In this document: positions 1-64,000 of the stretch, piece by piece
How positions within the stretch are numbered: the first letter of the stretch is position 1
Layout of the letters: every line of letters starts with the position of its first letter
Source: a virus
Direction: 5' to 3' (one strand)
Length of the DNA stretch: 64,000 bases
Virus record (IMG/VR): IMGVR_UViG_3300023178_000019
Coordinates: 34,564-98,563 of that record
Notes under the pieces: generated by a model
The model's input: the letters and a program-made list of their open reading frames with translations, nothing else
Told to the model about the DNA's origin: nothing
The model's database searches: none
Program-made: the position numbers and the translations under genes

Positions 1-3000
1 ATTTTATCATTTGGTTCAAAGATATATGGCTTCGCAAGTTGATTAAGTTGGCTACGTAAATAAACTACTAATCTTGCAACGTTAATTCTGTCTAGCGAAC
101 TTGCGCCTCTAGCACGAGTTTTCTGTCCAAAGTTAACAAGTCCTGCACCTGTAATAAACGTAATTGGGTTTACACCTTGTGCATATAATGTATCTCTTTG
201 TCCTTCATTTAGTGGTGTGCTTACAAATTCTCCTTCGCTGTTAATAAAGCCAGTTGAACTTGCATTGTTAATGCCGCCACGTCTTGTACCTGCTGGTGCA
301 AACCATGGATAGCTAACTTGGTCACTTAGTGCAATAGTTCTTAGCATCATGTGGCTTGGCGGAACAACAACATTGTTACCAAAGTTGTCGCTTGTAAAGC
401 CCCATGGATAAAACACACCTAAATATTCGTCATTAGTAACAAGACCATCGTCATTGTCTTCTACTGCTGCACGAACGTTTGTTGCCCATTCATTTAATGA
501 AGTAGCATCTGGTGTTAATCTTGCTGGCGAATCGCCAACTACAAATGCTGTTAATCCTCTATCAGCGTTAAGTGTTACTAGTTCGCCAATTAGTTCTGGA
601 TAACCTGGGCAAGATATTAAGTTAAATCTACGTGCATCTTCGTTGCGTATTTCGTCGTTTGAATTAACAACTGCTTGTAGTTTTTGTACAACAACTTTAC
701 GCTGTGCGTTGCGCCCAAAGCTGCCTGAACCATCTACATTGTTTGCACTTTCAGTTACCCAACGATCAGCAGCATAGTTTACCATCGATTCGTCACCAAA
801 GCGTAAGTTAACGTCTGTTGTATCAACATAATTCTTTTCGAAACGCTTAACATTAAATCCACTTCTGCGTGTATTGAATAGCAATGTTCCGCTTGGATAC
901 AATGCTGGATCTGGACAATCAGGATCTACATAATTTACTGCAAGCAAATCTGTAATATCTGCTGCTGTGTTTCCTGTTGCTCCACTTGACCCATAACGTG
1001 CATCTGCAAAAACAATACCGTTTTCTGTTGTTTGATCACCGTTGTCTACTAAAATCCAACGATCAGTACTTTTACGATATTTGTAAATTACTGGATAGTT
1101 TTCTAAGTCTGAAGTGTCAATCCATAAATCGCCTTCTACTAATGCACTACTACCATCTGATTGTGTAGTTGGTTGTGATGCACTTACAATAGGCCCGTTA
1201 GCATCTGTGCTATTGCTTAATGAATAAACTGGGCTGTCCGGATGTCTATATCCAACCCATTTGTTACCGTCATTGATCATAATGTCAACTTCATCAACAA
1301 TTGAGTTATACCATAGTGTTCCTGTTTCGGCAGTATTTGTTGGTTCGTTTTCTGATGCTGTGTAACTTAGTACTTCCCAATTACTTACTCTGTACTGAAC
1401 AGGATTACCTAATGAATTATCAATTCCTGGTTCGTCTGATACAAAGCGTGTTGAAGTACTAATACCTAATGCAGTAAGCATTGGCGCAAAACTACTTGCA
1501 ACATCAACAAATTTCATTTCGCCGCCTTGGCTATGTTTAATAACAACTGCATTGTTTTCATCAACTGATGCACTTACATACGGAATGTTTGCACTTGTAA
1601 TTGCTGCTGCAATAGCAATAGCAGTATCAGCTGCTGTTGACTGTGCTTCAACTTCAATTAGTCCTGGAACATCGCTGCTGAACACTGCTGAACCTGGTGA
1701 AGTTGCAGTAATTAACATTTTGTAAGTTTCACCATCTGTGAAGTTTGATAGTGTAATTGGTTGTGAAGAAACTTGAGTATTTCCAACTGTGCCTCTTTTA
1801 AATATTTTAAATGTACCTAACGGATCACTGTCTCCTGCAACATTTGATTGTACATATAAATCACCTATTTGTAAATTTGATCCGCCACCTGTTCTGTCTA
1901 GTTCAACTAGAGCAGATTCATTTGTTGGATAAATCGGTGCTTCAATAGAATCCCATAATTTAGTATCGTCATTCCATTGTCTAACTCTCCAGCGAGCACC
2001 ACCGTTTGGTGTAGTTGTTTTAAGCCATACACTTCCTGTTGGACGGCCATTATATGCAGTTCCTACTTTAAATGTGTCTGGAATTTGTGTGTGCTTACTA
2101 ATTTGTACTGCTGGAATTAAATAAGTTCCTGCATCAATATTTAAGAACTCTAAAACCGCTGTAGATGCATTTGAACCTGCTGCAAACTCTAATGATGTTG
2201 TTGAACTACCATCATTGTAAAATGCAATCTCTCCGCTTATTACGGCTGCTCTTATACCCGGAATTGATAGTCCGTTAATTGTTGCTGCTATGTCTGTAAC
2301 AGTTTCGCCAGTAGTAACAGTAATAACAGTTCCATTTAATACAAAAACGTCTGAGCCTTCATCTGTTGAATCGTCGCCAAATGTTGTACTTGTTTTGCTA
2401 CTAACTACAGTTGGAACGGCATCCTTCCAAGCAGTTGAACCTAGCTCAACCCAACCTGCGCTTGCTCTATACCAAACTTTGTTAAGAGTAGTTACAGCAA
2501 CGACTGCATAATCTCCAACTGAGCCAATTGAGCCTAGTGGTGTATAATCTTCGTTTTCGTAATCTATAACGTCTGATTGACTTGTAATAACAATAGGTGT
2601 TTGTGTTGTAAATGATTGTCCGCCTGTTATAGTTTCACTTGCATTATTCCATTCCTGGATACCAAATGCACTTGAACCAGTATCTAACCAATATGTTCCT
2701 GCATCTGGAAATGCTGTTGGAACTGATGATTGAGGAACTAGTTGTTTTAAGTCTATGTCGGCTCTTACAACCCATGCTCTGTTGCTTACACCTAAATATG
2801 AATAAGCTGCTTGTAATCCGTATTCACTTAATTCTGAACCGTGAATTGGATTATTGCTTGCATCAATTTGGAAAACTGGGTCGCCAAATGTTTCAGCTAG
2901 GTCACGTTGCGATGTCATTAAATAAGGCTTACCGGCATTTTCTGCTAGTGTACCTATCGCTGTTCCTGATCCTGAAGCATTTAGTTTGTTCTCTTGCGAT

Positions 3001-3095
3001 GCAACAAAAATTACTGGTACAGTTCCTGGTTCAGCGGGAGTGTAAAAACTCTCGTCTACTACGCTAACCTGTACACCTGGTGATACTAATGCCAT
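1..3095 (-). CDS. 18: Tail sheath protein gp18 (5' 1031 codons; 3' end beyond the left edge)
   Basis: Contractile tail sheath subunit that polymerises around the tail tube and drives injection. The reading frame is open from the ATG at 3095 to the edge. It begins MALVSPGVQVSVVDESF, the usual start of T4-type sheath proteins, and has the conserved late stretch EYLGVFYPWGFTSDN followed by VVVPPSHMMLRTIALSD. The last residues in the window, FEPNDK, lie near the family C-terminus, so most of the gene is present. At more than 1031 residues it is much longer than T4 gp18 (659). The extra length lies between the N-terminal anchor and the conserved C-terminal half and is beta-rich, probably surface-exposed inserts. 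The start is supported by AGGAGATTAAAATG and by a late promoter about 40 bp upstream. Identity is secure. Confidence 0.93.
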   Translation of the reverse strand, partial: MALVSPGVQVSVVDESFYTPAEPGTVPVIFVASQENKLNASGSGTAIGTLAENAGKPYLMTSQRDLAETFGDPVFQIDASNNPIHGSELSEYGLQAAYSYLGVSNRAWVVRADIDLKQLVPQSSVPTAFPDAGTYWLDTGSSAFGIQEWNNASETITGGQSFTTQTPIVITSQSDVIDYENEDYTPLGSIGSVGDYAVVAVTTLNKVWYRASAGWVELGSTAWKDAVPTVVSSKTSTTFGDDSTDEGSDVFVLNGTVITVTTGETVTDIAATINGLSIPGIRAAVISGEIAFYNDGSSTTSLEFAAGSNASTAVLEFLNIDAGTYLIPAVQISKHTQIPDTFKVGTAYNGRPTGSVWLKTTTPNGGARWRVRQWNDDTKLWDSIEAPIYPTNESALVELDRTGGGSNLQIGDLYVQSNVAGDSDPLGTFKIFKRGTVGNTQVSSQPITLSNFTDGETYKMLITATSPGSAVFSSDVPGLIEVEAQSTAADTAIAIAAAITSANIPYVSASVDENNAVVIKHSQGGEMKFVDVASSFAPMLTALGISTSTRFVSDEPGIDNSLGNPVQYRVSNWEVLSYTASENEPTNTAETGTLWYNSIVDEVDIMINDGNKWVGYRHPDSPVYSLSNSTDANGPIVSASQPTTQSDGSSALVEGDLWIDTSDLENYPVIYKYRKSTDRWILVDNGDQTTENGIVFADARYGSSGATGNTAADITDLLAVNYVDPDCPDPALYPSGTLLFNTRRSGFNVKRFEKNYVDTTDVNLRFGDESMVNYAADRWVTESANNVDGSGSFGRNAQRKVVVQKLQAVVNSNDEIRNEDARRFNLISCPGYPELIGELVTLNADRGLTAFVVGDSPARLTPDATSLNEWATNVRAAVEDNDDGLVTNDEYLGVFYPWGFTSDNFGNNVVVPPSHMMLRTIALSDQVSYPWFAPAGTRRGGINNASSTGFINSEGEFVSTPLNEGQRDTLYAQGVNPITFITGAGLVNFGQKTRARGASSLDRINVARLVVYLRSQLNQLAKPYIFEPNDK

Positions 3096-3132
3096 TTTAA
3101 TCTCCTGTTGGATAGTGTATTGTTTATTACAT

Positions 3133-3140
3133 GTATTTAC
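3133..3140 (-). promoter_or_regulatory. Late promoter for gp18
   Basis: The minus strand reads GTAAATAC here, a T4-late-type element related to TATAAATA. It would start transcription about 30 nt before the gp18 ATG, leaving room for the AGGAG ribosome binding site. Confidence 0.5.
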
Positions 3141-3208
3141 CAATTAAAAGAAAAAACTCTGTGCAAATACCCCCGAAAAAGGGACCGAAAAGGTGAGGTA
3201 AATACAGT

Positions 3209-3544
3209 ATGCGACCATTATGTAAATGCGGACAGCGTCCGGCAGCTATAAATTATAAAAAAGGAAACAAAATTTACTATCGTAAATTGTGTGAGACGTG
3301 CCTACGCAACGGATTAGGACACGGAATACCAAAATGGAAGCAAGCAGGATATATTAAAAAAGATACTTGTGAAAAATGTGGTTATACAAGCAAGCATCAA
3401 GAACAGTTTAACGTGTTTCATATTGACGGCAACTTAGAAAATTGCCGTCCTAGCAATTTAAAAACAGTGTGTGCTAACTGTCAACGTATTCTGCAAAAAA
3501 CTGGGGTGCAGTGGAAACAGGGAGACTTAATCCCTGATTTTTAA
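3209..3544 (+). CDS. HNH-like zinc-finger protein, possible endonuclease
   Basis: Small basic protein of 111 residues with two Cys pairs. CKCGQ near the N-terminus precedes a core of CEKCGYTSKHQ, NVFHIDGNLEN, NLKTVCANCQ. The spacing CxxC ... H-x-D-G-N ... N ... CxxC is the His-Me-finger (HNH) pattern: two zinc-binding CxxC knuckles around the catalytic His and Asn. The residue before the core His is Phe rather than the usual His/Asp, and the final His of many HNH enzymes is missing, so nuclease activity is uncertain. It is divergent from gp18, and its 3' end overlaps the minus-strand kinase gene by 71 bp. TAAATA stands 4 nt before the ATG, with GAGG 10 nt before it. Free-standing HNH proteins are common in T4-like phages as homing or packaging-associated nucleases; which applies here cannot be told. 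Confidence 0.7.
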   Translation: MRPLCKCGQRPAAINYKKGNKIYYRKLCETCLRNGLGHGIPKWKQAGYIKKDTCEKCGYTSKHQEQFNVFHIDGNLENCRPSNLKTVCANCQRILQKTGVQWKQGDLIPDF

Positions 3545-4034
3545 AAATAGTACGCATTAGCATTGCTACATTCTTTTCTAGACGCTTTAGATCGCCGTTG
3601 TTGTCAATTGTGTAATCACACATCCATTGTTCAATTGTCATTGAATTGTTATCTTCATGCGGCAAGTGGTCTGAACGATCTACCCAAATAGCATAATCAA
3701 AAATTTCTTCGTTTTGCATTGCAAAAAATTCACGTTTGTTGCGAAGTCCGCAGTATATGTCATGTTCTGCAAATAAATTACGTCCTAGTCTAGCAAGATC
3801 ATCTTTACAATAATCATGTATCATGTCATACCATAGTTTACGATGATTGTGCCTATCTGCATAACATTCTTCTTCGTCAGTATAACTGTACTTGTCTTTT
3901 AATTCATCAAAAATAAACAATTCACTACAAAATTTAGAACTAGACTGAAATGAATATCCGTAAAGTTCTAGCATTTCGCAAACAGTGTCTTTGCCGTGTC
4001 TGCCGTGTCCTACAACAAGTAGTTTAGGTAACAT
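3474..4034 (-). CDS. P-loop nucleotide kinase, dNMP kinase-like (T4 gp1 type)
   Basis: 186 residues beginning MLPKLLVVGHGRHGKDT. GHGRHGKDT at residues 9-17 is a P-loop of the GxxxxGKD(T/S) kind seen in phage deoxynucleoside monophosphate kinases, which phosphorylate dNMPs to dNDPs. A basic/aromatic segment (HRKLWYDMIHDYCKDDLARLG) and an acidic beta-strand (FDYAIWVDR) fit the lid and substrate regions of that fold. The role would be to feed dNTP pools during replication. The start has GGAG 8 nt upstream. The last 23 codons overlap the convergent HNH-like gene. Family assignment rests on the P-loop and overall pattern, so a related adenylate-kinase-like role is possible. Confidence 0.65.
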   Translation of the reverse strand: MLPKLLVVGHGRHGKDTVCEMLELYGYSFQSSSKFCSELFIFDELKDKYSYTDEEECYADRHNHRKLWYDMIHDYCKDDLARLGRNLFAEHDIYCGLRNKREFFAMQNEEIFDYAIWVDRSDHLPHEDNNSMTIEQWMCDYTIDNNGDLKRLEKNVAMLMRTIFKNQGLSLPVSTAPQFFAEYVDS

Positions 4035-4096
4035 TAATTAATCTCCACATAGTATAATTTTATTATATGTTATTAATGATATTTTGTCAACCTATA

Positions 4097-4309
4097 TTAC
4101 CACTTAGCAACACTTTTCAACCGTTTTTGTGAACGAATAGCATCCATAATACGAAGTATTTGTTTCTTTTTATTGCCAGGGCGATCATAATGATTTTTTG
4201 ATGCCCAAGTTTGATCTGCTTCTAGTTGTTCAGCAAACTTTTCACCTAACAACTTTTCTAAGTACGATAAGTCCTCATTACTTAGGTCTTGTATCTTCCG
4301 TGAAACCAT
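4097..4309 (-). CDS. Small conserved-looking phage protein, unknown function
   Basis: 70 codons from the ATG at 4309, beginning MVSRKIQDLSNEDLSYLEKL. This start is chosen because GGAGAG lies 9-10 nt upstream. The frame is open further 5' to 4411, but that part overlaps another coding frame and looks like its shadow. The protein is charged, mostly helical by composition, with a lysine-rich centre (PGNKKKQILRIMD). The start overlaps the end of the preceding gene by 32 nt, so translation is likely coupled. I do not recognise it. No enzymatic motif is visible. Confidence 0.6.
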   Translation of the reverse strand: MVSRKIQDLSNEDLSYLEKLLGEKFAEQLEADQTWASKNHYDRPGNKKKQILRIMDAIRSQKRLKSVAKW

Positions 4310-4499
4310 TCTGTCTATCTCTCCATGCTTGTTCGAACTGTTCTGCATAGTCGTACAAAGGTGCACCATTGCAACCGTCATACCATAGACGTTTGAAATA
4401 ACCTTCTGCACTTGCTACTACTGTTTCTGGGGTGGCGTCAAGGTGGCCCTTGACCATGTAAAATAATCTGTACTCTTCTTTAAGATCATTTCTTAACAT
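4278..4499 (-). CDS. Small phage protein, unknown function
   Basis: 73 codons beginning MLRNDLKEEYRLFYMVKG, rich in aromatic residues (RLWYDGCNGAPLYDYAEQF) and soluble in character. No known domain is recognised. The ATG at 4499 has no Shine-Dalgarno sequence. Instead GTAAATACTGT lies directly before it, so a late transcript would begin at or next to the start codon. A shorter start at residue 15 (MVKGHL) cannot be excluded. It is followed by an overlapping small gene and then the dNMP-kinase-like gene, forming a three-gene minus-strand set. Confidence 0.6.
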   Translation of the reverse strand: MLRNDLKEEYRLFYMVKGHLDATPETVVASAEGYFKRLWYDGCNGAPLYDYAEQFEQAWRDRQNGFTEDTRPK

Positions 4500-4502
4500 A
4501 CA

Positions 4503-4510
4503 GTATTTAC
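4503..4510 (-). promoter_or_regulatory. Late promoter abutting a start codon
   Basis: The minus strand reads GTAAATAC, ending only 3-4 nt before the ATG at 4499. This predicts a leaderless or nearly leaderless late mRNA. Confidence 0.4.
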
Positions 4511-4547
4511 ATTACTGTTACATTTAGTGCGCTAACATTGGGGTATT

Positions 4548-5297
4548 TTAGCCGATTGTAAATCCGTAACCTACGCCACCAGCAACTTGCTGAATTACAT
4601 CTTGCTCTAGTTTTTCCATTTCTTGCATTGCTTCATTTTTAAGATCATTACCATTAAGGGTTGACCCACCTTGTGGTCCTGCAATAGTAGCAAACTTTGA
4701 ACGTGCTTCGCCTAACATATATTTACAGTTTGCCAAAGTATAATCTTTAATCCACTGCTTTGCTAGATAATCATCAAGTAGTTGCTCGTCTGGACGATAA
4801 TTGTACGCCATGAGCATTAGTGTTTCGTCTGTTCTCGGACGCTGTAATAATGTAAGTTTATGTGTTGTAGGATTCCATTTGAATTCGATGAACGATCCAA
4901 ACATACGTCCTACAAGTTCTTGGTATTGGCTAAACAAATCATATGTTGCTAGTCCTCCCATATTAGATGAACTTAACAGATATGTGTTAGTGTACGCAAG
5001 GTTAAATGGTTCAAACAAAGTGCCGCCGTCTCCGCCGCCTGTTCTTGATCCAATTGATCTACGAAAGATTCTTCGAACTTCAATAACTTCGTTTGGAAGT
5101 GTGTATTCATTTGTATCTTCCATAGTTTCCATAAACAAATACGATTCTTCTACACTGTTATCTGAACGCTGTCTAAATTTAGTTAATGATTTAACTAAAG
5201 CAGTTTCATAATGGATAGGATCTAGTTCGACATCGACCATGCCGCCGCCTAGCATTGCGTGGACGTAGTCAAATATTTCTTGTTTTTGTGTAGCCAT
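4548..5297 (-). CDS. 13: Neck protein gp13
   Basis: 249 residues, homologue of the T4 head-completion/neck protein that joins portal and tail. Diagnostic stretches are the N-terminal motif VDVELDPIHYETALVKSL (T4: INVELTPDQIYDCI) and the C-terminal region WIKDYTLANCKYMLGEAR, followed by GGSTLNGNDLKNEA and a Gly-rich end GVGYGFTIG (T4: a VKDYATALAK helix, GGVTIDGQRLIEEA and a PPFGILVG end). It is shorter than T4 gp13 (309). It is transcribed away from gp14, its partner in the neck, from a shared divergent promoter region, although in T4 the two genes lie in tandem. The start has GGAG 11-12 nt upstream. Confidence 0.8.
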   Translation of the reverse strand: MATQKQEIFDYVHAMLGGGMVDVELDPIHYETALVKSLTKFRQRSDNSVEESYLFMETMEDTNEYTLPNEVIEVRRIFRRSIGSRTGGGDGGTLFEPFNLAYTNTYLLSSSNMGGLATYDLFSQYQELVGRMFGSFIEFKWNPTTHKLTLLQRPRTDETLMLMAYNYRPDEQLLDDYLAKQWIKDYTLANCKYMLGEARSKFATIAGPQGGSTLNGNDLKNEAMQEMEKLEQDVIQQVAGGVGYGFTIG

Positions 5298-5318
5298 ATA
5301 TAAAGTTCTCCGATATAG

Positions 5319-5338
5319 TATTTATCTTTCGATAAATA
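5319..5338. promoter_or_regulatory. Palindromic divergent late promoter between gp13 and gp14
   Basis: Plus strand TATTTATCTTTCGATAAATA contains GATAAATA in both orientations, separated by 4 bp. One copy points to gp13 (minus) and the other to gp14 (plus). The plus copy runs into the first possible gp14 start codon. Confidence 0.6.
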
Positions 5339-6447
5339 TGTGTATGCCAAGACTTAGCTTATATAAACCCGAACGTGGTAACGATTTTAACTTCCTAGAT
5401 AAACAAATTCTAGAGATGTTTACTGTTGGTGGTACAGACATACATGTATACAAATATATCGGTACTGATGACGGAACAACCGTTAAAGATCATACTCAAA
5501 TACAAGATTTAATGTTTCTTGAAAATCGAGATAGAAAATACGATCAAGATATTTACAGACTTAGAGGCATATACAATGTACAAGATCAAGATTTTGATTT
5601 AAGTCAGTTTGGTTTGTTTTTAAGCAACGACACATTGTTTATGACAGTTCATATACGCAGCAGTGTTGAAACTATTGGTAGAAAAATTATGCCTGGTGAT
5701 GTATTTGAGTTGCCGCATTTAATAGATGAATATGCAGAAAATGATGCCAGTGTTGCTCTTAAAAGATTCTACGTTGTAGAAGATATTAATCGTGCTGCTG
5801 AAGGATTTTCACAAACATGGTATCCGCACTTATATCGTGTAAAACTAAAACAAATATACGACGGACAAGAATATAAAGATATTTTAGATTTACCAGCAAG
5901 TGAAGATGCGCCCGATGGAGATACTTTAAGAGATATATTATCTACATACGAAAGAGAAATGAATATTACTACAGGAGTAATACAAGAAGCAACAGAAGAA
6001 ACTCAAAAAAGCGGATATGATATCAGTCATTACTTTTCAGTATCCGTTGACGACAACGGTATAGTAGAATTAACTGAAACAAAAGACGCAGACGGTTTAT
6101 CCGAGATGGCGCCGCCTGATAGAGCAGGATACAAAGGATATATTATTGGTGATTCTATTTCACCTAATGGAGAAGCATTTGGCTTTGGAGTTCAGTTTCC
6201 GGCAGAGCCAGAAACTAATGATTATTTTTTAAGAACAGATTTTTTACCTAATAGATTGTTTCAATTTAGAAATAATAAATGGAACAAAATTTACGATGTT
6301 AAACGTGCATTTGTTTACGGTGCAGATGAAACTAATACCCAGCGTGGCACATTTATTAATAATACCAATACTAATAATATAGGTGGCGAAGTAACCGAAG
6401 AAAGACAAAGTATTTCTCAAGCACTAAAACCTAAGGCGGATAACTAA
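5338..6447 (+). CDS. 14: Neck protein gp14
   Basis: 369 residues. It matches the gp14 neck-protein pattern: an N-terminal FLDKQILEMFTVGGTDIHVYKY segment, then MPGDVFELPHLIDE and KRFYVVEDINRAAEGFSQTW, YPHLYRVKLKQI (T4: GDLIYFPMDNSLFEINWVE ... DPFYQLG). With gp13 it forms the collar between the head and the completed tail. It is longer than T4 gp14 (256), with a low-complexity Asn/Thr-rich C-terminus. Two ATGs are possible: 5338 (inside the late promoter) and 5344 (MPRLSLYKPERG). The second is more likely because transcription would start around it, and neither has a ribosome binding site. The stop codon overlaps the gp15 start, indicating coupled translation. Confidence 0.8.
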   Translation: MCMPRLSLYKPERGNDFNFLDKQILEMFTVGGTDIHVYKYIGTDDGTTVKDHTQIQDLMFLENRDRKYDQDIYRLRGIYNVQDQDFDLSQFGLFLSNDTLFMTVHIRSSVETIGRKIMPGDVFELPHLIDEYAENDASVALKRFYVVEDINRAAEGFSQTWYPHLYRVKLKQIYDGQEYKDILDLPASEDAPDGDTLRDILSTYEREMNITTGVIQEATEETQKSGYDISHYFSVSVDDNGIVELTETKDADGLSEMAPPDRAGYKGYIIGDSISPNGEAFGFGVQFPAEPETNDYFLRTDFLPNRLFQFRNNKWNKIYDVKRAFVYGADETNTQRGTFINNTNTNNIGGEVTEERQSISQALKPKADN

Positions 6448-7871
6448 TGCAACATTTTTATGATGGACAAATACGTAGATATCTTACACAAATAGTTAGA
6501 TTGTTTGGACAATTTAGTTATAAAGACGGTAAGGGTAGACTAGTACAAGTTCCAGTTACATACGGCGACTTAACAAGACAAGTAGGAAGTATCCTTAGAG
6601 ATAATTCTGAAAATAAAATTCCTAGCGCACCAAGAATGGCTGTGTATATAACCGGACTAGAAATGGATACTTCACGTCTAGCAGATAGCAGTTATGTTAA
6701 TAAGCTAAACATTAGAGAACGTGCATATGATGTAGACGGCCAAGAATATTTAAATAAAGCAGGTAAAAATTATACAGTAGAACGTATAATGCCAACCCCT
6801 TATACTCTTACTGTAAACGTAGACATATGGACTACTAATACGGATCAAAAATTACAAATACTTGAACAAATTTTTATGTTGTTTAATCCTAGTTTAGAAA
6901 TACAAACAACAGACAATTATATCGATTGGACTAGTTTAAGTGTTTTAAATATAGATAACATAAACTTTAGTAGTAGAAGTATACCAACTGGTACTGAAAG
7001 TGAAATTGATGTTGCTTCGATTAGTTTAACAACACCTATCTTTATTAGTCCTCCTGCAAAAGTTAAAAAATTAGGAGTTATTAGTAAAATAATTACAGCA
7101 GTATTTGCAGATCACGGATTAGAAGTTAATATAGACGAAACTGCTTACACACAAAGTTTAGTTGAACAAAAAATTAAAGAGAACGAAGAAACAGACAAAG
7201 TTAATAGTCAACCAGATGAAGCATTGACTAATGAAAGTGCATTAGTAGTAACTACATATCAAGATTATGGATTAGAAGTGTTTGATGGTGTTGCAAGATT
7301 ATTAAAGAATGGTGTTAATCGAAACGATACATGGACTGCTTGGAACATTGCGCAACCATTTACATTTGAACCTGGAATTACACAATTACGATTACAACGT
7401 GCAAACGGTTTAGAAATAGTATTTACTATTGATAGTATTGATACTACAGACGAAACACGACTTATACTAAATGCTCCTGATGCAGAAACATTACCAGCAG
7501 ATTCTGTTATACCAGGTCCTGCTGGTGACAAAACATATGTTGATTATATTATAGATCCACTAAGATTTGATCCAATGCAATCGCAATCAAATAATAGACT
7601 TTTATTATTAGGTAGTATAGGTGATCCTAATAATACTAATGGCGCTCTGGCATGGAAGAATTCAGATAACTCAGATTTTGTAGCAAGTGAAAATGATATT
7701 GTAGAATGGGACGGTTCACGCTGGCACATTGTTTTTGATGCTAGTGAAGAAACTAACGAAGCATTTGTAACTAATCTAAACACACAAACACAATACAAAT
7801 GGACAGGCGAGTATTGGATACTCTCTTATGAAGGAGAATATCCAAATGGCTCTTGGAGGTTTACATACTAA
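6447..7871 (+). CDS. 15: Tail completion / proximal sheath stabiliser gp15
   Basis: 474 residues. The first 220 match T4 gp15, the hexameric ring that caps the tail: MQHFYDGQIRRYLTQIVRLF, RLVQVPVTYGD, and TPYTLTVNVDIWTTNTDQKL followed by QILEQIFMLFNPSLEIQT (T4: IYELSIFTRYEDDMFQIVEQ then ILPYFQPHF). The C-terminal 200 residues are additional. They include aspartate-rich turns and a repeat-like end (VEWDGSRWHIVFDASEE, YKWTGEYWILSYEGEY) that recalls small beta domains in marine T4-like virion proteins. It follows gp14 with a 1-nt overlap. The Nudix gene starts inside its last codons. Confidence 0.85.
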   Translation: MQHFYDGQIRRYLTQIVRLFGQFSYKDGKGRLVQVPVTYGDLTRQVGSILRDNSENKIPSAPRMAVYITGLEMDTSRLADSSYVNKLNIRERAYDVDGQEYLNKAGKNYTVERIMPTPYTLTVNVDIWTTNTDQKLQILEQIFMLFNPSLEIQTTDNYIDWTSLSVLNIDNINFSSRSIPTGTESEIDVASISLTTPIFISPPAKVKKLGVISKIITAVFADHGLEVNIDETAYTQSLVEQKIKENEETDKVNSQPDEALTNESALVVTTYQDYGLEVFDGVARLLKNGVNRNDTWTAWNIAQPFTFEPGITQLRLQRANGLEIVFTIDSIDTTDETRLILNAPDAETLPADSVIPGPAGDKTYVDYIIDPLRFDPMQSQSNNRLLLLGSIGDPNNTNGALAWKNSDNSDFVASENDIVEWDGSRWHIVFDASEETNEAFVTNLNTQTQYKWTGEYWILSYEGEYPNGSWRFTY

Positions 7872-8316
7872 GATAATTATTAGTATGAAAGACATTATTT
7901 GTAGTGGTGCATTAATTTATTCTCTAAAGTCTAAAATGTTTCTATTTCTGCATAGAGCAAACGGAAGCCGTAATAATGTTTGGGGCTTAGTTGGTGGAAC
8001 TAACGAAGGTTTAGAAACACCCTGGGAAGGTTTGCGCAGAGAAATTGAAGAAGAAATAGGCTCTATAAATATAAAGAAAACTATTCCTTTAGAAACATTT
8101 GTATCTAACGATTCTAAGTTCCAGTTCCATACATATCTTTGCGTTATCGAAGATATTTTTATTCCTAAACTTAATAACGAGCATGACGGATTTGCTTGGG
8201 TAGAATTTAGTAAATGGCCGAAACCTTTACACTCAGGTTTGCAAAGCACTCTCAATAGAAAAAGTAATATTACTAAATTAAAAACAGTAATCGAAGTAAT
8301 AGATTTACTTGACTAA
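7846..8316 (+). CDS. Nudix hydrolase
   Basis: 156 residues when started at 7846, where AAGGAGAA lies 6-7 nt upstream; a frame-open ATG at 7828 has no such site. The Nudix box Gx5Ex7REUxEExG is complete: GTNEGLE, TPWEGLR, REIEEEIG. The family hydrolyses nucleoside diphosphates linked to another group, X. The N-terminal strand (IICSGALIYSLKSKMFLFLHRA) and WGLVGG before the box are typical. Because ADP-sugar genes follow directly, it may act on sugar nucleotides, and the family also includes GDP-mannose mannosyl hydrolases; this is inference. It begins inside the gp15 3' end and stops within the -35 element of the next promoter. Confidence 0.85.
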   Translation: MALGGLHTKIIISMKDIICSGALIYSLKSKMFLFLHRANGSRNNVWGLVGGTNEGLETPWEGLRREIEEEIGSINIKKTIPLETFVSNDSKFQFHTYLCVIEDIFIPKLNNEHDGFAWVEFSKWPKPLHSGLQSTLNRKSNITKLKTVIEVIDLLD

Positions 8317-8337
8317 TAATCATAAAGGTAGTATAAT
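8309..8337 (+). promoter_or_regulatory. Sigma70-type promoter for the heptose cassette
   Basis: TTGACT at 8309-8314, 17 bp, TATAAT at 8332-8337. This is a near-perfect host sigma70 promoter, unlike the late motifs used elsewhere in the window. The predicted transcription start falls at about 8344, at the hldE start codon, so the mRNA would be nearly leaderless. Confidence 0.7.
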
Positions 8338-8342
8338 AAATT

Positions 8343-9485
8343 ATGTCTAAAGTATTAGTTATTGGTGATTTAATAAATGATAGGTATATTTTTGGTTCTT
8401 CGACTAGGTTAAGTCCTGAAGCACCTGTACCTATTGTAAGTCAGGATCGTATAGAAGAATTTCTTGGTGGCGCAGGACTTGTTTATAACAACTTAAAAAG
8501 TTTAGGCGTCGATGCAACTTTATTAGAATACGACGATCCAAAAAGTGAAAAAACTCGTGTAATCTGTGATGGCCATTATGTTACAAGAATAGACGACGAT
8601 CGTTATGCTAACGGATTAGATATTTACAATGATATTAAAAAATTAGATTTATCTAATTTTGAATATGTTATTCTTAGCGATTACAATAAAGGTGTATTAG
8701 AATATTCAAAAGATATTATTGCACATCTTAATAGTTTTGATTGTAAAGTTATTGTAGATCCTAAACGCCACGTTAGTTGTTATGACGGGGCTTGGTTAGT
8801 AAAACCTAATTACAAAGAATACAAAGAATTAGGGTTTGAAAAATGGGACGGTAATATAATTGTCACTAATTCTAGTAAAACTACTACTGCTGAATTTGAT
8901 TTAAAACGTTATGTTTCGCAACCTGAACCTTTAGAAGTTAATGATGTAACCGGAGCCGGAGATTGTTTTCTTGCTGCATTTGTTTATGCGCTAACTAAAG
9001 GGTATGATTATCAAAAAGCATTAGATTTAGCAAATAGAGGATCAACTGAAAGTGTAAAACACGTAGGTACATATATTCTTACTGAAAAAGACTTGAATAA
9101 ACGTATTGTTTTTACTAACGGATGTTTTGATGTATTGCACAAAGGTCATCTTACATTACTAAAAGAAGCTCGCAGTTTAGGTGATAAACTTGTAGTAGGA
9201 CTGAATAGTGACGGTAGTGTAAAACGCTTAAAGGGAGACAACAGACCGTTTAACGATCTTGAAACAAGACGAGAACAATTAGAACTTATTCCGTATGTAG
9301 ACGAAGTTATTGTATTTCATGAAGATACGCCATATGAGCTTATTAAAGAACTAAAGCCAGACTTAATTGTTAAAGGTGGAGACTATACTGTAGAAGAAAT
9401 TGTAGGACATGATTTAGCACCTGTGCATATTGTACCTACAGTACAAGGTTACAGTACAACAAAAATTTTAGAGGCGTCTGTATGA
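8343..9485 (+). CDS. hldE: Bifunctional heptose 7-phosphate kinase / heptose 1-phosphate adenylyltransferase (HldE-like)
   Basis: 380 residues, two domains. Residues 1 to about 245 are a PfkB/ribokinase-type kinase: GDLINDRYIFGSSTRLSPEA at the N-terminus and the ATP/anion-hole motif NDVTGAGDCF near 200. Residues about 253-380 are a nucleotidyltransferase with FTNGCFDVLHKGHLTLLKEA (HxGH-type motif) and RLKGDNRPFNDL. The E. coli enzyme (about 477 residues) phosphorylates D-glycero-D-manno-heptose 7-phosphate and then makes ADP-heptose. Here the kinase domain is shortened but keeps its catalytic Asp. It overlaps hldD by ATGA and starts a four-gene operon. Confidence 0.9.
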   Translation: MSKVLVIGDLINDRYIFGSSTRLSPEAPVPIVSQDRIEEFLGGAGLVYNNLKSLGVDATLLEYDDPKSEKTRVICDGHYVTRIDDDRYANGLDIYNDIKKLDLSNFEYVILSDYNKGVLEYSKDIIAHLNSFDCKVIVDPKRHVSCYDGAWLVKPNYKEYKELGFEKWDGNIIVTNSSKTTTAEFDLKRYVSQPEPLEVNDVTGAGDCFLAAFVYALTKGYDYQKALDLANRGSTESVKHVGTYILTEKDLNKRIVFTNGCFDVLHKGHLTLLKEARSLGDKLVVGLNSDGSVKRLKGDNRPFNDLETRREQLELIPYVDEVIVFHEDTPYELIKELKPDLIVKGGDYTVEEIVGHDLAPVHIVPTVQGYSTTKILEASV

Positions 9486-10300
9486 AAATTTTAATTACTG
9501 GACACAAAGGATTTATTGGACAAAATCTAACTCTTAGATTACAAGACGAACACGAGCTATCAGGATATGAATGGCAAGCTGATTATTTGCCTGAAGTTGA
9601 AGGCTATGATTGGGTTATTCATTTAGGTGCTATTTCAAGCACAGCTGAACGTAATGTTGATAAGATCATGTTACAAAATTATGAATTTTCAAAATGGTTG
9701 TTTAATCAATGTAATCTAAAAGGTGTAAATTTTCAATATGCATCTAGTGCAAGTGTATATGGACCATACGAAAAGTTTAAAGAAGAAGATCCAAAACAAC
9801 CACAAAGTCCGTATGCTTGGAGCAAGTATCTTTTTGATAGATGGGTTACTGGACTCTCAAAAAGAAACATTATAGTTCAAGGATTTAGATATTTTAATGT
9901 ATACGGTCCTTTAGAAGACCACAAAGGACATCAAGCAAGTCCTATAACTAAATTTACTAATCAAGCAAAAGAAACTGGTACTATTTCTTTATTTGAAAAC
10001 AGCGACAAATACAAAAGAGATTTTATTTTTGTAGGCGATGTATGTGAAGCACATAAAAAATTATTATCTAGTGATGTTTCCGACATTTATAATATAGGAA
10101 CAGGAACTACTACAAGTTTTCAACAAATAGCAGACATTATTGCTAAAAAATATGATGCAAAAATTAAATATGTACCGATGCCGGATCATTTAGCAAATCA
10201 ATATCAAGAGTACACATGTGCAGACAATTCAAAATTAAGTAATATTGTAAAAATTAATTTTACAACAGTAGAGGAATATATAAATGGATCAGCCAACTAG
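9482..10300 (+). CDS. hldD: ADP-L-glycero-D-manno-heptose 6-epimerase (HldD-like)
   Basis: 272-residue extended short-chain dehydrogenase/epimerase. Rossmann motif GHKGFIG at residues 7-13. Catalytic SPYAWSKYLFD supplies Tyr and Lys (YxxxK), and the upstream Ser lies in FQYASSASVYG. HldD hallmarks are HLGAISSTAE, FRYFNVYGP, EDHKGHQAS and KRDFIFVGDV. The family epimerises ADP-D-glycero- to ADP-L-glycero-D-manno-heptose, the activated sugar for the LPS inner core. It is slightly shorter than E. coli HldD (310). It is translationally coupled to hldE (ATGA overlap), and its end overlaps the cupin gene by 17 bp. Confidence 0.9.
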   Translation: MKILITGHKGFIGQNLTLRLQDEHELSGYEWQADYLPEVEGYDWVIHLGAISSTAERNVDKIMLQNYEFSKWLFNQCNLKGVNFQYASSASVYGPYEKFKEEDPKQPQSPYAWSKYLFDRWVTGLSKRNIIVQGFRYFNVYGPLEDHKGHQASPITKFTNQAKETGTISLFENSDKYKRDFIFVGDVCEAHKKLLSSDVSDIYNIGTGTTTSFQQIADIIAKKYDAKIKYVPMPDHLANQYQEYTCADNSKLSNIVKINFTTVEEYINGSAN

Positions 10301-10670
10301 AAAGTCAGGTGTAGATCAAAAAGGTTGGGGCTACGAAATGATTTGGGCCACAAATGATTTATACTGCGGAAAAATTATGGTGTTTACTAGAGCTGGAGCA
10401 AAAACTAGTATGCACTTTCATAAAGAAAAAGACGAAACTTGGTTTGTAAACAACGGCAAATTTAAGGTTGCATACATTGATACAAAAAATTCAAAACTAC
10501 ATGAAAAAGAACTTAATGAAGGCGAAGTTTGGAGGAATCCTCCATTACAGCCACATCAATTAATTTGTCTTTCGAAAGAAGGAAGTGTTACAGAAGTTAG
10601 CACTCCAGATAGTGTTGAAGACAACTATAGAATTATTCCCGGCGACAGTCAAGTATTAAGCGAAGAATAA
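10284..10670 (+). CDS. Cupin protein, sugar-phosphate isomerase-like
   Basis: 128 residues forming a single cupin barrel. Motif 1 G(x)5HxH(x)4E(x)6G is seen as GAKTSMHFHKEKDE then TWFVNNG, and motif 2 as GEVWRNPPLQPHQL, giving metal ligands His, His, Glu, His. The N-terminus KGWGYEMIWATNDLYCGKIM resembles cupin domains of type II mannose-6-phosphate isomerases. Its place between hldD and gmhB suggests a step in sugar precursor supply. A dedicated GmhA (sedoheptulose 7-phosphate isomerase) is not present in the window, and this metal-dependent isomerase-like protein may stand in for it or feed another sugar. That is inference only. Confidence 0.75.
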   Translation: MDQPTRKSGVDQKGWGYEMIWATNDLYCGKIMVFTRAGAKTSMHFHKEKDETWFVNNGKFKVAYIDTKNSKLHEKELNEGEVWRNPPLQPHQLICLSKEGSVTEVSTPDSVEDNYRIIPGDSQVLSEE

Positions 10671-10671
10671 A

Positions 10672-11370
10672 ATGTATAGCATAAACTGGAGCAATAAAAA
10701 ATCAGACAACACTGTATCCGATAAAAAAGAATCTGCGATTCGATACAGTACAGATAAAACAGAAGAAGAATATAATATTCCATTCTACGATACTGTGAAT
10801 AATATTGCACCAAAAGTTGTTGTAGGTTTAGATAGAGACGGTGTTATTAATGTTGATCGTGGAGACTATACCTACAAGGTAGACGACTTTGAACCGATCG
10901 AAGGTAGTTTAAAAGCAATAGCTAAAATTCGTAGACTAGGTCATAAAATTGTTATTATAACAAATCAAGGCGGTATAAGTAAAGGCATTTATACTCAAAA
11001 CGATGTTGACACTGTACATAATCATATGTTTAATTTATTAGGTGAAGCAGGCTGTGCAAGTATAGATGCTCTTTATTATAGCGAAACTAGTGCTAGATGG
11101 GACCAGTATGCAAAACCTAATACCGGTATGTTTAAAAGATGTGAAAAAGAATTTCCTTTTATTAAATTTTCAAAAGGATTTTATGTAGGCGATAAAATAT
11201 CAGATCTAAAAGCTGCTTTTAAAATGGGAGCAAAGCCTGTACTAGTAAAAACAGGCTACGGAAATGAAACGTTAAAAGAACTTAACAAGTTTTCTAATCA
11301 AAAAATTAAAAAGAAAACTATTGTTTTTGATAATTTATCTAGCTTTGCTGATTGGTTATCTCGTCGATAG
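10672..11370 (+). CDS. gmhB: HAD phosphatase, heptose 1,7-bisphosphate phosphatase-like (GmhB)
   Basis: 232 residues. HAD motif I is LDRDGVINVDRGDYTYK (nucleophile Asp and general acid Asp), motif II IITNQGGISKG, motif III region KPNTGMFKR and motif IV FYVGDKISDLKAA. These are the GmhB/histidinol-phosphatase signatures. GmhB removes the C7 phosphate between the two HldE steps. The Cys/His zinc loop found in many GmhB enzymes between motifs II and III is not seen here (YYSETSARWDQYAKPN instead). A polar extension of about 50 residues precedes the HAD core. It is the last gene of the plus-strand cassette, and its 3' end overlaps the convergent oxygenase gene by 32 bp. Confidence 0.82.
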   Translation: MYSINWSNKKSDNTVSDKKESAIRYSTDKTEEEYNIPFYDTVNNIAPKVVVGLDRDGVINVDRGDYTYKVDDFEPIEGSLKAIAKIRRLGHKIVIITNQGGISKGIYTQNDVDTVHNHMFNLLGEAGCASIDALYYSETSARWDQYAKPNTGMFKRCEKEFPFIKFSKGFYVGDKISDLKAAFKMGAKPVLVKTGYGNETLKELNKFSNQKIKKKTIVFDNLSSFADWLSRR

Positions 11371-11962
11371 CTATTCCAAAATTTGCACTAATAGTGGATC
11401 TTAATTCATCAGCCTTGTGTGTTGATACATAATGATCTAAACTAGCAGGAAAGAAAATAATATCCCCTTCTTCTAGCGGCGGCGTAACTCTTCTTCCCAT
11501 AAACGGTTTGTTTGTAAAGCATTGTGCAAGATGTACCGGAAAATGACTGTAACTAGAATCATAAAAAGAAAAACTTGCACTGTTTGGTGGTAACTTTAAC
11601 ATATATGCACAGCTAATTACTAAATTTCCACCACTATGGGAATGTACTTCTTGGTATTGTCCTTTTGTATATCTATTTGCCCATGCTTGTCCGTACATTT
11701 TTTCACATGCTTCTTGTGACAATCCTATAGAATATGCATATTCGTCTACTAAATTATAAACAGTTTTAAAAAACAAATGCCAAGGAAATAAACTATTTTT
11801 TTCATCATTTTGAATTGTTGTTCTACAGTCACAATCCCAAAATGTTGCTTGATCAAAATTATCTTCAGACTCAATAAAAGGAGTAAATCCTTTTAAAATT
11901 TCTTCGTGATTAGGCATTTTTGTTTTATATACAGGTGTGCCAAAAATTACATTAAGACTCAT
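11339..11962 (-). CDS. 2OG-Fe(II) oxygenase family protein
   Basis: 207 residues with the features of the phage/cyanobacterial 2-oxoglutarate, Fe(II)-dependent oxygenase family: N-terminal NVIFGTPVYKTKMPNHEE, a WANRYTKGQYQEVHSHSGGN segment carrying metal-binding His, and a C-terminal GDIIFFPASLDHYVSTHK with the second His, then LRSTISANFGI with the Arg that binds 2-oxoglutarate. These enzymes hydroxylate proteins or small molecules. As the last gene of the operon with a glycosyltransferase and a carbamoyltransferase, a modification of the same sugar or of a fibre protein is plausible but not shown. Its start overlaps the end of the carbamoyltransferase gene by 11 bp. Confidence 0.78.
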   Translation of the reverse strand: MSLNVIFGTPVYKTKMPNHEEILKGFTPFIESEDNFDQATFWDCDCRTTIQNDEKNSLFPWHLFFKTVYNLVDEYAYSIGLSQEACEKMYGQAWANRYTKGQYQEVHSHSGGNLVISCAYMLKLPPNSASFSFYDSSYSHFPVHLAQCFTNKPFMGRRVTPPLEEGDIIFFPASLDHYVSTHKADELRSTISANFGIAIDEITNQQS

Positions 11963-13745
11963 TTTTTACCTTTACTAACTTTTTCTTTTCTGGCAAATAC
12001 AAATATTCAATTTTACTTTTTGCTAGTGTATGGAATGCATCTTCTAAAGTTTCAACTAGAGGATCGCCGCCTAAATTAAAACTTGTATTAAAAATAATCG
12101 GACAACCTGTCTTTTCTTTAAAGGCTTTAATCAAATCATAGTAGTTTGCATTTTGTTCTCTGTTAACAGTTTGAATACGGCAAGTTCCGTCTACGTGAAT
12201 AATAGCAGGAATCTTTTCTTCTACTCCGGGCTGACAATTAACAGCATACATCATTGTAGGAGAGTTTTTCATACCTCGCAAGTCAAACCATTCATGCACA
12301 TCTTCTTCTAGAATAGATCCTGCAAATGGGCGGAAATATTCTCTGTTTTTAACACGATTTACAAAATCTTTTCCGTCAGGATCTGTTGGATCATAAAGAA
12401 TACTTCTATTACCTAATGCACGTGGGCCGTTTTCACTACGTCCTTGAAATATTGTAACAATATTTTTGTTTGTAATTAAGTCGATAACATCTTCATTAGT
12501 AGCATCTGTAACTTCGGCAGAGTATTTTTTTGCTAGTTGTTGGATATCACCTTCTGTAATTTTATAATCTGGTCCTAGATAAACAGTTTCAGCTTGAGAA
12601 TCAATCGACATATCTTTAGTAAGACTTCTATGTAACCACAATGCTGCACCCATTGCAGTGCCGCCGTCATTTGAAACCGGCTCTACATAAAGATTAATAT
12701 CATTGTCTATCTCTTTTAAATAATGATAATTTGCAACACAATTCAACCCATATCCACCGCTTATAACAACATTTTTAATTCCTGTAGATTCAACAGCATG
12801 TTTTATTAGTTGAGTTACCGCTGCTTGAGATTCTACTTGTACTGCATATGCCATATCTCTTCTATTTTGGCATAGTGTTGCATCTTCTTCACCTTTGTCA
12901 ATCAAATAACTATATAAATTTTCGTTTAGAATAGAACCGTTTGGATATCTCGGAACAAATAAACTTCTATTACTTACTGGAATAGGCAAATCAGTATATG
13001 GATCAAATACCGGAGGAATTAAATCATTAGGTTTACCATATGGAAATAATCCCATAGTTTTTCCAGCTTCAATGGCATCCCAGCCACAGTATTCTGTTAC
13101 ACCCTCATAACACTTAACAATGCCTGCTCTATCAGATAACGAAGTTGAAAATTTACCTATTTCTTTACCAAAAATATCTTGATCAGGTGCTGTAAGTTCT
13201 GCTGTTGGCAGATAGTCTCTACAACCCATAGTTTTAAAAAGAGTTTGTATATTGTCTGGATATGTACATTTATATAATGTTTCAGTTTCCCACATATGTT
13301 TTATAGATCCGTCAACTTCTAAATCAAAACAAGTCCCAGCACCGTCAACAATAACTGCTACTGCTTCTTCAAAGCCACTTCTATAAAATGCTAAACTGGC
13401 ATGCATTTTATGATGTAGTTTAGATACATCGATTACTTGTGGATGCGGATCCCAAGGCGGAGAATACTCTATTAGACCTACTTTTCTAGCAAGACCTGTG
13501 TAAATATCCTCAGCAGTATAATCAACTCTACCAGCTGTTTCTGCAAGAGTTTGTGTATGCGATATTACCATGTAATCAAGTTTGTCTGTATACTCTAAAA
13601 TTTTTAGAATTGACGCTAACGGTCCTCCATCGTACTTTTTACGAGTAAGTCTTTCTTCTTCAATAGAAAAAACTATTTCTCCATCTTTTAATAAGCATAC
13701 TCCAGCATTGTGTCCTCTAGCAAGTCCTGCTATCCACATACTCAT
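11952..13745 (-). CDS. Carbamoyltransferase (NodU/CmcH family)
   Basis: 597 residues, full length for the family. The N-terminal ASKHA-type domain has GLARGHNAGVCLLKDGEIVF, SIEEERLTRKKYDGG, HHKMHASLAFYRSGFEEA and VDGAGT. Then come MGLFPYGKP and VVISGGYGLNCVANY. The C-terminal domain has the signature FQGRSENGPRALGNRSILYD and IIFNTSFNLGGDPLVETLED. These enzymes transfer a carbamoyl group from carbamoyl phosphate, through carbamoyl-AMP, to a hydroxyl, commonly on a sugar (nodulation factors, antibiotics). Here the likely acceptor is a sugar added by the neighbouring GT9-like protein. Its 5' end overlaps that gene by ATGA, so expression is coupled. Confidence 0.9.
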   Translation of the reverse strand: MSMWIAGLARGHNAGVCLLKDGEIVFSIEEERLTRKKYDGGPLASILKILEYTDKLDYMVISHTQTLAETAGRVDYTAEDIYTGLARKVGLIEYSPPWDPHPQVIDVSKLHHKMHASLAFYRSGFEEAVAVIVDGAGTCFDLEVDGSIKHMWETETLYKCTYPDNIQTLFKTMGCRDYLPTAELTAPDQDIFGKEIGKFSTSLSDRAGIVKCYEGVTEYCGWDAIEAGKTMGLFPYGKPNDLIPPVFDPYTDLPIPVSNRSLFVPRYPNGSILNENLYSYLIDKGEEDATLCQNRRDMAYAVQVESQAAVTQLIKHAVESTGIKNVVISGGYGLNCVANYHYLKEIDNDINLYVEPVSNDGGTAMGAALWLHRSLTKDMSIDSQAETVYLGPDYKITEGDIQQLAKKYSAEVTDATNEDVIDLITNKNIVTIFQGRSENGPRALGNRSILYDPTDPDGKDFVNRVKNREYFRPFAGSILEEDVHEWFDLRGMKNSPTMMYAVNCQPGVEEKIPAIIHVDGTCRIQTVNREQNANYYDLIKAFKEKTGCPIIFNTSFNLGGDPLVETLEDAFHTLAKSKIEYLYLPEKKKLVKVKNES

Positions 13746-14722
13746 ACATTTTCTCCGAAATTTTCTTTTGGTTGTTTAGGTGCAGTCTTAATAGACTTAC
13801 CTACAGTTTGTTTAATTGATTTTACGATATCATTAATATGTTCTTTGCTCATATTCATTGCTTTATCGTTTAATCTATCTGGTTCTTCTTCAGTACTTAC
13901 ACGTATAGGACTATAAACTCTTCTACCGTCTCCTATATCAAACACTGTTATATCTTTGTCATTTAGATAAGTTGTGTTGATAGGAAAAGTACTTCCTGTA
14001 ATTACAGTTGCTTGTTTTCCTAAAGATTTTGCAATATGTTGTCCTACACTGTCACAACCTAAGAAATGATCAGCTGCTTCTATTACACCTGCCCATATTC
14101 TAATATCCGGTATTTGAGGTTGTGCAAGCGGAGTGTTATCGCCGTCTTCATTATAAAATGGTAAGGGAAGTTCACTCATAATAATAACACCATAATCTTG
14201 TTTCAGTTGATTAGCAATATCAAGCATATCTTCTGCTCTAAAACTTCTAGATGTTTGGTCTATTAAACTTTCTTCAACACCTCGGCCAAATGGTTGTATT
14301 ACAATAACTTTATTAAATCCAGTAACATCTTTTACTTCTTGTACTACTGATTTTCCATTATGCTGTTCTGATTTATTAAGATATATGTTAGGTATAGGTA
14401 CTTCTCTTATGCCTTGTTTATTAATTTCAATATCAAATGCTTGTGCAAGACTACATTTTTGATTATAATATTCCCATATACGATATGGTTCTGGACTTAC
14501 ACAATTTCTATCTTTGATATATTGTTCAAATAATCCTTTATGCCATACATCGTATGCACGTCTATGAAGTGTAGGATGTCCTTTATAAAAGTCAGTTCCG
14601 CCTTCGCAAACAATAATAAAATCGTCATTTGGATTTTCTTTTTCATATAGTTCAAGTGCTGGAATTGAGGTTATAACACGACCGGCACCGCCGTTAATAA
14701 AGAATGCTGTAGATCTAGTCAT
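13742..14722 (-). CDS. Glycosyltransferase family 9 / heptosyltransferase-like protein
   Basis: 326 residues with a GT-B look. The N-terminal half has INGGAGRVITSIPALELYEK (GT9: G.GD.i.t.P...). The second half has KVIVIQPFGRGVEESLIDQ (GT9: P.....k.wp) and the diagnostic nucleotide-sugar region IWAGVIEAADHFLGCDSVGQ, then HIAKSLGKQATVITGST (GT9: D.gp.H.A.alg...v.lfG.t). GT9 contains the ADP-heptose:LPS heptosyltransferases, which matches the ADP-heptose genes facing it. Residues after about 290 are a basic tail. It is first in a minus-strand late operon driven by a perfect TATAAATA. The acceptor (LPS core or virion protein) cannot be read from sequence. Confidence 0.7.
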   Translation of the reverse strand: MTRSTAFFINGGAGRVITSIPALELYEKENPNDDFIIVCEGGTDFYKGHPTLHRRAYDVWHKGLFEQYIKDRNCVSPEPYRIWEYYNQKCSLAQAFDIEINKQGIREVPIPNIYLNKSEQHNGKSVVQEVKDVTGFNKVIVIQPFGRGVEESLIDQTSRSFRAEDMLDIANQLKQDYGVIIMSELPLPFYNEDGDNTPLAQPQIPDIRIWAGVIEAADHFLGCDSVGQHIAKSLGKQATVITGSTFPINTTYLNDKDITVFDIGDGRRVYSPIRVSTEEEPDRLNDKAMNMSKEHINDIVKSIKQTVGKSIKTAPKQPKENFGENV

Positions 14723-14748
14723 TAAGATACCTTTTTGTAATTACAAAA

Positions 14749-14756
14749 TATTTATA
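14749..14756 (-). promoter_or_regulatory. Consensus T4 late promoter for the GT9/carbamoyltransferase/oxygenase operon
   Basis: The minus strand reads TATAAATA exactly. Transcription would begin about 20 nt before the glycosyltransferase ATG at 14722, which is preceded by AAAAGGTATCTTA. Confidence 0.75.
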
Positions 14757-14794
14757 GTACACTTGATCCTATAATTACAAAAATGGTTTCATAA

Positions 14795-14824
14795 AAAAAG
14801 GCTGTACAAATATACAGCCTTTTA
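14795..14824 (-). terminator. Intrinsic terminator after the fibre gene block
   Basis: Inverted repeat AAAAGGCTGTA / TACAGCCTTTT (11 bp) with a 5-nt loop. On the minus strand it is followed by a run of T, ending the long fibre transcript just after the gene that stops at 14842. The symmetric A/T flanks could let it work from the plus side too. Confidence 0.8.
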
Positions 14825-14841
14825 AGTTTTATATGTAACAG

Positions 14842-15681
14842 TTATTCACCGTATGGGTTATTAGAATCATAGCCTTCAACGCCATACTCTTCATTTAGTT
14901 CATCACACTCTGGCCAACAAGAATCAACAAAGATTAAATCAATTCCTGCATCTTGCATTACTTGCGGAAAGTCTCTAAGACGTTGCTTGTATGTTTCGAT
15001 GCCTGCGGCTCTGTCTGCATCTACGCTTGAAAAAACCATTGCCGGTGCATCTGCTTCGGCAAGTCTTTGGTTTCTCTCAACTTTTATCATAGGCCATGTC
15101 TGAGGTAGTCCCATTACATCTACGTTTGAATTTTTATATAGGTCTAACGAATTAGTTTCAAAGTTCCATATAGATTTTTTATCATCGTATAACTCGTCTG
15201 GATGAATTGGATATTCGTATGAAAAATGTCCATACCCTTCAATCGGAGTTGCAGGGATTGTTTTTTCACCAGGAGTTTCCTCCCAATCTTCTAAATCTTT
15301 ATAATTATCATGATAATCTGATAAAACTTCAGCACCCAATGGATCTACAGTAGCATCGAGTTTAATAAGTTCTACTTCTTCTGGAATTTGACTAAAATCT
15401 TGTGTGATTTCTCTTGCTTCAAATTCTCTCCATACAGACTCAAATGATCCTACAGGATTTGCTCCTTCCGTATCCTTCCAAGCATAAAAATAAAGATACT
15501 TAGGTCCTTTATATGTCATACTAATTGTTTCTGTTGTTTCACCGTCTAGATAATTATCATTAGGACAATCATATGTATAATTTACCTCAACCCACTCAGT
15601 ACCGTGTTCATCAGTATCTGTTATAGTACGATAATCAACTACTTCGCTTTCTAATTCATCATTTAAATTGTCATCAGCCAT
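14842..15681 (-). CDS. Tail fibre assembly chaperone-like protein
   Basis: 279 residues, acidic. The N-terminal 160 residues are not recognised. The C-terminal part contains MIKVERNQRLAEADAPAMVF and AAGIETYKQRLRDFPQVMQD, which follow the pattern of the phage tail assembly chaperone family (RaeRN.lLa.sDw....da ... aYRqaLRdiPq). These proteins help fold or trimerise fibres, and their genes usually lie just after the fibre gene, as here after an S74 fibre and a putative adhesin. Earlier segments (YLYFYAWKDTEGANPVGSF, WREFEAREI) look like a beta domain. It is followed by a strong terminator. It could instead be a minor virion protein that merely carries this domain. Confidence 0.6.
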   Translation of the reverse strand: MADDNLNDELESEVVDYRTITDTDEHGTEWVEVNYTYDCPNDNYLDGETTETISMTYKGPKYLYFYAWKDTEGANPVGSFESVWREFEAREITQDFSQIPEEVELIKLDATVDPLGAEVLSDYHDNYKDLEDWEETPGEKTIPATPIEGYGHFSYEYPIHPDELYDDKKSIWNFETNSLDLYKNSNVDVMGLPQTWPMIKVERNQRLAEADAPAMVFSSVDADRAAGIETYKQRLRDFPQVMQDAGIDLIFVDSCWPECDELNEEYGVEGYDSNNPYGE

Positions 15682-15684
15682 TAA

Positions 15685-16548
15685 TTATCTCCAAGTAATT
15701 CTTACTAGTCCAGGATTTCCAGGTGTACCTCTACAGTTTCCTAAATCCTGTCCACACGTTGCTTTAATTAGATTTGACCCTGCCTTGGCAATTTGTCTAA
15801 ATCCTTTACAACAATTTGTACAACCGCAGTACTTAGTACCTGTCTGCATAGCATATTCGTGTCTATTTTTAATACCCCATGATTCTGATGTAGCACTTGC
15901 TCGTGAACCACAGTTCATGTTTGATCTGTATCTGTTAAAATAAGATTCGTTACCTAAGTCAACAAAATCCCATTTACAACCAATACATAGTCCTAAGTTA
16001 CACATGCCTTCACTTCTGTTACCTTGGTTGATACAGAAGCATACACAATATAGATTGTATCCGCCTCTTCCGCCCGGTACACATCCGCAACATATACCCG
16101 ATCCGCTAAACCAACTACCACATCCTCTTGGTGCATCACAACAAGCCGTAAAACACCCACAACCGTTATTGGTTGTACCATTGCCGCCTGCTCCTACACA
16201 GTAGTTGTAACTACATCCTGGTACAAACTGTCCATCAATTCTTCTAATAGTCTTCCGACCATAATATCCAGCATAAGCGCCACAACTTGCAATGTCGCAG
16301 AAACAGTTTCTACAACATTGGCCTGCTCCCGAGCCGCCGCCACTCCATACTTCAAATGTTATCTCTGATGCACACGTTGGTGCCGACCAACTTCCGCAAC
16401 GTCCGCAGTGCGCTCGACATCCGTGCGGACCGTTACACACTGAGCATGTATTAAAACATTGAAACATGCCCCCAGAGGTAACACCTTGTGTTCTTTGGCA
16501 CGTTCCGTCTGGAAATCTAATACCATCTGCGTATAAACAAGTTGCCAT
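15685..16548 (-). CDS. Cysteine- and glycine-rich fibre-tip protein, putative adhesin
   Basis: 287 residues with 37 cysteines (about 13%) and very high Gly. It opens MATCLYADGIRFPDGTCQRT, a start like the DGI.FPDG hinge found at the ends of marine phage fibres. Then come Gly-rich segments with Cys pairs (GSGAGQCCRNCFC, CGCFTACC, GICCGCVPGGRGG, CGCTNCCKG) and a final GTPGNPGLVRITWR typical of Gly-rich fibre-tip domains. No signal peptide. Position directly after the S74 fibre (stop TAA immediately followed by its ATG) and before a chaperone-like gene suggests a receptor-binding tip, comparable in role to the gp38 adhesins. So many Cys in a protein folded in the cytoplasm suggests metal binding or late oxidation. 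Function is inferred. Confidence 0.65.
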   Translation of the reverse strand: MATCLYADGIRFPDGTCQRTQGVTSGGMFQCFNTCSVCNGPHGCRAHCGRCGSWSAPTCASEITFEVWSGGGSGAGQCCRNCFCDIASCGAYAGYYGRKTIRRIDGQFVPGCSYNYCVGAGGNGTTNNGCGCFTACCDAPRGCGSWFSGSGICCGCVPGGRGGYNLYCVCFCINQGNRSEGMCNLGLCIGCKWDFVDLGNESYFNRYRSNMNCGSRASATSESWGIKNRHEYAMQTGTKYCGCTNCCKGFRQIAKAGSNLIKATCGQDLGNCRGTPGNPGLVRITWR

Positions 16549-18753
16549 TTATTCCTCTCCTTTTAAACTATTTATTTCTGCTTTTAGTTCTTTGATTGCT
16601 TCAACTAATAATGGTACAAGTCTTTCGTATTGCAATGTTATGTAGTCATTGCCTGAAATACTTTCACCTTCTTCTCCTCTATCAAATGGAGCATCGTGAA
16701 TCACTTGAGGAAGAACTTTTTGAACCTCTTGCGCTATTAAACCTACTTCTTCGACTTCAGCACTAAATCCAGCTTCAATGGCTGTTTCATTCCAGTTATA
16801 TGTTATACCGTTTAGTGACATAACTTTATCTAATGCACTGTCAATGTTTTTAATATTTGTTTTAAGTCTTGCATCTGAAGTATTTGAAATAATATTTTCA
16901 GTAGCAGTAATACGTCCTGCAACGTTTGGATCTGCTGTGTTAACACCAATACAACGTACACTTGTAAGATTTTTGCTTGAGTCAAACAAATCATTGCCTG
17001 CCATTTTAATAGCACCAACGTTTACGTTAATACCTGTATCGTCTAAAATTTGGAACCAAATTTTATTTGAATCTTCTGGTTCTTTAAAGTCTAATCCTTC
17101 AGGTGTTGCAAGTATTTCACAGTCAACGCCTGAGTCACTTGAACCATTAAATGTAATACCTGGATTAGTAGTACCGTATAAGTTTATTTTACCGCCGTTA
17201 TTATTAATAGTACCGTTAATAGTATGTGAGTCACTTGTTGCATTACCTAGTGTGCCGTTACCGTTATAACTAAAGTTACCACTTGCACTTAGACTTGTAA
17301 ATGCACCTGAACTAGCACTACTTGCACCGATTGACATATTGTTAATTGTACCACTACCCGGGTTAAGTGTTAGTGACCCTGCTGGTGATATAGTAACTGT
17401 ACCTGTACCACTTGGTGACATAGTTACGTTAGCATTATTTGGTGAAAATGTAACTGTTGAGTTAGCATCGAGTGTTGTAAACTGTCCAGTACTTCTTGAT
17501 ACGTTACCAATTGCGCCTACAAAGCCGCCTCCTGAATAAACACGTTTAGCAATACTTGCACCACCTTCACAACGTAACTGTCCTGTGTCACCTGTTGCAT
17601 TTGTTGCTTCACCTGTGCCTGTAATATCTACTACACCACTTGCTGTTACACTTGTAAAAGTACCTGTATTGCTACTTACGTTACCAATTGGACCTTGGAA
17701 ACTACCTGAATAAAGTGCTCCGCTTACACCTAATCCGCCTGTTATAACTACTGTACCTGTTGTAGTATTAGTTGATGCTGTATTTGCTGTAAATGTTGTT
17801 GCACCGCTTGATGTTAGTGTAGTAAATGCACCTGTATTAGCTGTACCGCTGCCAACTGGCCCATTGATTCCGCCTGCGTAGATTGATCCACCTACGCCTA
17901 CACCACCTGTTACAACTACTGCACCGCTTCCTGTTCCTGAACTTGCTGTTGCAGAGCTAAGTGTTACATTACCACTTGCGTTAAGTGTTGTAAATCTACC
18001 AGTTCCTGGTGTTGTAGCACCAATATTCATGCCATCTATTGTACCTGCACTGTCAGAACTAATTGTTACTGTAGTACCTGATCCTATTACTACTGGACCA
18101 TCTGGATCTATAGTAACTGCTGAACCTGCATCTGTTGGAGAAATTGTAACAGTTTGTCCTGACGTTGTAAATTCAATGTTACCTGGAAAACTTGTAGTTT
18201 CTCCTGCATCACCGATTGATACTGTACCCGTACTAGAACTTAAATTTAAGTTTCCTGCAGGACGAATAGTTGCTTGTCCGCCTGGCTGTATTGAGACGGA
18301 GGATTGCGGACTAATGTCAACTGTTCCTGTTCCTGTTGGTTTAATTTGTATGTTTTCATCTGCAGGATTAAGTTCTACTGGACCATCTGCATTTAGTACA
18401 TCATTAAATGTAACTGGTAATTCAAATACTGTAGTACCTGCTAACGCACTTGTTAGAACGTAATTAGTACCGTCTGATGTTAAAGTATAAGTTGAGTTTG
18501 TTGGAATATCAATCTCAGTACCTAGTGTAACACCGTTACCAGTAATTTGTCCTGCTGCTGTACTAAGAGTAATCATATCAGCAGTAGCATTATAAAATGT
18601 TTGTTTGCTACCAGGGAAAAATACAGGACTTACCATTTCAACTGTATATCCCGGAGTTCCGGTTAAACTGATAATTCCACCTGTAAACGCATAGGTAAAT
18701 TCTGTTGCTCCGGTTACTTCTAGCGTTTGTGGTGCTGTATTATAACGTGCCAT
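16549..18753 (-). CDS. Tail fibre with C-terminal S74 self-cleaving chaperone domain
   Basis: 734 residues. The N-terminal 100 residues form a beta domain (LEVTGATEFTYAFTGGIISL). Residues about 110-600 are short beta repeats of the type GAFTTLTSSGATTFTANTAS and TGTVVITGGLGVSGALYSG, which suit a trimeric fibre shaft. From about residue 622 the end is a peptidase_S74 intramolecular chaperone: NTSDARLKTNIKNID has the catalytic Ser and Lys of the auto-cleavage site, then VGLIAQEVQKVLPQV and YERLVPLLVEAIKELKAEI coiled coil. Such domains trimerise the fibre and are then cut off. The Cys-rich protein follows with no gap. ATG has GGGGAATAAAG upstream. Confidence 0.85.
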   Translation of the reverse strand: MARYNTAPQTLEVTGATEFTYAFTGGIISLTGTPGYTVEMVSPVFFPGSKQTFYNATADMITLSTAAGQITGNGVTLGTEIDIPTNSTYTLTSDGTNYVLTSALAGTTVFELPVTFNDVLNADGPVELNPADENIQIKPTGTGTVDISPQSSVSIQPGGQATIRPAGNLNLSSSTGTVSIGDAGETTSFPGNIEFTTSGQTVTISPTDAGSAVTIDPDGPVVIGSGTTVTISSDSAGTIDGMNIGATTPGTGRFTTLNASGNVTLSSATASSGTGSGAVVVTGGVGVGGSIYAGGINGPVGSGTANTGAFTTLTSSGATTFTANTASTNTTTGTVVITGGLGVSGALYSGSFQGPIGNVSSNTGTFTSVTASGVVDITGTGEATNATGDTGQLRCEGGASIAKRVYSGGGFVGAIGNVSRSTGQFTTLDANSTVTFSPNNANVTMSPSGTGTVTISPAGSLTLNPGSGTINNMSIGASSASSGAFTSLSASGNFSYNGNGTLGNATSDSHTINGTINNNGGKINLYGTTNPGITFNGSSDSGVDCEILATPEGLDFKEPEDSNKIWFQILDDTGINVNVGAIKMAGNDLFDSSKNLTSVRCIGVNTADPNVAGRITATENIISNTSDARLKTNIKNIDSALDKVMSLNGITYNWNETAIEAGFSAEVEEVGLIAQEVQKVLPQVIHDAPFDRGEEGESISGNDYITLQYERLVPLLVEAIKELKAEINSLKGEE

Positions 18754-18768
18754 TCTTTATTCCCCTAA

Positions 18769-19089
18769 TTACGTTGTAGATGTTTCAATGCCGTACACAG
18801 TAACTCCAACATTTGATGCATCTGTGTTTACTACTATATTTAGTCCACCTTGCATAACTAAGCCTGTGCGTTCAAACACACCGTTTGGAATAATAATTGT
18901 ATTCCATTCGATCCATTCTTCATCATTTGGCACGCCTGTAGTTGCCATTGCTAATTTCATTGAAATAGCGTTTTGGTTTCTATTAGTAATTGAAACGTTT
19001 GCTACTGCATATGTACCGACCGGAACAGTATATACAGTGGTGTCTGTATTTAATGTTAAGTCTTGTACTCCTAGTCTTCCTGTTGCCAT
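18769..19089 (-). CDS. Small beta-sandwich virion protein (paralogue 1)
   Basis: 106 residues starting MATGRLGVQDLTLNTDTTVY. Alternating hydrophobic strands (YAVANVSITNRNQNAISMKL, NTIIIPNGVFERTGL, LNIVVNTDASNVGVTVYGIE) indicate a single beta-sandwich. It resembles the proteins at 38630-38959 and 49599-49946 in size, pattern and place within the fibre block. Likely a small fibre or baseplate accessory subunit; no enzymatic motif. GGAG lies 7-8 nt before the ATG. Confidence 0.6.
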   Translation of the reverse strand: MATGRLGVQDLTLNTDTTVYTVPVGTYAVANVSITNRNQNAISMKLAMATTGVPNDEEWIEWNTIIIPNGVFERTGLVMQGGLNIVVNTDASNVGVTVYGIETSTT

Positions 19090-19105
19090 TTTTAATTCTC
19101 CGTCC

Positions 19106-22100
19106 TTATCTGCTTAAGAAGTATCCAAGTGCTACTGGAGCTCCATCAATACCACCTGTAAAATTCATTTTTGCTTTAATATTTAGCTGTCCGCCACTTG
19201 TAGTTGTTATTTCATCATTTGCAATGAATACAACACCTGCTGTAAGTGTGTTAACGTTCAAGCTACTCTGACCGCCACCAATCTGTGCTGTAATGTAGCT
19301 CTTAATTGCACGTTGCGTTGGAACAATACTATCACTATTTTCAGTAAAGAATGGATCTGTACTGAACTGTGTAATAATTGCTGATCCAATACCAACAGCA
19401 ATACCACCAAGTTGCAATGACTGCAAGCCTGCTAAGTTAAACGCATCAGCATCCAACGTCGCAGTACCTGTTGACTGTTGAACTCCAAACAGTCCGCCAA
19501 CGTTAAAGTTACCATCTTGGTCAGTACTTGTAAAGAACACTCGACCACCGCCACTACTTAATTGTTGTCTATTAATATCTGCTGTAGTAATATCAACAAA
19601 TGGATAGTTCGTTTTAGCTTGGTTTCCTGTACCAATATACAAGAAGTCATGTCCAGTTAGTCGTACTTGTGAGTATTTGTTAGTTGTAACAACTCTTGTA
19701 CCATCTTTTGGTGCATTTAATGTTACTAGTCCTGGACTAATTTGGAAAGTTGCTGTATAACTTCCAGGTTGTCCTATAACATTACTAATTGTAACTAGTT
19801 TGTAATATGATCCAGGAATATTATCAAACTCAACATTTGATCCAGGTTCTGGTAATTCAAACAAGCCTCTTAGTGCAATAAATGTGCTTGGTTGATACAA
19901 GTCTGCGTTACCGTCGCCGCCTAGCTCTGCTGTTGCTGTTGTATAACCTGCACCTCTATTAGTAAATGTTGGGTTAGCTAACGCACCATTTCTAATTCTC
20001 GAATTAACAGCTACATCGATAGTTGCGTTCGGATCGCCAATTGTTGCTTTTGGACTTCCTGCAAATGTTGCTGTACCTATAGCAGTTGGTGCTACAGTTT
20101 CAATATCAAAACTTGCTCCTCCATCAAGTAAGCTAATTTCTATATCTGTTCCAGCTATTGCCGAAATGTAGTACTTGACTTCGGAATCAATACCAATTGC
20201 TGCTAAACCGTCTCCGTCAAAGTTGATAGGTTGTCCTACAAACAAGTTAGACACTGTGTTTAGTTCAATTGTGTTTGGTGCAGTTGTACTTACAATAGAA
20301 CCTTGTGTAAATCCTGAACCCGGTTCTCTTAATGTAAATGCTACAATAGAATCTGTATCTACATAAGTTCTACCATTTGGTCTAGCACCAGTTTCAATCC
20401 ACTTTGCACCATTGCTGCCGCTACTAGTAACAGCAGCCCAGATTGGAACATTACTTGGATTACCAAATGCTACCGCTGCAAACCCAGCAGTATCACCTGT
20501 AGTTCTATCTGTCCAAATAACACCGTCTTGTGAAGTTGCAAAAGTACCTCCAATTGGTCCTGATGCTAAAAATAGTCCTTGACCATATTGTACATCACTC
20601 CATCCTGATGAACTAATATTAGCAAGTGATGTTGATCCTGCTGACCAGTTTTGACCAAAGTCATAACTTATAGCCTGTTCACCTGCTGAACCAATTGCAA
20701 CAAAACGTCCATTACCGTATGCAACCTTCATCCAATTAGTTGAAGAACCAGGTAATGCGCCACCTACAGTCCAAGTAATACCGTTTGAGCTATAAGACGT
20801 ATATCCGTTATCGTTAATAGCAACAAATGTTGTACCACCATATGCTACACTTACAAAAGTACCTGCAGGTGGTGTAGTATTATCACGTGATACCCAGTTT
20901 TCGCCGTCTGTTGATGTTCCTGCTGATCCTGATCCGCCTGTACCACCAACTACAACCCATACACCGTTACCAAATGCAATATCATTAAAGTTTGAATTTG
21001 GTAGTGCTGAACCTGCTGCCCAAACAGCGCCAGGAGCATCTGTTTGTGTTAAGTATGCATTATTAGTTGATCCAGGAGCAATAGCAACCCATCTAGCATC
21101 TTCATCAGTAATTGTTACTGTTGGTTGTGAAGTATAACCGGAACCTCTAAGTAAAATACCATCATTATCTTCGTCAATAGTAATAGTTGCTACACCTCTG
21201 TTATCAAGTGTTGCAGTTACTTCAGCTTGTACTGAAGCTCCTCCGCCTGTGATAGTTACAGTTGGAGCAGTTAAGTAGTTATTACCTTTTGTGTCAACAA
21301 TAATTTCAGTAACCTTGTCTGTTTCAGCAGTTACTGTCGGTGCTTGTGAATAACCTGCACCAGTACTTGTAATGATAATCTCTTGGATAATACCGTCTTT
21401 AACTGTTGCAACAGCACTTGCGCCGCCGCCACCTGCTGTTGGCGTAAACACAATAGTCGGAGCAGTTACAAAACCAGTGCCGCCATTAATTACATTTACT
21501 CTTGCAATCTGTGTCGGACCTGGTAAACCAATACTATTAATTTCACCTAGCTCTGCTTCAAGTATTGCACCTGAACCACCTAGTCCGCCGATAACTGCTG
21601 TTGCTGTTGCTCCTGTGCCGCCGCCAAATGCGCTTGCACTCCAGTTACCTGTTGCTGGTAATACACCAGCTTGTACCCAAGTTTTACCATCTAATGAGTA
21701 ATCAGTTTGTGTACCATTATTTGGTAATGCTATATATCTACCCATTGCAAAATCAACTCTATCAAAACCAATAGCGTCTGCTGTAGTAGTATTATTTGCA
21801 GTAAATCCTGGCTCTGTATAATGTACTGACGGTTCAATAGTATAACCAGTTGTTAAGTCTAGCCCTGCTACTGCTGCTTTACCTGGAATAACATTATCCC
21901 AACCAGCTGTATACATTGCAACACTTTGACCTGTTGTAGTTATTAGTGTTGCTGCTGCTCCTCCAACGGAATCACTTAGCTGAATAGTGCCGTCTAAGTT
22001 ATTTGTAATAACGTAGTAAACATTGCTAGGTGAATTACCTTCATCTAAACCGCCTACACTTGCATTTAAGTAAACTGGATCATCTACGCTAAGATGCTCA

Positions 22101-25100
22101 TAGTTTCCAGTTATAGTAACAATGTTTGTCGTTGCAGTTGTAGCAGTAATTGTAAATGGCTCAATGCTTGGTTTATAAACAGTTGCATTTTTAGTACCAT
22201 TATTAAATCGTAATATCTTAGCATACTGTCCTACACCTGAACCTGCTGTAATTTGTACATTCATTCCTGAATATGCATTACTTAGAGCAAAGTCAGTAGC
22301 AGCTAGTGTGATATATGTTGGATCGCCGCCTTGCGCAACGTTTTGAGCAGTTACATAATCCTCACCGCCGATACCGTTGCCATCGTTTAAATCGATGATA
22401 CGTGTTTCAACAACAGCACTATCTCTAAATTCATCATCGTCTGCTGCTGCATTAAATCCTGTACCACTGATTGCAAATTCTGCATTGGTGTAATCTCTAC
22501 CAGCGTTGCTGAACTCAAATCCTAGAACTTCTTCTTCTCCGTCTGTTGCTACACTATATATTGTTGCTTCTTGTGATAAGTTATCAACTATTGCTGTAAT
22601 TGGTTCTTCACCTGTGTCAGTACCTTCAGCAATAACACCATATGTACCATAAGATGAGTTACCATTTGTAGCACGAATACGTCCGCCAAAGTCTGCTAAG
22701 TAACCTGAATAGTTATAGTATGCGAACACAGAAACAAGTTCTGTTAATGAGTTGTTACCGCTACACCATACGCCAATACCATCACTTAGTACTTGTGTAA
22801 AGTCGTTTGAAACAATAGATCTGTTACCGCCTGCGTGTAACGCACCGTCAATTTTACAACCAACACAACCAACACCAAATGTTGTTACGTTTTGTACATA
22901 ACAAGATTTGTTAGTTACCCATGCTTCGGTATCATTTGGACCAAACCCTGGATCAAGTGATACATAAGAGCCTGCTGTTGGACGTCTTGTTCCAAAGTCA
23001 TTAAGTTCTGTTAAGTTTCCACGTAGTCCATTAACTGTTTGGTTACGTACACCAGTTGCGTTTCTTACATGATACATATCTGATTTTTCAGAACCATTAA
23101 CCGCATTTAAGTATAGCTCACCTGCTTTCCAAACTTTGTGATTTCCTGGATATTGTAAATCGTATACAATAGCATCAATATAACGCTCCATGTCTCTACG
23201 GCATAGAGCAGGATCATATGCATATCTAGCAACACTAGATCCAGAAGCTACATCAAGTACTAGAGGTTCGCCGCCTCTGGTATCAGAAATTTCAACACCT
23301 GTTGTATCTACAATAGATGAAACATAATAAGTTTGTCCTGCTACTAGTTCGCCAAATGCATTTTCGTCAAACACAATAGGATCGTTAACTATTAAGTTGT
23401 GGGCACTAGTGAATCTAATAGTTCCTGGAGAACCTTCAATGTCAGTTACAGTTCCACCATAACTTTGTGTGATCCAAGCTGTTGCCTCGTTTGCTAAGAA
23501 GTTTCTATTTGCTTTAAGTATATCAACAGCATTGATTGTTTCTGTATCACCGAAGTACGTAATAGTTCCATGAATTTCTGGAGTGTTTCCGTTACCTTTG
23601 TCTAGCATATTAATAATAATATCCATTAACGAATTAGTACGCTTTTTAGCTAATGCACTACCGTCAATGTATGTAGCAATTACATTTTTTAGTTCTCTAT
23701 AAGATTGTACAGTAGCATTCTTTTGCGCTCCTAAAACTAAGTCTGCTTGTGTACCTCTATAGTATGCCTGTGCAACAATTTGTGTTAAGTAGTTGGTGTT
23801 ATTCATCATATCTCTACCAACTGCTTCTACAATATAACCTACATCTCTTTCACACTTAGCTACATCATAGTCAAGTGTTGGATACTTATCTGCAATAAAT
23901 GATGTAATAGCTGCCTTAATTGAAGATAAAGAACCAGTTAAGTTTGTGAACTGCTGTTGTAATGTTCCAGAAACACCAGTAATGCTACCTGTTTGATAAA
24001 TGTATGCAGTAGCAATTATATCGTTTTGATCATCTGCTTCATAAGTAGGTCCATTAAAGTATCCTGACAAAGTAAACGTTGTTGGATTAACAATGGACTT
24101 AACATAGTATGTTTCAAAGTCTTGGAACTCGTCTAAGAATTGGACAATGTCGCCTACACGTAAGTTGTGATTAACGTCACAAATAAACCCATTACTAGAT
24201 ATGCCAGTTACTGTAACACGAGGTCTTAATTGTTGATCGTTTATGCTATCATAAACTATTGTCATTAATTCTTCAACTTTAGCTAAAGATCCGGCATCAC
24301 CTACTGGCTGAAGTGAATCTCTTATTACTGGTTCAACATATCCTTGTAATGGTCCTGGACTTACGGCACTGTTTACTGCTAATCCAGTAACAATTTGTTT
24401 TGCATAATCATATGCAGCAAGTGTAGCAGTTTTCTCATCTTCGCTAATAACTAATTCATTATCACCGTTAATGTCTTTCTGATAGTAAAATTCTGCAAAT
24501 TTTACTGATGCATAATTACTGTTATAAGTTAAATCATATCTTAATGCATCAACTAACATTCCAACATCTCGTTCACACTTGGTTTGATTATATGTTAGTG
24601 ATGGATACTCTTGATTTAAAAACTCAATTACTTCAGCTGTTACATATGCTTTATTTTCCCAAATAATGCTTGCTGCTGCAACATCTGCTGTGTCAGCATC
24701 ACTAGGTTCAACCCATTTAGCAACTGGAATTTTGCCGCCGTTAATGTAATTTGTTAAGTCTTCAATTAATAAGTTTACTGAAGCGTTTGCTGATACTGTT
24801 GCAACACGTCTTACTTTTTGTGCCATAAACTCCATGCTACCAACAGTTGCATATAGTTCATTATTAACAACTTCTAAAGCAGATGCAATAAGTCTATAAT
24901 AACTCATTCCAGCTTTTGTAGTTGCAAAGTTTGATCCGGTATATAAATCTCTAGCAAGTGCATCAACAATTAACCCTGCATCACGTCTGCAAGTATCTTG
25001 ATTGTATTCTAGTTCTTGATGGAATTTTTCTACCCAAAACACAACATCTTCAACAATTTCATTTTTACGATTTAAAATTCTATTATACGCTGTTGTTGTT

Positions 25101-28100
25101 TCAATTTGCTGCCAACTATTTGCAATTTCGATAGCAGTGTTTGCTTCGCCGTTGTTAATATAGTCAAGTACATCTTGTACTCTATCTTCAGCAAATTCAA
25201 TTGATGCTGCGTTACCCGGAGTACCGCTTGTATCTTGTACTTCTGTTACACCTGGGCTAGTAGTTACAGTAGTTTCTGCAATGACTTCTGCAACAACAAC
25301 TTTTAATCTTGCATACGCTGCAAGAGTTGCTGGAAGTTCGTTTGCACTAATTGTTAGTACAAAGTTTGAATAGTATGCGCTACCTGCAATCTCTGACTGT
25401 GTATTACCGCCATATGTTAAATCATAACGTACTGCATCAAGTATATAACCTACATCACGGATGCAACGATCTTGTCCGTCAGCACTAATAGATCCCCATA
25501 TAACATCGTAACCGTTATTAGAATCTTCTAACCAATGACGTATTTCATCTTGGATAAATGCATGGTTAGCAACAATTTGCGCTGCTGCATCACCGTATGT
25601 TGTAGTAACACCAGTTGTGTTTGATGCTGTAGCATAAGCAGTATCACTAAAGTCTACTGTATTGTAACCCGGTGCTGTTGGAAATACAGTTGGCGGTAAT
25701 GCTGCTAAACCGTTTTGAACAATGGTGTTCATATCTTTAATTAGTTTGTATGCACGATCGCCATCTTTTCTAGTTCCAGGTTCGGATATAACTCCGATAG
25801 TAAGTTCTGTTATTGCTGAATTTAAGAATCTAACAGTTGATAGTGTTTCTTGTAGTTGACTATTTAGAACTAGTTCTGTTGATACTGTACCTCTACGATA
25901 TGCTATAGCATTTTGTACTGACAAGTAATTACTATCAAAAATTACGTCATAACCAATACCGTCGATCATATAACCAACATCTCTTTTGCAAAGATCTTTG
26001 TTATATGTTAAAGTAGGATACACAAAATCAATATAATCAACTAATGCATCTTGTATAACCGGAGTTCTTTCTGTTAACACATTTTTTAATTTTTCTAAAG
26101 CATTGTCAGTCCAAGCAGTTGAAGGCTTAATTAATGCTGGAGCTAATGCAGTGTCAGCAGTATTATAAATTTCTTGTGTTCTGTCTTGAGCAAATGTACC
26201 TGCACCAAGTGAACCTGCTGTTCCATTAGTATCCTGTGTATCGGCATTACTTGTAGATTTTGTAATTGCATTACCTTGTGCAATATCTGAAATAATATCT
26301 ATAAGTCTTTGCTGTGCATCAAGTGTTTCGGTTTTTTGACTTGCACCTCTTACAAATGCGCCGTCTAAATCATAAAATAATCTAGATTGAATAATAGTTG
26401 CTAAGTTACCTCTATATGTTAAATCATATTTTACTGCTTCAATCTGTTCATCTAAATCTTCTAACCACTGTGCTTTTGAATCTGAGTCTAAACCTACCCA
26501 GAATGCACCATGGTTATCTGTCATATATGCATCTATTTCAGAAATGATAAAGTCTTTGTTAGCAGTAATAAGTCTACGTGCATTAAAGAATCCTGTATCA
26601 TAGTTTGTTGGATCAGTGTATGTATAACTAGTTGGAATTGAACCTGATCCGTTTTCTAAAATATCTATAATTAAGTTTGTACTTTCATCTACTTTTGCTG
26701 TTCTAGTTGAGTAATACTTAATTCTATCTCTCGTATATTCAATTGTTCCTAGTGTTGGTTCTAGTTGACTATCAATTACAAGTTCTGCAGAACTAATTGC
26801 TCTACGATAAGACATGCCTGCTTTTAGTGAACGGAATGTACTTCCAAATAAAACATCATATTCTAAAGCGTCTACAATATAGCCAATGTCTCTTTCACAC
26901 TTAGCTTGATCATAATCTAGATCCGGATAATTTTCATTAACCCAGTTAGTTGCACCTGTTTGAATACTAGATTTTACATTAGTAAAATCTGTAACTATAG
27001 ATTGTACAACAGTATCAGTCCAGCTAGTATCTGGAAGTATCGGTGTTGGTAATGTACCGTCTGTGTCAATAGTATCATAAATTTCTTGAATACGTGCATC
27101 TGCAAATGTTTCTGCACCTGCACTACCTGCTGTTCCTGAAGTGTCTTGAGTTTCAGTATTTCCTGCTGTCGGAGTAATTGTTGTTTCAGTAATTACATCT
27201 CCGATAATTGATTTTAAATGTGCGTATGTAGCAAGCGTTTCTGCTTTTTTACCAGTACCGTAAACTGGGTTACCATTTACAAAATAACTTCTTGCTGCTA
27301 CTGTAGTTTCTAAATTACCGCCATAAGTTAAATCGTAACGTAGTGCATCGATAATATATTTTGTGTCTCTTTCACAGTTTGCAGTATCAAATGTAAATAA
27401 TGCATCAAATGGTGCAATAGTATTATCAACTTGGAATTGAATCCAGGCTGTTTGTTCTGCTACTATGAAATCTCTGTTTGCTTCAAGTTGTGCAACAGCG
27501 TTTGCAAATCCCGCATCGCTTGCGTTGTTTGTACCGCTTGTAGGTGTTGGACCAACTTCTGGTAAGTCTGGTACAACTTGTAACCCATTTGCAAGTACAT
27601 CAGTTATAACTTCAACGCCATTGTTTAGTCTGTTTGTTGAAGCTGTGTTTCCAGCATATCCGTTTACATACTGCTGATCTACGTTATTTCCAGTAGTCTT
27701 AGCAATCTCAACATTTTGTAAAATGTCATCAGCTACGTCTTTAATTCTGTTTAATGCACTAGTTGTTTTGTTTACATCATTTGCTAATTCTGGTATTGCT
27801 GTTTGAGGTTGTACAACACTTGTACGTAGTTCGTCTCCTACTACCGCAGTATATTCCGGAAGAATCATTGGAAGTACTTCGTTGTATGTACCTGTTTTAA
27901 TAAACACTGTAGTATTTGGAAGAATAGGTAATGCAATAGCAGTGTTAGAACCTGCAACAATACCGTTTACAACAATGTCTAATAATTCATTTGCTTTTGC
28001 TGCGCCAACTTCTTCAGCAGTTAAATTAAAGTCGATAACTTGCTGGGCTCTATCTTCTAACTCAATTCCAATTAATGACTGATAACTAACTGGAGATCTA

Positions 28101-30328
28101 TTATTAAGAACTGTTGAAACAAACTCTTTTAATTTTGTATAAACCTCTTCGTTAATTTTTTTCTGTTCTTGAACTTCTTGAGAAACATAATTGTTACTTT
28201 CAACACTAAATGTGTAAGTATTTACATAATACAAGTTAGTTGCTGTTGTGGTTTTTAATGTGCCACCTCTTGAAATATCGTAGATTAGTCCGTCAATAAT
28301 AGTAGCGCAATCTGCTTCTAGATTATCAAAGTTTACAGATGCGTTACCTTCCATAGTACCTGTATCATCTGTAAGTATTAATGATATACCACCTTGGGTG
28401 TCACTAATTCTAAATTCTGTTGAACTTACAATAGCATCAACATAATATTGTGTTCCAGCTGTTACGCCGCCTAATGTTCCATCAAATACAATTGGTATGC
28501 CGTCACGTAATTTTTCTGTGCTATTACATGTAAAAGTACGTGTACCACTTGCAGAAGCAGTTATAGTAACTTTATAATTATTCTTTACCCATGCTGTAGA
28601 TTCTTTAATTAAGAACTGTTTGTTATTTTTTAGAATATCTCTAGTTTGAGGGTTTAAATAACCTTCTCTAATTTGATCTAGTGCATAGCGTACACTTGCC
28701 CAAGGTTTGTCGATTGTTAATCCAGATTCTGGTGCAGGCGTATCTGTACCTAAAGGACCAACATAAACAACATTATCAATTAGTCCATAGTTTGCCCAGT
28801 CTGGGAAACCATCTGTTGCACGAAGAATCTGACCATCAACACCGATTGGTAATCTTGTTGGACCGTTGTTACCAAAGTAAACTAAATCACCTTCTGCTTC
28901 GAGTGCTAGTGCTTCAGACCCGATTGTTAAGATATTCCAATAATCTGCAACTAGATCGTTATCTGGTCTGTTTGCAGTTTCTGATGTGTGTTTTTGTGTA
29001 CAAATAAATGAACTTGCACCATAAATTACAACATCTCCTACATGATAATCGTTAGCAGGTACCCAAGTAGATGAATAACCAGTATGTGTAACTGTGTCAA
29101 TGACACCGCCTGTTTCGCCTGTTACAGTAACTACAATGTCGTTTGCAGGAGTTGTTCCTCCAACATCTGCACCTGAAATAGTTATAACATCATTGTCAGC
29201 ATAACCTGTACCAGCATATCCTGTTGATATACTGACTGTGTAAACTGTATTTGACTTAACAACATCAAAACGTGCTCCTGAACCACTGCCTGATTCGTTA
29301 GTACCAGAAACTTGTGAGAAAGACTCAGTACTTCTTGTCCAGTTAATACCAGAGTTTAGTCTACTCCAGTAAGTATCGTTCGGTGGTTCAAAATCTAAAC
29401 TATCTGCAATAGCTACATAGGTATTACCGCCAAGTCTTACTACATCACCAACTTTATAAGAATCTAATGAGCTCCAATCACCTTGGAATGCAAATCCTGA
29501 TGTAAATACTTCCCAATCATCTGGGCTTGCAGTTGGCTGTGCATTTGTATTGTTTGTTTTAGCAACATATACATAGCCACCGTATGTAACTGTGTCTCCT
29601 ATTTGATAGACTGTAGAATTATCCCAGCTATCTTCAAATTGGAAGCCTTCGATAAAGACATCCCAGTTTACTTCGTCTGAAATAAAATCATTTGAAACAT
29701 GCGGTGCAGTACAAATGAAAACGTTTCCGCCGTATTTTACAACATCATTAACACGGTAACGAGTTGTAGTTACCCACTCGCCTAAATATACAAGTCCGTC
29801 GCTGAATAACGTCCATTTACCTTGATCGGCTTCTAAGCCTAATGCTACTGTGGCAGAAGAAACGTGAGCAGTGTTACATACATAAACATAACCGCCATAT
29901 CTTACTAGGTCATTAATTTTATAACGGGTATTTATTGTCCAATCACTTTTCCAATCAAAAGATGTAGCAAACGGTGTCCACTTATCTAAGTCTGCTTCAA
30001 GACCTAAATAATCAGGATCTGCAAATGTTGCTGATGTATGTCCTGTTTCAGCAATATAAACAATAGCACCATAACGTACAACGTCACCTGGTGCATATGT
30101 AAATTCTGGTTGCCAATCACCTTGCCAACTTGTACCATCTGATACAATATCCCATTTTGGAATTTCGTTATCAAAATCTGCTTGGAAATCTGTTGATGCA
30201 GTATGGTTTCTAATACATATGTATGATTTACCGCCAAAACTTACAACATCGTCTGCGACATATGCTCGTTCTGCTGCCCAGTCACCCTGCCAAACAAATC
30301 TAATTCTACCTAGTTTAAACTCTGCCAT
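19106..30328 (-). CDS. Giant virion/tail fibre protein, 3740 residues
   Basis: The largest gene in the window. Residues 1 to about 480 hold some seven repeats of the form W.g.W.....Y..GDVV.YGG..Yv....H.S (e.g. WQGDWQPEFTYAPGDVVRYG), similar in shape to small carbohydrate-binding modules of the CBM5/12 type. Residues about 680-2380 hold about ten degenerate helical repeats (CERDIGYIVDALEYDVLFG and variants). About 2430-2560 is a beta-helix-like region (YVQNVTTFGVGCVGCKIDG). About 2880-3290 is an Asp-box-like propeller region (TSTDGENWVS, YSSNGITWTV, TSQDGVIWTD). The end has DQDGNFNVGGLFGVQQSTG and a short knob. It is a paralogue of the next gene upstream. A late promoter and GGAG precede it. 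Exact fibre type is unknown. Confidence 0.75.
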   Translation of the reverse strand: MAEFKLGRIRFVWQGDWAAERAYVADDVVSFGGKSYICIRNHTASTDFQADFDNEIPKWDIVSDGTSWQGDWQPEFTYAPGDVVRYGAIVYIAETGHTSATFADPDYLGLEADLDKWTPFATSFDWKSDWTINTRYKINDLVRYGGYVYVCNTAHVSSATVALGLEADQGKWTLFSDGLVYLGEWVTTTRYRVNDVVKYGGNVFICTAPHVSNDFISDEVNWDVFIEGFQFEDSWDNSTVYQIGDTVTYGGYVYVAKTNNTNAQPTASPDDWEVFTSGFAFQGDWSSLDSYKVGDVVRLGGNTYVAIADSLDFEPPNDTYWSRLNSGINWTRSTESFSQVSGTNESGSGSGARFDVVKSNTVYTVSISTGYAGTGYADNDVITISGADVGGTTPANDIVVTVTGETGGVIDTVTHTGYSSTWVPANDYHVGDVVIYGASSFICTQKHTSETANRPDNDLVADYWNILTIGSEALALEAEGDLVYFGNNGPTRLPIGVDGQILRATDGFPDWANYGLIDNVVYVGPLGTDTPAPESGLTIDKPWASVRYALDQIREGYLNPQTRDILKNNKQFLIKESTAWVKNNYKVTITASASGTRTFTCNSTEKLRDGIPIVFDGTLGGVTAGTQYYVDAIVSSTEFRISDTQGGISLILTDDTGTMEGNASVNFDNLEADCATIIDGLIYDISRGGTLKTTTATNLYYVNTYTFSVESNNYVSQEVQEQKKINEEVYTKLKEFVSTVLNNRSPVSYQSLIGIELEDRAQQVIDFNLTAEEVGAAKANELLDIVVNGIVAGSNTAIALPILPNTTVFIKTGTYNEVLPMILPEYTAVVGDELRTSVVQPQTAIPELANDVNKTTSALNRIKDVADDILQNVEIAKTTGNNVDQQYVNGYAGNTASTNRLNNGVEVITDVLANGLQVVPDLPEVGPTPTSGTNNASDAGFANAVAQLEANRDFIVAEQTAWIQFQVDNTIAPFDALFTFDTANCERDTKYIIDALRYDLTYGGNLETTVAARSYFVNGNPVYGTGKKAETLATYAHLKSIIGDVITETTITPTAGNTETQDTSGTAGSAGAETFADARIQEIYDTIDTDGTLPTPILPDTSWTDTVVQSIVTDFTNVKSSIQTGATNWVNENYPDLDYDQAKCERDIGYIVDALEYDVLFGSTFRSLKAGMSYRRAISSAELVIDSQLEPTLGTIEYTRDRIKYYSTRTAKVDESTNLIIDILENGSGSIPTSYTYTDPTNYDTGFFNARRLITANKDFIISEIDAYMTDNHGAFWVGLDSDSKAQWLEDLDEQIEAVKYDLTYRGNLATIIQSRLFYDLDGAFVRGASQKTETLDAQQRLIDIISDIAQGNAITKSTSNADTQDTNGTAGSLGAGTFAQDRTQEIYNTADTALAPALIKPSTAWTDNALEKLKNVLTERTPVIQDALVDYIDFVYPTLTYNKDLCKRDVGYMIDGIGYDVIFDSNYLSVQNAIAYRRGTVSTELVLNSQLQETLSTVRFLNSAITELTIGVISEPGTRKDGDRAYKLIKDMNTIVQNGLAALPPTVFPTAPGYNTVDFSDTAYATASNTTGVTTTYGDAAAQIVANHAFIQDEIRHWLEDSNNGYDVIWGSISADGQDRCIRDVGYILDAVRYDLTYGGNTQSEIAGSAYYSNFVLTISANELPATLAAYARLKVVVAEVIAETTVTTSPGVTEVQDTSGTPGNAASIEFAEDRVQDVLDYINNGEANTAIEIANSWQQIETTTAYNRILNRKNEIVEDVVFWVEKFHQELEYNQDTCRRDAGLIVDALARDLYTGSNFATTKAGMSYYRLIASALEVVNNELYATVGSMEFMAQKVRRVATVSANASVNLLIEDLTNYINGGKIPVAKWVEPSDADTADVAAASIIWENKAYVTAEVIEFLNQEYPSLTYNQTKCERDVGMLVDALRYDLTYNSNYASVKFAEFYYQKDINGDNELVISEDEKTATLAAYDYAKQIVTGLAVNSAVSPGPLQGYVEPVIRDSLQPVGDAGSLAKVEELMTIVYDSINDQQLRPRVTVTGISSNGFICDVNHNLRVGDIVQFLDEFQDFETYYVKSIVNPTTFTLSGYFNGPTYEADDQNDIIATAYIYQTGSITGVSGTLQQQFTNLTGSLSSIKAAITSFIADKYPTLDYDVAKCERDVGYIVEAVGRDMMNNTNYLTQIVAQAYYRGTQADLVLGAQKNATVQSYRELKNVIATYIDGSALAKKRTNSLMDIIINMLDKGNGNTPEIHGTITYFGDTETINAVDILKANRNFLANEATAWITQSYGGTVTDIEGSPGTIRFTSAHNLIVNDPIVFDENAFGELVAGQTYYVSSIVDTTGVEISDTRGGEPLVLDVASGSSVARYAYDPALCRRDMERYIDAIVYDLQYPGNHKVWKAGELYLNAVNGSEKSDMYHVRNATGVRNQTVNGLRGNLTELNDFGTRRPTAGSYVSLDPGFGPNDTEAWVTNKSCYVQNVTTFGVGCVGCKIDGALHAGGNRSIVSNDFTQVLSDGIGVWCSGNNSLTELVSVFAYYNYSGYLADFGGRIRATNGNSSYGTYGVIAEGTDTGEEPITAIVDNLSQEATIYSVATDGEEEVLGFEFSNAGRDYTNAEFAISGTGFNAAADDDEFRDSAVVETRIIDLNDGNGIGGEDYVTAQNVAQGGDPTYITLAATDFALSNAYSGMNVQITAGSGVGQYAKILRFNNGTKNATVYKPSIEPFTITATTATTNIVTITGNYEHLSVDDPVYLNASVGGLDEGNSPSNVYYVITNNLDGTIQLSDSVGGAAATLITTTGQSVAMYTAGWDNVIPGKAAVAGLDLTTGYTIEPSVHYTEPGFTANNTTTADAIGFDRVDFAMGRYIALPNNGTQTDYSLDGKTWVQAGVLPATGNWSASAFGGGTGATATAVIGGLGGSGAILEAELGEINSIGLPGPTQIARVNVINGGTGFVTAPTIVFTPTAGGGGASAVATVKDGIIQEIIITSTGAGYSQAPTVTAETDKVTEIIVDTKGNNYLTAPTVTITGGGASVQAEVTATLDNRGVATITIDEDNDGILLRGSGYTSQPTVTITDEDARWVAIAPGSTNNAYLTQTDAPGAVWAAGSALPNSNFNDIAFGNGVWVVVGGTGGSGSAGTSTDGENWVSRDNTTPPAGTFVSVAYGGTTFVAINDNGYTSYSSNGITWTVGGALPGSSTNWMKVAYGNGRFVAIGSAGEQAISYDFGQNWSAGSTSLANISSSGWSDVQYGQGLFLASGPIGGTFATSQDGVIWTDRTTGDTAGFAAVAFGNPSNVPIWAAVTSSGSNGAKWIETGARPNGRTYVDTDSIVAFTLREPGSGFTQGSIVSTTAPNTIELNTVSNLFVGQPINFDGDGLAAIGIDSEVKYYISAIAGTDIEISLLDGGASFDIETVAPTAIGTATFAGSPKATIGDPNATIDVAVNSRIRNGALANPTFTNRGAGYTTATAELGGDGNADLYQPSTFIALRGLFELPEPGSNVEFDNIPGSYYKLVTISNVIGQPGSYTATFQISPGLVTLNAPKDGTRVVTTNKYSQVRLTGHDFLYIGTGNQAKTNYPFVDITTADINRQQLSSGGGRVFFTSTDQDGNFNVGGLFGVQQSTGTATLDADAFNLAGLQSLQLGGIAVGIGSAIITQFSTDPFFTENSDSIVPTQRAIKSYITAQIGGGQSSLNVNTLTAGVVFIANDEITTTSGGQLNIKAKMNFTGGIDGAPVALGYFLSR

Positions 30329-30351
30329 TTTTTATATAACTCCGTGTTCTT

Positions 30352-30361
30352 ATATTTATCC
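30352..30361 (-). promoter_or_regulatory. Late promoter for the 3740-residue fibre gene
   Basis: The minus strand reads GGATAAATAT, beginning at the last base of the stop codon of the preceding gene, 24 bp before the ATG at 30328. Confidence 0.6.
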
Positions 30362-33300
30362 TATTGCAAATCACCGCGTGTAGGATCGACAAATGTCTTA
30401 AAGAAATAAGCCATTGCAAGTCCGTCTCCTGCCCAAGCTGCTGTTGGTCCTTCTACCATTGCTTTGGTTCCGATTTTAACTTGCCAATCTTCACCACCTT
30501 CAGGTATTGAAGATGTAATTTCGTCTGGTCCGCCTACTTTAACAGTACCTGCTTGTAGCAAACCTGTAAATGTGTCTGAACCACCTTGTGACAACCTACT
30601 TGCTAAGTAAGTTCTAATTGCCCTCTGTGTTGGTACAATATTATTTGAGTTAGCAACAAATGTACCGTCTGTGCTAAACTCTGTAATAACAGTAGGTGAT
30701 CCGCCAAGTGCAACACCACCGATACTCAATTCTGTCAGACCTTCAAGTCCAAACTCTGATGCACTCAAAGTAACAACACCAGTTGCCTGCTCAACTGCAA
30801 ACAAGTCACCTACTCTAAAGTTACCATCTTGGTCTGTGCTTGAATAAAACACACGACCGTTATTTGTCTCTTGGACTTCATCCTGTGGCTCTAGTCCTGT
30901 ATCTACTGGTAAGTTAGGATAGTTAGATTGTATTTCGTTACCAAAACCAATGTTTAGGAAGTCGTGGTTAGTAATACGACATTGACTAAATCTTGAACGT
31001 ATGGTAAACGGTGTATCATTTTCAGGGGCTGTTTCTTGTGTAAGTTGTGGACTAATTGATATTAATGCTTCTAGATTTGGAACTTCTGTTCCTCTTAATC
31101 TAGTTGCACTTGCAACTCTATAAATTTCTGGATTCCCGTCAAACTGTAAATTATCACCTGGAGCAGGGAATCTAGTAATTCCTTTTGCAATAAATTCTAA
31201 TCCAGTTTGGAACGAATCTGAGAAGCCATCACCTCTAATCGCAATAGCAGTAGATGTTGAATTATACCCACTACCTTGACTTATAAATGTTGGAGCTCCT
31301 AGTGTTCCGTCGCCAATTCTTATTTGTATAAGAGCTTCTTCTGAATTGTTAGGGTCTGTAATAGTAACTCCAGGGCCAAAACTGTCATCAGTATAACCAG
31401 AACCTGTTTCTAATAAACTAATTCCAGTAATTCTAGCATTACTAACAGATGCTCTGCCAAATGCTTTACATCCTGCTCTAGCTTTATATGCAGAACTGCC
31501 GAATTCATCTATAGTCATAAACCAACCTTTGTTAGTATTTCGATCAATGCCAAAAGCACAAACATCATAATCGCCGCCGACTGTATCTGTTTCTTGATCC
31601 CAGGTATAACCGTCTGGCGATGTATAACAGATTCCTGTATCTGGGTTAATCACTACAAAAACGCCTTGACCATATTTAATAAATGATCCGCTAACATCTA
31701 CATTAGAAGCATACCAATTTATGCCATTAAAGCTATATGCTGAAGGTCTGTCGTCTCTAGATATTGCTACAAATCTTCCGTTTCCAAATTCAACACTGCT
31801 CCAGTTGTCAATAGTACTTCCGTCGCCATCTTCTCTTAGAGTCATTCCAATCCAAGTAACGCCTCCGTCTGTAGAATATTTTCCAATGTCGTTTGATCTA
31901 GAAATAACTACAAATGTTTCTTTACCATAAGTAATATCGATCCAGTCTTCGTCACCAATAGCTGGTGAAACTACACTAGTCCATGTAATACCATTGTTAT
32001 TACTATAAGCAATTTGTGATCCGCCGTTTGCTACAGCAACAAAAGTTCCGTTACCGTATGTTACCGCTGCATAGTTTAGACCACCTAAACTAGGTAAGTC
32101 TACTGATAACCATGTTAACCCATCAGCTGCTGAAACTAGACAATCTGTTCCATCAGCTGACAAAATAAACCAAGTGTTATTGCCGTAACACGCATCTACC
32201 CAACCGCCATTAGTACCAGGAGTGCCTGATATAGGTAATGTATAAACTTCGTCCCAGTCAGTATAATCACTAGTTCCTAAAACAGTATCACCCTGACGAG
32301 GTATTGCAAGCATTTTATATCCGTCACTTACAATAGCACAGAATCCTAAGCCGTCGCCGCCTTGTATAGTTGGTAGTAACTCAACATAAAAGTTTGGTTT
32401 ATCAAATGTAATTCTTGGTTCAATAATATAAACTGATGTAGAGTCAAACTGTGTAACTAAAGGAGTTCCTGCATTAATGTGATCCCAACCAACTTCGTTG
32501 ATTTGCATAGAACCAGTTTCGTCAATTAATGTTACATCTGGGCCGCCTTCTGTTTCAGAAATTGTAATTTCGTATGATGAATTCGTATCAGTTTTAGAAG
32601 TTACAAAATATTTTGTTCCTTCTACGATGCCGCCAAATATTTCTGTAAAGAATGATCCTTCCATTGCATCTCTACCAGCTTCTAATACTAGTTTAGTGCC
32701 AGTTGTTTGGCCGTTCATTGTTCCTGTGGTTGTAGTTAACACAATTTCGTCTAATACCGTAGTAACAATTACATTACCGACTGCTGTTGTTAATGGAACG
32801 GCTGCGCCTCCTGGTGTTTCGGAAATTGTAAATGATGTAGCATCGTTAACAACCTGTATATAGTAAACTTCATCATTATCAAGTTGTCCAAATGTTACAC
32901 CTGTAAACTTAATAGGAGCATTTACAATAAATCCGGCTGTACTATCAACTGTTATAAGGTTTGATATGCCTTCAGTTGCTGTTGCTGTAGTTGTAATTAT
33001 ATCACTTGCTAAGGTAAAGTTTGTCCCATTTAAAATACTATTAACATAATATTTTGTTTTTTCTTGTAAGCCGCCTAGTATGGTTCCTTCTTTAAAAATA
33101 ATAGGGTTTAATGAATTTAAGCCTGAAGTATCAGCAATAGTAAGACTGTTATCAACTGCACTAGATGCTGTTACTTCAATCGGTAATAGTGCTTCTGAAA
33201 TTGCAAACTCAGTATCATTATAAACTTCATGAATATAATAGGTAGCACCTAGTTCAACGCCGCCGATTGATTTACCTGTAAATTGTATAGGAAGTGTTAC

Positions 33301-36300
33301 CTCCATATTAGCAGTTGTATCTGCTTCTAAGAAGCTAGTTTGATCTGGATAGTTTAATGTAAATGGCGGAATTTCTCCTGTTAATACAATCGGAGAATCA
33401 TCTGGATCCTCAATGTTTACGTTTGATAACGGCCATACAGCACCGCCTAGTGATGTCGAAATTTGGATTGTTCTGTCGTCAATTACGTCAATAATATAAT
33501 AATCAAAACCAACAATAACGCCGCCAAATGTTGTACCACTAAAGTTAATTTTTTGTCCTATACGTAATCTAGCAGTACTGTCAACGTACATGTAGTTATT
33601 TAAATCTCCTAATGTACCTAAAACATTTACTCCGCTTTGTGAAGAACTTAGTACGTCTATATTATAAAATGTAGGTGTAAATTCTATTTTTTGTCCTACA
33701 AAAATTCCATGAAAATCTGTATTAGGTCCAAATATAAGAGTATTATCAGCAGTGTTTACTGCTACAATTTCTTGCTGATCAAAAGATTCTTTAACAACAG
33801 ATGCATACTTAGTAACTGGATCATAATTTGAAATAATACCATATTGACCAGCTCCAATACCTGACTGTACAACTAATCTCATACCTTCATATTCTGTTGC
33901 TGTTGCTACTTCTGATTGTGCTAATATTAAAAGTTCTGTGCTGCCGCCTTGAGCATTATTTGACTGAATATTGTAACCTAAACCGCCTAATCTAACTGTT
34001 TCGCTTTCAAGAATTCTTGACTGGAATATTGATCCAGTTCTTACTTCGTCTGCAATTACTTTAACTCCTGTACCAGCACCTGTTATATTGATATTGGCAT
34101 GTACCGTTGGTGTACTGTCAGTATTTTCTACAAAATAATCTGGAGTATCGCCTATTAATATTTGAGCTCCGTAAAAATTTGTATACCCAGCAATACCGTC
34201 AATTCCTCGAGGATAAACTCGCATTGTTAAATTTGTATTTTGTGCTGTTTCGTCAAATATTGAATATGAAAGTCTCCACCAACCGTCTTCTAAGAAGTCG
34301 GCTCGAAGATCAGTTGGGTCATTTAAATTTCCTAATTGAGATAATGTTGTAAATTCCTCTGTATCAAAATTAAAACGACAACTATATGTTTTTTCTTCTC
34401 CTGGTGTAGGCGATCCACTAAAAATTCCTTCTAAATCAAAATAAGCAGTGTCTCCTTTTTTAGCATGAATACTAACATTATATTTTAATGCAGATCCTAA
34501 AGGAACTGTACCTTCATGATTAATTCCAGAAATTGCTGTAATACTCAAATCTTGCACTGTAACCGTAATATCATTTTCTGGTGATCGTCCGCCGAAATTT
34601 CGACCGTCTATTTGTATTTGATTACCAATAACATAACCGCTGCCGCCGTTATTAACTGTTACCTCATAGCTTTCAGCAAGAACTTTAACATCAAATGTTG
34701 CTTCAATACCAGAACCGCTAATATTTGTTCCCGCAACATTTGTATAAGTTCTTCCTTGAGGTCCAATACCAATTTGTTGTTCAAAATATGCACTGTCAGT
34801 TAGAGAAGTATTTGCAGTTACTCTCCAAGCAAATTCGTTTTCATAAGGAGTAGTATTTGCACGTATAACACTAATATTTGAGTCATTGGTCCAAACAGAA
34901 TCTAATAGATCGTTTGTATAAGTTAATAAGTTTGTGACCTTTTTAAAGTATTCTGATCCGCCATGTGTATATTGTATTTTTAATATTTCAGAATTTGCAC
35001 CTAACGCAGAAACTGCTTCAGCTGTTGCTTCTCCTGATTTGTTGTTAATTATACCAGTTGCAGGAGTTTCTGAATCGTCAAATCCTTCTGAAATAACACC
35101 AAAAGTACCATAAGATGAGTTACCATTTGTTGCACGAATTTTTGCTCCGTCTTCTGCAAAGTAACCTGCATAGTTATAATAAGAGAACACAGAAACACAT
35201 TCTGTTAATGCATCGCCACCTTTACACCAAATACCAATACCATCTGAAATAATTTGTGTAAAGTCGTTTGATACCATTGAACGATTTCCGCCATTGTGTA
35301 ATGTTGAGTCAATTTTACAACCAGTACATCCTTTACCGAACGTAGTTACGTTTTGAATATAAGGAGATTTATATGTAATCCAGGCTTCAGTATCGTCTGG
35401 TCCTTTGCCTGGATCAAGTGCTACATATGCACCTCCAGTTGGACGTCTTGTTAAGTATTCGTTTTCTTCTGTTAATGTACCACGTAAACCTTTGACAGTT
35501 AAATTTCTAATACCTGTAGCGTTACGCACACGGAACATATCTTTAAGAGCATTACCTCCATATACATACATTCCGCCAATGTTTGTTTGTAATTCAACAC
35601 TTGGTCCGTCTGGTACTTCAGAAACACTGAATGTTGTATCAGTAATCGAGTCGCCAATAACATAATAAGTTTGTCCTGCAACAACATTACCAATTATAGT
35701 ACTAATTTCGTCAATTGGATTTAATGAAACAAATTGTACCGGAGAATTATGTACCATATTACGTGTTGATCCTACAGTAAACACATTAATATCGCCTGTT
35801 GTTCGTGTACATAAAGTATTAATAGGATTAGCAGGTTGTATTGTTGTACCACGTAGTTCGTCACCATTAATTGCTGTGTTAGCAGGAACAACAATCGGAA
35901 GTTCTTCAAGATATGTTCCAGATTTTACATTAATTGTACAGTATGCTCCTTCGTTTGCAGACGGAATGTTATCAGGTGATCCTGCAACAAATGATTCTAC
36001 ATATATTCTTTCAAGTGCTCTGACTATTGTAAGTGTATCGCTTTCTAATGTTAAACTACTATTAATATATTGTGTTACAATGCCATTGTCTAATGGCCTT
36101 CCTAGTCTATCAGATTCTAGCTGTTGATAACTTGTTGACGACAGTGTGTTTGTAAGAGCTTTTTCAATATTATTAAATAATTCTACAAAGTAAACTATAA
36201 AATAAGGTGCTTGTGCTGCAATTTCTTCGTTAGTAAACTTGTTTGTACTTTCTAAATCAAAATAAGAAAGGGCTGCTGCAACAGTTTGAGAGTTGCCACC

Positions 36301-38211
36301 TTTTTTCAAATCTTTAACTACTGCGTCAATAATTTGACGAGTATCTCTTATAACCTTATCATTATCAAAGTTTACAGAATCAGCAAACGGCTCGGTTCCT
36401 TGGTTTTGCTGATACAAGAACCAGTAAAAAGTTTCTTGTGTAATCCACTCTTTGTTTCTTTCTATTAGCTCTTTAGCATTTTGTTGTAAAGTTCCTTCTA
36501 AAACTCTTTCACATGCGTACTTAACAGTTTTCCATGCAGTGTCAGGTGTTGTTCCGTATGTTGGTACATCTAAACCGTTTATTGCAACATAATAAACATT
36601 TGTAGTAAAGTTAATGTCACTCCAAGTAGGCAATCCATTTACAACTTTTAAAATACTTGCTTCGTCGCCTATTGGTAGTGCAATGTTTCCTTCGTTGCTA
36701 TCAAATGTAACTAATTCACCTGGTTGACTTAAACTATTTCTTTGATCATGTTGTAAATAAATTACCCAATAATTAGTTTGAAAATCTACATCAGGTCTAT
36801 TAACTAAAGCCGAAGTGTGTTCTCTAATAGCTCTGTATGTTGCATTTCCGTAATATACAACATCGTCAATATTATATAGAGATCCTTCAGCCCAACGACC
36901 TTCCCAGTTAAATCCTGGTATTAACAGTTCCCAATATGCAAAATTAGTACCTACAAAAGTTAACACAGCTTCGTCAGATATTGTGCCGTCTGGCGCATAG
37001 TTTAATGTTACTGTAATTAATTTTGTTTCTTCGTCAACACTAACAGTTTCAACTTGTTGTCCACTAGCAAATCCTTCGCCGATAACTGTCATACCAACTG
37101 TTATAGCACCTAGATTCACAGAATCTTCTGCGTTTAAAACTAGAGTAGTGCCTGACGATCCTTCTGCTTCAAATGGTATAGTAACTTCAAAGTTTCCAGG
37201 ATTTTGACCTACGCTGTCTGTTAGTGCAACATATAAATCTCCGCCATAATTTACAATACTACCGATTTTATATTCTTTGTCTACTACCCAATCACCTTCA
37301 ATATCGTATGCTTGTGTAATAACTTCCCAAGCATCGGTAGAATCTTCACCGTAGTTAGTTGAAGGACGATTTCCTAAGTTATTAATAATTTTACTTTGGA
37401 ATAGATAACCACCATATAATACAACATCACCTGGTTGATAGAATGTGTCAACATCCCATACATTATCAAAGTCTAACCCTGGAAGCCATAATTCCCAGTA
37501 CTCACTAATAAATGTATCTGCAAACTCTGTGTTAACTGAATCGTCAAATCCAATTCCTGGTGCATGTCCCCAAATGCATTTATATAAACTAGGACCGTAC
37601 TTTACAACGTCATTTAATTTGTATCTAACTGTTGCGCTATCTTCTGAAAATGTAGTATATTTTCCTCTGTACTGTACACCATACTGAGATAACTTCCAAT
37701 ATCTTTCAGTACTATCTTCAATGTCTGTATAATCAGCTTCTAATCCTTCTAAATCTGTTGCAGCAGATACATGAGCAATAGTACATTCGTAAGCTGAACC
37801 GCCATAGTTTACAATGTCGCCCGGACCATATGTTGTATTAGATGTCCATTCACTTTTCCAAGTTTTAGACTCCGCATATACGTCCCACTTGTCAATGTCT
37901 GGATCAATTATACTTGCACTAAGATGTTCTTCATTACATTTATAAACAACACCACCGAAAATTACAATATTATCTAATGCATATCTTTTAAACTGTTCCC
38001 AAGGTCCTTTCCAGGTTTGCCCTGTCATCATTAGTTCCCATCTAGGTTCAACAGCGTTTAAATCATTGTTAAATCCATTTGATGTATGAGGAATCAAACA
38101 AACATATGCTTTACCTTCGTATTGTACAATTTCGTCTTTGTTATAAACGTATTGATCTTGCCAGGGGCCTACCCAACTAAATCTTAATCTGCTAATTTTA
38201 AATTCTGACAT
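30361..38211 (-). CDS. Giant virion/tail fibre protein, 2616 residues (paralogue)
   Basis: Same plan as the 3740-residue protein but shorter. Residues 1 to about 500: seven W...GD.V.YGG repeats (WKSEWTSNTTYGPGDIVNYG). About 940-1040: beta-helix-like YIQNVTTFGKGCTGCKID. About 1090-1370: a domain with NLLTYTNDLLDSVWTNDSN at its start and NFYGAQILIGDTPDYFVE at its end, the outline of phage carbohydrate-binding jelly-roll domains. Then many short beta repeats with a G..Yyi.......F.is pattern. About 1980-2210: Asp-box-like propeller (YSNNNGITWTS, YSTDGGVTWIG, TSPDGYTWDQ). End: TDQDGNFRVGDLFAVEQATG. It lacks most of the CERD...VDA helical repeats. Likely adsorption fibre or baseplate-attached protein. 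Confidence 0.75.
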   Translation of the reverse strand: MSEFKISRLRFSWVGPWQDQYVYNKDEIVQYEGKAYVCLIPHTSNGFNNDLNAVEPRWELMMTGQTWKGPWEQFKRYALDNIVIFGGVVYKCNEEHLSASIIDPDIDKWDVYAESKTWKSEWTSNTTYGPGDIVNYGGSAYECTIAHVSAATDLEGLEADYTDIEDSTERYWKLSQYGVQYRGKYTTFSEDSATVRYKLNDVVKYGPSLYKCIWGHAPGIGFDDSVNTEFADTFISEYWELWLPGLDFDNVWDVDTFYQPGDVVLYGGYLFQSKIINNLGNRPSTNYGEDSTDAWEVITQAYDIEGDWVVDKEYKIGSIVNYGGDLYVALTDSVGQNPGNFEVTIPFEAEGSSGTTLVLNAEDSVNLGAITVGMTVIGEGFASGQQVETVSVDEETKLITVTLNYAPDGTISDEAVLTFVGTNFAYWELLIPGFNWEGRWAEGSLYNIDDVVYYGNATYRAIREHTSALVNRPDVDFQTNYWVIYLQHDQRNSLSQPGELVTFDSNEGNIALPIGDEASILKVVNGLPTWSDINFTTNVYYVAINGLDVPTYGTTPDTAWKTVKYACERVLEGTLQQNAKELIERNKEWITQETFYWFLYQQNQGTEPFADSVNFDNDKVIRDTRQIIDAVVKDLKKGGNSQTVAAALSYFDLESTNKFTNEEIAAQAPYFIVYFVELFNNIEKALTNTLSSTSYQQLESDRLGRPLDNGIVTQYINSSLTLESDTLTIVRALERIYVESFVAGSPDNIPSANEGAYCTINVKSGTYLEELPIVVPANTAINGDELRGTTIQPANPINTLCTRTTGDINVFTVGSTRNMVHNSPVQFVSLNPIDEISTIIGNVVAGQTYYVIGDSITDTTFSVSEVPDGPSVELQTNIGGMYVYGGNALKDMFRVRNATGIRNLTVKGLRGTLTEENEYLTRRPTGGAYVALDPGKGPDDTEAWITYKSPYIQNVTTFGKGCTGCKIDSTLHNGGNRSMVSNDFTQIISDGIGIWCKGGDALTECVSVFSYYNYAGYFAEDGAKIRATNGNSSYGTFGVISEGFDDSETPATGIINNKSGEATAEAVSALGANSEILKIQYTHGGSEYFKKVTNLLTYTNDLLDSVWTNDSNISVIRANTTPYENEFAWRVTANTSLTDSAYFEQQIGIGPQGRTYTNVAGTNISGSGIEATFDVKVLAESYEVTVNNGGSGYVIGNQIQIDGRNFGGRSPENDITVTVQDLSITAISGINHEGTVPLGSALKYNVSIHAKKGDTAYFDLEGIFSGSPTPGEEKTYSCRFNFDTEEFTTLSQLGNLNDPTDLRADFLEDGWWRLSYSIFDETAQNTNLTMRVYPRGIDGIAGYTNFYGAQILIGDTPDYFVENTDSTPTVHANINITGAGTGVKVIADEVRTGSIFQSRILESETVRLGGLGYNIQSNNAQGGSTELLILAQSEVATATEYEGMRLVVQSGIGAGQYGIISNYDPVTKYASVVKESFDQQEIVAVNTADNTLIFGPNTDFHGIFVGQKIEFTPTFYNIDVLSSSQSGVNVLGTLGDLNNYMYVDSTARLRIGQKINFSGTTFGGVIVGFDYYIIDVIDDRTIQISTSLGGAVWPLSNVNIEDPDDSPIVLTGEIPPFTLNYPDQTSFLEADTTANMEVTLPIQFTGKSIGGVELGATYYIHEVYNDTEFAISEALLPIEVTASSAVDNSLTIADTSGLNSLNPIIFKEGTILGGLQEKTKYYVNSILNGTNFTLASDIITTTATATEGISNLITVDSTAGFIVNAPIKFTGVTFGQLDNDEVYYIQVVNDATSFTISETPGGAAVPLTTAVGNVIVTTVLDEIVLTTTTGTMNGQTTGTKLVLEAGRDAMEGSFFTEIFGGIVEGTKYFVTSKTDTNSSYEITISETEGGPDVTLIDETGSMQINEVGWDHINAGTPLVTQFDSTSVYIIEPRITFDKPNFYVELLPTIQGGDGLGFCAIVSDGYKMLAIPRQGDTVLGTSDYTDWDEVYTLPISGTPGTNGGWVDACYGNNTWFILSADGTDCLVSAADGLTWLSVDLPSLGGLNYAAVTYGNGTFVAVANGGSQIAYSNNNGITWTSVVSPAIGDEDWIDITYGKETFVVISRSNDIGKYSTDGGVTWIGMTLREDGDGSTIDNWSSVEFGNGRFVAISRDDRPSAYSFNGINWYASNVDVSGSFIKYGQGVFVVINPDTGICYTSPDGYTWDQETDTVGGDYDVCAFGIDRNTNKGWFMTIDEFGSSAYKARAGCKAFGRASVSNARITGISLLETGSGYTDDSFGPGVTITDPNNSEEALIQIRIGDGTLGAPTFISQGSGYNSTSTAIAIRGDGFSDSFQTGLEFIAKGITRFPAPGDNLQFDGNPEIYRVASATRLRGTEVPNLEALISISPQLTQETAPENDTPFTIRSRFSQCRITNHDFLNIGFGNEIQSNYPNLPVDTGLEPQDEVQETNNGRVFYSSTDQDGNFRVGDLFAVEQATGVVTLSASEFGLEGLTELSIGGVALGGSPTVITEFSTDGTFVANSNNIVPTQRAIRTYLASRLSQGGSDTFTGLLQAGTVKVGGPDEITSSIPEGGEDWQVKIGTKAMVEGPTAAWAGDGLAMAYFFKTFVDPTRGDLQ

Positions 38212-38237
38212 TTATGCGGTTCCTAATTTATTTTACA

Positions 38238-38245
38238 TATTTATG
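38238..38245 (-). promoter_or_regulatory. Late promoter for the 2616-residue fibre gene
   Basis: The minus strand reads CATAAATA, 26 nt before the ATG at 38211 and inside the last codons of the preceding small gene. Confidence 0.5.
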
Positions 38246-38618
38246 TGACTATCTGTGATGGCAAATAATTGTAAGCCTGATTAATTCTAACTACTAATTC
38301 GCCTTCGTCGTTAACATAATAATACATATTTTTGTTATCCCAGCGATATTGATCCCATTGTAAATTTGTGTACGGACGACTATGATCTTCTTCTAGACGA
38401 CCGTCAAAAAAGTCAACACCATATTCAAACTCAGTAAAATCATCTGCTGACTTTCCTGGATTATTAACTGTAATTGTATCAACGTCCTTTAACTGATCAA
38501 TTTTTGCAAAAAACAAAGTACCGTCCTCTGTTCTTCTTAAGGCATAAAAGTATCTAGGTTGACCTACGCCTAGTAATTCTGTTATACTTGGTGTTCCACC
38601 TACGTAAAATGCTGACAT
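38241..38618 (-). CDS. Small virion structural protein, unknown
   Basis: 125 residues beginning MSAFYVGGTPSITELLGVGQ, rich in Tyr, Asp and Asn (NLQWDQYRWDNKNMYYYVND). No known domain. AAGGAGATAAAGTATG gives a good start. It sits between a 109-residue beta-sandwich protein and a giant fibre, all on one strand with gaps of 11-30 bp, so it is likely a tail or fibre accessory subunit. Confidence 0.6.
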   Translation of the reverse strand: MSAFYVGGTPSITELLGVGQPRYFYALRRTEDGTLFFAKIDQLKDVDTITVNNPGKSADDFTEFEYGVDFFDGRLEEDHSRPYTNLQWDQYRWDNKNMYYYVNDEGELVVRINQAYNYLPSQIVT

Positions 38619-38629
38619 ACTTTATCTCC

Positions 38630-38959
38630 TTATACAATCTCTACTGTACTCATAATAACATCGACGCTATCGTCTACGTTAGAAGTAACATACAAATTAT
38701 TCTCTGGAGTAAGAATTAATTTTTCTCCTCCATTTAGTACTCTTAAACTAGCATTTGGCGGCAGTACAATTTCTTTAGCATAATATCCTGTAGTACTAGC
38801 TTCGTCTCTTAATTCAACATCTACTAGTACAGTTCCGCTTGTGATATTAGCTAAACTAAATCCTACTACTGTTACTCTTGCGTTTTCGTTAGTTGCAAGT
38901 ACTTCTGTTCTTTGTGTTCCTATGTTAGGTACTACTTTGTTTTTAAATGTTGTTGCCAT
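38630..38959 (-). CDS. Small beta-sandwich virion protein (paralogue 2)
   Basis: 109 residues beginning MATTFKNKVVPNIGTQRTEV. Strand pattern (ARVTVVGFSLANITSGTVLV, EIVLPPNASLRVLNGGEKLI, DDSVDVIMSTVEIV) matches the small proteins at 18769-19089 and 49599-49946. The shared plan is an early strand of TxVyxVP/LA type, a central N-x-T turn and a late GG/GE-L turn. It follows the 1577-residue fibre gene by 4 bp. Role unknown; probably a fibre-joining or decoration subunit. Confidence 0.6.
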   Translation of the reverse strand: MATTFKNKVVPNIGTQRTEVLATNENARVTVVGFSLANITSGTVLVDVELRDEASTTGYYAKEIVLPPNASLRVLNGGEKLILTPENNLYVTSNVDDSVDVIMSTVEIV

Positions 38960-38963
38960 ATCT

Positions 38964-41900
38964 TTATCCTAATACCAATACTGTTGCTAGTGCAATTTCT
39001 TCTGCATCACCTCTAGTAATACCTGCTCCAGAACCCGCAACAGATACCCAGTTACTTCCGTCAAATATTTCAACACGACTATCGTCAGTATTAAAACGCA
39101 TTTGTCCTACTTCAACAAATCCTGCAGGAGGTCTATCAACGCTTGCACCTACTGGAATAACAACACCATATGTGCCGTCAAACTTTACATAACCGTTTCC
39201 AGTATTTTCAAATAATGTAACACTGTCACTTACTGTGTTTGTAATTGTAGAACTTTCAAATGCAAAATTGTCAAATCTTACTCTACCTGCACCGTTTGCA
39301 GACAAACGCAAATCAGTGTCAACTGTGCTAGTTGTTATAACATTGCCGTCGATTTCAACATCGTCAACAATCACTTTCGGTGCGTTTAATCCAGAATCGT
39401 TAACAGTTACAATAGTACTACCTTGAACATCAAATCTAATTACACCGTCATTAGCTCCTTCAGTTAACTCAGCAGTAACTTTTGTATCGCCGTCTAAATC
39501 TTCTACACCTTTTAGATTAATCCAATTTGTTCCGTTATAACCTTCAAAGCGTGATAAGTCTGTATTATAACGAACTTGTCCTGTTACTTCTGCAGGACGT
39601 TCTAATGTTGTACCTGCAGGTAATTTTAATGCACCTGTACCATTAATTATAATATTACCGCTACCAGGTGTTAAATTTAAATCATTAGTTGTAGTAATAG
39701 TAGATCCATTAACATCAAAATCATCAATAATAATAGATCCGGTTCCGTTTGCACGTAGTTCTAAATTACTATTACTTAATGTAGTAGTAATAAAATTGTC
39801 ATCAATTAATATATCACCTGTTGAAAATGAATTAGACTGTATACTATTTGAAACGTTAATATTTTGAACTGAAACTGTATTACCTACTGATAAATTATTT
39901 TCAATTAATAAATCGTTTTCAGGGATATAAACATTTCCTGTTCCGTTTGCACGTAGTTCTAAATTACTATTACTTTCAGTTGTAGTAATTTTATTACCGG
40001 TAACTTGTATATCTTCAAATTGTATAACACTTGCGCTAATAATAACTTCACCAGTTACATCTAGGTTACCAGTTAAATTAATATTACCTGTTTGAGTAGT
40101 ATTACCGGTATGTGTTACATTTCCTACAATATTAGTAGTTTTTAAATTAGTATTACCATTTACAGTTAAATCGTTTTCAATAACAACATTATTGCTCGGA
40201 ACAACTACTTCGCCAGTTCCGTTAGCACGTAATTCTAAGTTTGAATTAGTTTGAGTAGTTGTAATAAAATTATCATCGATTAATATATCGCCAGTACTAA
40301 ATCTGTTTGCAGTAATTGTTCCTGCACTATTAATATCTCCAACAGTAATTGTTCCTTCAACAATTAAATCGTTTGATATAACTAAATCATTATTAGGAAT
40401 TAATATTTCACCAAACTGTGTAGCTCTTAATTCTAAATCCGAAGTGCTAATTGTTGTAGTAATAAAATTATCATCAATTTGAATATTTTCAAATTGTGCA
40501 GCATCGGAAATAGTAATATTTCCAGTAATACCTAAGTTACCAGTTAAATTAATATTACCTGTTTGAGTAGTATTGCCTGTTTGTGTTACATCTCCTACTA
40601 TAGAAACACTTTGTAAACTTGTTGTTCCTTTAACTGTAAAATCTTCGTTTGCAAGTATATCATTATTAGGAATAAAAACTCGTCCAGTTCCGTTAGCACG
40701 TAAATCTAGATCGCTATTTGATTGAGTAGTTTCTATATAGTTGTCTTGTATTAAAATATTATCTGATGCAAAGCTGTCAGCTGTAATTTGTCCAACTAGT
40801 GTAAGATTATTAGCAGTAATATCGTTGCTAACTGTTAAATCATTTGTAATTTCTACATCATTATTTGGTACAAATATTTTTCCAGTTCCACTAGCACGTA
40901 ATTCTAAATCTGCATTTGAGCTAGTAGTTGTAATATAGTTGTCATCAATTAATATTTCTTCAAACTGTGCTGCACCAGTTATATCTACGTCTTGAGTTAC
41001 TGTAAGATTGCCATCAACAGTTGTATTGCCAGTTTGATTTAAATCGCCTACTAGAGTAAGTGTTCCGGTAACACTTGTATCTGACAAGGTTGTTGTTCCA
41101 CTTACTGTTAAGTTATTATCAATTTGTACATTATTACTTGGAACAACTACTTCGCCAGTTCCGTTAGCACGTAATTCTAAATCGCTATTAGATAAACGTG
41201 TTTCAATGTAATTTTCACGTATTTGAATATCGTCTACATTAATTTCATTTATGTATAAATTTTTCCAAGTTTTAGTTACAGTACCTAAACTATAAGTGCT
41301 TGCAGTTTTTGGAATAATGTCTGAGTCAATACCTGCAATAATTTGAATAGTGTCAGTTGCTTCATCACCAATTGTAATATTGCCTCCGATAGTAACATCA
41401 CCTGTTACATCAAGACTTCCAGTAACATTTACATCAGCATTAAGATTAATTTCACCACTACCTGCTGCAAAGTTAGCATCTTGTGTTAATGTTTCTACAG
41501 TGTTGCCGCTTATGCGCCAATCACCTGTTTCAATCTTAGTACCGTCAACAAAAGTAGTATCGCTTCCTGTAACAAATGTTACACCATTGTCTGTATTAAT
41601 TTCAAAATCACTTACTGCAAATGTTACACTACCGGTTTCTTGATTAACGTAGAATAAGTCTCCAACTCTAAAGTCGCCTTTGTGATCAACTGAGTTATAA
41701 CGTATTTTTGCACCTTGTGATTCAACAACTTCGTTTGCTTGGATAACAGTCTCGGTGTCATTAGTAACTTCTTTACCGTTGCCAATGTAAGCAAGGTTGT
41801 GTCCAATAGCATACATAATAACACCCGGACCTTGTCCAACAAGTCCAAAGTTACCGTAAACTGATGCAGAAGCAATTAAGCGTACTTCTGCACCAAATTC

Positions 41901-43697
41901 ACGTAAGTCAAAACTATCAATTGTTGTTGCTGTTGCTGTGCCGTCTGTAATGCTTTGTGGTGTTAAATCAAATCCGTCTAGTTCTAAATAATTGCTGATG
42001 TATAAGTCATTGCCGTCTACTTCATCAATTGTACCTATTAGCACAGTTGATGCGTCAGTTGAAGTAACTGTAAGCGTATTACCTTGTGTAAATGTACCTG
42101 TAACGCCGCTTAGTGTGAGTTTAGTTCTACCTGCTAGTCTACGTCCGTCTTTGCTATCGTAAGCGTACATAGAACGATTAGCAAAGTATGTGAAGCTGTT
42201 TAGCCACTCAACTCTAGCACCGTTAGTCATTGTAATTGCATCAACGCCTGGTGTAATAAATGTTGCTGAGTGGAATAGCATTGCAGTGTTTACGCTAGTT
42301 GCGCTACCATAAGCACCATCAACATAAGCGCCTTTACCTGCATCGCCTGCATTAAATCCTCTAGGATCTTCAACAGTTGTAGTGCTACCGTTTGTAATTA
42401 CAGTAATGTTTCTAATGTAAGGAGAACGACTTGATGCTTCGTAATCTGTTGCATAACGGAAGCCGTATCCGTTGTCTGGGAACGTTCTAGTGTCATTGTT
42501 GCAGCTAAATGTTAATCCGCTTAAGAAAACATCATTACCGATATTTGCTGTGCCACCTGCGTGTGTAATTTGTAGTACACCAGTTGTTTCATTGTAAGTT
42601 GCACCGGTTATGTTATAGTTAGCACCAAGTATTTCAATAGTTCCGCCACTAACATAAGTATGAGCAAAAGGAGCAGTACCAACATTAACAGTTGTAGTTC
42701 CTGCTGATGCACCTGTAACTTCAAAGTAGTTGCCTCCGCTATAAAAACCAGTTAGTGTTAAGTCTTCAACAGTAGTTTCGCCGTTAAGTAAAATAGCGTC
42801 ATTGTAACGTGTTTCTGTAGTTGGGCGAATAGATACACTACGAATACCTTCGCCTTTTAGTGTAACACCTTGTGGAACTGTTAAAGGAAATTCTTCTGTG
42901 TAATCACCTGGTGAAACAATAATAGTATCACCTGTAACAGCTACGCTTAGTGCATGTTTGATGCTTGCAAATGGAGCAAATAAATGATCACCTTGAGAAG
43001 CGTCATTACCATTTTCTGCAACATAATATACATTTCCGTGTACTAGGTTAAAATCAATATTACTAATATTAAGTTGATTAGAACTAACACTAGTAGCAAT
43101 TAAGTTTCTTGTCCAAACGTCATTCCATTGCTTATTAACATTTCCTAATGAATATGTATTATTCTGATCTGGAATGATGTCTGATGCAACTTCTGCATTA
43201 AAAATAACATTGTCTGTATCTGCATCACCAATTGTAATATTACCGTCTGCTGTAATATTACCTGTCGCATGTATGTTACCGTCTACATTTAAATCACTAT
43301 GTATTTGAACAATACCTGTTCCGTTTGGACGAATTTCTAAATCAGCATTTGAACTATTTGTTGTAATAGCATTGCCTTCAATATCAATACTATCAATGCG
43401 AATCTTGTTTAGTGAAACAACAGTATCTAGTGTTGCTAAGTTTAAATAAGGTTGTGTAGTACTAATAGTGTTACCTTCAATAGTAACGTCAGCTAGGTCA
43501 GCTCTATTAGTAACAATTAAGTCTGTGGTTTTAGTGGTTCCGTTAACATCTAACTCGTACTGAGGTGCAGTTGTCTTAACGCCGATACGCTGATTATTAA
43601 CATCTAGATATAGTAAGTCTGTCTCAAAGGCTAGATCGATCCCATTACGGATCAAGTTAGACTTTAAGAGCGGACCTGATATGCGACCAACAGCCAT
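38964..43697 (-). CDS. Large virion/tail fibre protein, 1577 residues
   Basis: N-terminal anchor MAVGRISGPLLKSNLIRNGI, shared with the 1679-residue protein. Residues about 220-330 form a pectin-lyase-like beta-helix start (YYVAENGNDASQGDHLFAPF, TIIVSPGDYTEEFPLTVPQG), then ANRSMYAYDSKDGRRLAGRT and a VNQETGSVTFAVSDFEI junction. The remaining 900 residues are at least seven repeats containing ITTTQTNSNLELRANGTGEV then IENDLTVNGNTNLK and TGNTTQTGNINLTGNLDVTG, giving a long beta shaft. The last 100 residues are QMRFNTDDSRVEIFDGSNWV type. A structured leader and late promoter precede it. GAGGAG stands before the ATG. Confidence 0.78.
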   Translation of the reverse strand: MAVGRISGPLLKSNLIRNGIDLAFETDLLYLDVNNQRIGVKTTAPQYELDVNGTTKTTDLIVTNRADLADVTIEGNTISTTQPYLNLATLDTVVSLNKIRIDSIDIEGNAITTNSSNADLEIRPNGTGIVQIHSDLNVDGNIHATGNITADGNITIGDADTDNVIFNAEVASDIIPDQNNTYSLGNVNKQWNDVWTRNLIATSVSSNQLNISNIDFNLVHGNVYYVAENGNDASQGDHLFAPFASIKHALSVAVTGDTIIVSPGDYTEEFPLTVPQGVTLKGEGIRSVSIRPTTETRYNDAILLNGETTVEDLTLTGFYSGGNYFEVTGASAGTTTVNVGTAPFAHTYVSGGTIEILGANYNITGATYNETTGVLQITHAGGTANIGNDVFLSGLTFSCNNDTRTFPDNGYGFRYATDYEASSRSPYIRNITVITNGSTTTVEDPRGFNAGDAGKGAYVDGAYGSATSVNTAMLFHSATFITPGVDAITMTNGARVEWLNSFTYFANRSMYAYDSKDGRRLAGRTKLTLSGVTGTFTQGNTLTVTSTDASTVLIGTIDEVDGNDLYISNYLELDGFDLTPQSITDGTATATTIDSFDLREFGAEVRLIASASVYGNFGLVGQGPGVIMYAIGHNLAYIGNGKEVTNDTETVIQANEVVESQGAKIRYNSVDHKGDFRVGDLFYVNQETGSVTFAVSDFEINTDNGVTFVTGSDTTFVDGTKIETGDWRISGNTVETLTQDANFAAGSGEINLNADVNVTGSLDVTGDVTIGGNITIGDEATDTIQIIAGIDSDIIPKTASTYSLGTVTKTWKNLYINEINVDDIQIRENYIETRLSNSDLELRANGTGEVVVPSNNVQIDNNLTVSGTTTLSDTSVTGTLTLVGDLNQTGNTTVDGNLTVTQDVDITGAAQFEEILIDDNYITTTSSNADLELRASGTGKIFVPNNDVEITNDLTVSNDITANNLTLVGQITADSFASDNILIQDNYIETTQSNSDLDLRANGTGRVFIPNNDILANEDFTVKGTTSLQSVSIVGDVTQTGNTTQTGNINLTGNLGITGNITISDAAQFENIQIDDNFITTTISTSDLELRATQFGEILIPNNDLVISNDLIVEGTITVGDINSAGTITANRFSTGDILIDDNFITTTQTNSNLELRANGTGEVVVPSNNVVIENDLTVNGNTNLKTTNIVGNVTHTGNTTQTGNINLTGNLDVTGEVIISASVIQFEDIQVTGNKITTTESNSNLELRANGTGNVYIPENDLLIENNLSVGNTVSVQNINVSNSIQSNSFSTGDILIDDNFITTTLSNSNLELRANGTGSIIIDDFDVNGSTITTTNDLNLTPGSGNIIINGTGALKLPAGTTLERPAEVTGQVRYNTDLSRFEGYNGTNWINLKGVEDLDGDTKVTAELTEGANDGVIRFDVQGSTIVTVNDSGLNAPKVIVDDVEIDGNVITTSTVDTDLRLSANGAGRVRFDNFAFESSTITNTVSDSVTLFENTGNGYVKFDGTYGVVIPVGASVDRPPAGFVEVGQMRFNTDDSRVEIFDGSNWVSVAGSGAGITRGDAEEIALATVLVLG

Positions 43698-43806
43698 CTC
43701 TTCTCCTCAATACGGGGATCCTGTCCCTCTAGCCTAAATTTTCAGCTTGCGCTCTTTGCTGGCTAACCACAGTTTGACCCTGCAAGTATGGTCGTACTTT
43801 GCATTA
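43698..43806 (-). promoter_or_regulatory. Structured 5' leader of the 1577-residue fibre gene
   Basis: About 105 nt between the late promoter and the gene. Read on the minus strand it can form TGCAAAGTA/TACTTGCA (one bulge), a nested TAGCC/GGCTA with CAGC/GCTG inside it, and GGGA/TCCC next to the ribosome binding site. No ORF of note. It may stabilise the mRNA or control translation; no known riboswitch class is recognised. Confidence 0.4.
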
Positions 43807-43809
43807 ATA

Positions 43810-43818
43810 GTATTTATC
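43810..43818 (-). promoter_or_regulatory. Late promoter for the 1577-residue fibre gene
   Basis: The minus strand reads GATAAATAC, about 115 bp before the ATG at 43697. The long gap is filled by the structured leader. Confidence 0.6.
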
Positions 43819-43840
43819 GTATTGAGAAAATAAGTGCTTA

Positions 43841-46800
43841 TTACCCAAAGATTAGAGTATATTCTAAGATAAGATCATCCATTTCTTCGGGACTAATAGA
43901 TGCGCTTGTACCTGCTGCACTTACAAAGGTACTGCCGTCCCATGCTTCTAGAACTTGAATGTCAGTGTTCCATCTCATCATACCAACTTCTGGTGTAAAT
44001 CCTGGTTGCTCTGCTGTAGTACCTGAAGGAATTTTTAATGCACCAGTAGTATTAAATTTTGTTCTGCCGCGGCTTGTATTTTTAATAGTTAATACATTTC
44101 CTGATGTGTTTTGTATCAATTCTCCGGACAAAGTAATATCGTCAATAACAAGATTTCCTGTTCCGTTAGCACGTAGTTCTAGATCTGCATTTGAATTTAT
44201 TGTTGTAACTATATTGCTATCTATAAAAACATCGTCAACAGTTAATCCACTAATGGTTATATTATCATTATTTACAGTTGCACGAAGATTCCCTCCAGTT
44301 ACTAATGTAATTGTATTGTCCGTAGGATGAGCTGTAACGCGAGTACCTCTATTATCAGAATAAATACCACCAAATGAAATATTATTTTGATTATATCCTT
44401 CAAAACTTGATGTTATACTATTATAACGAATGCTATAATCTATATTTGGTCTTTCAGTAGACAAGCCAAAAGGTAGTTGTATTGCTGATGTACTAATTAT
44501 ATTAATATTATCTGTTGCCAAAGTTATATCAGTTAAGCTAGTTGTCAAGGTATCAGAATTAAACAATAATTCTTGTAATTCTATATTACTGTTATCAAAA
44601 GTTCTTAACTCTAAATTAGAGTTGCTTTCAGTAGTTCTAATAACATTGTCAAAAATTTCAATATTAGAACTTATCAAAGCATTATTAAACTCAAAATTAG
44701 ATCCTATAACTATATTACTAGAAGTTAAATCAGTTGCTTGTAAATTATTAGTAACTTCTAAGTTATTTGTTACTATATTACCAACACCATTTGCTGATAG
44801 TTCTAAATCACTGTTTGAGTCTGTAGTTTCAATAAAATTATCGTTAAACAAAATGTTATCAAATTGTATTTCACTTTCTATATTTGTTGAACTTACAGTA
44901 ACATTACCTATAACATTTAAATTACCTTGTTGAGTTGTATTTCCTGTTAGTGTTATATCTCCAACAATGTTTGTATTTTTTAAATTTGTTATTCCATTAA
45001 CAGTTAAATTGTTTTCAATAACTACATTTTCTGGCAGTCGAACTATTTGGTTTTCCGAAGCACGTAATTCTAAATTTGCATTTGATATTGTAGTAGAAAT
45101 AAAATTATCGTCAATTTCTATAATGCTGTCAGTAATTACAATTTCATTAAGATTTAAATCTTGTTGTACTGTAATGTTGTTAGAAATAATACTAGCTGCA
45201 AATAAATCTTGTTTTGCTCGCATATTATTATTAGGTACTAAAATGTTTGCTGTTGAGTTTGCACGTAATTCAAGATTTGGACTATCATAATCGCCAAAGA
45301 ATAAAACTGGATTAAAATATCCAGGAGTAGCATTTTCTAACGAAAGAATTTCTTCAGTAATAGGTTGTATAAAAGCATTATATTCAGGATCAGGAGTCTG
45401 ACCATTTACAACATACTGCAACCAAGCAATATAATCTGTAGTAGTTAATGTTCCGCTTTGGTTAACATCTACATAATTATTGTTTATAAAAAAGTTTACA
45501 AGATTTTTGTCTTGTTGATCTGTATAATCTGCTGCTGTTGCTCCGTTAACTATTGATTGTATAATTTTAGGAATAGAAGAATTATCTGAAGATTCTGTTG
45601 ATAATCTTAGGCCTTCTGCTGTATTTTGTAGTATATTATTATCAATAGTTACTACAGGACCGATAAAATCACCTGTAGCTGTAAGTCCTCCAGCAACAAC
45701 AGTATTTCCAGTTTGCGTTATATCTCCTGTTTGAGTTATATTGCCCGTTAAGTTAACATCAGTATAGTTAACATCAACAGGAGTAAAGGCAGTAACAAAT
45801 CCGATATCTTCAAATGCAGAAATATTGTCCCATTCAACAATAGTATCAACAGCACGGAAAATAATATCAATAGATGTAGTTTGTGGAACAAATGATGCTG
45901 TTAGCAATTGATCTGCAACTAGACCAGTAGTTTCATTCCATTCAAATAATGTACCAACACCAGATTCGAATATTCTTAAATAAAATGCATTTGCATTTGA
46001 AACACTTCTAAACTGTGCTTCAAAGTCATATGTTTTTCCAGGTTCGACTACAATCTCTTGTGATACGTTACGTGCAGCACCTGTAGCATCAATTCTTAAG
46101 TTTCCGTTAACAGATGAAGCAGTGCCGCCACCTGCTTGAGCCCAACCATTTACATTTGTATTAAATGTTCCGTTAATTACAAGCTCTGGGCCGTACTCAT
46201 ATGTTGTTGCACCATTTTGTAAAAAGGTGTTTTTATTAACTACTAAATTATTTTCTAAATAAGCAGGACTTTCGATGTTTATAAATCCAGTTCCGCTTGC
46301 TCTTAGTTCTAAGTCTGCATTAGAAATATTTGTAGTAATATAATTTTGTGTAATGGTTATATCGGTTAGATCTGCATAATTAAATGCTGTTTGTAATGAA
46401 ACATTTATATTATTGCTAGTAATATCATTAACTAATAAATTATTATTAACTTCCACATCATTAGGTATTAATACTTTGCCAGTACCGCTTGCACGTAATT
46501 CTAAATCTGCGTTTGAAGTAGTTGTAGTAATTACATTGCCATCAAATAATATTTCTTCAAATTGTACTGCACCAGTAATGTCTAAATCTCCATCAACATA
46601 AAAGTTTGTTGCAGTTCTATTACCGGTTTGATTAAATGTTCCTGCAGAATTAAAAATTCCTTGAAAATTTGTTGACTGTAAAGTAGTAAGACCATTAACA
46701 TTTAAGTTATTATCAATTTGTACATCGTTACTAGGAACATAAATTTCTCCAATTCCACTTGCACGTAATTCTAAATTTGCGTTTGATGTATCAGTTGTGA

Positions 46801-48880
46801 TAACATTTCCATCTATACTAATGTCTCCAACTTCTGTTTTGTTTAACCAAGCATTTAGCCAAGGACGCTGTACTTCTCCTAAACTATGTACAGTATGTTG
46901 ATGAGGATTAAAATCTTGTTCAAATTCCACATTGAACACTAACCTGTCAGCAGCAGTATCTCTACCAGGTTGATCACCTGCAATATTTAATGTGCCACCA
47001 AAACTAAAATTATTAATAATATTTAAATTGCCGTTAACATTAGTATTATCGTTAAAATTAATAGTGTTTGTTCCGGCATCTAAATTTAATTCGTCAACTA
47101 CACTTACAATTTCGTTATCTGATATTCTTATATTTCCGGTTGTTATATATGCGCCATCAATAACACTTGTTCCGCCGGGTGTATTAACAACTAACCCAGA
47201 CAACGTTTCAATATCACCTGTATTAATGTTTAAACTTGTATTACCTGTTTCAAAATTTACAAAGAAATTATCGCCAACTCTAAAGTTACCAACTTGGTCT
47301 GTGCTTACATAATGAATTTGTCCTGAGTTTAATTCTACTACTTCATTTGCTTGTACAACTAAATCTAAATCGTTTGTTCTATCAGATCCTGCACCTATAT
47401 ACGCAAAGTTATGCTGTATCAGATACATTAGAGTATCAGCACCGTCTGCTACTGCACCGTATGTGCCGTAAACGTTTGCTGACCCAATTGAGCGCAATTC
47501 TGCACCATATATTACTGTGCTGCCATCTTCACTTGTTCTGCCAGTTGCACCATTAAATGCATACAATCCTCTGTTTGCGAAATATGTAAAACTGTTTAGC
47601 CATTCTACTCTAACACCGTTTGTCATATTAATAACATCAGCATTAGGTGAAATAAATGTACAACTATGAAATAGCATAGTAGCATTAGGACTTGCAGCAT
47701 TTAATTCTGCACCGTCTATCCAAGCCCCTCTACCTGCATCTCCGTCTCCTGGATTTGTTTCTTGTGTTAGTACCGTTACATTTTGAATATAAGGACTGCG
47801 TTCGCTCATTACAGCATTAGGTGCAAATCTAAATGCATATCCTTTATTGTTTACATTGTCATAGTAATGATTTTGAATAGTTAAATTAGCAATATTAGTT
47901 TTATCATTTAAATGAAAAACATCTTCACTCTGACTACTGGTATCTGGGGTGATAATAACATTACGTATGTCAGCACCAATAACAGATACATTAGATGGAA
48001 CAACCAAAGGTAATGCTTCTTGATACTCTCCTGGTGATACTATAATTGTAAATGGCTGATCTCCACTAGCTTCTGCTTTAGAAAGTGCAGCCGAAATAGT
48101 TGCCATCGGATCAAGATGATGATCACCACTATTATCGTCATTCCCTTCAACTGCAACAAATATTATGCCTCCGTGTTTTGTAAGAAGATTAACTCCGTTT
48201 AGGAAATATGCTTGTGTTCCTACTAATTGTCCGTTTAATAAATTTGTATATATAGAATTCCATATTTTTTGATCAGCACCTAAATTGTAAGTATCTGTAA
48301 TATCAGGAATAATATCAGAGTTAATGTCAGAATTAAATGTTACATCATCTGATGCTTGATCACCTAGTGTAATAGTTCCTTCAAAGGTAATATTACCCGG
48401 AGTATGCATATTACCAAAAACTTGTAAGTCTGCTTTTGTATCTGTAGTTGAATCATCATTTAAAAATCCATTACCGACTCTAACAGTTCCTGTTCCGTTA
48501 GGAGTAATATCTATGTCAGCATTTGATTCTACAGTTCTAATTGCATTATCATTAATTCTTATAGTACCATTATCTAATGTACTAAAAACAACAGCATCAG
48601 CTGCGTTTAAATAAAGATTACCTATTGTACTAAGTGTATTGTTATCAATAGTATATCCTGCTATATTAGAGAAATCGCTAATTAAATTTGTTGTTTGAAA
48701 AGTTTGAGATATTTCTAAATCAGTAGTTGGTGTAGAAGTATCAATACCAATCTTACTATTGTTAACATCTAGATATAAGAGCTGATTAGTATTAAGATCG
48801 TTGCGAAACGCAAGATCAATGCCATCACGCAATAAGTTATCTTTTAAAAGAGGACCGGATATTCTACCTACTTGTGCCAC
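43841..48880 (-). CDS. Large virion/tail fibre protein, 1679 residues, with CBM-like and dockerin-like inserts
   Basis: Paralogue of the 1577-residue protein: AQVGRISGPLLKDNLLRDGI, a lyase-like region (IFVAVEGNDDNSGDHHLDPM, FTIIVSPGEYQEALPLVVPS) and repeats of TTSNADLELRASGTGKVLIP type. Two inserts are absent from the paralogue. About residues 892-1030 form a jelly-roll-like domain (ELVINGTFNTNVNGWAQAGG, EIVVEPGKTYDFEAQFRS) as in CBM4/9-type modules. About 1117-1170 include YVDVNQSGTLTTTDYIAWLQ, a calcium-loop helix like a type I dockerin or EF-hand half. The start is GTG (48880), with GGAG 8 nt upstream; an ATG three bases earlier in the mRNA is in a different frame that stops at once. Confidence 0.77.
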   Translation of the reverse strand: MAQVGRISGPLLKDNLLRDGIDLAFRNDLNTNQLLYLDVNNSKIGIDTSTPTTDLEISQTFQTTNLISDFSNIAGYTIDNNTLSTIGNLYLNAADAVVFSTLDNGTIRINDNAIRTVESNADIDITPNGTGTVRVGNGFLNDDSTTDTKADLQVFGNMHTPGNITFEGTITLGDQASDDVTFNSDINSDIIPDITDTYNLGADQKIWNSIYTNLLNGQLVGTQAYFLNGVNLLTKHGGIIFVAVEGNDDNSGDHHLDPMATISAALSKAEASGDQPFTIIVSPGEYQEALPLVVPSNVSVIGADIRNVIITPDTSSQSEDVFHLNDKTNIANLTIQNHYYDNVNNKGYAFRFAPNAVMSERSPYIQNVTVLTQETNPGDGDAGRGAWIDGAELNAASPNATMLFHSCTFISPNADVINMTNGVRVEWLNSFTYFANRGLYAFNGATGRTSEDGSTVIYGAELRSIGSANVYGTYGAVADGADTLMYLIQHNFAYIGAGSDRTNDLDLVVQANEVVELNSGQIHYVSTDQVGNFRVGDNFFVNFETGNTSLNINTGDIETLSGLVVNTPGGTSVIDGAYITTGNIRISDNEIVSVVDELNLDAGTNTINFNDNTNVNGNLNIINNFSFGGTLNIAGDQPGRDTAADRLVFNVEFEQDFNPHQHTVHSLGEVQRPWLNAWLNKTEVGDISIDGNVITTDTSNANLELRASGIGEIYVPSNDVQIDNNLNVNGLTTLQSTNFQGIFNSAGTFNQTGNRTATNFYVDGDLDITGAVQFEEILFDGNVITTTTSNADLELRASGTGKVLIPNDVEVNNNLLVNDITSNNINVSLQTAFNYADLTDITITQNYITTNISNADLELRASGTGFINIESPAYLENNLVVNKNTFLQNGATTYEYGPELVINGTFNTNVNGWAQAGGGTASSVNGNLRIDATGAARNVSQEIVVEPGKTYDFEAQFRSVSNANAFYLRIFESGVGTLFEWNETTGLVADQLLTASFVPQTTSIDIIFRAVDTIVEWDNISAFEDIGFVTAFTPVDVNYTDVNLTGNITQTGDITQTGNTVVAGGLTATGDFIGPVVTIDNNILQNTAEGLRLSTESSDNSSIPKIIQSIVNGATAADYTDQQDKNLVNFFINNNYVDVNQSGTLTTTDYIAWLQYVVNGQTPDPEYNAFIQPITEEILSLENATPGYFNPVLFFGDYDSPNLELRANSTANILVPNNNMRAKQDLFAASIISNNITVQQDLNLNEIVITDSIIEIDDNFISTTISNANLELRASENQIVRLPENVVIENNLTVNGITNLKNTNIVGDITLTGNTTQQGNLNVIGNVTVSSTNIESEIQFDNILFNDNFIETTDSNSDLELSANGVGNIVTNNLEVTNNLQATDLTSSNIVIGSNFEFNNALISSNIEIFDNVIRTTESNSNLELRTFDNSNIELQELLFNSDTLTTSLTDITLATDNINIISTSAIQLPFGLSTERPNIDYSIRYNSITSSFEGYNQNNISFGGIYSDNRGTRVTAHPTDNTITLVTGGNLRATVNNDNITISGLTVDDVFIDSNIVTTINSNADLELRANGTGNLVIDDITLSGELIQNTSGNVLTIKNTSRGRTKFNTTGALKIPSGTTAEQPGFTPEVGMMRWNTDIQVLEAWDGSTFVSAAGTSASISPEEMDDLILEYTLIFG

Positions 48881-48899
48881 TCATATTCTCCTTGACACA

Positions 48900-48909
48900 G
48901 TATTTATTG
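48900..48909 (-). promoter_or_regulatory. Late promoter for the 1679-residue fibre gene
   Basis: The minus strand reads CAATAAATAC, about 20 nt before the GTG start at 48880. Confidence 0.55.
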
Positions 48910-48912
48910 AAT

Positions 48913-49599
48913 TTACTTGTCGAAATTATGTAGTACTGTTACAGGTTTGTTTAAGTCTACTGCTGAAGTAAATTCTAAATAGTAGCCTGTGAGTCTTGCT
49001 AAACCTGTTGCATCAGCAGTTCCGGCAGATGCTGCTGTAAATGTTGTTCCAGGATTATTATCTGCTGCACCGTGTTCTGAAACATAGTCTGTTACACCTG
49101 TTGCAGTAATAATATATTCTTCACCTATAACAAAGTTTCCTGACTCAACTTCTTGTCCAGTTCCTGTTGAACTTGGATTTTGAATTAATGTATAGTTAGT
49201 AGTTGATATTTGAAAAACGTTTTCAACAAATACTAAAACGTTTTGTGCTGCTGCTGGTGCAGTATATATTGTATTAGGGTCTTGACTATCTAGTGGACCA
49301 AATAGTGTAATAGTAGCATCACCATTACCTAAGTTTTGTTGTACAATACCAGGATCGTTATTTGGCTCTTTGTATCTTACACTGCGCCATTCGCCTTCTG
49401 AACGTATTTCTAATTCATTTAAGTCAGTGTTATATCTCATGTGTCCGTCTACTGGAGTAGATATAAATTCCGCAGATGTGCCTTTTGGTACAAGCATAAC
49501 GTTTGTAGTATCCATTATAACTTGTCCATTTATATCGTACTTTACGCCTTTACCGTAGATGTTACGTAAATTTGTGTTCTGCGCTTTTAATAATCTCAT
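48913..49599 (-). CDS. Virion structural protein, unknown
   Basis: 228 residues: MRLLKAQNTNLRNIYGKGVK, then SAEFISTPVDGHMRYNTDLN followed by ELEIRSEGEWRSVRYKEP. This last segment is the same 'MRYNTD....E...G.W' module found near the C-termini of the two large LELRANGTG-repeat fibres. A beta-rich C-terminal domain follows (LVFVENVFQISTTNYTLIQN, GEEYIITATG). Start and preceding stop overlap as TAATG, so it is translationally coupled to the gene before it. Likely a fibre or baseplate component. Confidence 0.6.
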   Translation of the reverse strand: MRLLKAQNTNLRNIYGKGVKYDINGQVIMDTTNVMLVPKGTSAEFISTPVDGHMRYNTDLNELEIRSEGEWRSVRYKEPNNDPGIVQQNLGNGDATITLFGPLDSQDPNTIYTAPAAAQNVLVFVENVFQISTTNYTLIQNPSSTGTGQEVESGNFVIGEEYIITATGVTDYVSEHGAADNNPGTTFTAASAGTADATGLARLTGYYLEFTSAVDLNKPVTVLHNFDK

Positions 49600-49946
49600 T
49601 ATACTTCCAAGTAACTAACTGACACTGCTAAGTTTGCTGCGTTTGTTGCATCTCCTACAAACGATAATTTTTCACCACTTTCTAATACAACTTTTTCACT
49701 ATCAAAAGTAAATGTTTCGCCTGCTGGCAAACTAAGTTCTCTAATAACACATGTTAATGCATTATTTAAAGGTTGATTATCTTTTAAGAAATGCATATCA
49801 AATGTAGCTGTTTCGTTTTCAGGTGATGCGCCGCTTGGTGAATATGTATTGCAAACCATTATACTTGTTATAGCATATATTTTATTCGCTGGTACAACAA
49901 GCACATCTGTTTGTGTATTTGTTAATGTTGCGTTTTCTAAAGCCAT
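49599..49946 (-). CDS. Small beta-sandwich virion protein (paralogue 3)
   Basis: 115 residues: MALENATLTNTQTDVLVVPA, KIYAITSIMVCNTY, TCVIRELSLPAGETFTFDSE, KVVLESGEKLSFVG, AVSVSYLEV. Same overall plan as the proteins at 18769-19089 and 38630-38959. AAGGAAATATA precedes the ATG. The stop is fused to the next start (TAATG). Function unknown. Confidence 0.6.
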   Translation of the reverse strand: MALENATLTNTQTDVLVVPANKIYAITSIMVCNTYSPSGASPENETATFDMHFLKDNQPLNNALTCVIRELSLPAGETFTFDSEKVVLESGEKLSFVGDATNAANLAVSVSYLEV

Positions 49947-49955
49947 TATATTTCC

Positions 49956-51242
49956 TTAAAATAACATGCTATAAAGCAATGCTCTACTTTTACTTATTAC
50001 TTCGTCTTGATAGTTATTTTCATTAACGAAGTATAACCCTGTTTTACCTGTTCCTTGTGCTTTCGAATATAATTTGATACCTTCTAACGGAGGATTAGGA
50101 TCTAATAAAATATCATCATCACCAGGTGTTTTAGTTATTTCTAATGTATCTTTAATTTTTACAGAACCGATACCAGAACTTGATAAAACTAAATCATCAT
50201 TACTTGACGATGTAAATATTTCAGTTCCTTTAATTTCAATATCTGCAAGATTTATTCTATTATTATAGAAATTAGTAATATTGTTGCCTTCAACGGTAAT
50301 AGATATTTCTGATTCAGCAGAAACAGTTCTTCCTGAATTACTTACATAAAAACTTTTATCTGCACCAATTGAATTTGCATCAAATTCAAAAGATGTTGAC
50401 GAAGGAACATCGGTAACTGTCCAGCTTCCTATTAACGATTGAATAATTGCGTCATTAGGACTTGATTGCACTCCAGTTATAGTTACTGTATCGTTAATAG
50501 CAAAACCGTGACTGTTTTGAGTTGTTACTAGTGTTCTAGGTCCAACTCCGATAATATTTAAAATTACGTTGTTTTTATCAACAACTTCAATTGATGAATT
50601 ATCTTCTTGGATTTTATCAATAACAACAGTTGCTAGACTATAATCAACAATATCTCTAACTGCTTTTGCATTAGGAATGTTATCATCGTCTTGTGTAATT
50701 TCATTAGTAATAGGATCTGGTGTAATAACACCGTTATCGTAATTCCAAATTTTTAGTTCATAATTGTTTGTGCCTGAAACACTTATAACTCCGTCATTAG
50801 TGTCAACATATAAATTATGATCTGATACTATACCCGAAGTCTTAATAGGAAGTATTTGTTCTGCACCGATATCTCCTTGGGTGCCTATCCAAGCACCTAT
50901 TCCTGTAACTCCGCCTAAGTCCCAACCAATGCCATCGTCATACACCCATCTTGAATTTGCTAGAGATCCTCTTTCAATTTCTATTCCTGAGCTTCTAGGT
51001 CTATCTAACGATACAGGTAATCCTGAAGATGTATTTCCTGCACTTAAAAGAAGAATGTTATCGTCTATAGTAGCTATAATCGATTCAATTGTAGTTGTAC
51101 CACCGTTTACTTCTAAATCACCTTTAACAACAACAGTTCCGCTCAAATTTCCTGTTGCGTTAGTTGTATCAAGAGTGATGGTTCCGCCGTCACCTGTTAT
51201 TATTCGATAATCTGTATCTGTGGTTCTTATAATCTTTGGCAT
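49956..51242 (-). CDS. Virion structural protein, fibre-like
   Basis: 428 residues: MPKIIRTTDTDYRIITGDGG, GTVVVKGDLEVNGGTTTIES, ATIDDNILLLSAGNTSSGLP, then SRWVYDDGIGWDLGG. A central domain (TTQNSHGFAINDTVTITGVQ) resembles the 'HgF..gd.v' segments of the giant fibres, and the end has LADIEIKGTEIFTSSSNDDL, VLSSSGIGSVKI, again the LELRANGTG-like shaft repeat. It is therefore a shorter relative of the fibre family. The ATG follows AGGAATTTCGA. Confidence 0.65.
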   Translation of the reverse strand: MPKIIRTTDTDYRIITGDGGTITLDTTNATGNLSGTVVVKGDLEVNGGTTTIESIIATIDDNILLLSAGNTSSGLPVSLDRPRSSGIEIERGSLANSRWVYDDGIGWDLGGVTGIGAWIGTQGDIGAEQILPIKTSGIVSDHNLYVDTNDGVISVSGTNNYELKIWNYDNGVITPDPITNEITQDDDNIPNAKAVRDIVDYSLATVVIDKIQEDNSSIEVVDKNNVILNIIGVGPRTLVTTQNSHGFAINDTVTITGVQSSPNDAIIQSLIGSWTVTDVPSSTSFEFDANSIGADKSFYVSNSGRTVSAESEISITVEGNNITNFYNNRINLADIEIKGTEIFTSSSNDDLVLSSSGIGSVKIKDTLEITKTPGDDDILLDPNPPLEGIKLYSKAQGTGKTGLYFVNENNYQDEVISKSRALLYSMLF

Positions 51243-51253
51243 TCGAAATTCCT

Positions 51254-51275
51254 AAAAAGGGGCATTAAGCCCCTT
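51254..51275 (-). terminator. Intrinsic terminator between the 129-residue protein and the fibre block
   Basis: Stem AAGGGGC/GCCCCTT with a 5-nt loop, followed on the minus strand by T residues. It lies right after the stop at 51279. The next gene starts only 12 bp further, so partial read-through is likely, giving more of the 129-residue protein than of fibres. Confidence 0.7.
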
Positions 51276-51278
51276 AGA

Positions 51279-51668
51279 TTAGATTGCAGTTAATACTAGT
51301 ACGTTTGCTGTTGAATCGTCAGTAACAGTCCATGTATAACGATTGTTATTAAAATCAAACATTGTACGGTTGTGTACTTTACGAATGTTTACAGCACTTT
51401 CTCCGGCTACAAAACCTTGTAGAACCATTTCGTTAGCTGCTAGTGATCCAATTGCTTTGTCAACTAGTGTACATACACCTGTGTTACCTGATGTTCCATC
51501 TGGATCATCGTGACAGTTAAATTTTGTTTCTGAGCGTTGTGATAAAATTACACCGTTGCCAACTGCTGCGTTAGCACCAATTTTACACATTACTGTTAGG
51601 TTATTACCTTCAGTACCTGCTGAACCTTCAGTAGCACCAAAGTATCTTTTGTTTAATGGGCGTCCCAT
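51279..51668 (-). CDS. Abundant-type virion protein next to gp23, unknown
   Basis: 129 residues beginning MGRPLNKRYFGATEGSAGTE. Ala/Gly/Asn-rich beta protein with VGNGVILSQRSETKFNC and a C-terminal MFDFNNNRYTWTVTDDS. Two Cys only. No known domain. A late promoter, a structured leader, AAAGGAG upstream of the ATG and a terminator directly downstream make it a separate, strongly expressed unit, as expected for a high-copy head or tail decoration protein. That role is inferred from expression signals and position. Confidence 0.65.
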   Translation of the reverse strand: MGRPLNKRYFGATEGSAGTEGNNLTVMCKIGANAAVGNGVILSQRSETKFNCHDDPDGTSGNTGVCTLVDKAIGSLAANEMVLQGFVAGESAVNIRKVHNRTMFDFNNNRYTWTVTDDSTANVLVLTAI

Positions 51669-51689
51669 AATTATCTCCTTTGTTTAATC

Positions 51690-51758
51690 ATTGCCGTTCT
51701 AGGGTCTACGCGGTGAGTTTCCGCATAAGTCCTCAATAGAGGCTCCTATATGACAATA
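51690..51758 (-). promoter_or_regulatory. Structured three-way-junction leader of the 129-residue gene
   Basis: On the minus strand: a closing helix TAGG/CCTA (possibly extended by ATTG/CAAT if transcription starts early enough), hairpin CCTC-TATT-GAGG and a 7-bp hairpin TATGCGG/CCGCGTA with loop AAACTCA. It begins right at the predicted late transcript 5' end. Not a known riboswitch to me; perhaps a stability or translation element. Confidence 0.5.
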
Positions 51759-51768
51759 GTATTTATCC
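51759..51768 (-). promoter_or_regulatory. Late promoter for the 129-residue gene
   Basis: The minus strand reads GGATAAATAC, about 6 bp after the terminator T-run of the upstream ncRNA and about 90 bp before the ATG at 51668. Confidence 0.65.
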
Positions 51769-51773
51769 AAAGA

Positions 51774-51800
51774 GAAAAAAGCCCGCACAGTGGCGGGCTC
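51774..51800 (-). terminator. Intrinsic terminator of the ncRNA
   Basis: GC-rich stem AGCCCGC/GCGGGCT with a 6-nt loop, followed on the minus strand by six T. It is oriented to end the transcript coming from the sigma70-like promoter at 52027-52056. Confidence 0.85.
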
Positions 51801-52020
51801 TAAGAATAAGCAAAATAGGTAGGACTCGGTTACACCTACAAGCCGCGGACCAAATACCATTTCATCTCCGCAACAACCTGCTTCCGCTCGGTAGAGCGAT
51901 GTGACACTGCCTGTTTCCAGTACAACGCCTGGGTACCACCCCTAAGCAGTCAAGTTCGACGCTCTGGTAAACGCCTCTTCCTTGCACTATAAACATTGAC
52001 TAGCTAAGTCTTTGTTGCTT
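51774..52020 (-). ncRNA. Candidate independent structured ncRNA, about 240 nt
   Basis: The stretch has no ORF on either strand worth calling but is GC-richer than its surroundings and lies between a sigma70-like promoter and an intrinsic terminator on the minus strand. Internal complementarity is dense: AGAGCG with CGCTCT, CTGCTT with AAGCAG, CCAG with CTGG, CGCTC/GAGCG hairpin, GCGGA with TCCGC, and GTAGG with CCTAC near the 3' end. I compared it by eye with tmRNA (no tag ORF, no T-arm/CCA), RNase P, SRP and 6S RNA and found no convincing match. It could be a phage regulatory RNA or RNA with a structural or sponge role. Confidence 0.6.
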
Positions 52021-52038
52021 ATGTTATTAATATAACAT
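52021..52038. repeat. Inverted repeat at the ncRNA promoter -10 region
   Basis: ATGTTAT-TAAT-ATAACAT: two perfect 7-bp arms around a 4-bp centre, overlapping the -10 of the ncRNA promoter. It may be an operator or a 5' hairpin of the transcript. Confidence 0.5.
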
Positions 52039-52056
52039 CTTTATAGTAAAAGTCAA
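52027..52056 (-). promoter_or_regulatory. Sigma70-type promoter of the ncRNA
   Basis: On the minus strand TTGACT (52056-52051) is followed by TATATT with a 16-bp spacer or TATTAA with an 18-bp spacer. Unlike nearby structural genes it has no TAAATA late motif, suggesting early or constitutive transcription by host RNA polymerase. Confidence 0.6.
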
Positions 52057-52110
52057 CCACTTTTTATAGAAAATTAATGATTTTCTGCAAGATTTTTTTT
52101 AAAAAGTGTG

Positions 52111-52134
52111 TTTAAATAATAGTTGAAAGGAGAG
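52111..52134 (+). promoter_or_regulatory. Promoter-like motif and strong ribosome binding site of pqqA
   Basis: TTTAAATAAT at 52111-52120 resembles the late motif. AAAGGAGAG at 52126-52134 is one of the strongest Shine-Dalgarno sequences in the window and stands 4-6 nt from the ATG at 52139. Confidence 0.5.
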
Positions 52135-52138
52135 CATT

Positions 52139-52210
52139 ATGTGGACAAAACCTAGCTATACTGAAATGCGTTTTGGCTTTGAAGTTACAATGTATGTAAT
52201 GAACAAGTAA
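52139..52210 (+). CDS. pqqA: PqqA-like peptide, precursor of pyrroloquinoline quinone
   Basis: 23-codon gene. The peptide starts MWTKPSYTEMRFG and continues FEVTMYVMNK. Proteobacterial PqqA has the pattern MW.KPa..dlR.G.EVT.Y....r. Both residues that become PQQ are present with the correct spacing: Glu15 and Tyr19 in E-V-T-M-Y. PqqD presents the peptide to the radical-SAM enzyme PqqE, which cross-links Glu and Tyr before PqqF/G cleavage and PqqB/PqqC maturation. None of these enzymes is in the window, so the host would supply them. The gene has its own strong ribosome binding site, stop and bidirectional terminator and lies antisense between gp23 and the ncRNA. Confidence 0.85.
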   Translation: MWTKPSYTEMRFGFEVTMYVMNK

Positions 52211-52224
52211 AAATGTAGTCAAAA

Positions 52225-52258
52225 AAATAGGCCCCGTAGGGCCTATTTCTAGTTTTTT
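52225..52258. terminator. Bidirectional terminator between pqqA and gp23
   Basis: Perfect 10-bp stem AAATAGGCCC/GGGCCTATTT with a CGTA loop. Plus-strand reading is followed by TCTAGTTTTTT (ends pqqA); minus-strand reading by TTTT (ends gp23). Confidence 0.88.
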
Positions 52259-52269
52259 ACAACTATAAC

Positions 52270-53445
52270 TTAGCTAAATGTTACGCCTGCGGCGATATCA
52301 ACTTTACCTAAGTAGTCAGCTGCGTTACCTAGTGATGACGCAGTGTTTGTAAGCTCAACATAACCATAACGTGTCATAAATGATACTGTTGGTTCGAATG
52401 TTGATGGATCTAGTACAACACCTGAGCTCATTAGTGGGATATATGGGCAGTAGAACGCTGCTGCGTCTGACTCGCTTGATCCTTTATAACCAATAAGAAC
52501 TGGTGCAGTATCTGATGCATATGTGTTAACATATACTTTCATTGCGTTGTTCAATGTACCAACCATTTTTGTGTTAGTTGGTGCTTCGAATGTACCTTCT
52601 GTTGTACGAGCGAACGCTGAAGTAGTTGCTGACTGTAGGATTGTTAGCGCGAATGGGCTAACAACTGCCCAGTTACCAGCACCACGTCTTGTACGCTGTG
52701 CAATCAAGTTTGATACTCTGTTGATTTGAACTGCTAGTGCAGCATGTTCGTCACCAACAAAAGTAGCTGTACCTGAAACGGCTGTTTGATCATAAGTTTC
52801 AGTAGCAGCGCCTGCTAGTGAACTTAGTGAGCCTAGTACTTCTTGGTCGATTTCAGCAGTAATCTCTTGAGCAAGTGCTGCCATGATTTCTGCTTCAACG
52901 TCAATACCGTGCTGTGATTGAGCATCTTGTGCCGCTTCGAATGTCCAGCGAGCTGATAGCTTTCTGGTTTTCGCTTCGACAGTTTGTTTCAAGATTTGGA
53001 TTGACATTCTGTTACCAGCCTGTCCTTCAAGTGCTGCTGTTGCCGCTGCGCGGTCAGTTGCTGCATCACCTGAATATCCTTCTGCAATCTTGAACGGTGA
53101 TAGTGCTTCTTCACCAGCAGTAGCTGAAGTGCCACCTGTGCTAGTAAAGTCGTCGCTATAACGTACTCTTAGTGTGTGGATTTGACCCACTGGACCTGTC
53201 ATTGGCTGAACACCAACCAACTCGTTTGCAATAACGGTTGGCATAACACGTCTGATAACTGGTAGGATAACTCTGTTTAGAGTTGCTACATTACCGGCAG
53301 AAGTTGCACCAGCTGTTGCTGATTCTGAAAGATACTTACGAGTATTTTCTAGAGTCGCTTCCATAACAGCTTTCTTGTTGCCTTTTAGGCCTTCAACAAG
53401 TGCAGTCTTAGTGTCCTGCCAGCGACTTTCTAATAGTTCTGACAT
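52270..53445 (-). CDS. 23: Major capsid protein gp23
   Basis: 391 residues, T4-type HK97-fold capsid protein. Conserved segments: NRVILPVIRRVMPTVIANEL, VGVQPMTGPVGQIHTLRVRY, RKLSARWTFEAAQDAQSQHG, VSPFALTILQSA, VLIGYKGSSESDAAAFYCPY and SFMTRYGYVELTNTASSLGN. T4 gp23 is 521 residues, so this is a compact form lacking insertion-domain length. The prohead protease recognises L/I-x-E; LSE at 39-41 followed by SATAG is a good propeptide cleavage site. It ends at a strong bidirectional terminator. gp22 and gp21 precede it in the usual T4 order. Confidence 0.95.
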   Translation of the reverse strand: MSELLESRWQDTKTALVEGLKGNKKAVMEATLENTRKYLSESATAGATSAGNVATLNRVILPVIRRVMPTVIANELVGVQPMTGPVGQIHTLRVRYSDDFTSTGGTSATAGEEALSPFKIAEGYSGDAATDRAAATAALEGQAGNRMSIQILKQTVEAKTRKLSARWTFEAAQDAQSQHGIDVEAEIMAALAQEITAEIDQEVLGSLSSLAGAATETYDQTAVSGTATFVGDEHAALAVQINRVSNLIAQRTRRGAGNWAVVSPFALTILQSATTSAFARTTEGTFEAPTNTKMVGTLNNAMKVYVNTYASDTAPVLIGYKGSSESDAAAFYCPYIPLMSSGVVLDPSTFEPTVSFMTRYGYVELTNTASSLGNAADYLGKVDIAAGVTFS

Positions 53446-53461
53446 TTTGATTTCTCCTATA

Positions 53462-54562
53462 TTATAATCCAGCTAGACGCTTAATGTCAATGACATTACC
53501 GTCTGCGCCTGCTTGTGAACTAACGTTAGTTTGCGAATATTCGCGGTTGCCTGTAACTTCTTTGCCTTCTGCTAAAACTGCCTTCTTCTTAGCCGGAGTA
53601 TTACCGTCGATTACCGCCGGTAGGTATTTGTCAAACGCAGACTGAAGTCTGTCTGTTTGTACTGATTCCAGTAAGTCTGTCATAATTTCACGTTGAGCTT
53701 TGCCTAATGGCGCAACTAAATCGTTCAATTTCTTTTCTCTCTTTGCAGATTCAATTAATACAGCTTTTTCTTTTACTGCTGACTCTGCAAGCACTTTTGC
53801 TTTGACAGCTAACGCTTTATTTTCATTGATCTGTTTATCTTTAGTTTCAATAACTTTCAATAATTTTGCAGTCTCTGATTTTTCGTTTAAGTAGCTGTTT
53901 GCATATTCTGAAGCAAAAGCTTCGAATACTTTACGACCGAAGTCGTTTTTACGTGCTGCTTCAATGTCATCTTTAAGTTGACTAATTTCTTTATTAAGAT
54001 TTTTACCAACTGTTTCTGACACCAAGTTTGCACTTTTAGCAACAAATTCTTTTTGAACTGCTGCAAATTTTTCTTTGGCTTCGCGTACAAGACGTACTTT
54101 AGTTTCAGCCAAGTCTTTTTTATCTTCGTAAAACTCTGCAATTTCTTTTGCAAGTGCTTCTACCACAAATTCTTCAAGTTGTGTGAACTTTTGTGCTACT
54201 GCTTTTTGATCTTCGTGAAGTTCGCTAACTTCTTTCTTTAGCGATTCTAATACAAAGTTTTTAAGTAGAGTTGCATTTTCACGTTGTGCAACAGCATATT
54301 TTGCTTTTGCTTCAGCTAGACCTTTACGATCTTCTGCAAACTCTGCAAGCTCTGAACTAAGACGCTCTTCTAATAGCTTGTCAATTGACTCTACCATAGT
54401 TTGTTTGTCATGTTCATATTTCTTTGCAAATTCTTCACGAAGTTCAGCTGTAGCTGCACGACGGTTTTCTTTAACCTTCGCGTTCCACGCTTCTTCGATT
54501 TCGTGACGCACTTCTTCTGAAACTACATCGTTTTCGAAAAGTGTTTTTAGTGCATCCAACAT
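53462..54562 (-). CDS. 22: Prohead scaffold protein gp22
   Basis: 366 residues, almost entirely charged helix rich in Lys, Glu and Ala, with long heptad stretches (LAEFAEDRKGLAEAKAKYAV, KEIAEFYEDKKDLAETKVRL). Three related segments ending in E-F/L-x-E-D-x-K repeat through the middle, probably from internal duplication. The N-terminus MLDALKTLFENDVVSEEVRH and a C-terminal segment (LNDLVAPLGKAQREIMTDLL) are gp22 traits. It forms the core around which gp23 assembles and is then degraded by gp21. It lies between gp21 and gp23 in the canonical order. TCTCC-complement (GGAGA) precedes the ATG. Confidence 0.92.
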   Translation of the reverse strand: MLDALKTLFENDVVSEEVRHEIEEAWNAKVKENRRAATAELREEFAKKYEHDKQTMVESIDKLLEERLSSELAEFAEDRKGLAEAKAKYAVAQRENATLLKNFVLESLKKEVSELHEDQKAVAQKFTQLEEFVVEALAKEIAEFYEDKKDLAETKVRLVREAKEKFAAVQKEFVAKSANLVSETVGKNLNKEISQLKDDIEAARKNDFGRKVFEAFASEYANSYLNEKSETAKLLKVIETKDKQINENKALAVKAKVLAESAVKEKAVLIESAKREKKLNDLVAPLGKAQREIMTDLLESVQTDRLQSAFDKYLPAVIDGNTPAKKKAVLAEGKEVTGNREYSQTNVSSQAGADGNVIDIKRLAGL

Positions 54563-54577
54563 AATTAGTTTCTCCTT

Positions 54578-55210
54578 TTATTGGAGTCGGTTGATTATAT
54601 TAACCAACGATTCTTTTAAATATTTTTGTGCCTTATCGTCATGTTTTGTTGCCTGAGCTAATTCGTATGCCTTATACCCTCCACGGGCATTCATTAGATG
54701 CTCATAGATTGGTGTTGGGTATGCACCAGGGGCGCTTGGCTGTGCTACTGCGTCCACGGTGATTATTTCAAAATCAGAAACTTGGTTTTGACCGTCTTCT
54801 GATACATTACCTGATCCTCTTGATGAAACACCTAGTTTCACACCAGCTTCAAGCATAGTGCGAACTAGGTTTCCCATCGGTGTTGGTAAAATTTTAAGTT
54901 TACCGTAACCGTTTGGTCCATCCATCCACATTTCTGTGATCATATGGCTTACACGGTCTAGGTTGATGTTAAGGCCTTCTGGATGATCGACTTCACCGAG
55001 AACACTATATCCTCCTGCTATTTGATCATTGAGAGTTTTGACAGCCCTACCAATTTCATTTACAGGATATACACGTTGGTTTGCATTACGCACACCGCCT
55101 TGTATGCAGATGCCTTTCATATAAAGGTCTTTTCCGCCTGTAGCGTTATCAGTAGACTCAACAACCATTCCTGCCTGGTCGAATGTCAAATGCTCTCGTA
55201 AGTTTTTCAT
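54578..55210 (-). CDS. 21: Prohead core protease gp21
   Basis: 210 residues, S77-type serine protease of the herpesvirus-protease fold. Catalytic His76 is in LGEVDHPEG and the nucleophile is in LGVSSRGSG (Ser129 or Ser130), with DFEIITVDAVAQPSAPGA closing the active site. The N-terminus (FDQAGMVVESTD...YMKGICIQGG) is typical. It cleaves gp23, gp22 and other core proteins after L/I-x-E before DNA packaging. Length matches the family (T4 212). The end (HDDKAQKYLKESLVNIINRLQ) is an amphipathic helix. Confidence 0.94.
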   Translation of the reverse strand: MKNLREHLTFDQAGMVVESTDNATGGKDLYMKGICIQGGVRNANQRVYPVNEIGRAVKTLNDQIAGGYSVLGEVDHPEGLNINLDRVSHMITEMWMDGPNGYGKLKILPTPMGNLVRTMLEAGVKLGVSSRGSGNVSEDGQNQVSDFEIITVDAVAQPSAPGAYPTPIYEHLMNARGGYKAYELAQATKHDDKAQKYLKESLVNIINRLQ

Positions 55211-55234
55211 TCAAACTTCCTTATATTATACTGC

Positions 55235-56245
55235 TTATTTTGCTCTTGTGCTTACGCCGTTAAGTGTGCTTTGAGCTGATTTGTCAGCAGTCTCAGGCTT
55301 TCCTTTTTTCTCTGCGCCATGACCTGGTTGTGTTTTACCAGCTTTTGCAGCTTTTCCGCCTGGAACATTGACGTTACCAGCATTATCTTCTTTTGCAGTT
55401 TGCTGATTTAGTGCATTACCTTTTACACTTGAACCTGCGCCTGCTTCTGCTACATCGCCTGTGTCGCTTTGTGCAATATTGCCTGCTGTTCCGCCCATGT
55501 CGTTTTTACCAGCAACTGCTGACTTAGTACCGTTAGTACCTGTGTCACCCATTGTTGCGGTTACCTTTTCGACATACTCACGCATTGTTTCACCTGCGCT
55601 TTTGTCTTCATCTTTCTTTTCTTCGACTTCTTCGTCTGATGCTTCGTCGACTTCTTCGTCTGCTGCTTCGTCTACTTCTTCATCATCTGATTCAAAAGCA
55701 AATGACTCTTCTTCAGCTTCGTCATCGTCGCCCATGTCCATGTCCATGTCCATTTCTGGCTCTTCGTCGCCTGGCTCTTCGCCGTCCATCATTGCATCAA
55801 ATTCTGCTTTTAGATCTTCTAGTGCATCTTCTAGATCCATTACACGATCTTCTAAATCTTCGTCGCCTTCGCCTTCGCCTTCGTCGCCTTCGTCGTCAGC
55901 TGGCATTTCAAGATCACCCATCATGTCATCGCCTGCGTCTCCGCCCATGTCCATTGGGTCAGCTTCAACTTCAAATTCATCAAGGTCGAAGTTTTCATCT
56001 AAATCTTCTTCGTCTGACTCATCTACTTCTTCATCAGTAGCTTCATCTACTTCTTCGTCTGACTCATCTACTTCTTCATCAGTAGCTTCATCTACTTCTT
56101 CGTCTTCTAGCTCTGCTTCAAGTAGGTTTTCATATATTTCACGTGATTTTTCTACCACGATTTCGTGGAAAAGCTCTTCCGCACCTGCTTTGTCTTCATT
56201 GACTAGGCGCTCAAGCATTTCTTCAAATTTCTTGTGATCTGCCAT
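55235..56245 (-). CDS. Acidic prohead core protein, gp67-like with extended tail
   Basis: 336 residues. The first 50 (AGAEELFHEIVVEKSREIYE, NLLEAELEDEEV) resemble T4 gp67, a short head-core protein that also ends in an acidic tail. Residues about 45-215 are extremely Asp/Glu-rich, with 15-residue repeats of EVDEATDEEVDESDE and a DMDMDMGDDD run. The last 120 residues are Gly/Ala/Lys-rich and disordered (GNVNVPGGKAAKAGKTQPGH). The position between gp20 and gp21 is where T4 has 67 and 68, so one enlarged protein may replace both. L/I-x-E sites for gp21 are few. Likely internal core, possibly compensating charge on packaged DNA before proteolysis. Confidence 0.75.
   Translation of the reverse strand: MADHKKFEEMLERLVNEDKAGAEELFHEIVVEKSREIYENLLEAELEDEEVDEATDEEVDESDEEVDEATDEEVDESDEEDLDENFDLDEFEVEADPMDMGGDAGDDMMGDLEMPADDEGDEGEGEGDEDLEDRVMDLEDALEDLKAEFDAMMDGEEPGDEEPEMDMDMDMGDDDEAEEESFAFESDDEEVDEAADEEVDEASDEEVEEKKDEDKSAGETMREYVEKVTATMGDTGTNGTKSAVAGKNDMGGTAGNIAQSDTGDVAEAGAGSSVKGNALNQQTAKEDNAGNVNVPGGKAAKAGKTQPGHGAEKKGKPETADKSAQSTLNGVSTRAK
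56004..56105. repeat. 45-bp perfect tandem repeat inside the acidic core gene
   Basis: The unit containing CGTCTGACTCATCTACTTC occurs at 56011 and again at 56056, with a third partial copy from 56101. Each unit encodes 15 acidic residues. Confidence 0.85.
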
Positions 56246-56322
56246 TTTTTTCTCCTATAAAGTTTTACCTATGGTAAGGCTGTCATTATTATTTAACAAG
56301 AAAGAGAAAATATGCGTAGAAA

Positions 56323-56347
56323 TAGGCTCAAAACGAGCCATTTTATT
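56323..56347 (-). terminator. Weak terminator-like hairpin before the gp67-like gene
   Basis: Stem GGCTC/GAGCC with flanking TA/TA pairs and a 5-nt loop, then a T-rich stretch on the minus strand, just after the stop at 56354. A TTAAATAA late-like motif (56287-56296, minus) follows before the core gene. Confidence 0.45.
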
Positions 56348-56353
56348 AAAATG

Positions 56354-57073
56354 TTAGGAAATGTTGAACATTTTTTTGAAATCTTCAACAATAATTGTTT
56401 TAAAATTACTAATATTATTTAGTTCTGGTGGTTGAAAGTTTTCTTGTGTTATAACTCTAAAATAGTTAATATGAGGAAATTCTTTTATTACTTTTGTAGT
56501 TTGTTTAAGCCAGTTTCCATAATATGTTGCTGTGTCTGTTGTTTTTTTGTAGTTAGGTGTCCCTGCATACATATTATTAATTAGTTTACCGTTGTCTAAT
56601 CCTTTATAGTCAAAGCCTAAAATAAAAATATTCTTATGTGCATGTTGACTTGCTAACAACAATGCCGTTGGACCGCTACTCCAACCTCTGCTAGGTTTAA
56701 AAAAATTTAAACCTTTTATATTTTTGTAGGCTCTATTAGGATTAGTCCAAACATTAGGATTTTGCTCTATGTATTTTTTATTTTCAAGTTCTAAAATCAT
56801 TTTTACATCAACAGCAATTAGATAGTCAGGATCAAACTGTCTATATAAGGCATTGCATCCGTATACTTTTCCGTACTGTTGAATTTGTTTTGGATCTATG
56901 TATTTTCGAGAAGTTCCGTTGCCTAAAACAAAAGCATAACTTTTTCCAGTATGTTCGTTAGGATAAATTTTTGGTTTAGGTTTTAACTGAGCTAGAGCTT
57001 TCTGCGTTCTACGCTCGGATAATATTTTTTGTATTTCTTTTTTAGTGTACTTAGACTTGTCTAACTTTGGCAT
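56354..57073 (-). CDS. MptE/DUF115-like protein, unknown role
   Basis: 239 residues. A Lys-rich N-terminus (residues 1-40) precedes a Rossmann-like core: YAFVLGNGTSRKYIDPKQIQ, KVYGCNALYRQFDPDYLIAV, DVKMILELENK and IFILGFDYKGLDNGKLINNM. The G-N-G-x-S-R loop with D-Y-L-I-x-V-D resembles the MptE-like/DUF115 group, which includes putative glycan- or nucleotide-binding enzymes related to glycosyltransferases. It sits unusually in the head module, between gp20's small neighbour and the core protein. I cannot assign a reaction. It lies 11 bp after the preceding gene without an obvious ribosome binding site. Confidence 0.55.
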   Translation of the reverse strand: MPKLDKSKYTKKEIQKILSERRTQKALAQLKPKPKIYPNEHTGKSYAFVLGNGTSRKYIDPKQIQQYGKVYGCNALYRQFDPDYLIAVDVKMILELENKKYIEQNPNVWTNPNRAYKNIKGLNFFKPSRGWSSGPTALLLASQHAHKNIFILGFDYKGLDNGKLINNMYAGTPNYKKTTDTATYYGNWLKQTTKVIKEFPHINYFRVITQENFQPPELNNISNFKTIIVEDFKKMFNIS

Positions 57074-57084
57074 TGTACACCATA

Positions 57085-57336
57085 TTAAATTCCGCCTGCT
57101 GCTGCTTGTTGTGCAGCAAGTCCGTACATTTGTCTAACAAACTCTAGTTCTTTAGACTGTTCTAAGGTGTGTACATCAGATGCTTTTCTAGCTCTGTTAA
57201 TTTGTCTTAATGTAAGTCTTGTTTTTCTTGTATCAGAACTTTTTACAATAGAGTCGTCATACTGAGGCTCATAAGCCATATCTTCTGTTGGCTCAAGTGT
57301 TTCTTTGTCGTAATAAAAAAGTTCTCTTAGTATCAT
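57085..57336 (-). CDS. Small conserved head-module protein, unknown
   Basis: 83 residues: MILRELFYYDKETLEPTEDM, DTRKTRLTLRQINRARKASD, EFVRQMYGLAAQQAAAGGI. A basic helix in the middle and an Ala-rich tail. Similar small proteins next to the portal gene occur in marine T4-like phages, but no function is known to me. The ATG has no Shine-Dalgarno sequence; CATAAATA ends 5 nt before it, so a late mRNA would be leaderless. Confidence 0.65.
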   Translation of the reverse strand: MILRELFYYDKETLEPTEDMAYEPQYDDSIVKSSDTRKTRLTLRQINRARKASDVHTLEQSKELEFVRQMYGLAAQQAAAGGI

Positions 57337-57341
57337 GTTAT

Positions 57342-57349
57342 TATTTATG
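57342..57349 (-). promoter_or_regulatory. Late promoter abutting the 83-residue gene
   Basis: The minus strand reads CATAAATA, followed by ATAAC and then the ATG at 57336. Confidence 0.5.
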
Positions 57350-57351
57350 CT

Positions 57352-59112
57352 TTATATTGTCTGATCATTTGCCGGCGCTGCTGCTGCGCCACCTATATCT
57401 TGTCCTGTTGCTGTTTCTGGTGGTGCTCCTTCTCCACCGTCTTCAGGTGCTGGTCCTCCAGCTGCAACATCTTCTGCACCGTCTAAATCGGAACTAATGC
57501 CTGCGCTGCTAATGCCTGCTGTTCTCATTTCACCTGCGCCATCTGTATCAGGTGTTCCTAGATTTTCGTCATTTTCTTCACGCCATAGTCTTTCATTCTC
57601 TGCAATCTCTTCAGCACTCATTCCTAAGAAGCGTTTCATTGCAAATCTGTTTGAAACATAAGGAATTGCACTCATTTGTGTAAACGTTGGAACTCTTGCA
57701 TTGTCTAGTTCTGACTGTCTATATGCTGCAAAGTTTTGCGGTGCTTGGAACTCAAGATCAAACATGTTAGTGTCAATGTTTACACCTTGTTCTAACAAAT
57801 AACGCTTAAAGTCTTGATTAAATTCTTCTGTAATTAAGCCTTGCAGACGTTCACAGTAGTTATTGAAGCGAAGTTCTTGAATGTATGCAGTGCCAACTCG
57901 TCCATCTTGAAATGAAGTGGCACCATCGTCAGCTCCAGTAGGTAAGTACGAAGATGGGATACGTAAGCCGCGTACCAACTTATTAGTAAAGTATCTAAGG
58001 TCATCAATTTCTCCTAGGTTAGTGCCACCTGGAAGCGTTTCAACTTTAGAGCCTCTACCTTCTGCGGTCTGTGGGAAGAAGTAGTCTTCGTTGATTGATA
58101 GAGGATTGTATGATGAGTCTATGACATTCTGACCGCCCCCTGTTGACGATGGGATCCTTCTCTGATGGATTTCCGTCTTAACACGTTCCACAAACTGCAT
58201 TGCCAAGTGACTTGGCATGTTACCCACATCAACGTAGAATACTCTGCGCTCCGGCGCACGTTGGACACGATAGATGATGATCGCATCCTCAAGCAGTTCT
58301 TTCTGCTTGTAAACTTTAAAAATGCTTTCAAGCAAACTGTTACCAAATGGATAGTTTTGATCAAGTCCTTCACTTAAACTTAAATGAACAACATGTTCTG
58401 CATTAATAGCAACTTCTCCGTCTTCGACATTAAATCTAGAACCTTGAAGTCCTTGCTGAGGTTGTCCAACCATTCCTCTACCACTTCCAGTAAAGTACCC
58501 GGTATTAGGATTGCCGCCGCCTGTTATGTTGCCTGTAGTTTGAAAAGGTGTTGTTGCTACTAATTCTTTAAAGTTTAAATTAAAATCTTTAATTATATAT
58601 TGTTCAGGAGTTTTTCCTTCTGACTCGTTAACAATAATTCTTGTAAGTTTAGCAGGATCAACATGATACCATTTTTTAGTTTCTGGGTCTCTTACAAATA
58701 TTGCATCTCCGTATTTAAATACATTACGGAAGATACGAAACATACGTGTTTCAAATTTTTGAACTTTGCACCATTGTTTTAAGTATTGCCCTAGAATTGT
58801 AATTTCTGAATTAGTTGCATTTTTAAAAAAATTAAATTTAAAATTAGTTCCGTTTTCGTCATTGATTTGTGTACAAAACTCTGCAAGAATATCTAATGCA
58901 GCGTTTACTTCACTGTCATTGTCCATGGTGTTGTATTGACCATAACGCTCAACACGATTAGGTGATCCAACATATACATCAGGAAGATATGATGAATAAT
59001 TAGAACGTGCAGGGCCTGGGCGGGCACCAGATGCTGTTCCGCTTAAAGGACTGTAAGTTCCGTTAATTGAGTTATCTGAACTCACAGGTGTAAAATATTT
59101 TTTCCAACTCAA
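57352..59112 (-). CDS. 20: Portal protein gp20
   Basis: 586 residues, dodecameric portal at the packaging vertex. Conserved T4-portal stretches: YGQYNTMDNDSEVNAALDIL, AEFCTQINDENGTNFKFNFF, IFRNVFKYGDAIFVRDPETK, HLSLSEGLDQNYPFGNSLLE, ILEDAIIIYRVQRAPERRVF-type core (seen as LLEDAIIIYRVQRAPERRVF), YVDVGNMPSHLAMQFVERVK and DDGATSFQDGRVGTAYIQEL. The last 70 residues are Gly/Ala/Asp-rich. The start is TTG (59112), read as SWKKYFTPV after it, with GAGGAG 8 nt upstream; no in-frame ATG lies nearby. It is followed, in T4 order, by head-core genes. Confidence 0.95.
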   Translation of the reverse strand: MSWKKYFTPVSSDNSINGTYSPLSGTASGARPGPARSNYSSYLPDVYVGSPNRVERYGQYNTMDNDSEVNAALDILAEFCTQINDENGTNFKFNFFKNATNSEITILGQYLKQWCKVQKFETRMFRIFRNVFKYGDAIFVRDPETKKWYHVDPAKLTRIIVNESEGKTPEQYIIKDFNLNFKELVATTPFQTTGNITGGGNPNTGYFTGSGRGMVGQPQQGLQGSRFNVEDGEVAINAEHVVHLSLSEGLDQNYPFGNSLLESIFKVYKQKELLEDAIIIYRVQRAPERRVFYVDVGNMPSHLAMQFVERVKTEIHQRRIPSSTGGGQNVIDSSYNPLSINEDYFFPQTAEGRGSKVETLPGGTNLGEIDDLRYFTNKLVRGLRIPSSYLPTGADDGATSFQDGRVGTAYIQELRFNNYCERLQGLITEEFNQDFKRYLLEQGVNIDTNMFDLEFQAPQNFAAYRQSELDNARVPTFTQMSAIPYVSNRFAMKRFLGMSAEEIAENERLWREENDENLGTPDTDGAGEMRTAGISSAGISSDLDGAEDVAAGGPAPEDGGEGAPPETATGQDIGGAAAAPANDQTI

Positions 59113-59113
59113 T

Positions 59114-61306
59114 TTATACGCTCCTCAACATATCTGTTCCTAAATTTCCAATGCCTCTTCTAATTTTATCTGAAGATTGTGCTGATCTTTGATTTACAGC
59201 AACTAGTTCTTCTAATTTTGGTACTAATGTATTATTCATTGCTTCTTCTAAAGGACCTCGTAACCTCATAGCCATATCTTGCATTGTTCTTTCAACTGTA
59301 TTAGTTTCTGTCGAACTTGGCTGTATACTTGCCATTTCAGTAGGTAAAGTCCTTATAGTATTTAACATTCCGTCAAGCATTCCGGTTGTATTTGTGGTAG
59401 TATCTGATAGACTAGCTGATAGTGATCTAATTGCACCTAGTGCAGAACTTTCAACAATGCTTGCCATTTGATCAGGAGTAACAACAGCTTCAAGCCCGTG
59501 CAAGTTTACTGCTGTACTTTTACCAAAGTTTTCGAATAATCTTCCAACAGTTCCTAAAGATCCAAAGTTTCTGTTTGGATTCATTTCTGACATCATATTT
59601 CTTATTTCTTCTAATTGTTCTGGACTTAACGAATTAGGATTTGGTGCAGAAGGATTTAAAGTAGAATTATCCATTATAGTTCTTAAGGCTGCTGTTAGTG
59701 TATCTATTTCTGATTTTAATGCAGTATTACTTGTGTCTCTTGCGTACTCTTGTGTTTTATTTGAAAGGTCATCGATTATGTTTGTCATTTGGTCAACATC
59801 AGTAGCTTCAAAACCTAATGTGTTCATTCTATCAACAAACAAAGAAGCATCTCTTTGAAGTTGAGTAGACGCTGCTACGGTTGCCATAACTTGACTGTTT
59901 GTATCGTGAAATGCTCTAGCTGCATCACCAATCGGACCTTCGATTGTAGCTAAAATATCTCCTAACACATCTCGGCCTTCAATAAATTGTACAAATCTAT
60001 CAGCCGCAGCAGTTAAAGTATTAAATATTCCGTTAACAACAGCTTCTTGCGCACTCATAGCTACTGACTGAAGTTGTCGTATGCCGCTTAAATATTGATC
60101 TAATAATTGTTGAGACTGAGAAGTTCTTGATGTTTGATTTCTTCTTTCTTCTGTGATAATTGCATCCATTGCTTGAGCAATCTGATCACCTGACAGATCT
60201 TCAGGTGCAGTTTCAGGAAACATTTCAAGTGCTTTTGCTCTAATTACATCTCCGCTTAGTGCTAGGCCACTACTAAGCTCAGTCATAATATTCATCGAAC
60301 CTTGAGAAATTTCAGTTGCACTACCTAGCATTGCTTGTCTAATCAAGAACTGATTGTTTCTAAGTTGTGTTGCTTCACCTAATGCAGCGTCCATTAACAT
60401 TTGTGCTCTTGTTTCATCGCCGTCTAAAAATGCTTGGCGAGCTTCCATTAGTGCATCTCTTAGTCCAGGTGCTGCTGCGTTTAATGCTCTCATTTCAGGA
60501 TCATCCATATTTGGAAATCCTCTTGTAAGAATATCAACTGCAAAATCTTTAACACTAGGTGCAACTTGTCTAAGTGCTAGTAATCCGTTATCAAGTTCGT
60601 CTCTTACATCTTGGTCAAGCATTTGTCCAAATGCAAATACATTACCTTGTCTAGATATTTCAGCTTGTTCTTCAGCAAGAGCATCTGTTTGTTTGCCTGT
60701 AAGTCTTGCCAATTCGTCAAGTGTTTTTGCATATTCAGCTGCTGCTAGATTACGTTCTCTTTCATTCATTCTAGACCTAATGCCTTGAATGGTTGCTAGT
60801 GAATCAAATGATGCAAACGTTTCGCTCAATGTTTGCGAAGTATAACCGAGACGTTCAAGTTCAATTCGTTGTTCATTGAACAACCCATTAGATTCGGCCA
60901 TAAACGCTGCTTGGGCTGATAAAAATGCTTGAGCACCTGCATTAGCAGTTCCTCCCATTGCAGCAAATTCTATATTATTTTGTTGAACAATTTTTGCAAA
61001 GTCTTCGATTCGAAGATTAGCACGACCGACCCCTAGGATCATTTGGTCTATTTCATTATTAAAATGTATACCAGAACGTGTAAGTCCTTGCCATATACTA
61101 ATGTATCCTTCAGCAAATGCCATTGAATCGGCAAACATCTTCATGCCAGGTGCTGCGGCCATAATAGGAGCCATAGCTTGAGGAGCACCGCGAACAATGC
61201 TACCGACCATGCTGCCTAAACCGTCAATGGCTTGATTTAATCTGTTAAAGGCACCAGTATTTCTGTTTACTGACTCAGTATTTTCATTTCTGGTTTCTTC
61301 TGCCAA
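59114..61306 (-). CDS. Tail tape-measure-like protein
   Basis: 730 residues, mostly helical. The N-terminal 60 residues include a Met/Ala/Gly-rich hydrophobic stretch (GAPQAMAPIMAAAPGMKMFA). A long helical body (RNLAAAEYAKTLDELARLTG, LLALRQVAPSVKDFAVDILT) follows. Near residue 592 is LGTVGRLFENFGKSTAVNLH then GLEAVVTPDQM, the 'FE.fG..t.a.LHG.EAVvp' motif common near the C-terminus of phage tape-measure proteins. T4 gp29 has the corresponding role (590 residues). It diverges from the gp26-like gene, whose frameshifted chaperone partner is expected next to a tape measure. The start is TTG (61306) with GGAG 8 nt upstream. Could alternatively be an internal tail-tube or head protein. Confidence 0.65.
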   Translation of the reverse strand: MAEETRNENTESVNRNTGAFNRLNQAIDGLGSMVGSIVRGAPQAMAPIMAAAPGMKMFADSMAFAEGYISIWQGLTRSGIHFNNEIDQMILGVGRANLRIEDFAKIVQQNNIEFAAMGGTANAGAQAFLSAQAAFMAESNGLFNEQRIELERLGYTSQTLSETFASFDSLATIQGIRSRMNERERNLAAAEYAKTLDELARLTGKQTDALAEEQAEISRQGNVFAFGQMLDQDVRDELDNGLLALRQVAPSVKDFAVDILTRGFPNMDDPEMRALNAAAPGLRDALMEARQAFLDGDETRAQMLMDAALGEATQLRNNQFLIRQAMLGSATEISQGSMNIMTELSSGLALSGDVIRAKALEMFPETAPEDLSGDQIAQAMDAIITEERRNQTSRTSQSQQLLDQYLSGIRQLQSVAMSAQEAVVNGIFNTLTAAADRFVQFIEGRDVLGDILATIEGPIGDAARAFHDTNSQVMATVAASTQLQRDASLFVDRMNTLGFEATDVDQMTNIIDDLSNKTQEYARDTSNTALKSEIDTLTAALRTIMDNSTLNPSAPNPNSLSPEQLEEIRNMMSEMNPNRNFGSLGTVGRLFENFGKSTAVNLHGLEAVVTPDQMASIVESSALGAIRSLSASLSDTTTNTTGMLDGMLNTIRTLPTEMASIQPSSTETNTVERTMQDMAMRLRGPLEEAMNNTLVPKLEELVAVNQRSAQSSDKIRRGIGNLGTDMLRSV

Positions 61307-61332
61307 ATCTATTCTCCAGGTAAAACGTCAAT

Positions 61333-61340
61333 TATAAATA
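61333..61340 (+). promoter_or_regulatory. Consensus T4 late promoter for the gp26-like gene
   Basis: Plus strand reads TATAAATA exactly. Transcription would start near 61346, before AAGGA at 61364-61368 and the ATG at 61377. Confidence 0.75.
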
Positions 61341-61352
61341 ATAACGTATAAT

Positions 61353-61362
61353 ATATTTATCC
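61353..61362 (-). promoter_or_regulatory. Late promoter for the tape-measure-like gene
   Basis: The minus strand reads GGATAAATAT, about 47 nt before the TTG at 61306. It lies downstream of the plus-strand late promoter, so the two promoters face each other and their transcripts overlap. Confidence 0.6.
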
Positions 61363-61376
61363 TAAGGATTATATGC

Positions 61377-62216
61377 ATGGAAAATACACAAAGCCCTCTT
61401 CAAAAATATAAGAGACAGCCTAAGTTATATATAGACTTACCAAGCCAAGGTGCTTGGTATAATAATGATATAGCTGAAAAATATGAAGAATTAGAAGTTT
61501 TTAGCATGACTGCTAACGACGAGATTCTAGCTAAAACACCTGACGCATTGATTTCAGGAAACGCAACAGTAAAAATTATACAAAGTTGTATTCCTTCTAT
61601 AAAAAATGCTTGGTTACTAACTAATGCTGATTTTGATTATGTAATGGCTGCAATTAGATTAGCTTCGTTTGGTGAAGCAATAACTTTAAGTTCGAAGTGT
61701 ACTAGTTGCGGCAATGACGATGCATATAGTTTATCAGTTCAGTCTTTATTAGATCACGCTGCTGCGTTTAAAGGTACATTTGAAACACGTATTGAAGATT
61801 TTACTTTTAGACTTAGACCGTTAACATACAAAGAAATGGTTGAAAATCAGCAAGTTTCAATGAGAGTTAGACGAGAACTTGCACAGATTATATCAAGAAC
61901 TGACATTGACCAAGATAAAAAAGATGAATTAATGAATTCACTTTACGAACAAATTAATACTCAAACTGAAAATATTATTTGTAATGTAATTGTTGATGTT
62001 GTTACTCCTGACGGCGATGTTGAATCAAACATGGAGTTTATTAAAGATTTTGTAATTAATAATGATAGTGTATTCTTTAACGGAATACAAACAATATACT
62101 CAACAAACAATCAAGAACTAGAGATGCCGGCTACTGAAGTTGAATGTAGCGAATGTCAACACAAACAAAACATTAAGCCAAACTTGGACTATTCGAGTTT
62201 TTTCTTGAAAGTTTAG
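61377..62216 (+). CDS. 26: Baseplate hub / tail assembly protein gp26-like (T4_baseplate family)
   Basis: 279 residues. Family hallmarks: PKLYIDLPSQGAWYNNDIAE, EVFSMTANDEILAKTPDALI, SGNATVKIIQSCIPSIKNAW and DFDYVMAAIRLASFGEAITL. Two CxxC pairs (SKCTSCGND at about 115 and VECSECQHK near 263) could bind one zinc. In T4, gp26 and gp51 act in hub assembly. Its last codons contain a -1 slippery heptamer, and a -1 frame continues 73 codons past its stop, as in tail-assembly-chaperone pairs. Perfect late promoter and AAGGA upstream. It is longer than T4 gp26 (208). Confidence 0.85.
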   Translation: MENTQSPLQKYKRQPKLYIDLPSQGAWYNNDIAEKYEELEVFSMTANDEILAKTPDALISGNATVKIIQSCIPSIKNAWLLTNADFDYVMAAIRLASFGEAITLSSKCTSCGNDDAYSLSVQSLLDHAAAFKGTFETRIEDFTFRLRPLTYKEMVENQQVSMRVRRELAQIISRTDIDQDKKDELMNSLYEQINTQTENIICNVIVDVVTPDGDVESNMEFIKDFVINNDSVFFNGIQTIYSTNNQELEMPATEVECSECQHKQNIKPNLDYSSFFLKV

Positions 62217-62437
62217 TCTCACTCTCGGATTCTGAAATTTTAGAATTATCAAAAAGTATGGAGAACGAAGTAAAGCAAATCAAACACGAAGTTTATAAAC
62301 TTTCTTGGTATATGCGAGGAGGAGTAAACTCAAAAGATTTGCTTACTGACACTGACATAGAGGATATCGAAATTTTAGGAAAAATTGTTAAAGAAAATAT
62401 TGACGCTACTAAAAGTTCTAAAATGCCGATGATTTAA
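62177..62437 (+). CDS. -1 frame extension downstream of gp26 (probable frameshift product C-terminus)
   Basis: Frame open from 62177 to the TAA at 62435-62437. It reads FEFFLESLVSLSDSEILELS, KSMENEVKQIKHEV, YKLSWYMRGGVNSKDLL and IEDIEILGKIVKENIDATKS. This is a coherent amphipathic helical sequence that begins before any start codon: the first ATG in frame is 62258 (MENEVKQ), with only AAAAAG upstream. Entry by a -1 shift at 62198-62204 explains why the coding look extends upstream of the ATG. It takes the position of T4 gene 51. The stop overlaps the convergent gene at 62434. Independent initiation at 62258 is the alternative. Confidence 0.7.
   Translation, partial: AKLGLFEFFLESLVSLSDSEILELSKSMENEVKQIKHEVYKLSWYMRGGVNSKDLLTDTDIEDIEILGKIVKENIDATKSSKMPMI
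62198..62204 (+). promoter_or_regulatory. Programmed -1 frameshift site (slippery heptamer)
   Basis: T-TTT-TTC in the gp26 reading phase (AGT TTT TTC) fits X-XXY-YYZ exactly. Slippage puts the ribosome on TTT TTT CTT GAA, the frame of the extension, four codons before the gp26 stop at 62214. A weak hairpin (ATTCT/AGAAT) lies about 25 nt downstream. Confidence 0.7.
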
Positions 62438-63738
62438 AAATCATTAAGATTAAATTTTCGACGCTCTGTATTATTATTTTGAGGATTTATTTGTATAGGT
62501 TGCGCCGGGCCGCCGGCTTCTATTTCATCACCTGATGCAGATGTAGCTTTTCCAAACTCTTTTTCAAATTCAAGCCCTAGTCTTTCAATTGCATCTACTC
62601 TTTCCATTTCGCTTACAGTATCTCCAAATTGAGGTACTACTTTTGAATTCCATTGTTCAGTAATAAGATTGTCAACAAACTCTGCTCCTGTATAACCCCA
62701 CAATGCTAGTTGATTAACATAATCTTTTGCAATGAATCCCATAATTACTTTTTGTACATCTGGATTGCTTGTAGCTGCTCTAATAGCAAAATATATAGCT
62801 GCTTCAACAGCTATGAACTGTAACAAATTTTTAAAAGCCATCAGTGCTTGACCTGGCAGGCCGCCAACAAATGCAGCAATTTGACTTGCTGTCATGTTTG
62901 CCATATTTGCAGCTCTAAATATTTTAACTATAGAAGAAAGCAAAAGTCTAGTGCCTGCTCTTAGAGCACCTATTAAATCAGGAACTGCAAAAGTAATAAA
63001 CCAAGCGCCAAATAGTTGTCTCGAAGATACTGCAAAATTTTCTGCTGATGTTTGATCATTAACAGAAGCATACATATTAATTAACATATCTTTTAAAGTA
63101 TCATATGCTGCCATACTAACACCTGGACGGAAGGTAAATGGAAATAGACTCCTCATAGTAGATGAAGTAGCTTGTCTTAAGAAAGAAATGTTGTTACGTG
63201 CCCATCTTCTTGGATTCTTCTTAGCTTCTTCGTCCATGGTTAAAAGTTTTCCACGTTGTGCTTCAACATCTCGTGCTATTTGGGCTCGACGAGCGTTAGC
63301 TTGTTGTGTAAACGCTTCTATTTCTTGTCTTGTGTATCTATGGCCACCATGTTCAATGAATCCGTCGCGACGTAATTGAGCTTGAATGCTTCTAGGTAGT
63401 TTTCCGTTACGGTCTTTGAGATCATCCCATTCTAAAGGAGGTTTGTTTGTTGTAGTAGGAATTGCATTGTTTGGTGCCGGCGACCCCGAAGCTCTAGGAT
63501 CAAAACTAGAATTTCTTCGTATTTCTAAATTAATAGTGTTGTTGTAGTTTTGTGCTGCCTGTGCATTATCAAAAGTTCTTACAATATAATTTGGATCAGT
63601 AGGTCTTAATCTTGTATCAACTACATTATATCCCAAAGAGGTATTTCCGGTACTCATAATAGTACCACTTTCAACTTCAAAAACTGATTCAACAAGAAGT
63701 TTTGCTGATTCTACAAATATCTCATTAATAGCAACCAT
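62434..63738 (-). CDS. Unknown protein with hydrophobic C-terminal half
   Basis: 434 residues, no family recognised. The N-terminal 170 residues are polar (AINEIFVESAKLLVESVF, PPLEWDDLKDRNGKLP, LRRDGFIEHGGHRYTRQEIE). From about 200 come several hydrophobic helices (LFGAWFITFAVPDLIGALRA, FVGGLPGQALMAFKNLLQFI, AVEAAIYFAIRA). The tail is acidic then Gln/Asn-rich and basic (INPQNNNTERRKFNLNDF). The hydrophobic helices without a signal peptide suggest a virion protein delivered to or through the cell membrane at ejection, or a phage membrane protein. Late promoter GAATAAATAC and AAGGA precede the ATG. Its 3' end overlaps the frameshift ORF by 4 bp. Confidence 0.6.
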   Translation of the reverse strand: MVAINEIFVESAKLLVESVFEVESGTIMSTGNTSLGYNVVDTRLRPTDPNYIVRTFDNAQAAQNYNNTINLEIRRNSSFDPRASGSPAPNNAIPTTTNKPPLEWDDLKDRNGKLPRSIQAQLRRDGFIEHGGHRYTRQEIEAFTQQANARRAQIARDVEAQRGKLLTMDEEAKKNPRRWARNNISFLRQATSSTMRSLFPFTFRPGVSMAAYDTLKDMLINMYASVNDQTSAENFAVSSRQLFGAWFITFAVPDLIGALRAGTRLLLSSIVKIFRAANMANMTASQIAAFVGGLPGQALMAFKNLLQFIAVEAAIYFAIRAATSNPDVQKVIMGFIAKDYVNQLALWGYTGAEFVDNLITEQWNSKVVPQFGDTVSEMERVDAIERLGLEFEKEFGKATSASGDEIEAGGPAQPIQINPQNNNTERRKFNLNDF

Positions 63739-63758
63739 GATTATTCCTTAATTACAAA

Positions 63759-63768
63759 GTATTTATTC
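63759..63768 (-). promoter_or_regulatory. Late promoter for the 434-residue gene
   Basis: The minus strand reads GAATAAATAC, about 22 nt before the ATG at 63738. Confidence 0.55.
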
Positions 63769-63774
63769 ATTTTT

Positions 63775-63795
63775 AATATCTACTTCGTAGATATT
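63775..63795. repeat. Perfect hairpin AATATCTAC-TTC-GTAGATATT
   Basis: 9-bp perfect arms, upstream of the late promoter. It shares its centre (TACTTCGTA / TACGAAGTA) with the hairpin at 63863-63883. Possibly a terminator remnant or a protein-binding site. Confidence 0.5.
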
Positions 63796-63862
63796 AGTTT
63801 TCGCTATCGCTCAAACTATGCACTTCGTTTGTTGATAGAAGTAAATGATATAAAGATCAAAT

Positions 63863-63883
63863 CGTTATTACGAAGTAATAACG
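63863..63883 (-). terminator. Hairpin CGTTATTAC-GAA-GTAATAACG, possible terminator of the edge gene
   Basis: 9-bp perfect arms, 26 nt after the stop codon at 63910 in the minus direction, followed by a mixed T-rich stretch. Terminator role is plausible but the T-run is poor. Confidence 0.45.
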
Positions 63884-63909
63884 TTTAAGCTTCATGTAGA
63901 TTGTTTCAG

Positions 63910-64000
63910 TCAGACGGAACCTGTTACGGTTCCATCTAATCTCAAAACTTCATGTGAGTTCGTCACAGCCGAGACTTGGAAGTAGGTGTTTTCTGCTGTA
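63910..64000 (-). CDS. C-terminal 29 codons of an unknown gene
   Basis: The minus-strand frame entering at the right edge reads TAENTYFQVSAVTNSHEVLR and LDGTVTGSV, then TGA at 63912-63910. The alternating hydrophobic pattern suggests a beta-strand end of a virion protein. The other two minus-strand frames stop after 11-16 codons. Too short to identify. Confidence 0.5.
   Translation of the reverse strand, partial: TAENTYFQVSAVTNSHEVLRLDGTVTGSV

Follow-up and report, generated by a model that had tools for sequence, protein, structure and literature searches.

Terminated riboswitch RNAs that act in trans are known from SreA and Rli55/EutX, in which termination is ligand-dependent. The manA RNA (RF01745) has counted as an orphan riboswitch candidate since 2010; its original description rates both its being an RNA and its cis-regulatory role as certain and a riboswitch function as probable, one of its pairings being labelled 'pseudoknot?' in a figure legend (Weinberg 2010, PMC2864571). 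The cis-regulatory label is repeated in later phage papers (PMC9964418, PMC12197685, PMC10665884). A companion orphan RNA of marine phages, wcaG (RF01761), was likewise proposed as cis-regulatory (PMC2864571). In isolates, manA lies after pstS (P-SSM4), between regA and purL (P-SSM2), before gp32 (P-HM2), after a ferredoxin gene (P-SSM7), before talC (P-RSM6), and before an opposite-strand gene (P-TIM68), while in MED4-213 and metaG-MbCM1 it immediately follows the capsid gene, there annotated as gp24. Intergenic reads were counted in a strand-specific RNA-seq study of P-HM2 on MED4, in whose passages covered here non-coding RNA is not mentioned (PMC5082946), and the open-licence PMC literature gave nothing of use on non-coding RNAs in cyanophage RNA-seq. 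No description of free-standing manA RNAs was recognised in the portions of that literature covered.

The DNA analysed here (the window) is a 64-kb stretch of IMGVR_UViG_3300023178_000019, a viral record of 98,563 bases that encodes a T4-type gp23. Between gp23 (53445-52270) and an ORF of 129 aa (51668-51279), both on the minus strand, lies a stretch without a conserved ORF, for which the initial annotation had proposed an independent structured RNA downstream of gp23, bounded by its own promoter and terminator. Both signals are indeed present on the minus strand, and gp23 precedes them on that strand, as the following features indicate:

52270..53445, minus strand: gp23, major capsid protein (PF07068, E 2.9e-99)
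52225-52248: hairpin with T runs on both sides, which sets gp23 apart from the island
52139..52210, plus strand: pqqA, divergent from the RNA (Pfam PqqA, E 4.5e-12)
52029..52056, minus strand: sigma70-type promoter, TTGACT-16-TATATT with a TG-extended -10 (sequence scan; kept across relatives)
51774..52022, minus strand: predicted transcript of ~249 nt, helix P1 through T run (extent deduced from terminator and promoter spacing)
52017..52022, minus strand: closing helix P1, 5' strand AUAAGC (folding; P1 covaries)
51809..52009, minus strand: manA RNA match, model positions 1-192 of 192 (49.8 bits, E 8.7e-12)
51806..51811, minus strand: closing helix P1, 3' strand GCUUAU (folding and covariation)
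51778..51801, minus strand: intrinsic terminator, a GC-rich stem-loop followed by a T run (sequence scan; terminators stand here in relatives too)
51759..51767, minus strand: T4-late-type promoter motif GATAAATAC of the next gene, past the terminator (motif scan)
51666..51743, minus strand: freshwater-2 RNA motif (RF02980), leader of the next gene (45.3 bits, E 1.1e-5; gathering score 49.9)
51279..51668, minus strand: next gene, 129 aa, MGRPLNKR-type (ORF)

The position of the RNA after the capsid gene is the one that manA occupies in MED4-213 and metaG-MbCM1. The MGRPLNKR-type product of the next gene had no match in Pfam or PHROG.

At gathering thresholds, Rfam recognised no family in the window. 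Permissive filters, applied to 611 bases, returned manA at 52009-51809, from the first to the last model position, with a score of 49.8 bits, the gathering score being 55.2; because the curated cut-off is missed, we file the RNA as a divergent branch of the manA family. The gathering score is reached by seven of 16 window-type records, Pelagibacter phage Mosig included, and the other nine fall below it, so that the Rfam cut-off conceals part of the window-type branch. Mosig (MT647606) is the nearest relative in the phage collection, with 77% identity over ~210-225 nt, and its manA scores 64 bits, above the cut-off; the promoter position is the same as in the window, whereas the Mosig RNA has no terminator and stands 24 nt before a rubrerythrin gene. 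In the reverse direction, a model (R1) built from 30 window-type sequences recovered 61 of 86 sources selected as carriers of canonical or isolate manA, every match spanning the full model; beyond these, in 647 kb it matched nothing besides the window itself (51992-51812, 193.1 bits), which is a member of its training set. Homology of the window RNA to manA is therefore supported by sequence searches in both directions. The initial annotation had seen in the RNA, by eye, no likeness to tRNA or tmRNA, with which ARAGORN agrees (0 genes in 64 kb, ruling out both), and had suggested that it may be undescribed; that part is refuted by the significant match to a known Rfam class (full model, E 8.7e-12), which lies under the gathering score and with which the reverse search agrees, and an undescribed RNA class was accordingly ruled out. 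For wcaG, a family separate from that of the window RNA, Rfam gave no match in the window at gathering thresholds or, on the 611 bases, under permissive filters.

The window RNA resembles canonical manA in its full-length match, its helices including P1b, its conserved joining segments, its occurrence in T4-like marine phages and the sigma70-type promoter directly upstream. It differs from canonical manA in its score below gathering, an extra outer helix (P1), a dedicated terminator and its separation from the next gene, and the last two make it unlike the 5' UTR element first described for manA. The RNA family is already known; what differs is the architecture, which looks like that of a stand-alone RNA gene with start and stop signals of its own, and not like a switch belonging to an adjacent gene.

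Folding energy by itself is weak evidence of structure here (z -1.71; 13 of 200 shuffles fold as well). Covariation is strong: in an alignment of 36 sequences, non-redundant at 93%, a fold of 62 pairs has 96.6% of the cells in standard pairs and 44 pairs changed on both sides, and the covariation score is 0.511, whereas shuffles give 0.175 and slid versions 0.07-0.10, controls that flatter P1, P1b and pairs 80-154 and 169-180 because these were chosen after viewing the same alignment. The outer helix P1 alternates between UAAGC/GCUUA and AAUGC/GCAUU, while helix 12 is weak (83% paired). P1b (columns 40-43 with 216-219), two of whose four pairs covary, is the bracketed pairing of the Rfam manA consensus, with which the window-type fold agrees. 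This covarying fold and the lack of a conserved ORF bear out the structured non-coding unit that had been annotated, whose length comes to about 240-250 nt.

The relatives were collected by a core-pattern scan of viral contigs, which gave at least 119 loci; with the window and Mosig these make 121 matches (L001-L121), 117 of which look real. Four chance matches in coding sequence (L014, L026, L040, L057) and 26 loci without full context were left out, giving 91 full-context loci among the matches listed. A canonical manA pattern gave at least 120 matches, from which a motif filter removed 30 and missing context 12, leaving 78 loci with full context, 76 of them non-duplicate, again among the matches listed. 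Across 84,980 species (one genome each), the core pattern was found in two contigs of one Neomarinimicrobiota MAG and in one chance match; the MAG contigs (L122, L124) have window-like synteny and manA loci identical over the printed stretch, and probably represent phage DNA in the bin. Exactly one copy is present in 19 of 21 records, the exceptions being one MAG with two copies on two contigs and one record with none. The record of the window yielded no second copy, and 37 phage records, among them GenBank and RefSeq duplicates, have one manA place each.

Taken by themselves, signal-like matches in the region are near chance in number (promoter-like, 6 versus a mean of 4.3 in shuffles; terminator-like, 4 versus a mean of 1.6). 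Their conservation, on the other hand, is not a matter of chance. A promoter with at least 10 of 12 matches stands at nearly one position, ending 38-47 nt before the core, in all 91 full-context loci listed versus 90 of 910 shuffles, and in 76 of the 78 canonical loci listed versus 31 of 780 shuffles; the search patterns did not include the promoter, and these counts are not independent because the loci are related. Only two TTGAC...TATA.T promoters lie outside ORFs in the 64-kb window, one of them before manA, and its spacing would place the transcription start at or beside the first helix. Taken singly, a promoter at this place would be compatible with a riboswitch too. Among the matches listed, a terminator stands 177-187 nt past the core in 43 of 72 unique contexts versus 44 of 720 shuffles, with none in the other 29.

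We consider it fairly probable that the window carries a divergent, free-standing member of the manA family, transcribed by the host and insulated, which most likely acts in trans and probably does so early. The host RNA polymerase, carrying the housekeeping sigma factor (sigma70), would start at helix P1, and the RNA would fold into a closed multibranched structure in which P1 pairs both ends. The dedicated intrinsic terminator would then fix the 3' end, releasing an RNA of ~249 nt and insulating the next gene, which has a late-type promoter of its own; late transcription of the structural gene would start past the terminator. The mature RNA would most likely act in trans while folded, probably early in infection, with a protein or RNA of host or phage as its binding partner. 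The promoter, the terminator and the lack of a conserved ORF are those of a free-standing non-coding RNA, and the position is not that of a 5'-UTR cis-regulatory element, as the terminator, the late-type motif and freshwater-2 intervene before the ORF; single copy, exchangeable neighbours and insulation fit a trans-acting folded RNA. Family, fold, promoter and terminator are evident from the sequence, as are the separation of the unit from the next gene and its single copy in the record; its transcription, timing, stability and trans action we infer, as we do the regulatory role that had been suggested for it. As with SreA and Rli55/EutX, a riboswitch-like domain would be released as a short terminated RNA; unlike in those systems, termination here appears constitutive, and a second copy did not turn up in the record. 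If many copies of manA stand alone with constitutive terminators, a trans partner should be sought instead of a ligand and a target gene, an idea open to test in cultured phages with Pelagibacter (Mosig) or Prochlorococcus (MED4-213 or P-HM2) as host.

A terminator-like hairpin lies within 60 nt in 19 of the 76 canonical loci listed, and in four of the 76 tRNA-Asn is directly downstream. A conserved hairpin (CCTAAGATGCAACT...AGTsGGGCAGATGG), usually with T runs, stands directly 3' of manA in 24 canonical loci (including L134, L137, L139, L143, L147, L157, L164, L169 and L171) that overlap the group with terminator-like hairpins; the single Rfam match to it (E 4.9) was not useful. A broader alternative is that riboswitch candidate is the wrong label for manA as a whole and that the family consists of single-copy, early, stand-alone, trans-acting RNAs with varied 3' ends and a shared host machine. 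The 3' end would come from an intrinsic terminator, the conserved hairpin, the adjacent tRNA-Asn or the next mRNA, and the target machine would be common to hosts as unlike as cyanobacteria and Pelagibacter. We put this forward tentatively. The case for a free-standing RNA is stronger in the window and in relatives with a terminator than across the whole family, and a cis role is plausible for other, terminator-less members upstream of gp32 or rubrerythrin.

Another possibility, which we regard as unlikely for the window, is that manA is a cis leader acting on the translation or mRNA stability of the downstream gene, the window copy being leaky or secondary. The next gene in the 91 loci listed is MGRP-type in 25, gp32 in 19, absent or replaced by the contig end in eight, MSSHINPD-type in seven, rubrerythrin in five and something else in 27. 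Many terminator-less relatives lead straight into a same-strand gp32, rubrerythrin or other gene, with start codons soon after the RNA, and in P-HM2, likewise a leader-type context, manA (4794-4973) also precedes gp32; a leader function is plausible in the terminator-less relatives. Among leader-type relatives, sequestration of the ribosome-binding site by the 3' strand of P1b looked possible, by eye, in Mosig only. Against such a leader in the window stand the terminator, the late-type promoter and the separate freshwater-2 leader, all of them between the RNA and the ORF.

Rather improbable, in our judgement, is an attenuating riboswitch in which manA is the aptamer and the terminator is the expression platform that controls read-through into the 129-aa gene. 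The earlier proposal of manA as a riboswitch candidate speaks for it, as does the place of the RNA at the 5' end of a transcript that may extend into a same-strand gene, but the terminators do not behave accordingly. There are 27 distinct 5' arms, some different in length alone, and RNAs 98-99.5% identical carry unrelated terminators (L024/L097, L081/L093, L010/L062, L100/L114). The terminator helix forms in 42 of 43 folded transcripts with a mean probability above 0.8, and the arms are about as complementary to the RNA body as shuffled arms (mean z -0.19 and -0.52), with z below -2 in two of 43 cases per arm. One of the two 3'-arm exceptions is that of the window, which pairs with the body somewhat better than shuffled arms (z -2.8) and so favours attenuation there; such exceptions aside, no competition of the terminator with the aptamer fold was found. 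The attenuator was set aside as first choice on these data of turnover, folding and complementarity. The layout is what one would expect of an insulated RNA gene, and not of an attenuator.

The next gene also appears to have a promoter motif of its own, which argues further against attenuation. ATAAATA is the core of the T4 late promoter. It occurs within 100 nt past the terminator in 32 of 43 contexts among the matches listed versus 30 of 860 shuffles, and in the window the late-type motif stands 99 nt ahead of the next ORF. The T4 late promoter is given as TATAAAT in PMC3037559. Certain next genes are, moreover, convergent with manA, a configuration at odds with read-through control and found in six of the 91 loci among the matches listed: a baseplate OB-domain protein in L061 and L119, a class II tRNA synthetase in L048, L049 and L063, where no terminator was recognised, and an ORF without family in L089. 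Opposite-strand ORFs in L010, L019, L024, L062 and L091, which are short or distant, were not counted as convergent.

Translation of a small ORF, for which the window offers a 44-codon frame starting with ATG, can be dismissed as extremely improbable and was rejected, as the ATG is present in only 12 of 36 relatives, the frame is stopped at differing places and the sequence changes track base pairing.

The surroundings of manA hold further structured elements. Freshwater-2 (RF02980) scores above gathering in six of seven relatives scanned, and a glutamine riboswitch aptamer (RF01739) is found a few hundred nt 5' of manA in four of the seven (L019 1135-1182; L022 5003-5050; L060 7886-7933; L114 6504-6457), as well as upstream of manA in the canonical locus L143; the manA region looks like an island of structured RNAs. 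The open-licence PMC literature on freshwater-2 and on pqqA in phages gave nothing of use. The pqqA cassette of the gp23-manA interval varies in orientation among related loci: it and manA lie on opposite strands in L107, L031 and the window, and on the same strand in L101, L036, L083, L019 and others. The RNA of L077 appears mosaic in alignment A2, with a 5' half close to L082 and a 3' half close to L049/L066, and looks as if it had recombined within the RNA. A tmRNA lies ~3 kb upstream of manA in Mosig (L002 587-925) and in L048 (2332-2666).

Follow-up and report, generated by a model that had tools for sequence, protein, structure and literature searches.

The pqqA gene and its surroundings

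The window, by which we mean the whole 64-kb stretch of DNA analysed here (34564-98563 of a 98,563-base virus record), contains a small open reading frame of 72 bases, made up of 23 codons and a TAA stop, whose product is a peptide of the PqqA family (Table 1). The peptide matches both the Pfam model PqqA (PF08042; 46 bits, E 4.5e-12, cut-off 21.1) and the NCBIfam equivalog TIGR02107 (47 bits, cut-off 20), scoring twice the curated cut-offs. It has in common with the family its length, W2, P5 and R11, and contains the core G13-F14-E15-V-T-M-Y19, in which the PQQ-forming glutamate and tyrosine (Glu15 and Tyr19) keep their E-x3-Y spacing. An earlier note on this DNA had described a 23-codon ORF of PqqA type with these two residues, and translation and model scores agree with it exactly. 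Judged by its sequence, the ORF is a genuine phage-borne pqqA. It is the only copy in the entire 98.6-kb record, and differs from the family at large in being encoded alone on a phage without pqqB-E. The note had also reported no other pqq gene in the window; indeed, models for PqqB-E found no match in the 64 kb, and those for PqqB, PqqE and PQQ alcohol (methanol) dehydrogenase found none in the whole 98.6-kb record.

The neighbours of pqqA, all on one side of it, encode a gp23-type major head protein, a head maturation protease and a portal protein, and a T4-type tail sheath stabiliser and a baseplate protein are encoded elsewhere in the window. An auxiliary gene should lie in a bona fide phage genome, and these head, protease, portal, tail and baseplate genes, together with the occurrence of pqqA in cultured phages (see below), place it in one. 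At about 68-71% identity, the capsid protein is nearest to its counterparts in phages with genomes of ~350 kb and larger, such as Vibrio phage 2.275.O, Erwinia SNUABM phages and Serratia phage BF. The record is therefore probably just part of the genome of a large T4-superfamily phage, in which case the absence of other genes from it carries little meaning. The window also contains a cluster encoding PfkB plus cytidylyltransferase (HldE-like), a sugar epimerase and a HAD phosphatase, which looks like a phage-borne heptose nucleotide pathway, and a Nol-like carbamoyltransferase.

The Shine-Dalgarno sequence attributed to pqqA is present, and a conserved stretch further upstream is a candidate promoter or leader of the gene. 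Two other claims about the locus hold in part. A terminator belonging to pqqA had been proposed, and a 10-bp hairpin with a T tract does follow the gene, with folding z scores of -4.0 on the pqqA strand and -4.7 on the other strand; however, it has a U tract on both strands and can also end the capsid transcript, making it probably a terminator shared by the two genes. Similarly, pqqA was described as antisense to the head genes. It does lie on the opposite strand, but it overlaps no head gene, occupying the gap that separates the stop of the capsid gene (52270) from an RNA element of the other strand. Divergent from pqqA is what is probably a phage-borne manA-type RNA (RF01745; full-length match, 49.8 bits, E 1e-11, below the gathering score of 55.2), with its own promoter-like site and terminator. 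A match to freshwater-2 RNA (RF02980; 45.3 bits, gathering score 49.9) ends at the start codon of an uncharacterised gene, of which it is likely the leader. The Rfam search of the window gave no family at or above its gathering score.

Table 1. Features of the window, in window coordinates
Feature	Position	Strand	Evidence or remark
pqqA, 23-aa precursor peptide MWTKPSYTEMRFGFEVTMYVMNK	52139..52210	+	PqqA model matches; kept in >100 viral loci
pqqA Glu15 codon	52181-52183	+	Translation
pqqA Tyr19 codon	52193-52195	+	Translation
Shine-Dalgarno-like GAAAGGAG	52125..52132	+	6 nt between its end and the pqqA ATG
Upstream stretch GTGTGTTTAAATAATA, candidate promoter or leader	52106..52121	+	Kept in relative L101 despite opposite gene orientation there
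Palindromic hairpin, U tracts on both strands	52225..52248	.	10 bp and T tract; folding z scores
Major head protein, gp23-like	52270..53445	-	phrog_138, 3e-100; converges on pqqA
manA-type RNA (probable)	51809-52009	-	RF01745
Promoter-like site of manA-type RNA	52056-52029	-	
Terminator of manA-type RNA	51801-51778	-	
freshwater-2 RNA match, likely leader	51666-51743	-	RF02980
Uncharacterised gene	51279-51668		
Cluster resembling heptose nucleotide pathway	8343-11370	+	
Nol-like carbamoyltransferase	11952-13745	-	

Viral homologues and selection on the peptide

Homologues of the gene are widespread among viruses. The pattern GFEVTMY occurs in at least 119 virus contigs, essentially all of them encoding full PqqA peptides with a ribosome site, and a pattern for the N-terminal half, which is blind to Glu15 and Tyr19, also occurs in at least 119. 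Among the matches listed for this second pattern, both Glu15 and Tyr19 are present in all 108 distinct genes, codon 24 is a stop in 123/123 with no internal stops, and an SD-like core lies upstream in 124/124, a set that is still drawn from Methylophilaceae-type PqqA; one further match (L134) is cut by the contig end. Loss of either residue or of the frame, which was looked for in these relatives, was thus found in none of them. Over codons 12-23, outside the pattern, pS is 0.71 and pN 0.045 (pN/pS 0.064); a pooled pN/pS of 0.16 was set aside because both search patterns fix residues, and only the unfixed half was used. This low ratio, together with the invariant Glu15, Tyr19 and length, demonstrates at the codon level strong purifying selection on the peptide. 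Conservation in more than 100 viral homologues strongly supports the view that the gene encodes a functional PqqA precursor and is under selection for this peptide, in keeping with the earlier impression that it looks selected. A few viral variants (e.g. L011, L025, L032) depart from the form typical of Methylophilaceae, and other hosts may be their source.

The gene is also found in phages in culture. A tblastn search of 50,697 phage records with the window peptide gave 12 matches, nine of which are cultured Methylophilales phages, namely Venkman, P19250A, MEP301, MEP401, MEP402 and four Melnitz strains; PqqA is therefore encoded by six different cultured phages from several lineages. The remaining three are an environmental podovirus (Manatee Spring) and two records named Acinetobacter phage (MD-2021a). 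The latter were rejected as viral evidence because the record inspected (L008, CAKLQF020000010.1) contains the whole pqqABCDE operon of a bacterium along with further chromosomal genes, and appears to be a bacterial contig under a wrong name. The phage records inspected either leave pqqA unannotated or mask it with a hypothetical ORF on the opposite strand. Common gene callers have a default minimum of 90 nt, and at 72 nt the gene was likely missed for this reason. PqqA is mentioned neither in the paper on MEP401/402 nor in that on Melnitz, where PQQ appears as a medium component only.

Viral pqqA is a solitary gene. In a sample of 50 of the longest pqqA-bearing virus records, each has exactly one pqqA, none has a PqqE match above cut-off and a single one has a methanol dehydrogenase, and the fetched flanks of 155 viral loci contain no pqqB-E. 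Terminase matches above cut-off occur in 22 of the 50 records and gp23 in four, indicating that phages of different kinds are represented. Between the window and most other loci, DNA similarity is confined to about 52125-52210, which spans just the ribosome site and pqqA; Venkman, for example, shares 78 nt at 92.5% and no other similarity in 19 kb. This fits a small mobile cassette, although the pattern could arise in part if the phages drew on a common host gene kept under strong constraint. Grouping the loci by shared ORFs yields between 4 and 28 groups according to the threshold, numbers so strongly affected by chaining that they do not serve as a count of independent acquisitions.

The earlier note had suggested looking in other marine myophages for the same ORF downstream of gene 23. 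It is there in L135, which is 99.96% identical to the window and belongs to the same phage species, and in the relative L101, whose head genes are 74% identical to those of the window and whose pqqA DNA is 90% identical, but in Melnitz pqqA is far from gp23 (74.9 vs 126.8 kb), as it is in two other records with gp23, G021 and G026. Adjacency to gp23 as a general rule was rejected, being limited to L135 and L101. In L101, pqqA is downstream of gp23 and on the same strand, behind gp23's own terminator; it has a terminator of its own, and the upstream motif is kept. Since adjacency is limited to close relatives and the orientation flips in L101, the antisense placement is not what is selected, and what is kept is the peptide unit rather than its orientation. 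Between the gp23 terminator and pqqA of L101 there is a glutamine riboswitch (341-388 (-); RF01739, 50 bits) followed by a 28-codon ORF, and pqqA may be co-regulated with glutamine in this phage.

Methylophilaceae as the predicted host group

The last 14 residues of the peptide (MRFGFEVTMYVMNK) occur in at least 120 stretches of one-genome-per-species bacterial contigs. The titles of the matches listed are Methylotenera, Methylophilus, Methylopumilus, OM43 and other Methylophilaceae, with the others assigned to unresolved Betaproteobacteria, Nitrosomonadales or Pseudomonadota. Among bacteria the sequence is thus essentially restricted, in the matches listed, to Methylophilaceae, which points to a Methylophilaceae methylotroph as the host of the phage. 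The earlier note expected a PQQ-making host, and this distribution, alongside the cultured carriers that infect methylotrophs, supports that view and narrows it to one family. It had named methanol or sugar dehydrogenases as the enzymes served; with the host so narrowed, methanol oxidation is retained and sugar oxidation is not. An auxiliary gene should also have a host homologue with a metabolic role, and here the PqqA of Methylophilaceae has the identical C-terminal 14 residues. Phage-host pairs are available in culture, e.g. Venkman and Melnitz on strain H5P1. Published media for OM43 include PQQ at 1 nM (PMC9004378), an amount that might hide an effect of phage pqqA.

Hosts of this family themselves carry additional copies of the gene. 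At least 80 of 124 Methylophilaceae pqqA copies have no pqqB-E within 2.5 kb downstream, which suggests that Methylophilaceae multiply pqqA outside the operon; pqqB-E lie downstream of 22 copies, and 22 more are too near the tile edge. These orphan genes resemble the phage copy in encoding a nearly identical peptide as a single gene outside the pqq operon, and many viral peptides are identical to host peptides. They differ in being chromosomal, and positions 4-8 and 20-21 are more variable among the viral copies. A strain producing PQQ on methanol has five pqqA copies, three of them separate (PMC9851590), and in the OM43 isolate NB0046 xoxF was always the most abundant transcript (PMC5120137).

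A possible role of PqqA in infection

We consider it likely that the phage adds PqqA to the PqqB-E of its host, sustaining PQQ for XoxF methanol dehydrogenase and for replication. During infection of a Methylophilaceae methylotroph the phage would make extra PqqA peptide. Host PqqD/PqqE would join Glu15 and Tyr19 by a cross-link, and PqqB, PqqC and proteases of the host would complete PQQ. The cofactor would load host XoxF methanol dehydrogenase and keep it charged as host transcription declines, and methanol-derived energy and carbon would keep flowing to phage replication. PqqA is consumed at one molecule per PQQ, while PqqB-E are catalysts, and a substrate without enzymes would therefore be the smallest genetic investment by which to raise PQQ when the precursor limits. 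That the same tiny gene is found in many unrelated methylotroph phages suggests that viruses probably feed cofactor production in infected cells. The results above establish the gene, its family, the selection on the peptide and its solitary occurrence, and point to the host group; that phage PqqA is expressed and processed, that PQQ rises and that the phage benefits we infer. Counting against a supply role, the hosts already hold several pqqA copies, meaning that the precursor may not be limiting, and the record, probably a fragment, gave no match to the methanol dehydrogenase model.

The peptide could also be made for a use of PQQ other than methanol oxidation, by another PQQ enzyme or in redox protection during infection. 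The rarity of methanol dehydrogenase among the 50 long records is consistent with this, as are L011, L025 and L032, which are not of the Methylophilaceae type and may stem from other hosts, but the phages in culture that carry pqqA grow on OM43/LD28-type methylotrophs, in which no transcript is more abundant than xoxF, and we regard such a use as unlikely. A substrate encoded without its enzymes (0/50 for PqqE, 0 of 155 loci for pqqB-E) might also be a decoy, as an effect on host metabolism could go in either direction: phage PqqA would occupy host PqqD/PqqE and lower PQQ synthesis, for example throttling host metabolism or starving competitors. A decoy would have no need of both cross-linked residues, however, whereas the 108 distinct genes among the matches listed all retain Glu15, Tyr19 and the exact length, and many viral peptides equal host peptides exactly, which leaves this reading a small probability.

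Two further readings deny the peptide any role. Being small, host-like and found at scattered positions, pqqA might be host DNA picked up by chance and unused, but the pN/pS over the unselected half of the gene, the lack of internal stops, the retention of start, SD and stop in all matches listed, and the 90% identity of L101 pqqA against 74% for the head genes make this very improbable. The convergence of pqqA on gp23 over a common terminator would suit a reading in which selection acts on RNA at the capsid gene's 3' end, antisense or regulatory, and the ORF is incidental. As constraint acts at the codon level and the gene is far from gp23 in Melnitz, G021 and G026, this has scarcely any likelihood, and the antisense reading was rejected on the flip of orientation in L101.

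Returning to the supply of PqqA to the host pathway, we lean slightly towards a broader view in which phages of methylotrophs share pqqA convergently as a core gene. It would be a cassette of ~85 nt (ribosome site and 23 codons) that moves among unrelated lineages, escapes gene callers by being shorter than 90 nt, and lets viruses set the cofactor supply of methanol oxidation through nothing but the consumed substrate of a peptide-derived pathway. Cyanophage psbA-type genes are alike in being host-derived, in sustaining host energy in infection and in occurring across unrelated phages of one host group, but psbA replaces a damaged enzyme part whereas pqqA supplies a consumed substrate peptide. 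As a stoichiometric pathway substrate and not an enzyme, PqqA is an unusual auxiliary gene product. Methylophilaceae are major methanol oxidisers of coastal seas and lakes, and if most of their phages do carry pqqA, viruses would directly influence the cofactor of methanol dehydrogenase and hence methanol turnover. The gene is also an example of a class of viral metabolic genes, below the usual 90-nt limit, that standard annotation overlooks.

Virus-borne pqqA is of a kind already known. The T4-like phage population VP_266 from Lake Baikal, reported in 2020 with a predicted Methylophilaceae host, encodes PqqA and methanol dehydrogenase (PMC7678222), and viral pqqA appears with the phosphorus-related genes of a reservoir study from 2026 (PMC13188868). 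VP_266 resembles the window phage in being T4-like, in its predicted host and in having PqqA as an auxiliary metabolic gene, but it carries a methanol dehydrogenase, which the record of the window phage does not, and it is one population, whereas the distribution described here is wide and solitary. New here are the presence of pqqA in several phage isolates of Methylophilales that are unrelated to one another, as well as in many unrelated contigs, and its nature as an apparently mobile gene, nearly always without another PQQ gene, that was overlooked in the annotations of isolates. Two other pqqA-bearing virus contigs have unusual contents. One (L284 3990-12790; G012:C1 30000-46000, the contig of L050) encodes an XoxF-type methanol dehydrogenase with a WDYDG motif, a molybdopterin formate-dehydrogenase-like protein, SoxYZ and a curlin-repeat protein, a candidate viral module for methanol, formate and sulfur oxidation. 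The other (L131) contains a permuted tmRNA (3707-4003 (+); RF04321, 81 bits).

Follow-up and report, generated by a model that had tools for sequence, protein, structure and literature searches.

A gp26-family gene with a second open frame at its end

The window analysed here, 64,000 nucleotides in length, makes up the final 64 kb of an IMG/VR virus contig of 98.6 kb. It includes a T4-type portal gene at positions 57352-59112 (PF07230, E 2e-108), and judging from its sequence the source of the window is a T4-like phage of the jumbo type. The features at the locus are the following.

59114-61306, minus strand: divergent gene for a 730-amino-acid protein, a possible tape-measure protein (weak similarity to 121Q gp597)
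61377-62216, plus strand: gp26-family gene, the short form, 279 amino acids with two CxxC pairs (PF12322, phrog_150, alignment A1)
62198-62204, plus strand: slippery heptamer T_TTT_TTC in 0-frame phase (read from the sequence; kept in relatives)
62205-62216, plus strand: last 0-frame codons of the short form, TTG AAA GTT, and the TAG stop (its length, 0-11 codons, and its sequence vary among relatives)
62204-62437, plus strand: -1 frame extension, 77 codons after Phe-Phe and then TAA, the predicted C-terminal domain of a long form (conserved FFRxxLL...WYMRGG pattern, no -1 stop in relatives, third-position excess)
62258-62260, plus strand: first ATG in the -1 frame, the sole conventional independent start, giving a 59-amino-acid product (no Shine-Dalgarno sequence)

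The gp26-family gene matches PF12322 with a score of 51 bits (E 2e-13), which passes the curated cut-off of 24.5 bits, and matches phrog_150 with an E-value of 1e-14. In tblastn searches it matched 63 phage records, almost all of them from jumbo phages, with Atu_ph07, Phosso, 121Q and RaK2 among them. Its 3′ end reads AGT TTT TTC TTG AAA GTT TAG, such that three sense codons separate T_TTT_TTC from the TAG at 62214-62216. The in-phase heptamer near the gp26 stop that a preliminary description of this DNA had proposed is thus borne out. The same description placed an open -1 frame at 62177-62437, starting upstream of its first ATG, and these coordinates are exact: no stop interrupts the frame from 62177 until the TAA at 62435-62437. 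The first ATG, GTG or TTG in this frame is the ATG at 62258, located 18 codons beyond the heptamer and 41 nt past the stop. A Shine-Dalgarno sequence was sought before this ATG and is absent (the preceding letters are TGAAATTTTAGAATTATCAAAAAGT), in contrast to the gp26 ATG, which has TAAGGA upstream.

Heptamers of this kind are common in AT-rich DNA, and the heptamer by itself was rejected as evidence. Given the encoded Ser-Phe-Phe and local codon usage, the probability of the heptamer in the window is 0.41. TTTTTTC occurs 16 times in the window when both strands are counted, and eight X_XXY_YYZ heptamers fall in the last 15 codons of its 32 open reading frames of at least 150 amino acids. Because the window heptamer alone is unremarkable, the case for frameshifting rests on relatives. 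Elsewhere in the window, A_AAT_TTC is present at 13762 on the minus strand, a few codons before the stop of a 326-amino-acid open reading frame (13742-14722) and in phase into an overlapping 597-amino-acid frame (11952-13745) that has its own ATG; this occurrence is probably due to chance.

Sequences that might stimulate a shift were also sought. Downstream of the window's heptamer, z values of −0.34 over 50 nt and +0.20 over 80 nt indicate no RNA structure, and none was found to be consistent across relatives. Unusually stable RNA lies within ∼80 nt after the slippery site in Atu_ph07, Phosso, XacN1, phi-Grn1 and IMG36770, with z values of −4 to −7. By eye, no Shine-Dalgarno-like stimulator is seen upstream of the site in the window; cyanophage-type relatives have GAGG-like sequences before theirs.

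A tape-measure-like gene had been described as lying next door, and a gene for 730 amino acids does adjoin the gp26-family gene, but it is on the opposite strand and its identity is insecure, with no family match in Pfam or PHROG. It shares 17% identity with 121Q gp597 (E 0.003), and this 121Q homologue belongs to the virion structural protein family phrog_14121. The neighbour may be the tape measure. In the window, no tape-measure gene follows the gp26-family gene immediately in the same orientation; in phi-Grn1, a tape-measure-like gene (phrog_58, E 7e-10) comes next on the same strand. In the mass spectrometry table for CBB virions, CBB_251, the gene in the neighbour's position, is represented by 29 peptides, and the gp26 homologue CBB_250 is missing from the portion of the table available, as expected for a chaperone.

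Conservation of the slippery site and of the -1 frame

The T run at the end of the gene is retained throughout the jumbo-type and cyanophage-type relatives in which it could be scored, with one distant megaphage differing. In all 21 other jumbo-type relatives with a scored gene end, the last in-phase Phe-Phe is encoded by a slippery heptamer, either T_TTT_TTC (19 relatives) or T_TTT_TTT (XacN1 and RAS14), and the megaphage LR756511 also has T_TTT_TTC. Likewise, each of 78 scorable cyanophage-type contigs has an in-phase T_TTT_TTN located 0-1 codon ahead of the stop, with the final codon being TTC in 74, TTG in two and TTA in two. In the four contigs with TTG or TTA, Phe-Phe has become Phe-Leu, yet the T run is kept. 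Aeh1 reads GAT TTT TTC GAC TGA, and its -1 extension is conserved. Across 16 representative lineages, in a calculation that leaves out the Ackermannviridae site, the probability from codon usage is ∼10^-8.9, a value to be read with the caution that the lineages share history and are not fully independent.

Some relatives have a different site. Ackermannviridae and Vibrio phage D533 (L046, L136, L137 and L139) carry ATT_TTC or CTT_TTC, with four T only, and these sites are nearer to the T7 gene 10 type than to the full X_XXY_YYZ heptamer. The -1 extension is conserved in these phages as well.

Beyond the heptamer, selection is specific to the -1 frame. Among 94 genomes from three groups, none has a -1 frame stop within 50 codons after the heptamer, and frame 0 is closed by a stop in every one of them. 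Substitutions in these genomes pile up in third positions of the -1 frame, and they do so in the first 18 codons too. The FFRxxLL peptide follows without a gap on the short form's Phe-Phe, and in many relatives it lies before any possible start codon; in place of the FFR of most relatives, the window has FFL. Alignment of the junctions, which the preliminary description had proposed as a check, reveals that the T run and the -1 frame are kept and that the position of the start codon wanders or that the codon is absent. The pattern named there as contrary to frameshifting would be a loss of the heptamer in relatives that retain the second frame together with a start codon of its own, and the opposite was found.

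The conserved site and -1 frame, together with the frame-specific selection, support the earlier proposal of a frameshift of the lambda G/GT type. We consider it very probable, on this comparative sequence evidence, that one gene gives rise to both a short and a long tail-assembly chaperone by a -1 frameshift of this kind. Most ribosomes would end at the TAG (62214-62216) and yield the 279-amino-acid short form, a gp26-type tail-assembly chaperone. A minority would slip by -1 on T_TTT_TTC, as the two Phe tRNAs, first paired with TTT TTC, pair anew with TTT TTT. These ribosomes would then read 77 more codons in the -1 frame to produce a 353-amino-acid long form, whose C-terminal domain would be the counterpart of the one in T4 gp51. 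As in lambda G/GT, many short copies might coat the tape-measure protein while a few long copies recruit tail-tube subunits, and both forms would depart before the tail is completed. For the window phage, it is inferred that ribosomes slip, how often they do so and that the products act as chaperones.

Several relatives have sequences at the junction that could instead serve independent translation of the small frame. ATGA overlaps occur in Atu_ph07 and Phosso, and overlaps of the TAATG or TGATG type in 121Q, phiW-14 and phi-Grn1; in about half of the relatives, a possible start codon lies inside the first five codons of the extension, in some cases within an ATGA or TAATG overlap with the gp26 stop. 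A separate small open reading frame is annotated there in several records. The small frame could thus be a gene with its own start, reached by re-initiation after the gp26 stop (translational coupling), with the T run being incidental. In the window, however, use of the ATG at 62258 would drop the conserved N-terminal part of the domain. The first start codon of the extension is codon 30 in RaK2 and codon 33 in S-CAM8, and a search for ATG, GTG or TTG in the Cassandra extension found none. An incidental T run is also at odds with its retention where the amino acid changes, and in T4-type phages the domain is fused in frame as gp51. We therefore regard an independent gene as unlikely, and note that coupled re-initiation could contribute in those relatives with early start codons. 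Phage records L001, L003, L011, L013, L017, L044, L045 and L048 have the extension annotated as a separate hypothetical protein with differing starts, and the start codons given there are probably wrong.

A fusion could also be encoded by mixed mRNAs arising from transcriptional slippage on the six-T run at the site. Six T is shorter than the usual length for efficient polymerase slippage, and the four-T run of the ATT_TTC and CTT_TTC sites in Ackermannviridae is shorter still. Moreover, polymerase slippage needs no codon phase, whereas the phase of the site is invariant. Transcriptional slippage is consequently a highly improbable source of the long form.

Finally, one gene might have been split by a recent frameshift mutation or by an error of assembly. 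Nothing speaks for this beyond the frame change itself, and it has next to no probability, as the junction is the same in four other contigs and the arrangement is the same in scores of relatives across genera. Three of the four contigs, all from IMG/VR, are identical to the window across 62100-62440, and the remaining one (L007) differs by three bases, all before the heptamer, with the -1 peptide unchanged; the junction is therefore no assembly indel.

The extension and the origin of T4 genes 26 and 51

PF12322 matches both T4 gp26 (E 9e-64) and T4 gp51 (E 4e-52), and by their sequences the two proteins are paralogues. At its C-terminus, gp51 has ∼50 residues more than gp26. When a profile of four gp51 C-termini was compared by hhalign with the cyanophage-type -1 extensions, the two aligned end to end with an E-value of 3.7e-10 and a probability of 96.8%. 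The corresponding comparison with the jumbo set, which includes the window, gave a weak match (P 3e-4, probability 17%). The family phrog_634, labeled “baseplate hub assembly catalyst”, matches residues 147-246 of T4 gp51 (E 1.2e-23) and also the -1 extensions of cyanophage-type relatives (5.5e-32), RL2RES (2.5e-14) and phi-Grn1 (1.2e-12), with a weak match to that of phiW-14. No PHROG family matched the -1 peptide of the window itself, and a sequence search for a homologue of solved structure gave no match.

Thus, profile similarity clearly indicates that the -1 extension of cyanophage-type relatives is homologous to the gp51 C-terminus. For the window and the other jumbo phages, the comparison is suggestive of the same counterpart, and because it is suggestive only, the identity of the jumbo extension rests mainly on its position and residue pattern. 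The link to gp51 made in the preliminary description holds in substance: the second frame would be the counterpart of the C-terminal domain of gp51, but it is not a separate gp51 gene.

The number of PF12322 genes per genome differs between phages with and without the frameshift. T4, Konradin, JSE and KP15 have two, a short 26 and a long 51, whereas each scored frameshift genome has one; the model missed SCTP-2, where tblastn detected the gene. In a 44-protein tree, gp26 and gp51 form one clade (97/97) that lies beside the frameshifting Straboviridae Aeh1 and phi-Grn1 and is nested among frameshift lineages, although long branches and the odd placement of KP15 gp26 call for care. KP15 gp26 (L053, 2741-3295) has 184 amino acids, which is short relative to other gp26 proteins, and has a very long branch. 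The simplest history suggested by these sequences is that a single duplication giving 26 and 51 replaced the frameshift. The Phe-Phe of T4 gp26 is encoded by TTC TTT, without a slippery run.

On this comparative evidence, the ancestor of the T4-like phages with contractile tails is likely to have had one poly-T -1 frameshift in its PF12322 chaperone gene already; these phages range from cyanophages of ∼160 kb and phages like Aeh1 and KVP40 to jumbo phages of ∼500 kb and a megaphage of 595 kb. Genes 26 and 51 of T4 would then go back to one subsequent duplication, through which the short and the long form each became fixed and the slippery site was lost, such that T4 and its close relatives would obtain the same two forms from two duplicated genes, the short one from 26 and the long one from 51. 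In at least one megaphage, LR756508, the extension seems to have shifted into the +1 frame. An extension-like peptide (..QQLIYYSNGGYSWYNVYHHMP..) occurs in this genome (L019) after position 2745, in the +1 frame rather than the -1 frame, and a T run is absent. A change in the direction of the shift is a possible reading of this sequence.

Relation to known tail-assembly chaperones

The G-T frameshift has been reviewed as widely conserved in long-tailed phages, T4 excepted. The preliminary description spoke of gp26 and gp51 as usually being treated as separate hub proteins; this is less well supported, as the literature already treats both as hub-assembly chaperones, with gp51 not being found in the T4 particle. 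Both are annotated as “tape measure protein assembly chaperone” in two Acinetobacter phage records. According to PMC10274946 and PMC12846349, Vladimirov, Gautam and Davidson (2022; pmid 34826709) identified the tail assembly chaperones of T4-like phages, with gp26 as the short and gp51 as the long protein. The former of these sources describes some T4-like phages as having a short gene and a long gene in place of frameshifting, and the latter, citing Vladimirov et al. 2022, describes poly-T slippery sites in T4-like chaperone genes. The roles of gp26 and gp51 as the short and long chaperones of T4 are thus already known; the breadth of conservation and the single-duplication history may be new.

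Should our reading hold, the line leading to T4 would be derived and not an exception to the frameshift of long-tailed phages. The genetics of genes 26 and 51 in T4, and with it the “unknown function” ascribed to gp51, could then be read directly in terms of short and long chaperone forms. The reading also offers a testable correction for records of jumbo phages and cyanophages in which the extension is unannotated or is entered as an independent hypothetical protein whose start was guessed. In addition, it raises the question of whether a fixed ratio of short to long forms is needed when the two come from separate genes.

Four known systems are closest to the gene compared here. The site of T7 gene 10 is resembled by the ATT_TTC sites of Ackermannviridae, but gene 10 is a capsid gene and the window has the full T_TTT_TTC. 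The chaperone gene of Vandenendeviridae and Andersonviridae, described for phage Adele (PMC12846349), likewise has its -1 site in a poly-T run, close to where the short form ends, and a -1 frame that is open in every genome, although these are other phage families and the motif is GTTTTT. T4 gp26 and gp51 belong to the same protein family as the window gene, and gp51 carries the additional C-terminal domain that is encoded by the -1 frame in relatives; T4 differs in having two genes and no frameshift, with gp26 lacking the slippery run. Lambda G/GT is unrelated in sequence to the PF12322 protein of the window, whose short form has roughly double the length and contains two CxxC pairs. The window gene also has T_TTT_TTC rather than the lambda heptamer, and it is divergent from its neighbour instead of lying directly upstream of the tape-measure gene. 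The predicted layout is the same as in lambda, where one gene provides a short form and a low-level -1 extended form, the heptamer is in phase just before the stop, and the extension adds tens of residues.
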